A DNA stretch of 34,008 bases, taken from assembly GCA_947169745.1 (NCBI GenBank), contig CAMVQZ010000015.1, forward strand, positions 1 to 34,008, read 5' to 3'. Position numbers and translations under genes: made by a program. Positions within the stretch are counted from its first letter, which is position 1. Every line of letters starts with the position of its first letter. The notes beneath the pieces were generated by a model, which searched no databases, was not told the origin of the DNA, and saw nothing but the letters and a program-made list of their open reading frames with translations. Below, piece after piece: positions 1 to 34,008 of this stretch. The DNA is from an uncultured Clostridia bacterium (lineage in GTDB: Bacteria; Bacillota; Clostridia; Oscillospirales; Acutalibacteraceae).

Positions 1-214
1 TTCAGGGAAATAAATGCTGTAGGTCAGAGCAAGCCAGCCGCGAAAAGCAGCCTGTAATGGCTGCGGCGGCGGTGGGTCGGGTATTGTCCGGGGCAGTGCG
101 CGCCGGATGCCGCGCTACGAAGGTATATGTACGTACGGTCGAGCGAGAGAATCGAGCGATTACGCGAACATGGGTGCAGCGTCGACGCTGCCTCAGATTA
201 TGTGTTTTTTGGGC
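1..214. other. GC-rich leader region with no recognised gene
   Basis: This stretch precedes the first promoter and is richer in G+C and CpG than the genes around it. One plus frame is open from position 1 to a TAA at 55-57, so it could be the last 18 codons of a gene starting outside the window, but nothing in it is recognisable. The open frame at 57-242 runs through the palindrome and promoter, lacks a ribosome site and shows no family features, so I do not call it. I saw no tRNA, RNase P or riboswitch signature. Confidence 0.4.
176..191. repeat. 16-bp perfect palindrome upstream of the transcarboxylase promoter
   Basis: GCAGCGTCGACGCTGC reads the same on both strands. It lies 23 bp upstream of the -35 hexamer of the following promoter, a position suitable for an activator or other dimeric regulator, or it could form a short hairpin in a read-through transcript. 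Its right half is part of a 13-mer (GACGCTGCCTCAG, 184-196) that recurs near another promoter at 15881-15893 on the opposite strand. Confidence 0.55.
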
Positions 215-243
215 TTGCTATTTTGTCGGATTTATAATATAAT
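215..243 (+). promoter_or_regulatory. Sigma-A type promoter of the transcarboxylase operon
   Basis: TTGCTA (215-220) and TATAAT (238-243) are separated by exactly 17 bp. A second overlapping TATAAT starts at 233. Transcription would begin near 250, giving a short leader of about 43 nt before the first start codon. Confidence 0.75.
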
Positions 244-292
244 AGACAGTGGTAAATTATATTTTCCAAGTGATTATCAAGGAGGAAAAGGA

Positions 293-1642
293 ATGAGTTC
301 AGAATCCAGACTTGAAGCGCTTGCCGGAATACGCAGCGAGATCGCTGCTACAAAGGGCTATGAGATACTTACAAAGCTTTTTGACGACGGCGCTTTTACA
401 GAAATTGATTCCTTTGCAGGATCCTGCGGCGGTTATGCCGAGGTGGTTGCAGGAAGAGGCAATATCGGAGGAATAGGTGTTTATGCCTATGCCCAGAATA
501 AGGATGTTTCCGGCGGAGCAATGTCAAAGGCTCAGGCCGCAAAGATAAAAAAGGTCTATGATCTTGCCCTTAAGACAGGAGCTCCTGTGATTGCGGTCTA
601 TGATTCCATAGGAGGCAGGATAGAAGAGGGCAGTGACCTTTTAGGCGCATATGGAGATGTTCTTAAATATTCAAATAATCTTTCCGGAGTTGTTCCCCAG
701 ATATCACTTGTTCTGGGTCAGTGCTGCGGAGTTCAGGCAATGATAGCTGTCAGCGGAGATGTTGTGATAATGTCCGGAAATGCTTCGCTTACTCTAAATA
801 CAGACGGCAGCGACTCAGACGCAGCCTCAAATGCCGCTCACGGAACAGCCCATATTGTAAAAAAGACAGATGATGAGGCTATCGCAGAGGCAAGAAAGCT
901 CATCGGTATGCTTCCCTCAAATAATCTTGATTTTGCAGGGACAGTGGAATTTGACGCTCCTCAGGATGACGGAAAGGATGTTATTTCTTCTGTTCTTGAC
1001 GGCGGAAGCGAAATTCCGATGCAGACTGAATACGGAAAAAGTGTGAGAACAGTGCTTGGCACAGTCGAAGGCACAACAGTGGGAATAGTCAGCACTGAGG
1101 ATAAGATCCTTGATTCAAGGGGCTGCTCCAAGGCTGCGAGGTTTGTGCGATTCTGTGACGCCTTCGGTATCCCGGTCATAACCCTTGTGGATTCCGAAAG
1201 ATTTGAATGTATCAAATCTGCCGCAAAGCTTTCCAGTTCATATGCTGAGGCTACAACAGCTAAGATAACAGTCGTTACAGGCGAGGCATACGGCGCAGTA
1301 TATATCGCTCTTGCAGGTACAGGTGCTGCAGCGGATATCACATTTGCATGGAACGACGCCAGCATTTCTGCTCTTGCTCCTGAGGCTGCTGCGGTAGTTG
1401 CTCTCGGAGATGATCTGGGAGGAAAGCTCAGGGGGGAGAAGGATCCCCGCGAGGCAAGAAAGAAGGTTGTCGCAGAATTCAGGGACAGCGAGCTCACAGC
1501 TATGAAGGCTGCTCAGTGCGGATATGTCCAGGATGTTATCCTTCCCTCTGAAACAAGGGAAAAGATAGTTGCGGCGGTTGAGATGCTTTCCGATAAGAGA
1601 GTATCCACACTTCCCAAGAAACATAATAATCTTTATATCTGA
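293..1642 (+). CDS. Acyl-CoA carboxyltransferase subunit (12S / PccB-like)
   Basis: 449 residues. This is the carboxyltransferase that moves CO2 between carboxybiotin and an acyl-CoA, a cytoplasmic enzyme of the crotonase fold. The N-terminal half has VAGRGNIGG, then SIGGRIEEG and GVVPQISLVLGQCCG, matching the family block usually written GARIQEG...SGVIPQISVIMGPCAGG. The C-terminal half has FGIPVITLVDS and TGEAYGAVYIALAG. It is shorter than typical PccB/12S proteins of about 510-520 residues. The start is set by AAGGAGG at 279-285, 7 nt before ATG 293; the open frame continues upstream to 107 but through the promoter. It is followed by a biotin carrier and a 5S subunit in one operon, so it probably works as part of a transcarboxylase. 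The acyl-CoA substrate (methylmalonyl, malonyl or other) cannot be read from sequence. Confidence 0.88.
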   Translation: MSSESRLEALAGIRSEIAATKGYEILTKLFDDGAFTEIDSFAGSCGGYAEVVAGRGNIGGIGVYAYAQNKDVSGGAMSKAQAAKIKKVYDLALKTGAPVIAVYDSIGGRIEEGSDLLGAYGDVLKYSNNLSGVVPQISLVLGQCCGVQAMIAVSGDVVIMSGNASLTLNTDGSDSDAASNAAHGTAHIVKKTDDEAIAEARKLIGMLPSNNLDFAGTVEFDAPQDDGKDVISSVLDGGSEIPMQTEYGKSVRTVLGTVEGTTVGIVSTEDKILDSRGCSKAARFVRFCDAFGIPVITLVDSERFECIKSAAKLSSSYAEATTAKITVVTGEAYGAVYIALAGTGAAADITFAWNDASISALAPEAAAVVALGDDLGGKLRGEKDPREARKKVVAEFRDSELTAMKAAQCGYVQDVILPSETREKIVAAVEMLSDKRVSTLPKKHNNLYI

Positions 1643-1667
1643 CAGAAGTCTGAAAGGAAAAAATATC

Positions 1668-2033
1668 ATGAAAAATCTGAAAATAACAGTAAACGGTATT
1701 ACATATGACGTACAGGTCGAGGAAGCAGACGGTTCATCCGTTTCTGCAGCTCCGGCGGCTCCGGCTGCTGCTGCACCGGCTCCTGCTGCCGCTCCGAAGA
1801 AGGCTGCTCCGGCTGCCGGTGGCGAGGCAGTAAGCTCTCCTATGCCCGGAACAATAATCAATGTCCCGGTCAAGGCAGGTCAGGCTGTAAAGGCAGGAGA
1901 AGTCCTTGTTATCCTTGAAGCAATGAAAATGGAAAATGAGATCAAGGCTCCTAAGGATGCTACGGTAATTTCTGTAAATGTGACAAAGGGAGAATCTGTT
2001 GATACAGGAACACTTCTTGTTACCTTGGGCTGA
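1668..2033 (+). CDS. Biotin carboxyl carrier protein (1.3S-type)
   Basis: 121 residues. It shuttles the carboxyl group on a swinging biotin between the carboxyltransferase encoded upstream and the 5S subunit encoded downstream. The N-terminal about 25 residues are a small beta segment, followed by an Ala/Pro-rich flexible linker (about 26-50) and a biotinyl domain (51-121). The biotinylation site is EAMKMEN with Lys87 as the modified residue, and the domain ends with the usual VDTGTLLVTLG. The start is ATG 1668, preceded by GAAAGGAAA; the longer open frame begins inside the upstream gene and is rejected. It lies 25 nt after the upstream stop codon and 40 nt before the next gene, consistent with one transcript. 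Confidence 0.95.
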   Translation: MKNLKITVNGITYDVQVEEADGSSVSAAPAAPAAAAPAPAAAPKKAAPAAGGEAVSSPMPGTIINVPVKAGQAVKAGEVLVILEAMKMENEIKAPKDATVISVNVTKGESVDTGTLLVTLG

Positions 2034-2073
2034 AAATAGTTTTGATCACAGATAACGGAAAGGTGAAGTCATA

Positions 2074-3486
2074 ATGGCAAAGAAAATAGAAATAACGGAA
2101 ACTATACTCCGCGACGCGCATCAGTCGCTTATTGCTACAAGAATGCCCCTGAGCGATATGCTTCCCATACTTGAAAAGCTGGACAATGTGGGCTTTTATT
2201 CCCTTGAATGCTGGGGAGGAGCTACCTTTGACTCTTGTATCCGATTCCTTGATGAGGATCCCTGGGACAGGCTGAGGACGCTGAGAAAGCACTGTCCGAA
2301 AACAAAGCTTCAGATGCTTTTCAGAGGTCAGAATATGCTGGGCTACCGCCACTATGCGGATGATGTACTGGAATACTTTGTACAGCGTTCAGTTGCAAAT
2401 GGTATAGATATCATCAGGATATTTGACGCTCTCAATGATATAAAGAACCTTAAGACAGCTATAACGGCAGCTAAGGCTGCAAAAAAGGAAAATCCGAATG
2501 TGGAGGCTCAGGTAGCAATGAGCTATACCACGGGTCCGGTATTCACAACACAGTATTATGTTGACTATGCAAAGAGGATAGAGGAGGCAGGCGCTGATTC
2601 CATCTGTATCAAGGATATGGCGGCTCTCCTTACTCCCTATTATACTGAGGAGCTGGTAGCTGCAATCAAAAAGGAAGTAAGCATCCCGGTTCAGCTGCAC
2701 ACTCATTATACCTCCGGCCTTGCTTCTATGTGTCTGCTCAAGGCTATCGAAGCCGGAGTTGACAGGATCGACACAGCTATGTCACCCCTTGCAAACGGAA
2801 CATCTCATGCGCCTACAGAATCTATGGTTGCTGCTCTCCAGGGCACAGAATATGATACAGGACTTGACCTTGTGGCACTTGCAGAGATCAGGGAATACTT
2901 TATGACCCTGAGAGAGAAATATATCAAGAGCGGACTTCTTGATCCCAAAATGCTTGCAACTGACGCAAAGGCACTTATCTATCAGGTACCCGGCGGAATG
3001 CTTTCAAATCTTCTCAGCCAGCTTAAGCAGGCTCACAAGGAGGATCAGCTCACAGCAGTTCTGGAGGAGGTTCCGAGAGTCCGCAAGGATGCCGGTTATC
3101 CTCCGCTGGTAACTCCTACCTCTCAGATTGTCGGTACACAGGCTGTGTTCAATGTCATTCTTGGCGAACGCTACAAAATGTGCAATGACCAGTTCAAGGA
3201 TCTGGTAGCCGGCAAATACGGAACAACTCCTGTTCCCATCGATCCGGAATTCCAGAAGAAGATAATAGGCGATGCAGAGCCTGTAAACTGCCGTCCGGCA
3301 GATCTTCTTGAGCCGGAGCTTGAAAAGCTCAGGGAGGAGATCCCGGAATGGATCGAGCAGGAAGAGGATGTTCTCACATATGCTCAGTTCCCGAAGGTGG
3401 CTCCCGGATTCTTCCGCAAGCGTAGGGACAAGAAGCTGGGGATAAATGCTTCGGCTGATCTCAAAAACAAAATACATCCTGTCTGA
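2074..3486 (+). CDS. oadA: Pyruvate/oxaloacetate carboxyltransferase (5S / OadA N-terminal type)
   Basis: 470 residues. It catalyses carboxyl transfer between oxaloacetate/pyruvate and biotin in a TIM-barrel active site. Visible landmarks are LRDAHQS (12-18), ECWGGATFD (45-53), the catalytic lysine in CIKDM (Lys180), and the metal-binding pair in LHTHYTSG (His209, His211). The C-terminal part (about 300-460) is the conserved carboxylase region. There is no C-terminal biotin domain; that function is on the separate carrier encoded just upstream, the arrangement of Propionibacterium transcarboxylase 5S and of similar clostridial sets. An SD-like AAAGGTG lies 8 nt before the ATG. It is the last gene before a strong terminator. 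No membrane OadB follows, so a sodium-pumping decarboxylase is unlikely from this locus alone. Confidence 0.92.
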   Translation: MAKKIEITETILRDAHQSLIATRMPLSDMLPILEKLDNVGFYSLECWGGATFDSCIRFLDEDPWDRLRTLRKHCPKTKLQMLFRGQNMLGYRHYADDVLEYFVQRSVANGIDIIRIFDALNDIKNLKTAITAAKAAKKENPNVEAQVAMSYTTGPVFTTQYYVDYAKRIEEAGADSICIKDMAALLTPYYTEELVAAIKKEVSIPVQLHTHYTSGLASMCLLKAIEAGVDRIDTAMSPLANGTSHAPTESMVAALQGTEYDTGLDLVALAEIREYFMTLREKYIKSGLLDPKMLATDAKALIYQVPGGMLSNLLSQLKQAHKEDQLTAVLEEVPRVRKDAGYPPLVTPTSQIVGTQAVFNVILGERYKMCNDQFKDLVAGKYGTTPVPIDPEFQKKIIGDAEPVNCRPADLLEPELEKLREEIPEWIEQEEDVLTYAQFPKVAPGFFRKRRDKKLGINASADLKNKIHPV

Positions 3487-3496
3487 TAAAAAATTC

Positions 3497-3523
3497 AGCC
3501 CCGTCATCCGGCGGGGCTTTTTT
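3497..3523 (+). terminator. Intrinsic terminator of the transcarboxylase operon
   Basis: A 7-bp GC-rich stem AGCCCCG (3497-3503) / CGGGGCT (3512-3518) with an 8-nt loop is followed by a run of six T (3518-3523). It starts 10 nt after the oadA-like stop codon. Confidence 0.9.
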
Positions 3524-3584
3524 CGGTATTATATGCATTAAAGTCTGGCGAAACTTTAAATTTTTTTTAGGGTGATAATAGTAT

Positions 3585-3627
3585 AAAAAATCCCCCCTGG
3601 ATCGGAAAAAGCATATCCAAGGGGGAA
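3585..3627 (-). terminator. Intrinsic terminator of the lipoprotein gene
   Basis: Read on the minus strand, arms at 3615-3625 and 3591-3601 pair as a C5/G5-rich stem with one internal mismatch, and are followed by a T run (3590-3585). It begins about 10 nt after the stop codon at 3636 and faces the terminator at 3497-3523, so the two convergent units are well insulated. Confidence 0.8.
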
Positions 3628-3635
3628 TTTTAATA

Positions 3636-4274
3636 TTATTTAAAGTTTGAGATGAGAAGATCTCTGAATTCCTTTTCTGATTTATCTTTATCAGCTCTCT
3701 TGTAGCAGACGTACTTGTTTTTGCCGTCCGAGATACCCTCAATAACATATACGGGTGTTCCCTTATCGGACTGATTTGTTGTGTAAAGGAGGCCAAGATA
3801 AACGCTGTATTTCTTTCCGTCCTTGTCCTTGACCTGGATCTTTGCAGTAGTGGGATCGCTGACAAGGGCATTTGTTTTGCTGTCGAGACGGTCATAGCCC
3901 TCTATTTTCTTTGTAAAATCATAGAGTTTCTTTTTTATGTCGTCGTTTTTGGCTGCACCTGAATACATCTTTGGCTTTTTGCTGTCGATCTTTGCTCTGA
4001 CTGAAGCTGTTATATCTACCTTGTCAAGAGAGTTCTCGGTGACCTTTTTCGTTTTTTCAGTGGCCTTTTCTACCTTTTTAGAGGTTTCATCGGTCTTGCT
4101 GCTGGTCTTTGACTTTGACGAGGAGCTTTTTGAGCTTCCGGAGGTTTTCTTTGAGTTTTTACTGGATGCCGAAGTGCCGGTGGACTGATTATCGTCGCCG
4201 CCGTTTCCGCCTGAGCAGGCTGCAAGGGAAAAGACGAGTATTGCTGATAAAAGTAATGCTGCGAGCTTTTTCAT
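3636..4274 (-). CDS. Small secreted lipoprotein of unknown function
   Basis: 212 residues from ATG 4274. The N-terminus is a lipoprotein signal peptide: MKKLAALLLSAILVFSLAAC, with Cys20 as the predicted lipidated residue in an LAAC lipobox. Residues about 21-85 are a Ser/Lys/Thr-rich low-complexity stretch that probably acts as a spacer off the membrane. The C-terminal about 120 residues look folded, with alternating charged and hydrophobic strands (for example KKYSVYLGLLY and GTPVYVIEGIS), but I recognise no family. An upstream in-frame ATG at 4304 would put ten extra residues before the signal peptide and is less likely; AGGGTG precedes the chosen start. It lies 100 nt downstream of rpoC on the same strand with no clear promoter of its own, so read-through from rpoC is possible. 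Confidence 0.75.
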   Translation of the reverse strand: MKKLAALLLSAILVFSLAACSGGNGGDDNQSTGTSASSKNSKKTSGSSKSSSSKSKTSSKTDETSKKVEKATEKTKKVTENSLDKVDITASVRAKIDSKKPKMYSGAAKNDDIKKKLYDFTKKIEGYDRLDSKTNALVSDPTTAKIQVKDKDGKKYSVYLGLLYTTNQSDKGTPVYVIEGISDGKNKYVCYKRADKDKSEKEFRDLLISNFK

Positions 4275-4310
4275 TTTTTCACACCCTAAATTCTTTATAT
4301 TCAAGTTTCA

Positions 4311-4340
4311 AGCCACGGAAGAGTAAATTCATCCGTGGCT
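4311..4340 (-). other. Stem-loop between rpoC and the lipoprotein gene
   Basis: A perfect 9-bp stem (AGCCACGGA 4311-4319, TCCGTGGCT 4332-4340) with a 12-nt loop lies 35 nt after the rpoC stop. Read on the minus strand it is not followed by a clear T run, so it is a weak or factor-dependent terminator, or an RNA-processing or stability element, rather than a standard intrinsic terminator. Confidence 0.6.
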
Positions 4341-4374
4341 GAATATTTTCTGATAATCCGGTTTAATTCGTTAC

Positions 4375-7300
4375 TCAGTTGAGTTCACCGGGGAAGATAG
4401 CAGGAGCATTTTCCTCTATCTCAACGTCTCTGTATCTTGCCATACCTGTGCCGGCAGGAACAAGCTTACCGATGAGAACATTCTCCTTGAGTCCCATAAG
4501 AGGATCCACCTTGCCCTTGATAGCTGCGTCTGTGAGAACTCTTGTAGTCTCCTGGAAGGACGCTGCGGAAAGGAAGGAATCTGTTGCAAGAGAAGCCTTT
4601 GTGATACCAAGAAGAGTGGGGGAATAGGTAGCAAGAGAAAGCCCCTCTTCGCCTGCCTCGATCCTCTTTTCGATCTCTTCGTTTGCCGCATAGAAGTTGC
4701 CCTTGTCCACAAGAGAGCCGGGAAGAAGATCTGTGCTTCCTGGATCCTCAATGCGGACCTTTTTCATCATCTGACGAACAATGACCTCAATATGCTTATC
4801 GTTGATATCAACACCCTGGAGACGATATGCGCTCTGGACTTCCTCGATAAGGTAATCCTGAACAGCAGCTGCGCCCTTGATATTGAGTATCTCGTGGGGA
4901 TCCACAGAACCCTCGGTAAGAAGGTCGCCGGGCTCTACCATCTGGCCGTTTCTGACCTTTGCTCTTGCGCCGAAGGGAATGAGATATGTCTTGCTCTGAG
5001 CGCCGGACTTTTCATCTGAGAGATCAGTGCCTGTGATGACAGCATTTCTGTCCTCCAGTCTGACCTGACCGCCGATCTCAGTGATAATAGCGAGATGCTT
5101 TGGCTTTCTTGCCTCGAAGAGCTCTTCAACACGGGGAAGACCCTGTGTGATATCCTCACCGCCTGCAACACCGCCGGTATGGAAGGTACGCATGGTAAGC
5201 TGAGTACCGGGCTCGCCGATGGACTGAGCTGCGATGATTCCCACAGCCTCGCCGATAGTAACAGGCATACCGTTTGCAAGGTTGGAGCCGTAGCACTTTC
5301 TGCATACGCCGTGCTTTGCTCTGCAGTCCAGGATGGATCTGATCCTTATGCTCTGAGCGCCGGAATTAACGATAAGATCAGCGTCGTGATCGTCCATGAT
5401 CTTATCTGAGGATACGAGAAGCTCGCCTGTCTGCGGATCGTAATAATCCTCGCAGAGATATCTTCCCTGGAGACGCTCGTGCATGGACTCGATGATGGAA
5501 TCTCCGTCGCTGCTGTGTACTACCTTGACGACAACAGCACCGGAATCTATTATCATATCTATATCGCTGTCTGTAAGAAGCTTTCTTGCAGGGATGAGAC
5601 GGTTTCCGTCCTGGTCATTGAAGTCATCCATAAGCCGTCTGCCCTGGAGAGATACCCTGAGAGAGGTGAAGGTTTCCTCGGACTCATCCTCAGGAGAAGC
5701 CTTGACAGTAACAGAGGTTACGCCTGATTTAGCGATACGTTCTGCATCCTGTTCTGTGATAGGCTGATCCTTAACAGCGAGGACATCTCCTGAATCGGGA
5801 TCAGGAATATCATTTTTAGGATACTTGCCTATGATACCGGCTCTCATTGAAGTAAACTGTTCATAGGGACGGATACGTATATCTGAGATATTCTGAGCCT
5901 GGATAGCCCTGACATCTGTCTCGTCTATGATCTTATCTGTGGGGATAAGAAGTGTACCCGAAGCAGGATCATAGAAATTCTCAAAGAGGTGGTTACCAAC
6001 AAGATTTTCGTTGCTTACGCTGACTTCTTCGCCTGTTTCGGCGTTAGTCTGTCTGATATCATAAACTACGATGCCTTCCTTGGTTTTGCAGTCCTCCTCA
6101 CGGATAATAACATCCTGAGAAACGTCAACCAGTCGTCTTGTAAGATAACCGGAGTCAGCGGTACGAAGAGCTGTATCTGCAAGACCCTTTCTTGCGCCTC
6201 GGGAGGAAATGAAGTATTCCAGAATATTAAGTCCCTCACGATAATTTGCACGAATAGGAATTTCGATTGTTTTACCTGATGTATTTGCGATAAGTCCGCG
6301 CATACCTGCAAGCTGTCTGATCTGACTCATAGAACCACGGGCACCTGAATCAGCCATCATATAGATCGGATTATATCTGTCAAGGTTTGCCTTAAGGGCG
6401 TCTGTAACGTCGTTTGTAGCCTTTTCCCAGATATCAATGACCTTTGCATAGCGTTCTTCATTGGAGAGAAGTCCTCTTCTGTAAAGCTTTGTAATAACAT
6501 CGATCTCTTTTTCAGCCTGGGCGATAATAAGCTTCTTTTTCGGAGGTATTGTTGCGTCGCAGACAGCAACGGTGATAGCGCCCTTTGTAGAATACTTGTA
6601 GCCCTGTGACTTAACGTCATCGAGAACTCTTGATGTCACCTGTGTACCGTGTTTTTTGATACATTTGTCAAAGATTTTTCCCAGCTGTTTTTTGCCGACA
6701 AGGAAGTCGATCTCATATTTAAGGAAATTGTCCGGATCCGATCTGTCAACATAGCCCAGATCCTGGGGGATAGGTCTGTTGAAGATAATGCGTCCCACGG
6801 TTGTATCTATGAGGCGGGAAATCTTCTTGCCTGCGAAAACTCCCTCTCTGCGGACCTTTATTCTTGCATGAAGACTGATAACACCAGTCTGGTATGCCAT
6901 CAGTACCTCATCGGTATCACGGAATACCTTGCCTTCGCCCATTTCGCCGGGCTTGTCAAGTGTAAGATAATATGAACCAAGTACCATATCCTGAGTAGGA
7001 ACAGTAACAGGCTTACCGTCTGAGGGCTTGAGAAGGTTGTTTGCAGCCAGCATAAGGAAGCGGGCTTCAGCCTGAGCCTCAGCGGAAAGGGGAACGTGAA
7101 CAGCCATCTGGTCGCCGTCAAAGTCAGCATTGAAGGCGGTGCAGGCGAGGGGGTGGAGCTTGAGGGCCTTACCCTCTACCAGTACAGGCTCAAATGCCTG
7201 GATACCAAGTCTGTGAAGTGTAGGAGCACGGTTGAGCATTACAGGATGTCCCTTGATTACTCTTTCAAGAGCGTCCCATACCTCAGGCTGTGCTCTTTCA

Positions 7301-8544
7301 ACAGCCTTTCTTGCAGCCTTGATATTTGCAACAGAGCCGCTTTCTACAAGGATCTTCATTACGAAGGGCTTGAAAAGCTCAAGAGCCATTTCCTTGGGGA
7401 GACCGCACTGATACATTTTGAGCTCAGGGCCGACAACGATAACTGAACGTCCGGAATAGTCAACACGCTTACCCAGAAGGTTCTGGCGGAAACGTCCTTG
7501 TTTACCCTTGAGCATATCTGAAAGGGATTTGAGAGAACGGTTGGAGGGACCTGTGACAGGTCTGCCGCGTCTGCCGTTGTCAATGATGGCATCCACAGCC
7601 TCCTGGAGCATTCTCTTCTCGTTGCGGATTATCATTTTCGGAGCATGGAGCTCGATAAGTCTTTTGAGACGGTTGTTTCTGTTGATAACACGGCGGTAGA
7701 GATCATTGAGGTCGGATGTCGCAAAACGTCCGCCGTCAAGCTGTACCATAGGACGGATATCCGGAGGGATAACCGGAAGAACATTAAGTATCATCCACTC
7801 AGGTCTGTTTTTTGACAGACGGAAGGATTCCACTACCTCAAGCCTTTTCAGAAGCTTGATCTTCTTCTGGCCGCTGGCATTTTCAAGCTCTGCCTTCAGC
7901 TTTTCAGACTGTTCATCGAGATTGATCTCAGCAAGCAGCTTCTGGATAGCTTCCGCACCCATCATTGCCTCGAAATCCGAGCCGTATTTGTTTTCGTATT
8001 CCTTATATTCGTTTTCGGAGAGTATCTGCTGTTTTGTGATCTCTCTTTCAGCAAGAGAACCAGGCTTTACATATGTTACTATGTATTTTGCAAAATAGAG
8101 AACCTGTTCAAGATTTCTGGGAGTGATATCATCCAGCATAAGAGCCATTCTTGAAGGAATGCCCTTGAAATACCAGATATGGGAAACAGGAGCGGCAAGC
8201 TCGATGTGGCCCATTCTTTCACGCCTTACCTTGGATTTTGTTATCTCAACATGGCATTTTTCGCAGACTCTGCCCTTGTAGTGAATCTTTTTATATTTTC
8301 CGCAGTGGCACTCCCAGTCCTTTGTGGGGCCGAAGATAGCCTCGCAGAAGAGGCCGTCTTTTTCGGGCTTGAGTGTGCGGTAATTGATGGTTTCGGGTTT
8401 TGTGACCTCGCCGTAGGACCAGCCCTTGATCACAATTTCTTCTTCTTCTCCCTGTTCGTTGATGATCTTCTTAACGGTTTCCTTTCTCATCATTTCAGGA
8501 GAAGCAAGTCCGATCTTAATAGAACTGAACTCGTTAAATTCCAT
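4375..8544 (-). CDS. rpoC: DNA-directed RNA polymerase beta' subunit, with expanded inter-cysteine repeat region
   Basis: 1389 residues, about 190 longer than Bacillus-type RpoC. It forms half of the RNA polymerase active-site cleft. Zinc site 1 is at Cys79, Cys81, Cys94 and Cys97. The absolutely conserved magnesium-binding loop NADFDGD is at 472-478. The rudder/switch region around 330-370 ([18 protein letters not shown]) and the trigger-loop block ([17 protein letters not shown], about 1109-1125) are intact. Zinc site 2 uses Cys819, Cys1074, Cys1081 and Cys1084. The 255-residue step from Cys819 to Cys1074 is far longer than the 74 in E. coli (814 to 888), and it is filled with four copies of one module. 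The start lies 20 nt after rpoB with AAAGGGG upstream, so the two are translated from one message. All catalytic motifs are present, so the protein should be functional. Confidence 0.98.
5335..6015 (-). repeat. Four tandem copies of an about 50-residue module inside RpoC
   Basis: Residues about 844-892, 901-949, 962-1010 and 1021-1070 align by eye with the pattern (L/I)xG(R/K/N)..., D(P/Q)xxG, (L/V)(L/A)(I/V)xxxK/D, hydrophobic-T/D-(E/D)-x-D, hydrophobic, SG, then (I/V)(R/K)(I/V). Examples are [17 protein letters not shown] (copy 1), [16 protein letters not shown] (copy 2), [16 protein letters not shown] (copy 3) and [17 protein letters not shown] (copy 4). Most bacteria have one such unit between the first and second cysteines of zinc site 2. 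The copies are well diverged in DNA, so the expansion is old rather than an assembly artefact. Confidence 0.8.
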
Positions 8545-8564
8545 AGGTCAGAATTCCCCTTTCA

Positions 8565-11500
8565 TTAAAAAATATCGTCGTCTGTATCGTCTGTATCGCC
8601 GAGCTCTGCTGATTCGTCAAGTATCATATCATCATCCGGCTCAACTATTTCATCCTCGCCGTTTTCATCCTTATACTGATATCCTTCTGCGTCGCTCTCG
8701 GTCATAATGTTCTTTTCATCGAGGATAGATGTATCAACAGGAGAGTCGTCGTCCAGATCTATTTCAAGATCTATCTCGTTATTGTCTCTGTCATATACCT
8801 TGATATCAAGAGCAAGGGACTGAAGCTCCTTGATAAGTACCTTGAAGGATTCCGGAATGCCCGGCTTCGGGATGTTCTGACCCTTTACGATTGCCTCATA
8901 TGTCTTGACACGGCCTACTACATCATCGGATTTGACTGTGAGTATCTCCTGAAGTGTGTATGCTGCGCCGTATGCCTCCAGTGCCCATACCTCCATCTCA
9001 CCGAAACGCTGTCCGCCGAACTGAGCCTTACCGCCCAGAGGCTGCTGCGTAATGAGAGAATAGGGACCGGTAGAACGTGCGTGGATCTTATCATCAACAA
9101 GGTGATGGAGCTTGAGGTAATACATATATCCCACAGTTACAGGATTGTCGAAGTATTCACCTGTACGTCCGTCCTTGAGCCTTATCTTTCCGTCCTCGCT
9201 AATTCCGGCGTCACGGAAGCACTGGAAAATATCCTGCTCGTGAGCTCCGTCAAAGACAGGTGTCATAATCTTCCAGCCAAGAGCCTTTGCGGCATATCCC
9301 AGGTGTACTTCAAGAACCTGACCGATATTCATTCGGGAAGGAACGCCCAGGGGGTTAAGAACGATATCAAGGGGTCTGCCGTCGGGGAGGAAGGGCATAT
9401 CCTCTTCGGGGAGTATCCTGGATACAACACCCTTGTTGCCGTGACGGCCAGCCATCTTATCGCCGACCTGGATCTTTCTCTTCTGGGCAATGTAGCATCT
9501 TACTACCTTGTTTACACCGGGAGAAAGCTCGCTGTCCGGATCCTCTTTATTGAATACCTTTACATCAACAATTATACCGTATTCGCCGTGGGGAACACGC
9601 AGGGAGGTATCTCTTACCTCTCTTGACTTTTCACCGAAGATAGCTCTGAGAAGTCTCTCCTCAGCAGTAAGCTCAGTCTCTCCCTTAGGTGTGACCTTAC
9701 CTACCAGGATGTCTCCGGAGTGAACCTCTGCGCCGATGTGGATGATACCGTTTTCATCCAGATCACGAAGCTGATCCTCACCGATATTCGGGATCTCTCT
9801 TGTGATCTCCTCCGGACCCAGCTTTGTATCTCTTGCTTCAGTTTCATATTCTTCAATGTGAATGGATGTGTATACATCATCACGAACGATCTTTTCATTA
9901 AGAAGGACCGCATCCTCGTAATTGTAGCCTTCCCAGGTCATAAAGCCGATGAGAGCGTTTTTACCCAGGGAGATCTCGCCGTTGTGAGTAGCCGGTCCGT
10001 CAGCAAGGACTTCTCCCTTAACGACTCTCTGGCCTACATCTACGATCGGTATCTGATTGATACAGGTGCCCTGGTTGGAGCGGCTGAATTTTATAACCTC
10101 GAAGGTCTGTATTCTGCCTGAATCGTACTGCACCCTGATCTCGTTTGCGCTTACATATCTTACAACGCCGTCCTCCTCAGAGAGTATGCAGACTCCTGAG
10201 TCAACGCCTGCCTTGTATTCCATACCTGTTCCCACGATGGGGGATTCTGTTACAAGGAGAGGAACAGCCTGACGCTGCATGTTTGAACCCATGAGAGCAC
10301 GGTTTGCGTCATCGTTTTCCAGGAAGGGGATCATAGAGGTAGCGACAGATACAACCATCCTCGGTGATACGTCCATATAATCTGCCTGGCTCTTCTCGAC
10401 TTCCACAAATTCATCTCTGTGTCTGCCGACTATCTTATCGTTGACGAATCTGCCTTCTTCATCAAGGGGCTCGTTAGCCTGGGCAACAATATAGTTATCC
10501 TCGATATCAGCTGTCATATAGTCAACGTGCTTTGTAACGATACCGGTCTCCTTGTCCACCTTGCGGTAGGGAGCCTCGATGAGACCGTATTCATTTATCT
10601 TTGCAAAGGTAGCAAGATAGGAGATAAGTCCGATATTGGGGCCTTCAGGTGTCTCGATAGGACACATACGGCCGTAGTGGGTATAGTGAACATCACGGAC
10701 TTCAAAGCCTGCACGGTCTCTTGAAAGACCTCCGGGACCAAGTGCCGAGAGACGGCGTTTATGTGTAAGCTCTGCAAGGGGATTGTTCTGATCCATGAAC
10801 TGTGAAAGGGGAGAGGATCCGAAGAATTCCTTGATAGCCGCTGTTACCGGTCTTATGTTTATCAGGGTCTTGGGGTCGATGTGATCGTAATCCTGAGCCT
10901 GACTTGTCATTCTTTCTGTGATGACTCTCTGGAGTCTTGTGAAGCCGATCCTGAACTGATTCTGGAGAAGCTCGCCTACAGAGCGGATTCTTCTGTTACC
11001 CAGGTGGTCGATATCATCGGTTGTTCCCACACCGTGGGAGAGAGTCAGCATATAGTTGATGGTCGCATAGATGTCATCAACAATGATGTGTTTCGGAACA
11101 AGGAGATCCTTTTTTCTGCGAAGCTCGTTTTTAAGCTCATCCTCCGGAAGTTCCATAGCAAGTATATCCCTGAGGATACACCAGCGGACCTTTTCGTTGA
11201 TTCCGCATTCTTCCTTTGCGTCAAAGGAAACATATCCGGAAATATCAACCATACCGTTGGAAATGATCTTGATCTCCTCCGGGACCTCCTCGGAGATCGT
11301 GGGCTGGGGCTTGATATAGGCGACTGATACACCCATATTTTCCAGCTCCATTGCTCTTTCCTTTGAGATGATCTCGCCTGCCTCTGCAAGAAGCTCGCCT
11401 TCATCACTGATGATGGGCTGTGAGAGCATCTGGTTTGCAAGCCTGTTGGCAAGACCTAATTTCTTGTTGTATTTGTATCTTCCGACTCTGGACATATCAT

Positions 11501-12311
11501 AGCGTCTGGGGTCGAAGAAGAGATTATTCAGGTGCTGCATTGCGGCATCCTTTGTGGCAGGCTCGCTGGGTCGGAGTTTCTTGTAAACCTCCTTGAGAGC
11601 GTCCTCGCCGTTTCTTGTGCCGTCCTTTTCAAGGGTAGAGGTAATGAGCTTGTCAGCGCCGAAGTATTCGATGATCTCGGAGTCGGTTTCAAGACCGTTT
11701 TCATATCCGAGAGCACGGATGAAGGTTGTGACAGGAAGCTTTCTGTTCTTGTCTATCCTTACATAGAATACATTATTGGCGTCATTCTCATATTCAAGCC
11801 ATGCGCCTCTGTTAGGGATAACTGTAGCGCTGAAAAGCTTGTTTCCGTATTTATCGTGATCCATCTTATAGTAAACGCCTGGAGAACGCACGAGCTGAGA
11901 GACTATGACACGCTCTGCGCCGTTGATGACAAAGGTGCCGCTGGGCGTCATCAGAGGGAAATCTCCCATAAAGATGTTTTCGTGATTCTGTACCTCTCCG
12001 TCCGGCTTTGTCAGTCTGACAGTAACCTTGAGGGGAGCAGAATATGTAGCGTCTCTCTCCTTGCATTCTGCAATGCTGTAATTCGGCTTTGAGATATCAA
12101 GCTTATAATCCACAAAATCAAGTACAAGGCTTCCCGAAAAGTCCGTTATACCGGAAACGTCCTCGAATACCTCTTTGAGGCCTTTGTCAAGGAACCACTG
12201 ATAGGAATCCTTCTGAATCTCAATGAGGTTGGGCATTTCCAGAACCTCATCGATGTGGGAAAAGCTCATTCGCTCGGTTTTACCTAAACGAATGGGTTTG
12301 ACGTTTACCAT
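8565..12311 (-). CDS. rpoB: DNA-directed RNA polymerase beta subunit
   Basis: 1248 residues from ATG 12311. The beta subunit forms the other half of the RNA polymerase active cleft and binds rifampicin. The rifampicin cluster is at about 498-529: [18 protein letters not shown] then [14 protein letters not shown]. The key positions Asp507, His517 and Ser522 are the sensitive-type residues; two flanking positions differ from E. coli (Pro501 for Gln510, Ala513 for Ser522). The rest of the core is standard, including [27 protein letters not shown] and [24 protein letters not shown]. The last about 60 residues form a strongly acidic tail. The frame stays open upstream to 12494, but that part crosses the leader and is not conserved protein; GGAG 8 nt before ATG 12311 supports the chosen start. 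The usual rplJ-rplL neighbours are absent upstream. Confidence 0.98.
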
Positions 12312-12532
12312 ACAATCACTCCATTCATATTCTTTCGTCTGAAAATAAAGGACGCACTCATCATCACTTTGTATCCCGCCAACAAAAGTGTGCAGTGTCA
12401 GCTTTAATAGAATCAATAAAAATAATACTTGATTTTTTGTTTGAACTGTGCTAATATGCTTGTAAGTTCGGGGTATATGGCCGGCATTTTTCACTGAAAA
12501 TGGGACACTTTTCTATAATGGTGCATTTTAGA

Positions 12533-12561
12533 AGTATAACACGATTCAACCACGCTGTCAA
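12533..12561 (-). promoter_or_regulatory. Consensus promoter of rpoBC
   Basis: On the minus strand, TTGACA (12561-12556) and TATACT (12538-12533) are separated by 17 bp: a perfect -35 and a one-mismatch -10. Transcription would start near 12526, leaving about 215 nt before the rpoB start codon. A dedicated strong promoter fits rpoBC being separated from the ribosomal-protein operon here. Confidence 0.8.
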
Positions 12562-12702
12562 GTAATTGGCGGCGTTTTTATTTATTATTTATAGTTAATG
12601 ATTTAAAAATCAGCATATTACACTAAATTCACTGTTGGGATTTTATATCGAAACACCCGGAGACGTGTATGGCATTTCCAGAGGGCATACTGCTTGTCCG
12701 GA

Positions 12703-12735
12703 AATAAAAAAGAAAAGCCGGAGGAACCGGCCTTT
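12703..12735 (-). terminator. Intrinsic terminator of the asparaginase-ABC operon
   Basis: Minus-strand arms at 12735-12727 and 12721-12714 form a GC-rich stem (CCGG core with AAAG/CTTT extension and a single bulge), followed by a T-rich run through 12703. It lies 16 nt past the permease stop codon. Confidence 0.85.
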
Positions 12736-12750
12736 CTGAAGAGAATATTA

Positions 12751-13995
12751 TTATTTTTTTGCAAATGTCAGTTTTATTATATCTCTGAGCCTGGGAGGCT
12801 TTCCGTACATAAGTACTCCCACCTTGTAGATCGCAGCCGCAAGCATTCCTGTCAGCCAGACTGTTATTATCTGTACGGCAACGGACAGGCATATCTCCCA
12901 GGCAGCCACATCCGACAGGGTGCAGCGCATGAACATTGCCAAAGGTGAGGAAAGAGGAATATAGGACAGCGCTGTCATAAAGGGTGAAATGAAGTTGTCT
13001 GAGTTTGACATGAATATCATTATCATATATACAGCCATCATTATGAAATTCACCGGAGCGGTCAGGTTACTCAGATCTTCCGATTTGCCTGCAAAGGAGG
13101 CAAGAGCTCCTACCATGAAGGCAAACATAAAATATCCCAGAATAAAGAACAGGAGTGCATAGAGGACTGTGCTGAGAGGGAAATTCAGGAAATCAAGAAT
13201 TTTCTGTTCCAGATGCTTTGTGGTGACTGTTTTGAAGGAGGTAAAGGTCACAGAGAGTATCAGCGTCAGCTGAGTTAGTCCGGCAAGTCCGGAGCCGATA
13301 ACCTTTCCGAACATAAGCTCTGTGGGCTTTGCACAGGTTATGAGAAGCTCCATAGCCCTTGTGTTTTTCTCACTTACAACGCTCTGTGCCACAAGCTGTC
13401 CGTAGCTTACGATCGCCACAAACAGCATACACATGAGAATATAAACAGGGATAAAGCTCTTGGCCGTATCTGTACCGGTGGTGATCTGATCGTATGAGAC
13501 AGCTGCGTTTGTTACCTCGGCAGCTTTTTTCGGGTCTATTCCGTTTTGGGACATAAAGCTCTGGACATAAAGGGATTTTGTAGCCCCGGAAATGATCTCG
13601 TTGTCTGCATTGTACAGAGAATTATTCTTTGTTACATATGTATAGGAGAGGGGGCTTGTATAGATAACCGCAAAGCTGTATTTACCCTTGTCCACATTTT
13701 TCTTGACGGATTCTTTATCCTCTTTTCCGGTCTTGATATCATGTCCGGGGTAGTACTTAGCCAGCTCTCCCATTATCTCATTTTCGCTGTAGATATCACT
13801 GCTTATGAAAATCACAGGCTTTTCTGCGTCCGGATCATTGTCCTCGGTCTCTGCGAACTTTAGAGCCGTAATTATTGCCGGCAGGGATGTGGTGACAAGG
13901 GAGAGCACCAGTATGAGTATAGTTACAATTATGAAGGCTTTGTTCCTGATGCATCCTAAGTATTCAAAGCCAAGTATTTTCCAGAAATTTTTCAT
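12751..13995 (-). CDS. ABC-2 family permease (NatB/YhaP-like)
   Basis: 414 residues. It is the membrane half of an ABC exporter whose ATPase is encoded just upstream. The N-terminus is a short cytoplasmic segment and one membrane helix (about 20-45), then an extracytoplasmic domain of about 140 residues, then five or six helices in the C-terminal half. The sequence VVSEKNTRAMELLIT just before the second half is the hallmark of the YhaP/NatB branch of ABC-2 permeases. The ATG overlaps the stop of the ATPase gene by 4 nt (ATGA), so the pair is translationally coupled. The substrate is not evident; relatives export sodium ions, drugs or peptides. Confidence 0.85.
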   Translation of the reverse strand: MKNFWKILGFEYLGCIRNKAFIIVTILILVLSLVTTSLPAIITALKFAETEDNDPDAEKPVIFISSDIYSENEIMGELAKYYPGHDIKTGKEDKESVKKNVDKGKYSFAVIYTSPLSYTYVTKNNSLYNADNEIISGATKSLYVQSFMSQNGIDPKKAAEVTNAAVSYDQITTGTDTAKSFIPVYILMCMLFVAIVSYGQLVAQSVVSEKNTRAMELLITCAKPTELMFGKVIGSGLAGLTQLTLILSVTFTSFKTVTTKHLEQKILDFLNFPLSTVLYALLFFILGYFMFAFMVGALASFAGKSEDLSNLTAPVNFIMMAVYMIMIFMSNSDNFISPFMTALSYIPLSSPLAMFMRCTLSDVAAWEICLSVAVQIITVWLTGMLAAAIYKVGVLMYGKPPRLRDIIKLTFAKK

Positions 13996-14909
13996 ATTCC
14001 GCCCTCCGCATATTCAACAAAGATGTCGCTCAGTGAGGGTTCTCTGACCATAAATGAGTCTATATCCAGTCCCTCGTCCGATATTTCCCGGATGAGCTTA
14101 TTTTTTATGTCCGGAGATCTGAGTTTTACGGTGAGTATACCGCTTTTTTCATCCTCGGAGACCTCTTCGATGTCGCCGGCCATTTTTTTCAGGACAAGGG
14201 CGGATATTTTTTTATTTTCATCGGAGGCGATCTCTATTGTATTTCTGGGATAGCTCCTCTTGATCTCCCGGATATTGCCGCTTATCGCTATAGTTCCGTG
14301 ATTCAGTATTGCAATGTCATCACAGAATTCCTCGATATGATTCATCTGGTGGCTGGAAAAAATCACAGCCGCGCCCTCGTCTATCATCTCCTTGATAATA
14401 TCCTTGAGAAGCTTTGCATTTACCGGATCAAGACCTGAAAAAGGCTCGTCAAGTATGATAAGCTCCGGTCTGCACATCAGCGTTACCGCAAGCTGTATTT
14501 TCTGCTGGTTACCCTTGCTGAGAGTCTCCAGCTTTTTGTCCTTGTATTCTCCCAGATTCATTTTGTCTATCCATTCAGAAGCCGCAAGCCGTGCGTCCTT
14601 CTTTGAAAGCCCCCGGAGCATACCGAAATATACCAGCTGCTCGGAAATGGACTTTTTAGGATACAGCCCTCTTTCTTCAGGAAGGTACCCGATACGGAGC
14701 TTTTCTCTTTCAATAGGCTTTCCGTCCACGAGGATACTTCCGCTGTCACTGTAGAATACCCCCATTATTATCCTGATGGATGTGGTTTTTCCGGCGCCGT
14801 TTCTTCCCAGAAGGCCGAAGGCTTTTCCGCTTTCCGCTTCAAAGCTGACGCCTTTCAGGACTTCCTTGTCGCCGAAGCTTTTTTTGATGTCCTTGATTTC
14901 TATCTTCAT
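13992..14909 (-). CDS. ABC transporter ATP-binding protein (NatA/YhaQ-like)
   Basis: 305 residues. It powers the ABC-2 permease encoded immediately downstream. Walker A is GRNGAGKT (35-42), the signature is LSKGNQQ (130-136), Walker B is LIILDEP (150-156) and the switch histidine is His187 in SSHQMNHIEE. The segment GYLPEERGLYPKKSI is typical of the YhaQ/NatA group. The C-terminal about 85 residues form the extra domain usual for this group and end at the permease start. Both ends overlap neighbours by ATGA: the asparaginase stop upstream and the permease start downstream. Confidence 0.92.
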   Translation of the reverse strand: MKIEIKDIKKSFGDKEVLKGVSFEAESGKAFGLLGRNGAGKTTSIRIIMGVFYSDSGSILVDGKPIEREKLRIGYLPEERGLYPKKSISEQLVYFGMLRGLSKKDARLAASEWIDKMNLGEYKDKKLETLSKGNQQKIQLAVTLMCRPELIILDEPFSGLDPVNAKLLKDIIKEMIDEGAAVIFSSHQMNHIEEFCDDIAILNHGTIAISGNIREIKRSYPRNTIEIASDENKKISALVLKKMAGDIEEVSEDEKSGILTVKLRSPDIKNKLIREISDEGLDIDSFMVREPSLSDIFVEYAEGGI

Positions 14910-15799
14910 ATATTTCCTCCCCGCATATTCAGCCTTATCATCAGAGCCGCATATGCTGTTTCGTTGGTAATATTATACAACGGTACGGCGCCTTTTGCAA
15001 TAAATGATCCTGTAGTTTCGTAAAAAGACTTTTGTCCCTTCTTGAAGGAGCAGATATACAGGGGTATGCCTCTGTCCTTACAATTCCGGAGAAGCTTCAT
15101 TGCCGTATCGGGGGCAGTCCCCGAATGATAGCTCACAAGAAGAACAGCGCCTGTATCCTCTCCGAAAGCGAAATCCTCCGGGTTCATTCCAGGATAAGAA
15201 AAAACCATCCTGACCTTTTTTTCAAAGCATATATTTTCCGGATGGGAAAGACAGATATCCGGATAATCTGCGCCGCTCACACGCCGGAAGCAGTCTGTAA
15301 AGCGATCAGCCTCCGTTATTTCCTGGGGAAGGAAAATATTATCGGTATCTCCGGGTTTATTTCTGAAAACAGTATATACTCCTGTTTTTTTGCTGTTGAC
15401 TATCCGGACAGCCTCTGTGAAATTGAACAGCGCATTGCTTTTTTCGTTGGTGGGTACAAGATCTGAAGCGGTTATCACCACCGGCAGCTTATGATTCCTG
15501 AAGCAGAGACCCATCATAGCGCTTGTATACGAAAGGGTGTCGCTTCCGTGAAGGATAATGATCCCCTTGAATACTTCACCGTCAGCCTGAGCCACGACTT
15601 TTATAAGCTTTTCCCAGTGAGAGGGGCGAAGGTTTTCGCTGAGTATCAGATAGGGCGTTATAACCTCAAAGCTTTCCCTCTGATCCTTTTCAAGGAACAT
15701 ATCCAGCACCTGACAGGATTCAGTATCTGTACTGATTATTCCTGCCTCATCCCTGCTGCCGATTGTACCTCCGGTTCTTATAACAAGTATTTTTTTCAT
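14906..15799 (-). CDS. ansA: Type I (cytoplasmic) L-asparaginase
   Basis: 297 residues. It hydrolyses asparagine to aspartate and ammonia. The first catalytic motif is TGGTIGS with the nucleophile Thr12. The second is HGSDTLSYTSAM at about 84-95, with Ser in place of the usual Thr of HGTDT, which keeps the hydroxyl. A third conserved stretch is ASDLVPTNEKSNALFNF. There is no signal peptide, so it is cytoplasmic. It is somewhat shorter than the 320-340 residues common in the family. The start has GGAGGG about 7 nt upstream. Co-expression with an ABC exporter through ATGA overlap is unusual for an asparaginase; a link is inferred from context only. Confidence 0.85.
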   Translation of the reverse strand: MKKILVIRTGGTIGSRDEAGIISTDTESCQVLDMFLEKDQRESFEVITPYLILSENLRPSHWEKLIKVVAQADGEVFKGIIILHGSDTLSYTSAMMGLCFRNHKLPVVITASDLVPTNEKSNALFNFTEAVRIVNSKKTGVYTVFRNKPGDTDNIFLPQEITEADRFTDCFRRVSGADYPDICLSHPENICFEKKVRMVFSYPGMNPEDFAFGEDTGAVLLVSYHSGTAPDTAMKLLRNCKDRGIPLYICSFKKGQKSFYETTGSFIAKGAVPLYNITNETAYAALMIRLNMRGGNI

Positions 15800-15830
15800 A
15801 TTTTTCCCTCCGTCAGTATACTTCCCCTCT

Positions 15831-15859
15831 ATTATATCCCATCCGCCCTACTCTTACAA
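15831..15859 (-). promoter_or_regulatory. Promoter of the asparaginase-ABC operon
   Basis: On the minus strand, TTGTAA (15859-15854) and TATAAT (15836-15831) are separated by 17 bp, ending about 30 nt before the asparaginase start. It is divergent from the xth promoter, with about 58 bp between the two -35 boxes. Confidence 0.75.
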
Positions 15860-15917
15860 CCGCAGCGGTGCGAGCACGCACTGAGGCAGCGTCACAAAAT
15901 TTACGGGGTAAGATTTC

Positions 15918-15947
15918 TTGCATATGACCTATGGGATGTGCTATAAT
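15918..15947 (+). promoter_or_regulatory. Promoter of the xth-ABC operon
   Basis: TTGCAT (15918-15923), an 18-bp spacer, and TATAAT (15942-15947) preceded by TGC (15939-15941), an extended -10. The transcript would begin near 15954 and run through five genes to the hairpin at 22099-22150. Confidence 0.75.
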
Positions 15948-15993
15948 TAACGGGTATATATTTTTGTTGTTTGAGAAATGAGGAGCGGAGCTT

Positions 15994-16752
15994 ATGAAAT
16001 TTGTTTCGTGGAACGTAAACGGTCTCAGAGCCTGTATGCAGAAGGGCTTTGTGGAGATCATAGAGGAACTGAGCCCGGACTTTCTCTGCCTGCAGGAAAC
16101 AAAGATGCAGGAGGGTCAGGCTGAGGTACCGCTGGAAGGGTATGATAAATATTTCAACAGCGCAGTAAAGAAGGGCTATTCCGGGACTGCGGTATTTACC
16201 CCCCATAAGCCGGAAAAGGTAATAAAAAACGGGATGGAGATAGATATCCATTCTGACGAGGGCAGGATGATAACCCTTGATATGGGGAGCTTTTACCTTG
16301 TAAATGTGTATACGCCCAATGCGAAGGAGGGGCTTCTCAGAATAGATTACCGGATGCAGTGGGAGGATGACCTGAGGGAATATCTTCTGAGACTGGATAA
16401 GGAAAAACCGGTGATTTACTGCGGAGACCTGAATGTTGCCCATAATGAGATCGACCTGAAAAATCCGGGACCCAACCGCGGGAAAGCCGGCTTTTCCGAT
16501 CAGGAAAGAGAAAAGATAGGAAAGCTTCTGGATTCCGGCTTTGTGGATACCTTCCGTTATCTTCATCCGGAGGATACGGGAAGATACAGCTGGTGGTCCT
16601 ACCGCTTCAATGCAAGAAAGAACAATGCCGGATGGCGCATAGATTATTTTATAGTTTCAGACAGGATAAAGGACAGGATAAAAAGTGCCGATATACTTTC
16701 GGATATATACGGCAGTGATCATTGTCCGGTCATTCTTGAAATAGATATTTAA
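15994..16752 (+). CDS. xth: Exodeoxyribonuclease III
   Basis: 252 residues, the normal length. It is an apurinic-site endonuclease and 3'-repair exonuclease of base-excision repair, acting in the cytoplasm. The family signature residues are present: WNVNGLRA (6-13), the metal ligand Glu35 in LQETKM, Asp145 and Asn147 in CGDLNVAH, the substrate-binding GRYSWWSYR (about 196-204), and the catalytic pair Asp242-His243 in GSDHCPV. GGAG lies 8 nt upstream of ATG 15994. The next gene starts only 21 nt after the stop, so xth is the first gene of the Gld-like ABC operon. Confidence 0.96.
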   Translation: MKFVSWNVNGLRACMQKGFVEIIEELSPDFLCLQETKMQEGQAEVPLEGYDKYFNSAVKKGYSGTAVFTPHKPEKVIKNGMEIDIHSDEGRMITLDMGSFYLVNVYTPNAKEGLLRIDYRMQWEDDLREYLLRLDKEKPVIYCGDLNVAHNEIDLKNPGPNRGKAGFSDQEREKIGKLLDSGFVDTFRYLHPEDTGRYSWWSYRFNARKNNAGWRIDYFIVSDRIKDRIKSADILSDIYGSDHCPVILEIDI

Positions 16753-16773
16753 GTCCAGAAAAGAGGTCAAAAA

Positions 16774-17724
16774 ATGATTGAGGTAAAAAATCTAACGAAG
16801 GTGTATGTCAGAGACAAAGCGCTGGATGATGTAAGCTTTACAGTTGAAAAGGGGAGTATCCTGGGATTTCTGGGTCCGAACGGCGCAGGAAAATCCACGA
16901 CAATGAATATCATCACCGGATATCTTTCCTGTGACAGCGGAAGCGTTCTGGTGGACGGCCACGATATTTTTGAAGAGCCGGCGGCTGTAAAGAAGATGAT
17001 CGGATATCTTCCGGAGATACCTCCGCTCTATAATGATATGACTGTCAGGAAATATCTGGAATTTATGTTCCGCCTGAAAAAGATCAGAAAGCCTATGAAT
17101 GAGAATATCAATAAGGTATGCCGTCTCGTGAAGATAGAGGATGTTTCCAAAAGGATAATACGGAATCTTTCAAAGGGCTACCGTCAGCGTGTAGGCTTTG
17201 CCCAGGCACTTCTGGGAGATCCGGAAATACTTATCCTGGATGAGCCTACAGTAGGACTTGACCCGGAGCAGATAGTTGAGATAAGAAAGCTTATCCGTGA
17301 CCTGGGAAGGGAGCATACGATAATCCTGTCCTCTCATCTTCTCAGCGAGGTTCAGGCTGTCTGCGATAAAATAGTTATCATCAATCACGGGAAAATAGTT
17401 ACCGAGGAGCTCACCTCATCCCTCACAAAGACAGGAGCTTCAACAGAAAAGCTTCTTCTGCTGATCGAGGGCAAGAGACAGGCTGTTTCCTCTCTTCTTA
17501 TGAAAACTGACGGCGTGGTAAAGGTAACAGACAGAGGAGAAGCGGAAAAGGGCTGCTTTGAATTTATGGTCGAAAGCAGAAGAGATGTCCGCCGGCTTAT
17601 TTTCAAGGCATTTGCCAAGTCTGAATTCAATATCCTTTCCATGACTCCGTCCCAGAAATCACTGGAGGATACATATATGGATATCATAACAGGAAAATCA
17701 GAAATAAGGGAGGAAAAGAAATAA
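16774..17724 (+). CDS. ABC transporter ATPase (GldA-like)
   Basis: 316 residues. It is the nucleotide-binding subunit of a four-gene ABC system. Walker A is GPNGAGKS (34-41), the signature is LSKGYRQR (132-139), Walker B is EILILDEP (151-158) and the switch histidine is His188 in SSHLLSEVQ. The segment IGYLPEIPPLYNDMTVRKYL is characteristic of the GldA/Gld-like branch. The C-terminal extension (about 220-316) is typical of that group. The TAA stop and the ATG of the next gene share one base, so the two are coupled. The family is named for Bacteroidetes gliding, but in Clostridia the same module occurs without gliding and its substrate is unknown. Confidence 0.9.
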   Translation: MIEVKNLTKVYVRDKALDDVSFTVEKGSILGFLGPNGAGKSTTMNIITGYLSCDSGSVLVDGHDIFEEPAAVKKMIGYLPEIPPLYNDMTVRKYLEFMFRLKKIRKPMNENINKVCRLVKIEDVSKRIIRNLSKGYRQRVGFAQALLGDPEILILDEPTVGLDPEQIVEIRKLIRDLGREHTIILSSHLLSEVQAVCDKIVIINHGKIVTEELTSSLTKTGASTEKLLLLIEGKRQAVSSLLMKTDGVVKVTDRGEAEKGCFEFMVESRRDVRRLIFKAFAKSEFNILSMTPSQKSLEDTYMDIITGKSEIREEKK

Positions 17725-18428
17725 TGTCAGCAATTTTCAAACGGGATTTCGCATCGTTCTTCACTTCTCCGGTGGGATATGCGGTAATTGCCGGGTTTAT
17801 GTTTTTCAGCGGTATATTCTTTTATGTGCAGTGCCTTTATGTGGGCACCTCGAATATGTCAACTGTTTTCCAGAGTATGTTTTTTATCGTCCTGTTTCTC
17901 ATTCCCCTTATCACAATGAGAACCATAGCTGAGGATAAAAAGCAGAAAACAGACCAGGCGCTTCTTACATCACCGGTTTCAATACCCTCGATAGTAGTTG
18001 CAAAATTTCTGTCTGCGCTTGCGCTTTTTGCGCTTTGCCTTTGCTCATATCTCATTGAGGGAATAATTCTCTCGTTTTATGCAAAGCCCGACTGGAGTGT
18101 TATTATCGGTAATGTTTTCGGTATGACAGTTATGGCTTCTTCCTTTGTAGCACTGGGAGTATTTATTTCCTCTGTAACGGAAAGCCCGATGGTCGCCGCT
18201 GTGGTATCATTTGTAATCAATGTTCTTATCAGTCTCTTTGATACAATTTCAGCCTCCGTGACCTGGGAGCCTCTTACAAACCTTCTGAATGCCATTTCTT
18301 TCCAGAAAAAATATGCAAACTTTGCCCTGGGACTTATCTCACTGTCAGATGTGGTATTCTTCCTGAGCATAGCGGCGGTATTTTTATTCCTGACCGAAAG
18401 AGTCATCAGCAGAAGAAGATGGGCATAA
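17724..18428 (+). CDS. ABC-2 type permease (GldF-like)
   Basis: 234 residues with about six membrane helices: a first helix near 18-38 (AVIAGFMFFSGIFFY), a second near 50-65 before the conserved PLITMRTIAEDKKQKT loop, and the remainder up to residue 230. The segment ITMRTIAEDKKQKTDQALLTSPVS is the usual cytoplasmic coupling motif of this permease group (EE/ED-R/K...LLTSPVS). It overlaps the ATPase stop by one base and is followed 12 nt later by the GldG-like gene. Together with the ATPase it forms the membrane core of the exporter. Confidence 0.88.
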   Translation: MSAIFKRDFASFFTSPVGYAVIAGFMFFSGIFFYVQCLYVGTSNMSTVFQSMFFIVLFLIPLITMRTIAEDKKQKTDQALLTSPVSIPSIVVAKFLSALALFALCLCSYLIEGIILSFYAKPDWSVIIGNVFGMTVMASSFVALGVFISSVTESPMVAAVVSFVINVLISLFDTISASVTWEPLTNLLNAISFQKKYANFALGLISLSDVVFFLSIAAVFLFLTERVISRRRWA

Positions 18429-18440
18429 GGAGGTTCTGAA

Positions 18441-20033
18441 ATGGCAGATAATAAGAAGAAGGAGACCGTCAGCGAAAAGCCTCTTGGTAAAAAAGAGGAT
18501 AAAATGACAGAAAAGGTCTCGGACAATAAAAAAACGGCAGAAAGCAAAAAGCCTGCAGCCCAAAAAGCGCAGGACGGAAAAAAGGATGAGGGAAAGAGCC
18601 CTCTTTCAGGGATGAAAAGGCGTACAAAGCAGAGGATAATATCAGCTGCGACAATATGCCTTGTGATCGTAGGCGCAGTGCTTCTGAATATAATCGCAGG
18701 GGCCCTGACAGACAGATATAACAGTCTTACGGCGGATATCACTCAGAAGGGCTCCTTCAATATCAGCGAAACGATGATAAAGCTGGCTTCCGGGATAAAA
18801 AAGAATGTGACGATAACATTTCTTGAGGATAAGGCTGATTATGAGGCTATGGACTCCTACTGCAAGCAGGCTACAAGTATTGCAGATCAGCTTTCAAGAC
18901 AGTCCGGAGGAAGGATCAGCGTTGAGTACACAGATCTTGTTAAAAACCCTACCTTCCAGAGCAAATATCCGGATGAAAGTCTTCAGGCAACAGATGTAAT
19001 TGTTTCCTCAGGAGAGGATAAGTATAATGTTCTCCATAAGGAGGATATGTATCAGTTTGCCGCATACGGAGATCAGTATTATATCTCCGCGTCAAAGGCT
19101 GAATCCGCCCTGGGAACGGCGATAGTAAATGTCACCAGCGACAGGAATGACAAGATTGCAGTAATTACGAATAACTGCGGTGACGATCCTTCTTATCTGG
19201 AAAAGGTACTGAAATCAAATAACTATGCTGTGGATGAGACGGATATTGAGGAAGGAAATATAGCCGGCAGTGCAAATACTGTTATAGCCTTCACTCCCAA
19301 GGCGGATTACAGCAAGGAGGCTGTGGCAAAAATAAGGAAATTCCTTGAAAATGACGGAAAATACGGAAAGAGTATGATATTCATAGCATACAGGGGTGAT
19401 GTGGATTCTCCCAATATAGATGCTCTTCTCAAGGAATATGGTATGCAGGTGAGAGAGGGTCTGGCATTTGATGCGGATACCTCCAGGATGATAAACGGCA
19501 ATGCATATAAGGATATAGTTGCGCTTTTCACCTCCAATCTCTATACGGACAATATCGGGGAAAATGACCCGGCAGTTATTGTGGGATATTCAAGGGCAGT
19601 TGTCTCCCTCAATGACAATGCAGTTCCCCTGCTTTCACTTTCCGATAAATCAGGCACCTGCCCCTATGACGCAGAACAGGGCAAATGGAATATGGACGAC
19701 GCCATAACCGGAGATACCCATATCCTTATGCAGGGACTGACAGGAACAGACGAAAGCTTTTCAAGAGTGATCTATTCCGGCTCCTCACTGATGTGGAGCG
19801 AAAGCTATATGCAGTCTCCTTATTCAAACCAGACCTATGTTCTGAATATAATCGATACACTGAATCACAGAGAGGATAATTCCGTCAGGCTTGAGGATAA
19901 GGTGATAACAGAATATGACCTTACTCTGGATTCCCGGACAAAGAGTATGATAGGCTTTGTTATGTATGCTCTTCTTCCTCTTCTGATAGTGGGCGCAGGC
20001 TTTACAGTATTCCTTGTTCGCCGCAGGAAGTAA
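18441..20033 (+). CDS. GldG family protein of the ABC system
   Basis: 530 residues. Its layout is an about 65-residue Lys/Glu-rich cytoplasmic tail, a membrane helix at about 67-89, a large extracytoplasmic domain (about 90-500), and a C-terminal membrane helix at about 502-526 ending in RRRK. The extracytoplasmic part begins with YNSLTADITQKGSFNISE, the typical entry to the GldG/DUF4350-like domain, and contains a strand-rich ABC-type auxiliary fold. The lysine-rich N-terminal extension is not part of the family core. SD AAGGAGG lies 7 nt before ATG 18441. Fixed order after ATPase and permease supports assignment as the auxiliary subunit; what it binds is unknown. Confidence 0.82.
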   Translation: MADNKKKETVSEKPLGKKEDKMTEKVSDNKKTAESKKPAAQKAQDGKKDEGKSPLSGMKRRTKQRIISAATICLVIVGAVLLNIIAGALTDRYNSLTADITQKGSFNISETMIKLASGIKKNVTITFLEDKADYEAMDSYCKQATSIADQLSRQSGGRISVEYTDLVKNPTFQSKYPDESLQATDVIVSSGEDKYNVLHKEDMYQFAAYGDQYYISASKAESALGTAIVNVTSDRNDKIAVITNNCGDDPSYLEKVLKSNNYAVDETDIEEGNIAGSANTVIAFTPKADYSKEAVAKIRKFLENDGKYGKSMIFIAYRGDVDSPNIDALLKEYGMQVREGLAFDADTSRMINGNAYKDIVALFTSNLYTDNIGENDPAVIVGYSRAVVSLNDNAVPLLSLSDKSGTCPYDAEQGKWNMDDAITGDTHILMQGLTGTDESFSRVIYSGSSLMWSESYMQSPYSNQTYVLNIIDTLNHREDNSVRLEDKVITEYDLTLDSRTKSMIGFVMYALLPLLIVGAGFTVFLVRRRK

Positions 20034-20045
20034 CGGAGGTAGGAA

Positions 20046-21704
20046 ATGAATAAAAGCATCAGAACACTTATTATCGCAGGTGTTATAGTTGTGCTTCTGG
20101 GAGGTGCTGCAGCGTTTCTTCTGAACCTTCCGGATAGTAATGACACAGAGAAAAAAAGTCAGAGCGGAGACATCCTCCTCTATGACAAGACCAGTCTTGA
20201 CGCTGAGGAGATCACTGTTGATAACAGCGGCGGTGAATATACTCTTGTGGGCTTCAGCTATAAGGATCAGGCGGAGAAGCTGAAAAAAGCCCAGTCAGAG
20301 GCTGCGGCTGAAAGCGAGACCTCTGAAGCTGCGGAAAGCTCGTCAAATGTCCGCAAGGAAGAGGAATCCGCCATCAACATATATATGCATTATACGATGC
20401 AGGGATATGAGGAGCTGGATGTTGCCAAGGACGAGGGAAACTCCCTTTCATACTGCAGCTCCTATGTCAGCGCTCTGGAGATTGTAGACAAGTCCGGCAA
20501 TAAATACAAGGATTACGGACTTGATTCTCCCAGATCTACAGTAAAGGTAGTATTCAGCGATAATTCCACAGAAACTCTCTATATCGGAAATGATGCGCCG
20601 GATAACAAGGGTGTATACTTCCGAAGGGACGGCAACGCAAATGTTTATCTGATGCAGGTGGAAAATGCAAAGCCCTTTCTTGTGGAGAAGCTTCAGATGT
20701 TTGACAAGGCTATGACAAAGGATCTGGATTCCGAGGCAGAAATAGCAACCCTTGATATTTCCGGTACAGCCTATGAAAAGGAAATTAAAATCGACAGGGG
20801 GTCAGATATCGCGTCTGCCGCTACATATAAAATGCGCTCCCCCTCCCGTGAAGTTGCTGCCCTGGATTCTGTCGAGAAAATAGCAGGCTCCTTGTTCGGA
20901 ATGACAGGCACCTGGGTTGAGGCAGTTCTTCCGGATAAGGAAACTATCAAGAAATATGGTCTTGATAAGCCGTATATGGAACTCAAGGCTACTGCCAGCG
21001 ACAAGTCAAAGGCTGATATCCTGGTATCAAAGGCAGAGAAGGACGGCTCCTGTTATGCTATGATACCGGGAGGAAAAACGATCTTCAGAATGCAGAAGGA
21101 GGATGTGGAGAAGTGGTACGGCGTAAAATATGAGGATCTCCTTGCCGCTACCTTTATCCTTCCCAATACTCCCAATGTTTCAAGAGCGAATATCACCACC
21201 GGAGGAAAGAGGTATGATTACAGGATAACCCATACCACCGGCAGGAATGACAACTATGAGGAATACACAAAGACTACCGTCAAGCTGGACGGCAAGGAAG
21301 TGGGCTTCTCGAACCTCGGCATATTTATCGACAATGTTTCCCGTCTTACAAGAAAGGGCGTTGATATCAATAGCCTGGACGGATATACCCAGGTATTTTC
21401 CATAGGCTTTGAATATGATTCCGAGGACAAGTCCCTGAAGGATGATCTCAGGATATATAAAAATGACAAGGGCAGCTATGTGGTGACCCTCAACGGCAAT
21501 ATCGAGGGCTATACCGACAGGGATGACGCCCAGGAGCTTATTTCTCAGGTCCCGAGGATAACCGGCTCCGATCAGCTGGAATATATCGGCGAAAAGAAAA
21601 AGAAGGAAGCCGAAGGCTCTGCCGAGGAGGAAAAGAAGGTGGATCCCTCCGTGTCCCAGCTCCCGGATATCTCAGAGAACAGCAGCTCCTCTTCAAAGCA
21701 GTAA
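20046..21704 (+). CDS. DUF4340 domain protein, accessory subunit of the ABC system
   Basis: 552 residues. One N-terminal membrane helix (about 8-27, LIIAGVIVVLLGGAAAFLL) anchors a large extracytoplasmic region with repeats of the DUF4340 pattern: SYVSALEIVD...YGLDSPRSTVKVVF near 150-180 and again KKYGLDKPYMELKATASD near 300-320. Residues about 75-105 are Glu/Ala/Ser-rich, and the C-terminal 40 residues are Lys/Glu/Ser-rich low complexity. GGAGG lies 6 nt before the start. DUF4340 proteins commonly follow GldG-like genes in Clostridia; no enzymatic role is known to me. Confidence 0.82.
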   Translation: MNKSIRTLIIAGVIVVLLGGAAAFLLNLPDSNDTEKKSQSGDILLYDKTSLDAEEITVDNSGGEYTLVGFSYKDQAEKLKKAQSEAAAESETSEAAESSSNVRKEEESAINIYMHYTMQGYEELDVAKDEGNSLSYCSSYVSALEIVDKSGNKYKDYGLDSPRSTVKVVFSDNSTETLYIGNDAPDNKGVYFRRDGNANVYLMQVENAKPFLVEKLQMFDKAMTKDLDSEAEIATLDISGTAYEKEIKIDRGSDIASAATYKMRSPSREVAALDSVEKIAGSLFGMTGTWVEAVLPDKETIKKYGLDKPYMELKATASDKSKADILVSKAEKDGSCYAMIPGGKTIFRMQKEDVEKWYGVKYEDLLAATFILPNTPNVSRANITTGGKRYDYRITHTTGRNDNYEEYTKTTVKLDGKEVGFSNLGIFIDNVSRLTRKGVDINSLDGYTQVFSIGFEYDSEDKSLKDDLRIYKNDKGSYVVTLNGNIEGYTDRDDAQELISQVPRITGSDQLEYIGEKKKKEAEGSAEEEKKVDPSVSQLPDISENSSSSSKQ

Positions 21705-21737
21705 CAGGAGCCCGTCGGTACCCCAAAATGGAAAAAG

Positions 21738-21903
21738 TTTAGGTCAAGCCTTTTTTAAAAGGCTTGCAGTTTCCAAAGGCGGCGCCTTTGGTCGCACTCC
21801 GCAGAGTGCGAAACACTCTTATGAAGCTCCCTCGGCAAGAGGTGAATTCCTGAAAAAAAGCATAAATGCAGCCGTGAGGCTGCAAGAATAATGAGCTGTC
21901 GCA
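21738..21903. repeat. 166-bp direct repeat, copy 1, with four hairpins
   Basis: This copy is identical to 21947-22112 at every base I compared, with a period of 209 bp. It contains four inverted repeats in a row: a 22-nt palindrome (21745-21766, CAAGCCTTT/AAAGGCTTG), an 8-bp stem CCAAAGGC/GCCTTTGG (21773-21791), a 7-bp stem CGCACTC/GAGTGCG (21793-21810) and a 7-bp stem TGCAGCC/GGCTGCA (21867-21884). It begins 33 nt after the DUF4340 stop. It carries no transposase or convincing ORF, so it looks like a non-coding, REP- or MITE-like element. Confidence 0.9.
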
Positions 21904-21946
21904 TTATGTGATCCGGAATTAGTAACATCAGAACAAAGACGGCAGT

Positions 21947-22112
21947 TTTAGGTCAAGCCTTTTTTAAAAGGCTTGCAGTTTCCAAAGGCGGCGCCTTTGG
22001 TCGCACTCCGCAGAGTGCGAAACACTCTTATGAAGCTCCCTCGGCAAGAGGTGAATTCCTGAAAAAAAGCATAAATGCAGCCGTGAGGCTGCAAGAATAA
22101 TGAGCTGTCGCA
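21947..22112. repeat. 166-bp direct repeat, copy 2
   Basis: Perfect second copy, separated from copy 1 by a 43-bp unrelated spacer (21904-21946). Its right edge coincides with the end of the left arm of the terminator hairpin at 22099-22143; the right arm exists only beyond copy 2. The two copies together therefore look like one complete element plus a duplicate truncated at the hairpin loop. With the hairpin downstream they fill the 464-bp gap between the DUF4340 gene and trxA. Confidence 0.9.
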
Positions 22113-22150
22113 CAAAGATGTAATTCTTATGCGACAGCTCATTTGTTTTT
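22099..22150 (+). terminator. Terminator hairpin of the Gld-like ABC operon
   Basis: A perfect 14-bp stem (22099-22112 with 22130-22143, core GAGCTGTCGCA) with a 17-nt loop is followed on the plus strand by TTTGTTTTT (22142-22150). On the minus strand it follows trxA and has a weaker T-rich tail, so it may end both convergent units. Confidence 0.8.
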
Positions 22151-22168
22151 CTGATCCGTTTCCGGGTC

Positions 22169-22477
22169 TTACTGTGATATCATTTTTTCGATGGCAGCCT
22201 TGGGAACCACTCCCACAGAGCTGTCCACGTTTTTACCGTCCTTGAAGAAAAGAAGGGTCGGGATACTCATTATGCCGAACTTTTCAGCCAATGCCGTCTG
22301 CTCGTCCACATTTACCTTTCCGACTTTTATCTGAGTATTTTCCTCAGCGATCTCATCCACCATGGGGGAAAGCATTCTGCAGGGACCGCACCACGCTGCC
22401 CAGAAATCTACAAGTACAGGCTTTTCAGACCGGAGTACCTCTTCTTCAAAATTTGATACTGTAAGTGTAACAACCAT
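22169..22477 (-). CDS. trxA: Thioredoxin
   Basis: 102 residues, standard length. It is a cytoplasmic disulfide reductant. The active site is WCGPC (Cys30, Cys33) after VLVDFWAA, and the cis-proline is in MSIPTLLFF. The start is ATG 22477, preceded by AAGGAGAG; the longer open frame to 22534 reads through the promoter. It is a single-gene unit ending before the hairpin at 22099-22143. Confidence 0.96.
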   Translation of the reverse strand: MVVTLTVSNFEEEVLRSEKPVLVDFWAAWCGPCRMLSPMVDEIAEENTQIKVGKVNVDEQTALAEKFGIMSIPTLLFFKDGKNVDSSVGVVPKAAIEKMISQ

Positions 22478-22510
22478 AACTGATCTCTCCTTGTTAATTA
22501 TTATGTCTGT

Positions 22511-22539
22511 ATTATATCCGGAAATAAGGATCATTTCCG
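22511..22539 (-). promoter_or_regulatory. trxA promoter with overlapping inverted repeat
   Basis: TATAAT on the minus strand at 22516-22511. No good -35 hexamer is present at the right distance; instead a 7-bp inverted repeat CGGAAAT/ATTTCCG (22519-22525 and 22533-22539, 7-nt centre) occupies the -35 region. That arrangement fits a regulator-controlled promoter. Confidence 0.45.
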
Positions 22540-22558
22540 TGACTTTATCACATTTCCC

Positions 22559-23695
22559 TTATTTTCTTTTATTATTGTTATTTTTGTTACCCTTGCCGCT
22601 GTCATTTTTTCCCTTTACGGTGTTTTTATTTTTGTTCTTTGAGCCCGTTTTGTTTGCTTCCTTTGCATTCTTCGCAGAATTAAGAGTCTTTTCCTTTTCT
22701 GTAGGTTCGTCTGAATTATGGATAAGGCTAAGGGCCTTGTGATTCAGAAGAGCCTTCAGGAAATACGGATGCTTTTCTGTATATTCAGGCTCCAGCTCCG
22801 GATGCTTGATAAGATGATCCTCCTGCTGCTTGGCATATATCGCCGCAATTGAAAGGGAGGCTATGATTGCATAGAGGAAAATGGACAGTACTGCACCCAA
22901 TCCTATATGAGGCCATATGATACTGAAGATATCCAGTATACAGAGCAGTGACGCCAGAAGGGAATAGATGTTCTTGAAATGATAGTGCTTGTCAAATGTA
23001 CAGATGAAAAATCCGGCTATAGGAAGCACTGCAAGAGCGTAGATCAGGACAGTATCCTTTATAACGTTTCCGATATCTATGGAGGTTACGTTGTTCATAC
23101 GTCCTCCCAGAAGCATCTGCAGGATGGATTGGGAGATGGTAACGCTTGCCTTGAGCTTGTGCATTGCATCCATTGTGGCGTTATTGAGAGCCTCAACGCT
23201 TTCCTCTGTATAAAGACGGATATCCACCCGCTGAGCCTCATTGATCTTCTTTACAAGCTCGTCTATATTGACGCCCTCTGCGATATGGTATTTCCAGTCG
23301 TATTTTGCGGTCTGGATAGCCATATTTTCACTGCGCTGCTCAATGTCATTGCTTTTAAGACCCTTCAGAGCCGCGTCCATTTCTTTCACGGATTCGTCAA
23401 TAGCCTTCTGATCCGGATAGCTGGTCATTATGGCTGATTTGTCAAAGGTCATCTTATGATCCTCTGCCACATACAGGGTAATAGTGACAAATTTTGTTGA
23501 GAGAAGAAATACAGCAATAATAAAGCCCCATACCATACAAAGACGGAGAATATCTGTCGGAGCCTTGAGAAGCTTCTTCTGCTTTTTGCGTCTCCTTTTT
23601 TTCTTCTTTGGTTTCGGGGGAACCGGGTCGCTCATATTCGGAAAATGCTTTTCCTTTGTTTCCTGGGGAGAAATCTCTTTGTTTTCCTTTTTCAT
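22559..23695 (-). CDS. Membrane protein of unknown function with basic tails
   Basis: 378 residues from ATG 23695. I recognise no family. Layout: a cytoplasmic N-terminus with a strongly basic run (about 28-44, KPKKKKRRRKKQKKLLK), one membrane helix (about 49-76), an extracytoplasmic segment of about 135 residues with heptad-like helices, three more helices (about 214-233, 242-261, 264-287), and a cytoplasmic C-terminal tail that becomes Lys/Asn-rich over the last 45 residues. The frame is open upstream to 23791 but that would overlap ppa by 35 nt; AAAGGA precedes the chosen start. It is 61 nt after ppa on the same strand and probably shares its transcript. Confidence 0.75.
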   Translation of the reverse strand: MKKENKEISPQETKEKHFPNMSDPVPPKPKKKKRRRKKQKKLLKAPTDILRLCMVWGFIIAVFLLSTKFVTITLYVAEDHKMTFDKSAIMTSYPDQKAIDESVKEMDAALKGLKSNDIEQRSENMAIQTAKYDWKYHIAEGVNIDELVKKINEAQRVDIRLYTEESVEALNNATMDAMHKLKASVTISQSILQMLLGGRMNNVTSIDIGNVIKDTVLIYALAVLPIAGFFICTFDKHYHFKNIYSLLASLLCILDIFSIIWPHIGLGAVLSIFLYAIIASLSIAAIYAKQQEDHLIKHPELEPEYTEKHPYFLKALLNHKALSLIHNSDEPTEKEKTLNSAKNAKEANKTGSKNKNKNTVKGKNDSGKGNKNNNNKRK

Positions 23696-23756
23696 TATCT
23701 GGATCCTTTCAAAAAATAGTGTAGGGGCGTCCTGTTTCATCCGCCCCTGAACAGCA

Positions 23757-24293
23757 TCACATCGTGCTGAATTTTTCCTTGTAGCTTTCAATAGCCTCCT
23801 TGATGATCTCTATGGCCTCGTCCTTGCCCTTGACCTCATCAACTACTGTTTCCTTGTTTTCAAGTGCCTTATAGACTGAGAAGAAGTGTGTCATTTCGTC
23901 AAATATGTGCTTGGGGATATCGTGAATATCGGTGTAGGAATTAAAGGTAGGATCATTAAAGGGGATAGCAATGATCTTATAGTCGTTCCTGCCGTTATCC
24001 AGCATTGTGATATACCCGATGGGATAGCACTGCACAAGAGTCAGGGGATATATCTGCTCTGAGCAGAGAACAAGAACATCCAGGGGATCCAGATCTTCTG
24101 CATATGTACGGGGGATAAAGCCGTAGTTAGCAGGATAGTGGGTGGATGTGTAGAGTATTCTGTCAAGCTTCAGCAGACCGCTCTGCTTGTCAAGCTCATA
24201 TTTAGCCTTGCTTCCCTGGGGAATTTCGATAACACACATGAAGTTATCGGGTGAAATTCTTGCTGAGTCCATATCATGCCATATATTCTGCAT
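23757..24293 (-). CDS. ppa: Inorganic pyrophosphatase, family I
   Basis: 178 residues, the usual size. It is a cytoplasmic enzyme that hydrolyses pyrophosphate to phosphate with magnesium. The metal-binding signature reads EDLDPLDVLVL (Asp, Asp and Asp of D-x-D-P-x-D; the usual Gly is Leu), with YGFIPRTY upstream and LDNGRNDYKIIAIP carrying the further Asp...Asp-x-Lys residues. AAGGAG lies 8 nt before ATG 24293. Gram-positive bacteria often carry the unrelated family II enzyme instead, so a family I enzyme is worth noting but not unusual in Clostridia. Confidence 0.95.
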   Translation of the reverse strand: MQNIWHDMDSARISPDNFMCVIEIPQGSKAKYELDKQSGLLKLDRILYTSTHYPANYGFIPRTYAEDLDPLDVLVLCSEQIYPLTLVQCYPIGYITMLDNGRNDYKIIAIPFNDPTFNSYTDIHDIPKHIFDEMTHFFSVYKALENKETVVDEVKGKDEAIEIIKEAIESYKEKFSTM

Positions 24294-24313
24294 ACCAGTC
24301 GCTCCTTATAAGT

Positions 24314-24333
24314 ATTATAGCTACATTATAGCA
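24314..24333 (-). promoter_or_regulatory. Promoter of ppa with tandem -10 elements
   Basis: Two TATAAT hexamers on the minus strand (24330-24325 and 24319-24314) lie 11 bp apart. The distal one is preceded by TGC, an extended -10, and has no good -35. The start codon is 20 nt beyond the proximal box. Confidence 0.55.
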
Positions 24334-24401
24334 TATGAAAACCCTGATTTCCATAGTTTTTTTATTATTATTGCATAATTTATCAAAATATTATAAATAA
24401 G

Positions 24402-24436
24402 CAAAAAAGAGAGGCAGATCCCAAAGACCTGCCTCT
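24402..24436 (-). terminator. Intrinsic terminator of secDF
   Basis: On the minus strand an 8-bp stem AGAGGCAG (24436-24429) / CTGCCTCT (24417-24410) with an 11-nt loop is followed by a run of six T (24408-24403). It begins 6 nt after the secF stop. Confidence 0.9.
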
Positions 24437-24441
24437 GATTA

Positions 24442-25608
24442 TTATTCGCTTTCAGCTTCTGAAGCTTCATCCTCAGCCTTTTCATCGTCAGTATCCTTTG
24501 CTTCCTCTTTTTCTGAGGCAGCTTTCTTATCTGACTTCTTTTCATTGGCTTTTTTGCCTTCAGTCTTTTTGGTATCAGACTTTTTTGCATCGGACTTTTT
24601 GCTTTCAGGCTTACTGTTCTTTTTCTTGCTGTCAGAGCTTTCAGACTTTTTGCTCTTTGAAGAAGCAGCCTTTTTCTTGTCGCTGTGGTTCTTCCAGATA
24701 ACCCAGAGGGGAACAGCGATACAGATTGAAGAATAGCAGCCGGAAATAAGACCGATCATCATCGGGAGCGCAAAGCTGATGATTGAGTCGATATTATATA
24801 TAAGGGATACCACAAGAACTGAACCGATAGCTGCGATGGTTGTGATAGAAGTGTTTATTGTTCTTACAAGACACTGGTTGATACTTGCGTTTGAAACATC
24901 CTTGATAGTAGCCTTCGGACCCATTTTGCGTCTGTTTTCTCTGATTCTGTCGAAGATAACGATCGTATCATTGACTGAGTAACCGAGAACCATAAGAACA
25001 ACTGCGATGAAGTTATCATCAAGGGACATATTGAACATCGCAAAGGTAAAGTAAACGATTATAAGGTCGTGTACAAGGGCTATGACTGCGGCAACACCGG
25101 CTGAAAGACCGCCGATCTTCTTGAATCTGATGCCCACATAAGCGATGATAAGAACTGCCGCAAATATTACCGCTGCAAGACACTTGAAGAAGAAATTCGC
25201 ACCCTTTGAAGCATCAACTGAGGAGGACTCCTCAACAGTGAAGTTGTTGTCGGGGAAAGCTTTTGTCAGAGCGTCTGTTACCTCATCCTGCTCCTTTACG
25301 GAGAGTGCCTTTGAATTTGTGAATTCAAGGGATACCATATGGCTGTTTGAATCTGATGAAGCAAGGTTCTCTGAGAAGGTGAAGGAAATAGTCTCCTTTG
25401 TTGCCTTCTGAGCTACATCTGTAATCTGCTTTTCCTTGAGGTCGCCGCTGTAGCTGTATTTTACTATAGTACCGCCGGTAAACTGGATATCAACTCTTGT
25501 AGGTCTTACAAAGATATTAAGAACAAGGCAGATAACCATTATTGAAAGAGATGCGATAAAAAAGATCTTAGAGTTCTTGATGAAATCTATATGGAATTTT
25601 TGTCTCAT
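24442..25608 (-). CDS. secF: Protein translocase subunit SecF with a long charged C-terminal tail
   Basis: 388 residues. SecF works with SecD to drive late steps of Sec-dependent secretion with the proton or sodium gradient. Visible are an N-terminal helix (about 14-33), the FTGGT motif (43-47), an extracytoplasmic P4-like domain (about 50-135), and the conserved membrane block VLGYSVNDTIVIFDRIREN (207-225). The fold ends near residue 305 at PLWVIWK. The last 80 residues (309-388) are low complexity: first Lys/Ser-rich and basic, then acidic. Such a tail is not part of the normal family core. The start overlaps the secD stop by ATGA. Confidence 0.95.
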   Translation of the reverse strand: MRQKFHIDFIKNSKIFFIASLSIMVICLVLNIFVRPTRVDIQFTGGTIVKYSYSGDLKEKQITDVAQKATKETISFTFSENLASSDSNSHMVSLEFTNSKALSVKEQDEVTDALTKAFPDNNFTVEESSSVDASKGANFFFKCLAAVIFAAVLIIAYVGIRFKKIGGLSAGVAAVIALVHDLIIVYFTFAMFNMSLDDNFIAVVLMVLGYSVNDTIVIFDRIRENRRKMGPKATIKDVSNASINQCLVRTINTSITTIAAIGSVLVVSLIYNIDSIISFALPMMIGLISGCYSSICIAVPLWVIWKNHSDKKKAASSKSKKSESSDSKKKNSKPESKKSDAKKSDTKKTEGKKANEKKSDKKAASEKEEAKDTDDEKAEDEASEAESE

Positions 25609-26966
25609 GATTTCTTCTTACCTCCGTACAATCTCTTATTTCTCAGGAATTTAAGTCCGGAGATAGAACGCAGCATAAGTCTTGATGCTGCAACACCCAT
25701 GATGAAGTTAGCAATAACACCAACGAGAAGTGTATATCCGAAGGCGTAGATAAGTCCGGTTGTAGATACTCCGAAGAGTGATGACAGTACGTTTGCCGGA
25801 CCGAATACAAGGATAAGGATAATTGCCACGATGATAATTGTTATATTACCGTCGATGATAGCAGAAAGGCTTCCCTTGGTACCATTTGCGATACATCCGT
25901 CCAGTGTCTTTCCTGTCCACAATTCATCCTTGATTCTTTCTGCGGTGATGATGTTTGCGTCAACACCCATACCGATGGAAAGTATCATACCGGCTATACC
26001 GGGTATGGTCATTGTAAAGCTGGGGAATACGGTGAAGTATCCGGAGACTGCCATTATGGAAACAGAAAGCTGACCCAGAAGGGCAATGAATGCTACAAAT
26101 CCGGGAACTCTGTACATTATGCACATGAAAAGGAATATGAAGCAGAGAGCTGCGATAGATGCGATAGCCATAGCCTTGAGCGCATAGGTACCCAGTGACG
26201 GGCTGATTGTGCCGTAGCTTTCAACGGTAAGGCCGAAGGGGAGCGCACCGGCATTGATCTTGTTTGCAAGATCTGTAGCCTGCTCTGCTGTAAACGGATT
26301 AGAACTTGAATTGATGACACAGCTGCCTGAGTCGATGACTTCGTTGACTGTAGGAGCTGAGATACATGTATCATCCATCCAGATGGAGATCTGATTGCCT
26401 ACATTGTTTTTTGTAGCTTCAGCAAATTTTGTTTTGCCTTCGTTTGTGAAGTTAAGCTCGACTACATACTGAGCGGGGTCGGTGCCGTGAGCCTGCTGAT
26501 ATCTTGCAGCGGCGCTCTGGACATCGCTTCCGGTAAGGATAGGCTCTCCTGTCTGCTGTGTGCCGACATAGAAGGTCATCTTGGCTGTTGCAGCCAGCTC
26601 GGTGATAGCCTCGCCGGGATCATAATTTTCCTCGTCCGATTTCCAGGGGAAACGGACTGTTATCCTGTCATTTGAAAAATCGGGATAAAGCTCATAGTCG
26701 GTGACGTTCTGGTTTACAAGACGTATGTCAAGGATAGATTTAACAGAATTCATCTGATCCTCGGTAGCGTCAACGCCCTTTTCGGGTGTAAATACTGCCT
26801 CAACGCCGCCTTTGATGTCGATGCCCCATCGTATATCCTGTATACCCTTAATGTGGGTTATTGTAAGATCACCATTCTCACTGTAGATACCGAAAACGGA
26901 GGTATATGTGAGAAAAAGTATGAGGATAAATACGATAAAGAACACCGGTTTGCCAATACGTTTCAT
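25605..26966 (-). CDS. secD: Protein translocase subunit SecD
   Basis: 453 residues. It is the partner of SecF. It has an N-terminal membrane helix (about 7-27), the GIDIKGG motif (48-54), a P1 extracytoplasmic domain in two parts (about 55-265), and C-terminal helices with the ion-path block GMGVDANIITAERIKDE. The start follows GGAGG by 7 nt. It is translationally coupled to secF. It is somewhat compact compared with E. coli SecD (615 residues), which is normal for Firmicutes. Confidence 0.96.
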   Translation of the reverse strand: MKRIGKPVFFIVFILILFLTYTSVFGIYSENGDLTITHIKGIQDIRWGIDIKGGVEAVFTPEKGVDATEDQMNSVKSILDIRLVNQNVTDYELYPDFSNDRITVRFPWKSDEENYDPGEAITELAATAKMTFYVGTQQTGEPILTGSDVQSAAARYQQAHGTDPAQYVVELNFTNEGKTKFAEATKNNVGNQISIWMDDTCISAPTVNEVIDSGSCVINSSSNPFTAEQATDLANKINAGALPFGLTVESYGTISPSLGTYALKAMAIASIAALCFIFLFMCIMYRVPGFVAFIALLGQLSVSIMAVSGYFTVFPSFTMTIPGIAGMILSIGMGVDANIITAERIKDELWTGKTLDGCIANGTKGSLSAIIDGNITIIIVAIILILVFGPANVLSSLFGVSTTGLIYAFGYTLLVGVIANFIMGVAASRLMLRSISGLKFLRNKRLYGGKKKS

Positions 26967-27094
26967 ACGGTATCCTCCAAAGTATAATTTCTGTGTCTGT
27001 CATAATGGGCTACTGCCTCATCATATGACAAAACATATCAATGATAATTATATAATTTCCGTCAAAAAAAGTCAATTATTTTTTGCTCTTCACT

Positions 27095-27131
27095 GAAAAA
27101 ATAATCCCGGAGCACTGACTGTTCTCCGGGA
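27095..27131 (-). terminator. Intrinsic terminator of the aminotransferase gene
   Basis: On the minus strand TCCCGGAG (27131-27124) pairs with CTCCGGGA (27112-27105), 11-nt loop, followed by an A/T run with a stretch of T (27104-27095). It is 70 nt past the stop codon. Confidence 0.85.
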
Positions 27132-27203
27132 GAAGGCTGATTCTGCCTTATAAATATTTCAGGAACCACTGAATAATTCACGCCCTATGGCTGAGTACTT
27201 CCT

Positions 27204-28472
27204 TTATTTTCCGGCTTTTTCTGCTGATGCAAGACGAACGCATACGCAGAATACCTCAAGAGCCTTTTCAAGCTCGTCAAGGGGCGGATATGTGGGTGCA
27301 AGACGGATGTTGCTGTCCTCAGGATCCCTGCCGTAGGGGAAGGTGGCGCCGGCGCCGGTGAGAATAACTCCGGCTTCCTTGCAGAGCTGAACGACTCTCT
27401 TTGCACATCCGGGCATAACGTCCACGCTGACGAAATAGCCGCCGTTGGGCTTTGTCCACTCTGCAACTCCTGTAAGCTCCTTGGAAAGTACTCTTTCTAC
27501 CATCTCAAATCTGGGCTCCAGAACAGCTCTGTGCTTCTGCATATGAGCGAGAACACCGTCCAGATCCTTGAAATACGCCACGTGTCTGAGCATATTCAGC
27601 TTGTCAAAGCCGATAGTCTGGAAGGTATAGCGCTGCTTGAGTATGTCAAGATTATTCCTGCTGGCTGCGAGTGCTGCAACGCCGGAGCCAGGGAAGGTCA
27701 TTTTGGAGGTGGAGCAGAATTCTATCACCATATCCTCCTTGCCGTTCTTTTCAAGCTCTGTAAAGATATTGAGAAGCTTATCCGGTGTGCCGTTGATATC
27801 GTGGATAACATAGGCATTGTCCCACATGATGCGGAAATCCTTTGCTGCAGGCTCAAGAGCGGCAAAGCGTCTTACTGTCTCATCTGAGCAGGTGATACCC
27901 TGGGGATTTGAATATTTAGGCACGCACCAGATACCCTTGATGGTGGGGTCGCTGCTTACCAGTTTTTCTACTACGTCCATATCCGGTCCGTTTTCGGTCA
28001 TGGGTACAGTTATCATCTCTATGCCGAAGTATTCTGTTACTCCGAAGTGTCTGTCATAGCCCGGTGCGGGACAAAGGAATCTGATCTTTCCCTGCTGATT
28101 CCAAGGCTTGTCGCCGCTTCCTCTTTCCATAAAGCAGGCAATAGTGTCGAACATCATATTAAGGCTGGAATTTCCGCCTACAAAAATATTTTCGGGGGAT
28201 ACCTCAAGGATATCTGCGAAGAGCTTCTTGATCTCTGCAAAGCCGCAGAGGTTGCCGTAATTGCGAACATCGGGGCAGTCCTGGGAGCTGAAGTCGGAAT
28301 CCGGTGTGATGACTTTCAGCATATCGTTTGAGAGGGAGATCTGTTCTGAGCCCGGCTTTCCTCTTGCCATATTGAGCTTGAGTCCGAGAGCCCTGAGATC
28401 CTCATATTCCTTGCAAAGAGCTTCATATTCGCCTGAAAGTTTTTCTTTGATTTCCTTAGAAAAATCAATCAT
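27204..28472 (-). CDS. PLP-dependent aspartate aminotransferase (subgroup Ic-like)
   Basis: 422 residues. It is predicted to interconvert aspartate plus 2-oxoglutarate with oxaloacetate plus glutamate, in the cytoplasm. It belongs to the fold I aminotransferase branch formerly grouped with the MocR aminotransferase domain and shown in Corynebacterium to be aspartate aminotransferase. PLP contacts are visible: NPQGIT (189-194), WDNAYVIHD (Asp218, Tyr221), and the Schiff-base lysine Lys257 in CSTSKMTFPGSG. NIRLAPTYPP near the C-terminus carries the carboxylate-binding arginine. AGGAGG lies 9 nt before the start. It is a single-gene unit with its own promoter and terminator. Alanine or other specificity cannot be ruled out. 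Confidence 0.88.
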   Translation of the reverse strand: MIDFSKEIKEKLSGEYEALCKEYEDLRALGLKLNMARGKPGSEQISLSNDMLKVITPDSDFSSQDCPDVRNYGNLCGFAEIKKLFADILEVSPENIFVGGNSSLNMMFDTIACFMERGSGDKPWNQQGKIRFLCPAPGYDRHFGVTEYFGIEMITVPMTENGPDMDVVEKLVSSDPTIKGIWCVPKYSNPQGITCSDETVRRFAALEPAAKDFRIMWDNAYVIHDINGTPDKLLNIFTELEKNGKEDMVIEFCSTSKMTFPGSGVAALAASRNNLDILKQRYTFQTIGFDKLNMLRHVAYFKDLDGVLAHMQKHRAVLEPRFEMVERVLSKELTGVAEWTKPNGGYFVSVDVMPGCAKRVVQLCKEAGVILTGAGATFPYGRDPEDSNIRLAPTYPPLDELEKALEVFCVCVRLASAEKAGK

Positions 28473-28506
28473 TCCTTTTTTCCTCCTAAAATATTGTTAT
28501 AAAATT

Positions 28507-28536
28507 ATTATATGGCCATATTTCAGAATATGACAA
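28507..28536 (-). promoter_or_regulatory. Promoter of the aminotransferase gene
   Basis: On the minus strand TTGTCA (28536-28531), an 18-bp spacer and TATAAT (28512-28507), ending 34 nt before the start codon. Confidence 0.7.
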
Positions 28537-28628
28537 AATACCTTACATATTCTAATATAAAACATCGAAAAATGCAAGATTTATTTTGATTTCCTGCAAA
28601 ATCTTTGTTTTATACAAATAATGATGAT

Positions 28629-28660
28629 TTGTCAGTCTTATTTTGTAGTATATCTATAAT
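28629..28660 (+). promoter_or_regulatory. Possible promoter for the small lipoprotein gene
   Basis: TATAAT at 28655-28660 with TTGTCA at 28629-28634; the 20-bp spacer is longer than ideal. It would give a leader of about 190 nt before the lipoprotein start. The rest of the 28473-28857 gap holds the aminotransferase promoter and a doubtful short ORF; no known riboswitch was seen. Confidence 0.35.
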
Positions 28661-28682
28661 CCTTCGGGAGGGTCTCTGTCTC

Positions 28683-28853
28683 ATGGGCGGCCGGCGGAAT
28701 ATTCCTGACATTTCAGATGTATTTTTCCGGTGGGTTATGCCCCGGACGATGCCCGATGAAAGGAGCCAGGTATCTCAAAGGGCTGTCATAACCTGGTATT
28801 CTGGCCGATATATTTTACTGAAGCAGCTTTCTTTATATGAGCCGGGAGGATGA
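28683..28853 (+). CDS. Possible short ORF in the lipoprotein leader
   Basis: 56 codons from ATG 28683, with GGGAGGG about 10 nt upstream. The stop codon (28851-28853) overlaps the ribosome-site region of the next gene and lies 4 nt before its start, an arrangement typical of translational coupling. The predicted peptide is basic, not membrane-like, and matches nothing I know. It may equally be untranslated leader RNA. Confidence 0.25.
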   Translation: MGGRRNIPDISDVFFRWVMPRTMPDERSQVSQRAVITWYSGRYILLKQLSLYEPGG

Positions 28854-28857
28854 GGTC

Positions 28858-29235
28858 TTGAGAATCATTTGGAAAAACCTTACTATTATATTACTTTTTG
28901 CATTGCTTTTATTGTCCGGCTGCAGCAGTCCTTCTCCTCCTGAAACACCGGCAGAGGAGCTGGTGCGTCACGCCTGGGAGCTGAGGGTCGGAGGAGAAAG
29001 GACAGCTCAGCTGGTATTCGGAGAAGAGGAGCTGAGCCTTACGGGGAAAGCAGGGGGAGAGAGTATAAGCGTCAGGGGCAGGTATTATTTGGATGACAAA
29101 AAAATATCCGTTGTTACCGGGGATATGGGAGTTGTTGTTTTCGGGTATGTGCTGGAGGGGGATTCGCTGATATTATCCATGGAGGATCTTTCTCTCAGGC
29201 TGGAAAAGACGGAGAACGATATATGTAAAGCGTGA
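28858..29235 (+). CDS. Small lipoprotein of unknown function, TTG start
   Basis: 125 residues. The N-terminus is a lipoprotein signal (MRIIWKNLTIILLFALLLLS then GC) with Cys22 as the lipidated residue. The mature part of about 100 residues is rich in beta-strand-like alternation (ISVRGRYYLDDKKISVVTG) and resembles small surface lipoproteins that fold as a barrel, but the family is not recognised. I chose TTG 28858 because GGAGG (28845-28849) is 8 nt upstream and the product starts with a textbook signal peptide; the upstream ATG 28837 has no ribosome site and would add seven acidic residues before it. It precedes the pullulanase gene by 198 nt. Confidence 0.6.
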   Translation: MRIIWKNLTIILLFALLLLSGCSSPSPPETPAEELVRHAWELRVGGERTAQLVFGEEELSLTGKAGGESISVRGRYYLDDKKISVVTGDMGVVVFGYVLEGDSLILSMEDLSLRLEKTENDICKA

Positions 29236-29261
29236 TCGCTTTACGCAGGCTCCTGTCTTTT
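29225..29261 (+). terminator. Possible terminator of the lipoprotein gene
   Basis: A perfect 8-bp stem GTAAAGCG/CGCTTTAC (29225-29232, 29237-29244) with loop TGAT, the loop containing the stop codon, is followed after a gap by TCTTTTGTTGT. The T run is displaced, so termination may be partial; the palindrome could also be an operator for the downstream gene. Confidence 0.45.
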
Positions 29262-29352
29262 GTTGTGCAAATGGTTATAAATGACGATTCAAAATTTGTA
29301 AAAGACCACGAGAACAAAAAGTAAAAAATCTGTTTATTTAATATTAAAAAAA

Positions 29353-29361
29353 TGTTATAAT
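29353..29361 (+). promoter_or_regulatory. Extended -10 promoter of the pullulanase gene
   Basis: TGTTATAAT: TG (29353-29354), one base, then TATAAT (29356-29361). The -35 is weak (TTTATT at 29333-29338, 17-bp spacer) in an A-rich region. Transcription would start near 29368. Confidence 0.65.
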
Positions 29362-29370
29362 TAGATAGTA

Positions 29371-29411
29371 TTTCGACTTGTCCCTTTTGCGGATAAATCC
29401 AAAAGTCGAAA
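29371..29411 (+). other. Stem-loop in the pullulanase 5' leader
   Basis: TTTCGACTT (29371-29379) pairs with AAGTCGAAA (29403-29411), a 9-bp stem with a 23-nt loop. It starts almost at the predicted transcription start and ends 8 nt before the SD AAAGGAG. It may stabilise the message 5' end; an operator role is also possible. Confidence 0.55.
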
Positions 29412-29433
29412 AATAAGCAAAGGAGAATACACT

Positions 29434-32400
29434 ATGAAGGCAAAGAAACTTTCTAAGCGCATCATAGCGTCTGTTCTTTCCCTTATGCTGGTGATCGGCT
29501 GCTTCGTGATACCTGCAACTTTTGTCGGAGCTGCGGGCGGAGTCAAGGTCGTTTTCCATTATCTCCGCGATGACGGGGATTACACAGACTGGGGTCTGTG
29601 GTCATGGGGCAAGTCAGGCGGAAAGGTCTATGATGAAGAAGGCGCTGAAAGATCTGACTTTTACTTCACTGACAATGGTGACGCCAAGGGCGCAACTACC
29701 ACTGTTATGTCTGAAGGCGTGTCAGAGCTGGGCTTTATTGTAAGACTGGGCAACTGGAAGGCAAAGGATCCCGACGGTGACCGTTATCTCGATATCAGCT
29801 CAGTAGTATCCGGTACAGTACACGTATACTGCAAGACCGGCGAATCTGATTATGAGACAGATTTTTCAGAGGCTGTTACAGGTCTTAAATTAAGAACTGC
29901 TTCTGCAACAAACAAAACTACAGTTGAGTTCACTCTTACCAAGGAGCCGGATGAGGGCGACGAGGTAAAGGCAGCTGATTTCACCATCAAGTCCGCTGGC
30001 GGACATGAGGTGCCGGTCGCTTCCTGCACACTCAGCGGAGTGGACGGAACACTCACACTCGGTGAAGAGATCGATTATTCCAAGGATTATACAATTGATT
30101 TCAGAGGAACTGCTATGGATCTTCCTACCCCTGATTATTTCTCATCAGAGGAGTTTGAGGAGGCTTACACCTATAACGGAAACGATCTTGGTGTTACTAT
30201 CACAGATTCAGGCGAATCCAATTTCCGCGTATGGGCTCCTACAGCTGAGAAGGTAGAGCTTAACATCTACGCAGCTGGTAACGGCGGCACAGCAGAACAG
30301 GTTATCCTGATGGATAAGGCTGAAAAGGGTACATGGGTAGCTGCCGGCGGTAAGGGCCTTGTTGGCAAATACTACACATATACAGCTTATTTTGAAGGCA
30401 AGACAAACAAGGATATCGTTGACCCCTATGCAAGATCAGTGGGAGTTAACGGAAAGAGAGCTATGATTCTCGATCTCGACTCTACAGATCCTGAGGGTTG
30501 GGACAGCGATAAGAGACACACCTACAAGAATGCCACAGATATGTCTATCTATGAGCTCCATGTACGTGACTTCTCAACAGATCCCGACAGCGGCATCAAG
30601 AATGTCGGCAAGTATATTGCCTTTACAGAGACAGGCACAAAGACATCCGAAGGCGTTGCAACTGGTATCGATCATCTTAAGGAACTGGGAATCACATCAG
30701 TACATATCCTTCCTTCATATGATTACGGTTCAGTTGATGAAACAAAGCTTGACAAGCCTCAGTTCAACTGGGGTTATGACCCGGTAAACTATAATGCACC
30801 CGAAGGCTCCTACTCAACAGATCCCTATAACGGTGAAGTAAGAGTCAACGAGTACAAGAAGATGGTAAAGGCTCTCCATGACGCTGGTATCGGTGTTATC
30901 ATGGATGTTGTTTACAACCATACCTACAACACAAATTACTGCTTCAATCAGCTCGTTCCCGGCTACTTCTACAGACCCGGCCAGAACACCTCCGGCTGCG
31001 GCAACGATGTAGCTTCCGAGCGTTCAATGGTAAGAAAATTCATCGTAGACTCAGTTAAATACTGGGCAGATGAGTATCACCTTGACGGTTTCCGTTTCGA
31101 CCTTATGGGTATTCTTGATGTTGACACAATGAACGGCTGCCGTTCAGCTGTTGACGAGCTTGACAAGAACATCTTTATCTACGGCGAAGGCTGGGATATG
31201 GGTTCACAGCCCACAAAGAAAGTCGATATGGCCAACTTCCACAACACAGCAAAGACACCCGGTATCGCATACTTCAGCGACACAATCCGTGACGCTATCA
31301 GAGGTAATGTATTTACCGACACAGATAAGGGTTATGTAGGCGGCGGCGAGACTGCTGCTAACCTCAAGGTAGGTATCACCTACACAAACAAGTGGGCAAA
31401 TTCACCTGTTGAGATTATCAACTATGATTCCTGCCACGATAACCACACTATCTGGGACAGGATCGCAACCACAAATCCTGAAAACACAGAAGAAGAAAGA
31501 ATAGCTATGAATAAGATGGCCGCAGCTATCGTATTCACATCACAGGGCGTTCCCTTTATGATGAGCGGTGAGGAATTCCTCAGAACAAAGGTTAAGGAAG
31601 ACGGTACCTTTGATCACAACAGCTATGCTTCACCTGATTCAGTAAACCTCCTTGACTATTCAAGGATCAGCGATTATTCAGATTTCTACAATTACTATAA
31701 GGGTCTTATGCAGCTCAGAAAGAAGTATTCACAGTTCAGAATGTCTTCTGCTGAGGAAGTAGACTCAAGCATAAATTATTTCAAGAACAACAAGGGCGCA
31801 TTTGCGTATGAGATCACAAGACCTGATTCGGACACAATTGTTATCCTCAACCCCAAGACTGCTGAATGGACAGTAGATATTCCTGAGGGCGAGTGGGATG
31901 TTCTTGTTAACGCTGAAAAGGCAGGCACAGACGTTATCGAGACTATCGACAGCGGTTCTGTTACAGTTTCCGCTCTCTCTGCAACTGTACTTGTAAAAAA
32001 GCAGGCAGAGCAGGTCAAGCCCTTCGAGACACTGGGCGTTATCGGCGGCTTTAACAGCTGGTCAGAGGATATCGCGCAGATGACAGACGAGGACGGCGAC
32101 GGCGTATATGAAGCAACTATCGAAGGCGTAGAGCCCGGCGATTATGAATTCAAGGTCCGCGCAGACGGCGCTTGGGATTACAGCTGGGGCGCTTATGAGT
32201 CAGAATATGACAGAACTCAGAACAGCCAGATCAACTGCTCTGTAACTCTCAAGGAGGGCGACAAGCTGAAGGTCAGACTGGATACCACAAAGGTTGCTGA
32301 TGAGGCTAAGGCAAATACTGATTCTGCAGTAAATGATGACGACTTCAACTTCCTTGAGGACGGCTTCGATTTCTGGCCTGTTACCTTTGAGGTAGAGGAA

Positions 32401-33636
32401 GGCAAGAAGGAGCAGGTCAAGCCCTTCGAGACACTGGGCGTTATCGGCAGCTTCAATGGCTGGACAGAGGACTTTGCTCAGATGACAGATGAAGACGGCG
32501 ACGGCGTATATGAGGCAACTCTCTACGGTCTGGAGCCCGGCGAATATGAATTCAAGGTCCGCGCAGACGGCAAGTGGGATTACAGCTGGGGTTCTTATGA
32601 GAAGGACTATGACAGGACCCAGAACAGCCAGGTAAACCTTGTAAGAGTTCTTAACGAGGGTGAAACACTCACAGTCAAGCTGGATACGACCAGTGTGGAT
32701 CCTGATGCAAAGGACAATGCTGATTCTTATGTAAATGATCCTTCATTTGATTTCAATGAAGAAGGTTATCAGTTCTGGTGGGTATCGACCGTTACTGCTT
32801 CCGCTCCTGTACAGTTTATTCCCTTCGAGACACTTGGTGTTATCGGCAGCTTTAACGGCTGGACAGAGGATATCGCACAGCTGACAGACGAGGACGGCGA
32901 TGGTATCTACGAGGCAACTATCGAAGGCGTAGAGCCCGGCGATTATGAATTCAAGGTTCGTGCAGACGGCAAGTGGGATTTCAGCTGGGGCGCATATGAG
33001 AATGAGTACGACAGGACTCAGAACAGCCAGATCAACTGTACTGTAACAGTCGGCGAGGGCGAAACTCTTGTAGTCAAGCTGGATACCACAAAGGTTTCCG
33101 ACGCTGCAGCAGAAAACGCTGATTCCGGCGTAAACGCTCCCGGCTTTTCCTTCAACCTTGACGGCTATGAGTACTGGCCTGTTGATATTACTCTGATCGT
33201 AGAGGAAAGTTCAGACGAGAGCTCAGAGGAAAGCTCAGACGAGAGCTCAGATGAAAGCTCAGATGAAAGCTCAGACGAGAGCTCAGATGAAAGCTCAGAC
33301 GAGAGCTCAGATGAGAGCTCCGATGAAAGCTCAGTTGAAAGCTCCGACGAAAGCGTAACTTCTGATGATGAGAGCGTTGTTTCTGACGACAGCGTAGCTT
33401 CCGACGACAGCGAGGTTTCTGAGATCTCAGAGGAATCAACAGAGGACGAGAGCTCAGAGGAAGTCGTTGACAGCCAGCCTGTTGACGAGGGCAGTGATGA
33501 TGACGGCGATGTAGTTGTCGATGACGATACAGTCAAGACAGGCAACACAGCAGTTGCATTTATGTTCGTAGCACTTGCAGCAGCTGCAGCATTCGTAGTA
33601 GTTATCACATACAGAAAGAGAAAGCTCCAGAAATAA
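29434..33636 (+). CDS. pulA: Cell-surface type I pullulanase, multimodular
   Basis: 1400 residues. It cleaves alpha-1,6 bonds of pullulan and branched starch outside the cell. Order: signal peptide (1 to about 34, cut after VGAA); CBM41-like starch-binding domain (about 37-145, with DYTDWGLWSWG); Ig-like domain (about 147-228); CBM48 (about 250-340, NFRVWAPTAEKVEL); GH13 catalytic domain (about 365-770) with the type I pullulanase motif FNWGYDP (444-450), region I DVVYNHT (491-497), nucleophile Asp556 in GFRFDLMG, acid/base Glu585 in YGEGWD, and Asp669 in CHDNHT; a C-terminal beta domain; three about 120-residue repeats (863-1250); a Ser/Asp/Glu linker (1257-1365); and a membrane helix (1372-1392) with a basic tail RKRKLQK. 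SD AAAGGAG supports ATG 29434. The C-terminus looks like a wall-sorting signal whose motif is VKTGN, lacking the usual proline. Confidence 0.95.
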   Translation: MKAKKLSKRIIASVLSLMLVIGCFVIPATFVGAAGGVKVVFHYLRDDGDYTDWGLWSWGKSGGKVYDEEGAERSDFYFTDNGDAKGATTTVMSEGVSELGFIVRLGNWKAKDPDGDRYLDISSVVSGTVHVYCKTGESDYETDFSEAVTGLKLRTASATNKTTVEFTLTKEPDEGDEVKAADFTIKSAGGHEVPVASCTLSGVDGTLTLGEEIDYSKDYTIDFRGTAMDLPTPDYFSSEEFEEAYTYNGNDLGVTITDSGESNFRVWAPTAEKVELNIYAAGNGGTAEQVILMDKAEKGTWVAAGGKGLVGKYYTYTAYFEGKTNKDIVDPYARSVGVNGKRAMILDLDSTDPEGWDSDKRHTYKNATDMSIYELHVRDFSTDPDSGIKNVGKYIAFTETGTKTSEGVATGIDHLKELGITSVHILPSYDYGSVDETKLDKPQFNWGYDPVNYNAPEGSYSTDPYNGEVRVNEYKKMVKALHDAGIGVIMDVVYNHTYNTNYCFNQLVPGYFYRPGQNTSGCGNDVASERSMVRKFIVDSVKYWADEYHLDGFRFDLMGILDVDTMNGCRSAVDELDKNIFIYGEGWDMGSQPTKKVDMANFHNTAKTPGIAYFSDTIRDAIRGNVFTDTDKGYVGGGETAANLKVGITYTNKWANSPVEIINYDSCHDNHTIWDRIATTNPENTEEERIAMNKMAAAIVFTSQGVPFMMSGEEFLRTKVKEDGTFDHNSYASPDSVNLLDYSRISDYSDFYNYYKGLMQLRKKYSQFRMSSAEEVDSSINYFKNNKGAFAYEITRPDSDTIVILNPKTAEWTVDIPEGEWDVLVNAEKAGTDVIETIDSGSVTVSALSATVLVKKQAEQVKPFETLGVIGGFNSWSEDIAQMTDEDGDGVYEATIEGVEPGDYEFKVRADGAWDYSWGAYESEYDRTQNSQINCSVTLKEGDKLKVRLDTTKVADEAKANTDSAVNDDDFNFLEDGFDFWPVTFEVEEGKKEQVKPFETLGVIGSFNGWTEDFAQMTDEDGDGVYEATLYGLEPGEYEFKVRADGKWDYSWGSYEKDYDRTQNSQVNLVRVLNEGETLTVKLDTTSVDPDAKDNADSYVNDPSFDFNEEGYQFWWVSTVTASAPVQFIPFETLGVIGSFNGWTEDIAQLTDEDGDGIYEATIEGVEPGDYEFKVRADGKWDFSWGAYENEYDRTQNSQINCTVTVGEGETLVVKLDTTKVSDAAAENADSGVNAPGFSFNLDGYEYWPVDITLIVEESSDESSEESSDESSDESSDESSDESSDESSDESSDESSDESSVESSDESVTSDDESVVSDDSVASDDSEVSEISEESTEDESSEEVVDSQPVDEGSDDDGDVVVDDDTVKTGNTAVAFMFVALAAAAAFVVVITYRKRKLQK
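32020..33183 (+). repeat. Three tandem X25-like modules in the pullulanase
   Basis: Residues about 863-982, 998-1115 and 1130-1250. Each begins PFETLGVIGSFNGWTED (or close), continues with T-DEDGDG-YEAT, EPG-YEFKVRADG-WD-SWG and YDRTQNSQ, and ends with an aromatic near FWPV/YWPV. The pattern resembles the X25-type beta-sandwich modules found beside CBM48 in pullulanases and SusE/F-like starch-binding domains; binding is inferred. Long identical DNA runs (for example the stretch encoding QVKPFETLGVIGG/S in copies 1 and 2) suggest fairly recent duplication. Confidence 0.85.
33202..33354 (+). repeat. 12-bp tandem repeat encoding Ser-Ser-Asp-Glu units
   Basis: About a dozen near-identical units of the type AGCTCAGAYGAR encode SSDE/ESSD in the acidic linker between the last module and the membrane anchor. 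Such short-period coding repeats change length by slippage without shifting frame, and the linker probably spans the cell wall. Confidence 0.9.
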
Positions 33637-33658
33637 TATAGATCATAAATGATCCATT

Positions 33659-33690
33659 CCCCGGTATCTGAAAAGGTACCGGGGTTTTCT
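33659..33690 (+). terminator. Intrinsic terminator of the pullulanase gene
   Basis: CCCCGGTAT (33659-33667) pairs with GTACCGGGG (33676-33684; last pair a G-T wobble), 8-nt loop, followed by TTTTCT. It is 22 nt past the stop codon. A second weak AT-rich stem AAGAGAA/TTCTCTT with CTTTTTTA follows at 33745-33769. Confidence 0.88.
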
Positions 33691-33796
33691 GATGGGAAAT
33701 TTAATCAAAATATCACATTGATATTCAGTTATTTTTTTGCATATAAGAGAAGATTTTCTCTTCTTTTTTATATGTGTATTTTTGGGTGTAAATATA

Positions 33797-33805
33797 TGAT
33801 ATAAT
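33797..33805 (+). promoter_or_regulatory. Extended -10 promoter of typA
   Basis: TGATATAAT: TG (33797-33798), one base, TATAAT (33800-33805); the -35 is poor. The start codon is 37 nt downstream. Confidence 0.6.
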
Positions 33806-33842
33806 CATTTCGGAAAATTTTCAGGATAAAGAGGGATTTTTG

Positions 33843-34008
33843 ATGTCAGAGAGAGAAAATTTGAGGAATATAGCGATAATAGCCCACGTTGACCACGGAA
33901 AGACCACTTTAGTGGATCAGCTGCTTCTGCAGAGCGGCATTTTCAGATCAAACGAAAATGTTGCAGAAAGAGTAATGGATTCCAATGACCTGGAAAGAGA
34001 AAGAGGAA
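33843..34008 (+). CDS. typA: Translational GTPase TypA/BipA, N-terminal part
   Basis: The first 55 codons; the gene runs off the window. TypA is a ribosome-associated GTPase needed for growth at low temperature or under stress and for large-subunit assembly. The N-terminus [20 protein letters not shown] contains the G1 P-loop (AHVDHGKT), and [14 protein letters not shown] leads into switch I. The combination [12 protein letters not shown] with the very short N-terminus is typical of TypA rather than EF-G or LepA. GAGGGA precedes the ATG. Confidence 0.93.

Follow-up and report, generated by a model that had tools for sequence, protein, structure and literature searches.

An uncultured clostridial bacterium encodes an RNA polymerase β′ subunit (RpoC) in which a normally single domain, the BEAN domain β′-bD5, is present in four diverged copies. 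This array is best read as an expansion of the BEAN domain that took place within a single genus of uncultured Oscillospiraceae-like bacteria, and we are about 95% sure of its identity and history. On the minus strand of the window, the whole 34,008-nucleotide stretch of DNA that was analysed, rpoB and rpoC form a normal pair, and Pfam and NCBIfam make the identity of rpoC unambiguous (Table 1). The additional residues lie within zinc site 2. All four cysteines of this site are intact, as the original prediction held, and it also named the spacing correctly: about 255 residues between the first two cysteines instead of about 75. The count is 254 in the window RpoC and 73 in E. coli K-12, whose cysteines, at 814, 888, 895 and 898, agree with the E. 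coli spacing of 814 to 888 given in the original prediction. The interval first singled out, 5335-6015, corresponds to about residues 844-1070, that is, to the four units without the two cysteines.

Table 1. Positions of rpoC and rpoB features in the window.
Feature	Coordinates	Strand	Remarks
rpoC, β′ subunit, 1389 aa	4375..8544	minus	single open frame; TIGR02386 1799.9 bits against a cut-off of 963.5
About residues 21-40, 20-residue insertion near the RpoC N-terminus	8425..8484	minus	
Cys819, first cysteine of zinc site 2	6088..6090	minus	aligns with B. subtilis Cys818
Residues 820-848, native BEAN first strand (EGIVVYDI) and linker to copy 1	6001..6087	minus	alignments to solved RpoCs start close to Cys819 and finish beyond copy 4
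BEAN copy 1 (extra), residues 849-903	5836..6000	minus	
BEAN copy 2 (extra), residues 904-965	5650..5835	minus	least conserved; leans to the RpoB BEAN domain
BEAN copy 3 (extra), residues 966-1024	5473..5649	minus	
BEAN copy 4, native β′-bD5 unit, residues 1025-1073	5326..5472	minus	assigned by hhalign to one-copy relatives
Cys1074, Cys1081, Cys1084, remainder of zinc site 2	5293..5325	minus	
β′ jaw as delimited here, residues 1151-1225	4870..5094	minus	enriched in fixed differences, four-copy versus one-copy
rpoB protrusion and lobe as delimited here, residues 91-500	10812..12041	minus	enriched in fixed differences; presumed rpoB start codon at 12311

The four units (55, 62, 59 and 49 residues from copy 1 to copy 4) are significantly similar to one another. 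In pairwise local alignments set against 2000 shuffles, five of the six unit pairs scored above every shuffle, and the score of the weakest pair, copies 2 and 3, was reached once in 2000. Scores ran from 45 to 97 and shuffle means from 21 to 24. A unit profile, trained on these and related units and so not independent, found four domains in the segment, each with an iE of 1e-19 or better. Self-alignment and profile together bear out the proposal of four diverged copies of one unit. Comparison by hhalign of profiles from 24 four-copy RpoCs and from 20 one-copy RpoCs identifies copy 4 as the ordinary unit: it matched the one-copy units with an E value of 1.6e-36, 65% identity and a probability of 99.9%. 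Copies 1, 2 and 3, the extra ones, matched the one-copy bD5 units at E values of 2e-15, 3.9e-14 and 2.9e-12 (probabilities 98.5, 98.2 and 97.6%). Shuffled units reached at most 7.6 bits, and medians between different copies were 11 to 47 bits.

The repeated unit is the α/β BEAN domain. An HHalign probability above 70% is one criterion for BEAN membership in PMC11515920; copies 1-3 and copy 4 all lie above it. The predicted structure of copies 1-3 alone (pLDDT 90) resembles the BEAN domains of RpoB, RpoC and MoeA, and the fold that unites RpoC bD5, the RpoB insertions and MoeA, two antiparallel α/β brackets, is present. Helices stand between the strands in each predicted copy. The three extra modules of the original prediction are thus there, but they are α/β BEAN domains instead of the β modules it had envisaged. 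The TGD/E motif, which the same text gives for the BEAN domains of RNA polymerase β and not as a β′ criterion (PMC11515920), reads TGE in copy 4 and SGT, SGD and DGN in copies 1-3. Membership of the HABAS/SI3 family was considered and rejected on the helices in each copy, the profile similarity to BEAN and a trigger loop that has no insert and aligns without gaps to that of C. thermocellum RpoC. The three alignments examined from a sequence search of the PDB were to one-unit RpoCs.

The extra copies seem to be nested in the native domain. In a larger model, solved RpoCs align over 81-86 near-contiguous residues (73 in one row) spanning about residues 74-341 of the model, alignments that are known by their first and last aligned residues only. 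This spread suggests that the native domain is whole and that about 180 residues, or three modules, are interposed. From these structural alignments we infer that copies 1-3 separate the native BEAN domain's first strand, beside Cys819, from the rest of that domain; the extra modules would then be embedded in it and not just added on. The insertion site in the window would lie early in bD5, whereas the published list, as far as the text gives it, has the second half of bD5 (PMC11515920).

Copy 2 has a more ambiguous affinity. Against RpoB units it gave an hhalign E value of 5.7e-10 over 61 columns, and copies 1, 3 and 4 gave 5e-5, 0.004 and 2e-5. A 56-column tree parted copies 1, 3 and 4 and the one-copy units from copy 2 and the RpoB units (100/99), with copy 2 outside the RpoB units. 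By hhalign, copy 2 is nearer the one-copy RpoC unit (3.9e-14) than RpoB (5.7e-10), and long-branch attraction in the tree is likely. Judged from its sequence, copy 2 is intermediate between the RpoC and RpoB BEAN domains, and it could have been captured from the adjacent rpoB gene.

Within the genus, the array divides close relatives. Matches were obtained in 50 of 64 genomes, 24 with four copies (a match to the whole array model), 26 with one (a match to the last unit only) and none between; draft gaps may explain the 14 genomes without a match. The genus had fallen into the same kind of two groups in a first survey, with 51 of 60 relatives matched. Four-copy species have 249-258 residues between the two cysteines, and the one-copy members of the genus that were read have 72-73. 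The expansion is clade-restricted, as had been anticipated. Across the family (124 of 150 genomes matched) the whole array occurs only in the window's own genome. Across the class (359 of 391 matched), the best 30 loci of the matches all have inter-cysteine lengths of 72-77; of 24 genomes chosen chiefly because their matches were split or weak, 20 had their lengths read as well. A scan of named records, seeded with two peptide patterns of the array, returned 23 loci, all with the array, under titles naming uncultured Ruminococcus, Clostridiales, Clostridia or Ruminococcaceae and, in one case, roe deer rumen. The carriers are uncultured or metagenome records and, by record names, gut samples; we take RUG and Lapin in these names to mean rumen and rabbit. 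Among plasmid records, the five matches belong to other organisms, at 69% identity or less.

The phylogenies point to one gain followed by vertical inheritance. Four-copy rows form one clade in trees of the RpoC core, that is, RpoC without the inter-cysteine segment (24 of 44 rows, SH-aLRT 100), of RpoB (17 of 33 rows, SH-aLRT 100) and of AlaS and GyrA jointly (10 of 24 rows, bootstrap 100, SH-aLRT 100). Single AlaS and GyrA trees, which carry no support values, have the same clade. An initial AlaS tree had required two changes, with an outgroup row (G263) on a branch of 10 inside the carriers; this row was taken to be in the wrong reading frame, and the tree was rebuilt with the frame chosen by similarity. 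A single four-copy clade with one-copy outgroups implies one gain, and horizontal transfer of rpoC finds no support, since AlaS, GyrA and RpoB yield the same clade. Each copy is much closer to the same copy of other species than to its neighbours, which indicates that the array was complete before the clade radiated and speaks against ongoing copy change or gene conversion. The 20-residue insertion near the RpoC N-terminus follows the same division: it occurs in 18 of 18 readable four-copy RpoCs (six of the 24 rows have no readable N-terminus) and in none of 20 one-copy RpoCs. Two one-copy loci, L144 and L146, carry different insertions of 15 and 8 residues near this site, which suggests that the site is tolerant.

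Smaller arrays occur elsewhere in the phylum. The genus coded g223 has three units in both genomes read; in its family, 39 of 40 genomes matched, and the others look single as judged by match position, not by individual lengths. A phylum scan matched 86 of 398 genomes at E 1e-12, the 312 below that threshold being outside the count. Seven genomes with early model starts comprised five of f134 and one of f164 with three units, some of them weak, and one of f195 with two. The repeated BEAN-like units lie between the same cysteines as in the window, but on a reading of the sequences f134, f164 and f195 have the extra units before the native first strand, whereas g223 and the window have them after it. 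Kinship and attachment point together suggest at least three separate origins of bD5 arrays, and the four copies of the window are the highest number seen. No plasmid record covered 80% of an f134-type query.

Several other long RpoC loci are of a different nature. Seven of ten genomes read in genus g86 (family f66) have an insertion of about 60 residues and inter-cysteine lengths of 131-134, the other three having 77; as a second array these were rejected, since the inserted residues, which lie in the second half of bD5, are charged and probably form helices. Genome G388 has a second rpoC fragment (L109, on G388:C5) beside L088 (on G388:C18), with a 199-residue inter-cysteine segment of another type and a TGA inside the adjoining match; it is perhaps another organism's contig in the bin. 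Loci L061, L063 and L105 (genus g31, family f25) have RpoC frames of 1356-1372 aa and a normal 77-residue inter-cysteine segment, so their extra length lies elsewhere in the protein. An apparent rpoB-rpoC fusion in G042 (open frame of 2482 aa) is in fact two separate frames of 1209 and 1255 aa. In the window itself, genes for an ABC transporter ATPase, an ABC-2 permease, ABC_transp_aux and DUF4340 stand in a row at 16774-21704 on the plus strand, a set reminiscent of the gliding-type Gld transporters. Also on the plus strand, 29434-33636 encodes a pullulanase-like protein of 1400 aa that combines PUD, CBM48, alpha-amylase and X25 domains.

The array evolves faster than the core of RpoC and is nonetheless constrained. 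Mean pairwise identities are 0.65, 0.53 and 0.67 for copies 1-3, 0.85 for the native copy and 0.93 for the core. In ten close pairs, some with synonymous distances near saturation, dN/dS was 0.05-0.21 for copies 1-3 with the linker (10 of 10 pairs), 0-0.06 for the native copy and 0.005-0.05 for the core. The low values for the extra copies indicate that the array is kept, if less strictly than the core. Outside the array, a burst of change is seen. Relative to mean one-copy depth over 24 shared taxa, the clade stem measures 0.24 in AlaS and 0.23 in GyrA, the only two reference proteins, 0.69 in RpoB and 1.09 in the RpoC core. Under a 90% rule (10 v 11 species), the count of sites at which the four-copy and one-copy groups are fixed for different residues, set against the count of sites that vary among one-copy species, is 6/432 in AlaS, 8/307 in GyrA, 23/329 in RpoB and 47/221 in RpoC. 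On the clade stem, RpoC outside the array thus evolved several times faster than AlaS and GyrA, and RpoB less so. The deepest four-copy species (L052/G036) is itself long-branched (RpoC 0.37, RpoB 0.31), so the burst was not confined to the stem.

Fixed differences cluster in outer parts of the enzyme in larger sets of 19 v 16 species for RpoC and 16 v 12 for RpoB. Under the 90% rule they occupy 12 of 69 columns of the jaw (odds 4.1, p 9e-4) and 16 of 303 columns of the RpoC N-terminal clamp (odds 2.3, p 0.03), and are scarce at residues 346-690 (2/345) and the C-terminus (1/161). The rim helices and bridge helix have one in 128 columns, and the zinc site and trigger loop none in 76, a near-absence that argues against a strong direct effect on catalysis. 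In RpoB, 23 of 30 fixed differences fall in residues 91-500 (odds 4.8, p 2e-4). A strict 100% rule reduces RpoC to six clamp and three jaw sites, non-significant, and leaves significant only the enrichment in RpoB (p 0.02). These regions, the jaw and RpoB 91-500 among them, were delimited once the lists had been seen, and their names follow general landmarks of the subunits. The stretch aligned to the B. subtilis β lobes 146-248, with limits taken from PMC7749165 and not from the lists, is also enriched (8 fixed and 25 variable sites inside, 22 and 317 outside; odds 4.6, p 0.002). These p values are uncorrected for the number of regions, the tests address clustering and not contact, and jaw, clamp and lobe are rather variable in any case.

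The array site gives this pattern a spatial context. According to the text of PMC7749165, B. subtilis β′ residues 794-1141 form the shelf and jaw, which crosslink to the β lobes 146-248 across the main channel, and the δ N-terminal domain lies between shelf and jaw. The array maps to B. subtilis Cys818-Cys892, within this stretch, and from the sequence alignment a position on the shelf, near the jaw, appears better founded than the secondary channel side first suggested; the effects on pausing, transcript cleavage or factor binding that were put forward with it are hypothetical. In E. coli, SI3 is situated outside the channel and touches the jaw, as described in PMC2939025. The single bD5 gained three more BEAN modules before one clade within the genus radiated, and the array has since been held at four copies, in register, under purifying selection. 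The extra modules would form an ordered stack on the β′ shelf near the jaw and, from a different attachment point, act like SI3 as an outer buttress. Such a buttress could shift how far jaw, clamp and β lobe move around downstream DNA, and with it open-complex lifetime and pausing. On this view, parts in contact with the array or held back by it were adjusted to match, and the differences fixed in jaw, clamp and β protrusion and lobe would be the trace of that adjustment. We advance this SI3-like action because the array lies in the shelf/jaw stretch, the lobe is enriched in fixed changes and SI3 contacts the jaw; contact of the array with jaw or lobe would be expected under it, and we rate this SI3-like reading at slightly less than an even chance. 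A bolder version is decidedly unlikely: a nested, perhaps chimeric BEAN stack, with copies 1 and 3 from bD5 and copy 2 from, or converging on, the rpoB BEAN domain, would serve as a built-in accessory subunit on the shelf, its arrival forcing a coordinated refit of jaw, clamp and β lobe.

The array might instead be tolerated accretion: extra BEAN copies arising by slippage or unequal exchange, bringing no benefit and fixed by drift, with the burst in jaw, clamp and lobe compensating for a slightly harmful insert and leaving the array unlosable. The faster change of copies 1-3 than of the native copy and core would fit, as would two- or three-unit arrays at two attachment points in other groups of the phylum, and neither δ nor GreA follows the array. 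We regard this account as unlikely, if a serious contender, since dN/dS indicates purifying selection and all 24 species with more than one copy have exactly four. The motif GNHLFEN(F/Y)YD in copy 1 is also conserved, in 9 of 9 rows of one set and 14 of 16 of another (the other two with one change each), counts that are biased by named rows found partly by that very pattern. Phage and accessory proteins dock on jaw and lobe, T7 Gp2 for instance on the jaw. The array, together with the altered surfaces of jaw and lobe, might form a shield that excludes phage proteins or antibiotics at the jaw or channel mouth, in keeping with the quick change of copies 1-3 and a burst specific to RNA polymerase. 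It is improbable, because within the clade without G036 the inner to one-copy depth of the RpoC core (0.061/0.155) is about as that of GyrA (0.124/0.327), unlike a running arms race.

A built-in replacement for the δ subunit was suggested by the array's position, which according to PMC7749165 is the same place as that of δ, and by jaw changes at 1215, 1218 and 1219, which flank residue 1217, aligned with the δ-crosslinked Lys1032 of B. subtilis. The δ subunit (TIGR04567 domain) is absent from all 27 genomes searched, B. subtilis and L. lactis being positive among 14 controls. But δ is equally absent from the one-copy species and outgroups among the 27, so the array replaced no δ when it arose, and we hold this role to be very improbable. 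GreA was found in 7 of 11 four-copy genomes (three of the four without it came from records lacking short contigs), 10 of 12 one-copy genus members and 3 of 4 outgroups. Neither GreA nor δ clearly separates the four-copy from the one-copy group in these counts, which lend no support to δ replacement or Gre factor loss. The window comes from a 177-contig draft, yet the same array in 23 further genomes rules out an assembly or annotation artefact, whose probability is negligible.

As a rule, lineage-specific insertions in RNA polymerase are ancient and characterise large groups, which makes what they do inseparable from other differences. With a threefold addition within one genus, beside sisters of plain form, the role of an insertion can be tested on enzymes that are close relatives, and the remainder of the enzyme indicates where an adjustment to the array may have occurred. 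If the bolder version above is true, domain accretion continues to remodel core RNA polymerase in present-day genera, and sister species that differ in having the array offer a natural experiment in the control of the channel by the outer parts of the enzyme. A literature search that covered titles and the openings of abstracts yielded no paper on bD5 arrays, although one of the rare variants of PMC11515920 could be such an array. An array that arose inside one genus runs against the conclusion of PMC11515920 that RNA polymerase insertions tapered off after early evolution and ceased later in bacterial evolution.

Among the closest known systems is the BEAN domain β′-bD5 itself (CATH 3.90.105.10), as described by Alvarez-Carreno et al. 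2024 (PMC11515920). The window has the same domain, likewise placed between the two arms of zinc site 2, but with three further copies that appear to follow its first strand, in part of one genus. The smaller phylum arrays share this setting with three units (f134, f164, g223) or two (f195) in place of four. The BEAN insertion of Firmicutes RpoB (type 3, β lobe) differs in lying in the other subunit and in being a single copy. SI3, or β′i6, with which PMC13114784 deals, resembles the array in being a stack of small repeated domains that is specific to its lineage, and in cyanobacteria it is nested. SI3, however, consists of HABAS/SBHM domains inside the trigger loop, whereas the array of the window consists of BEAN domains in bD5.
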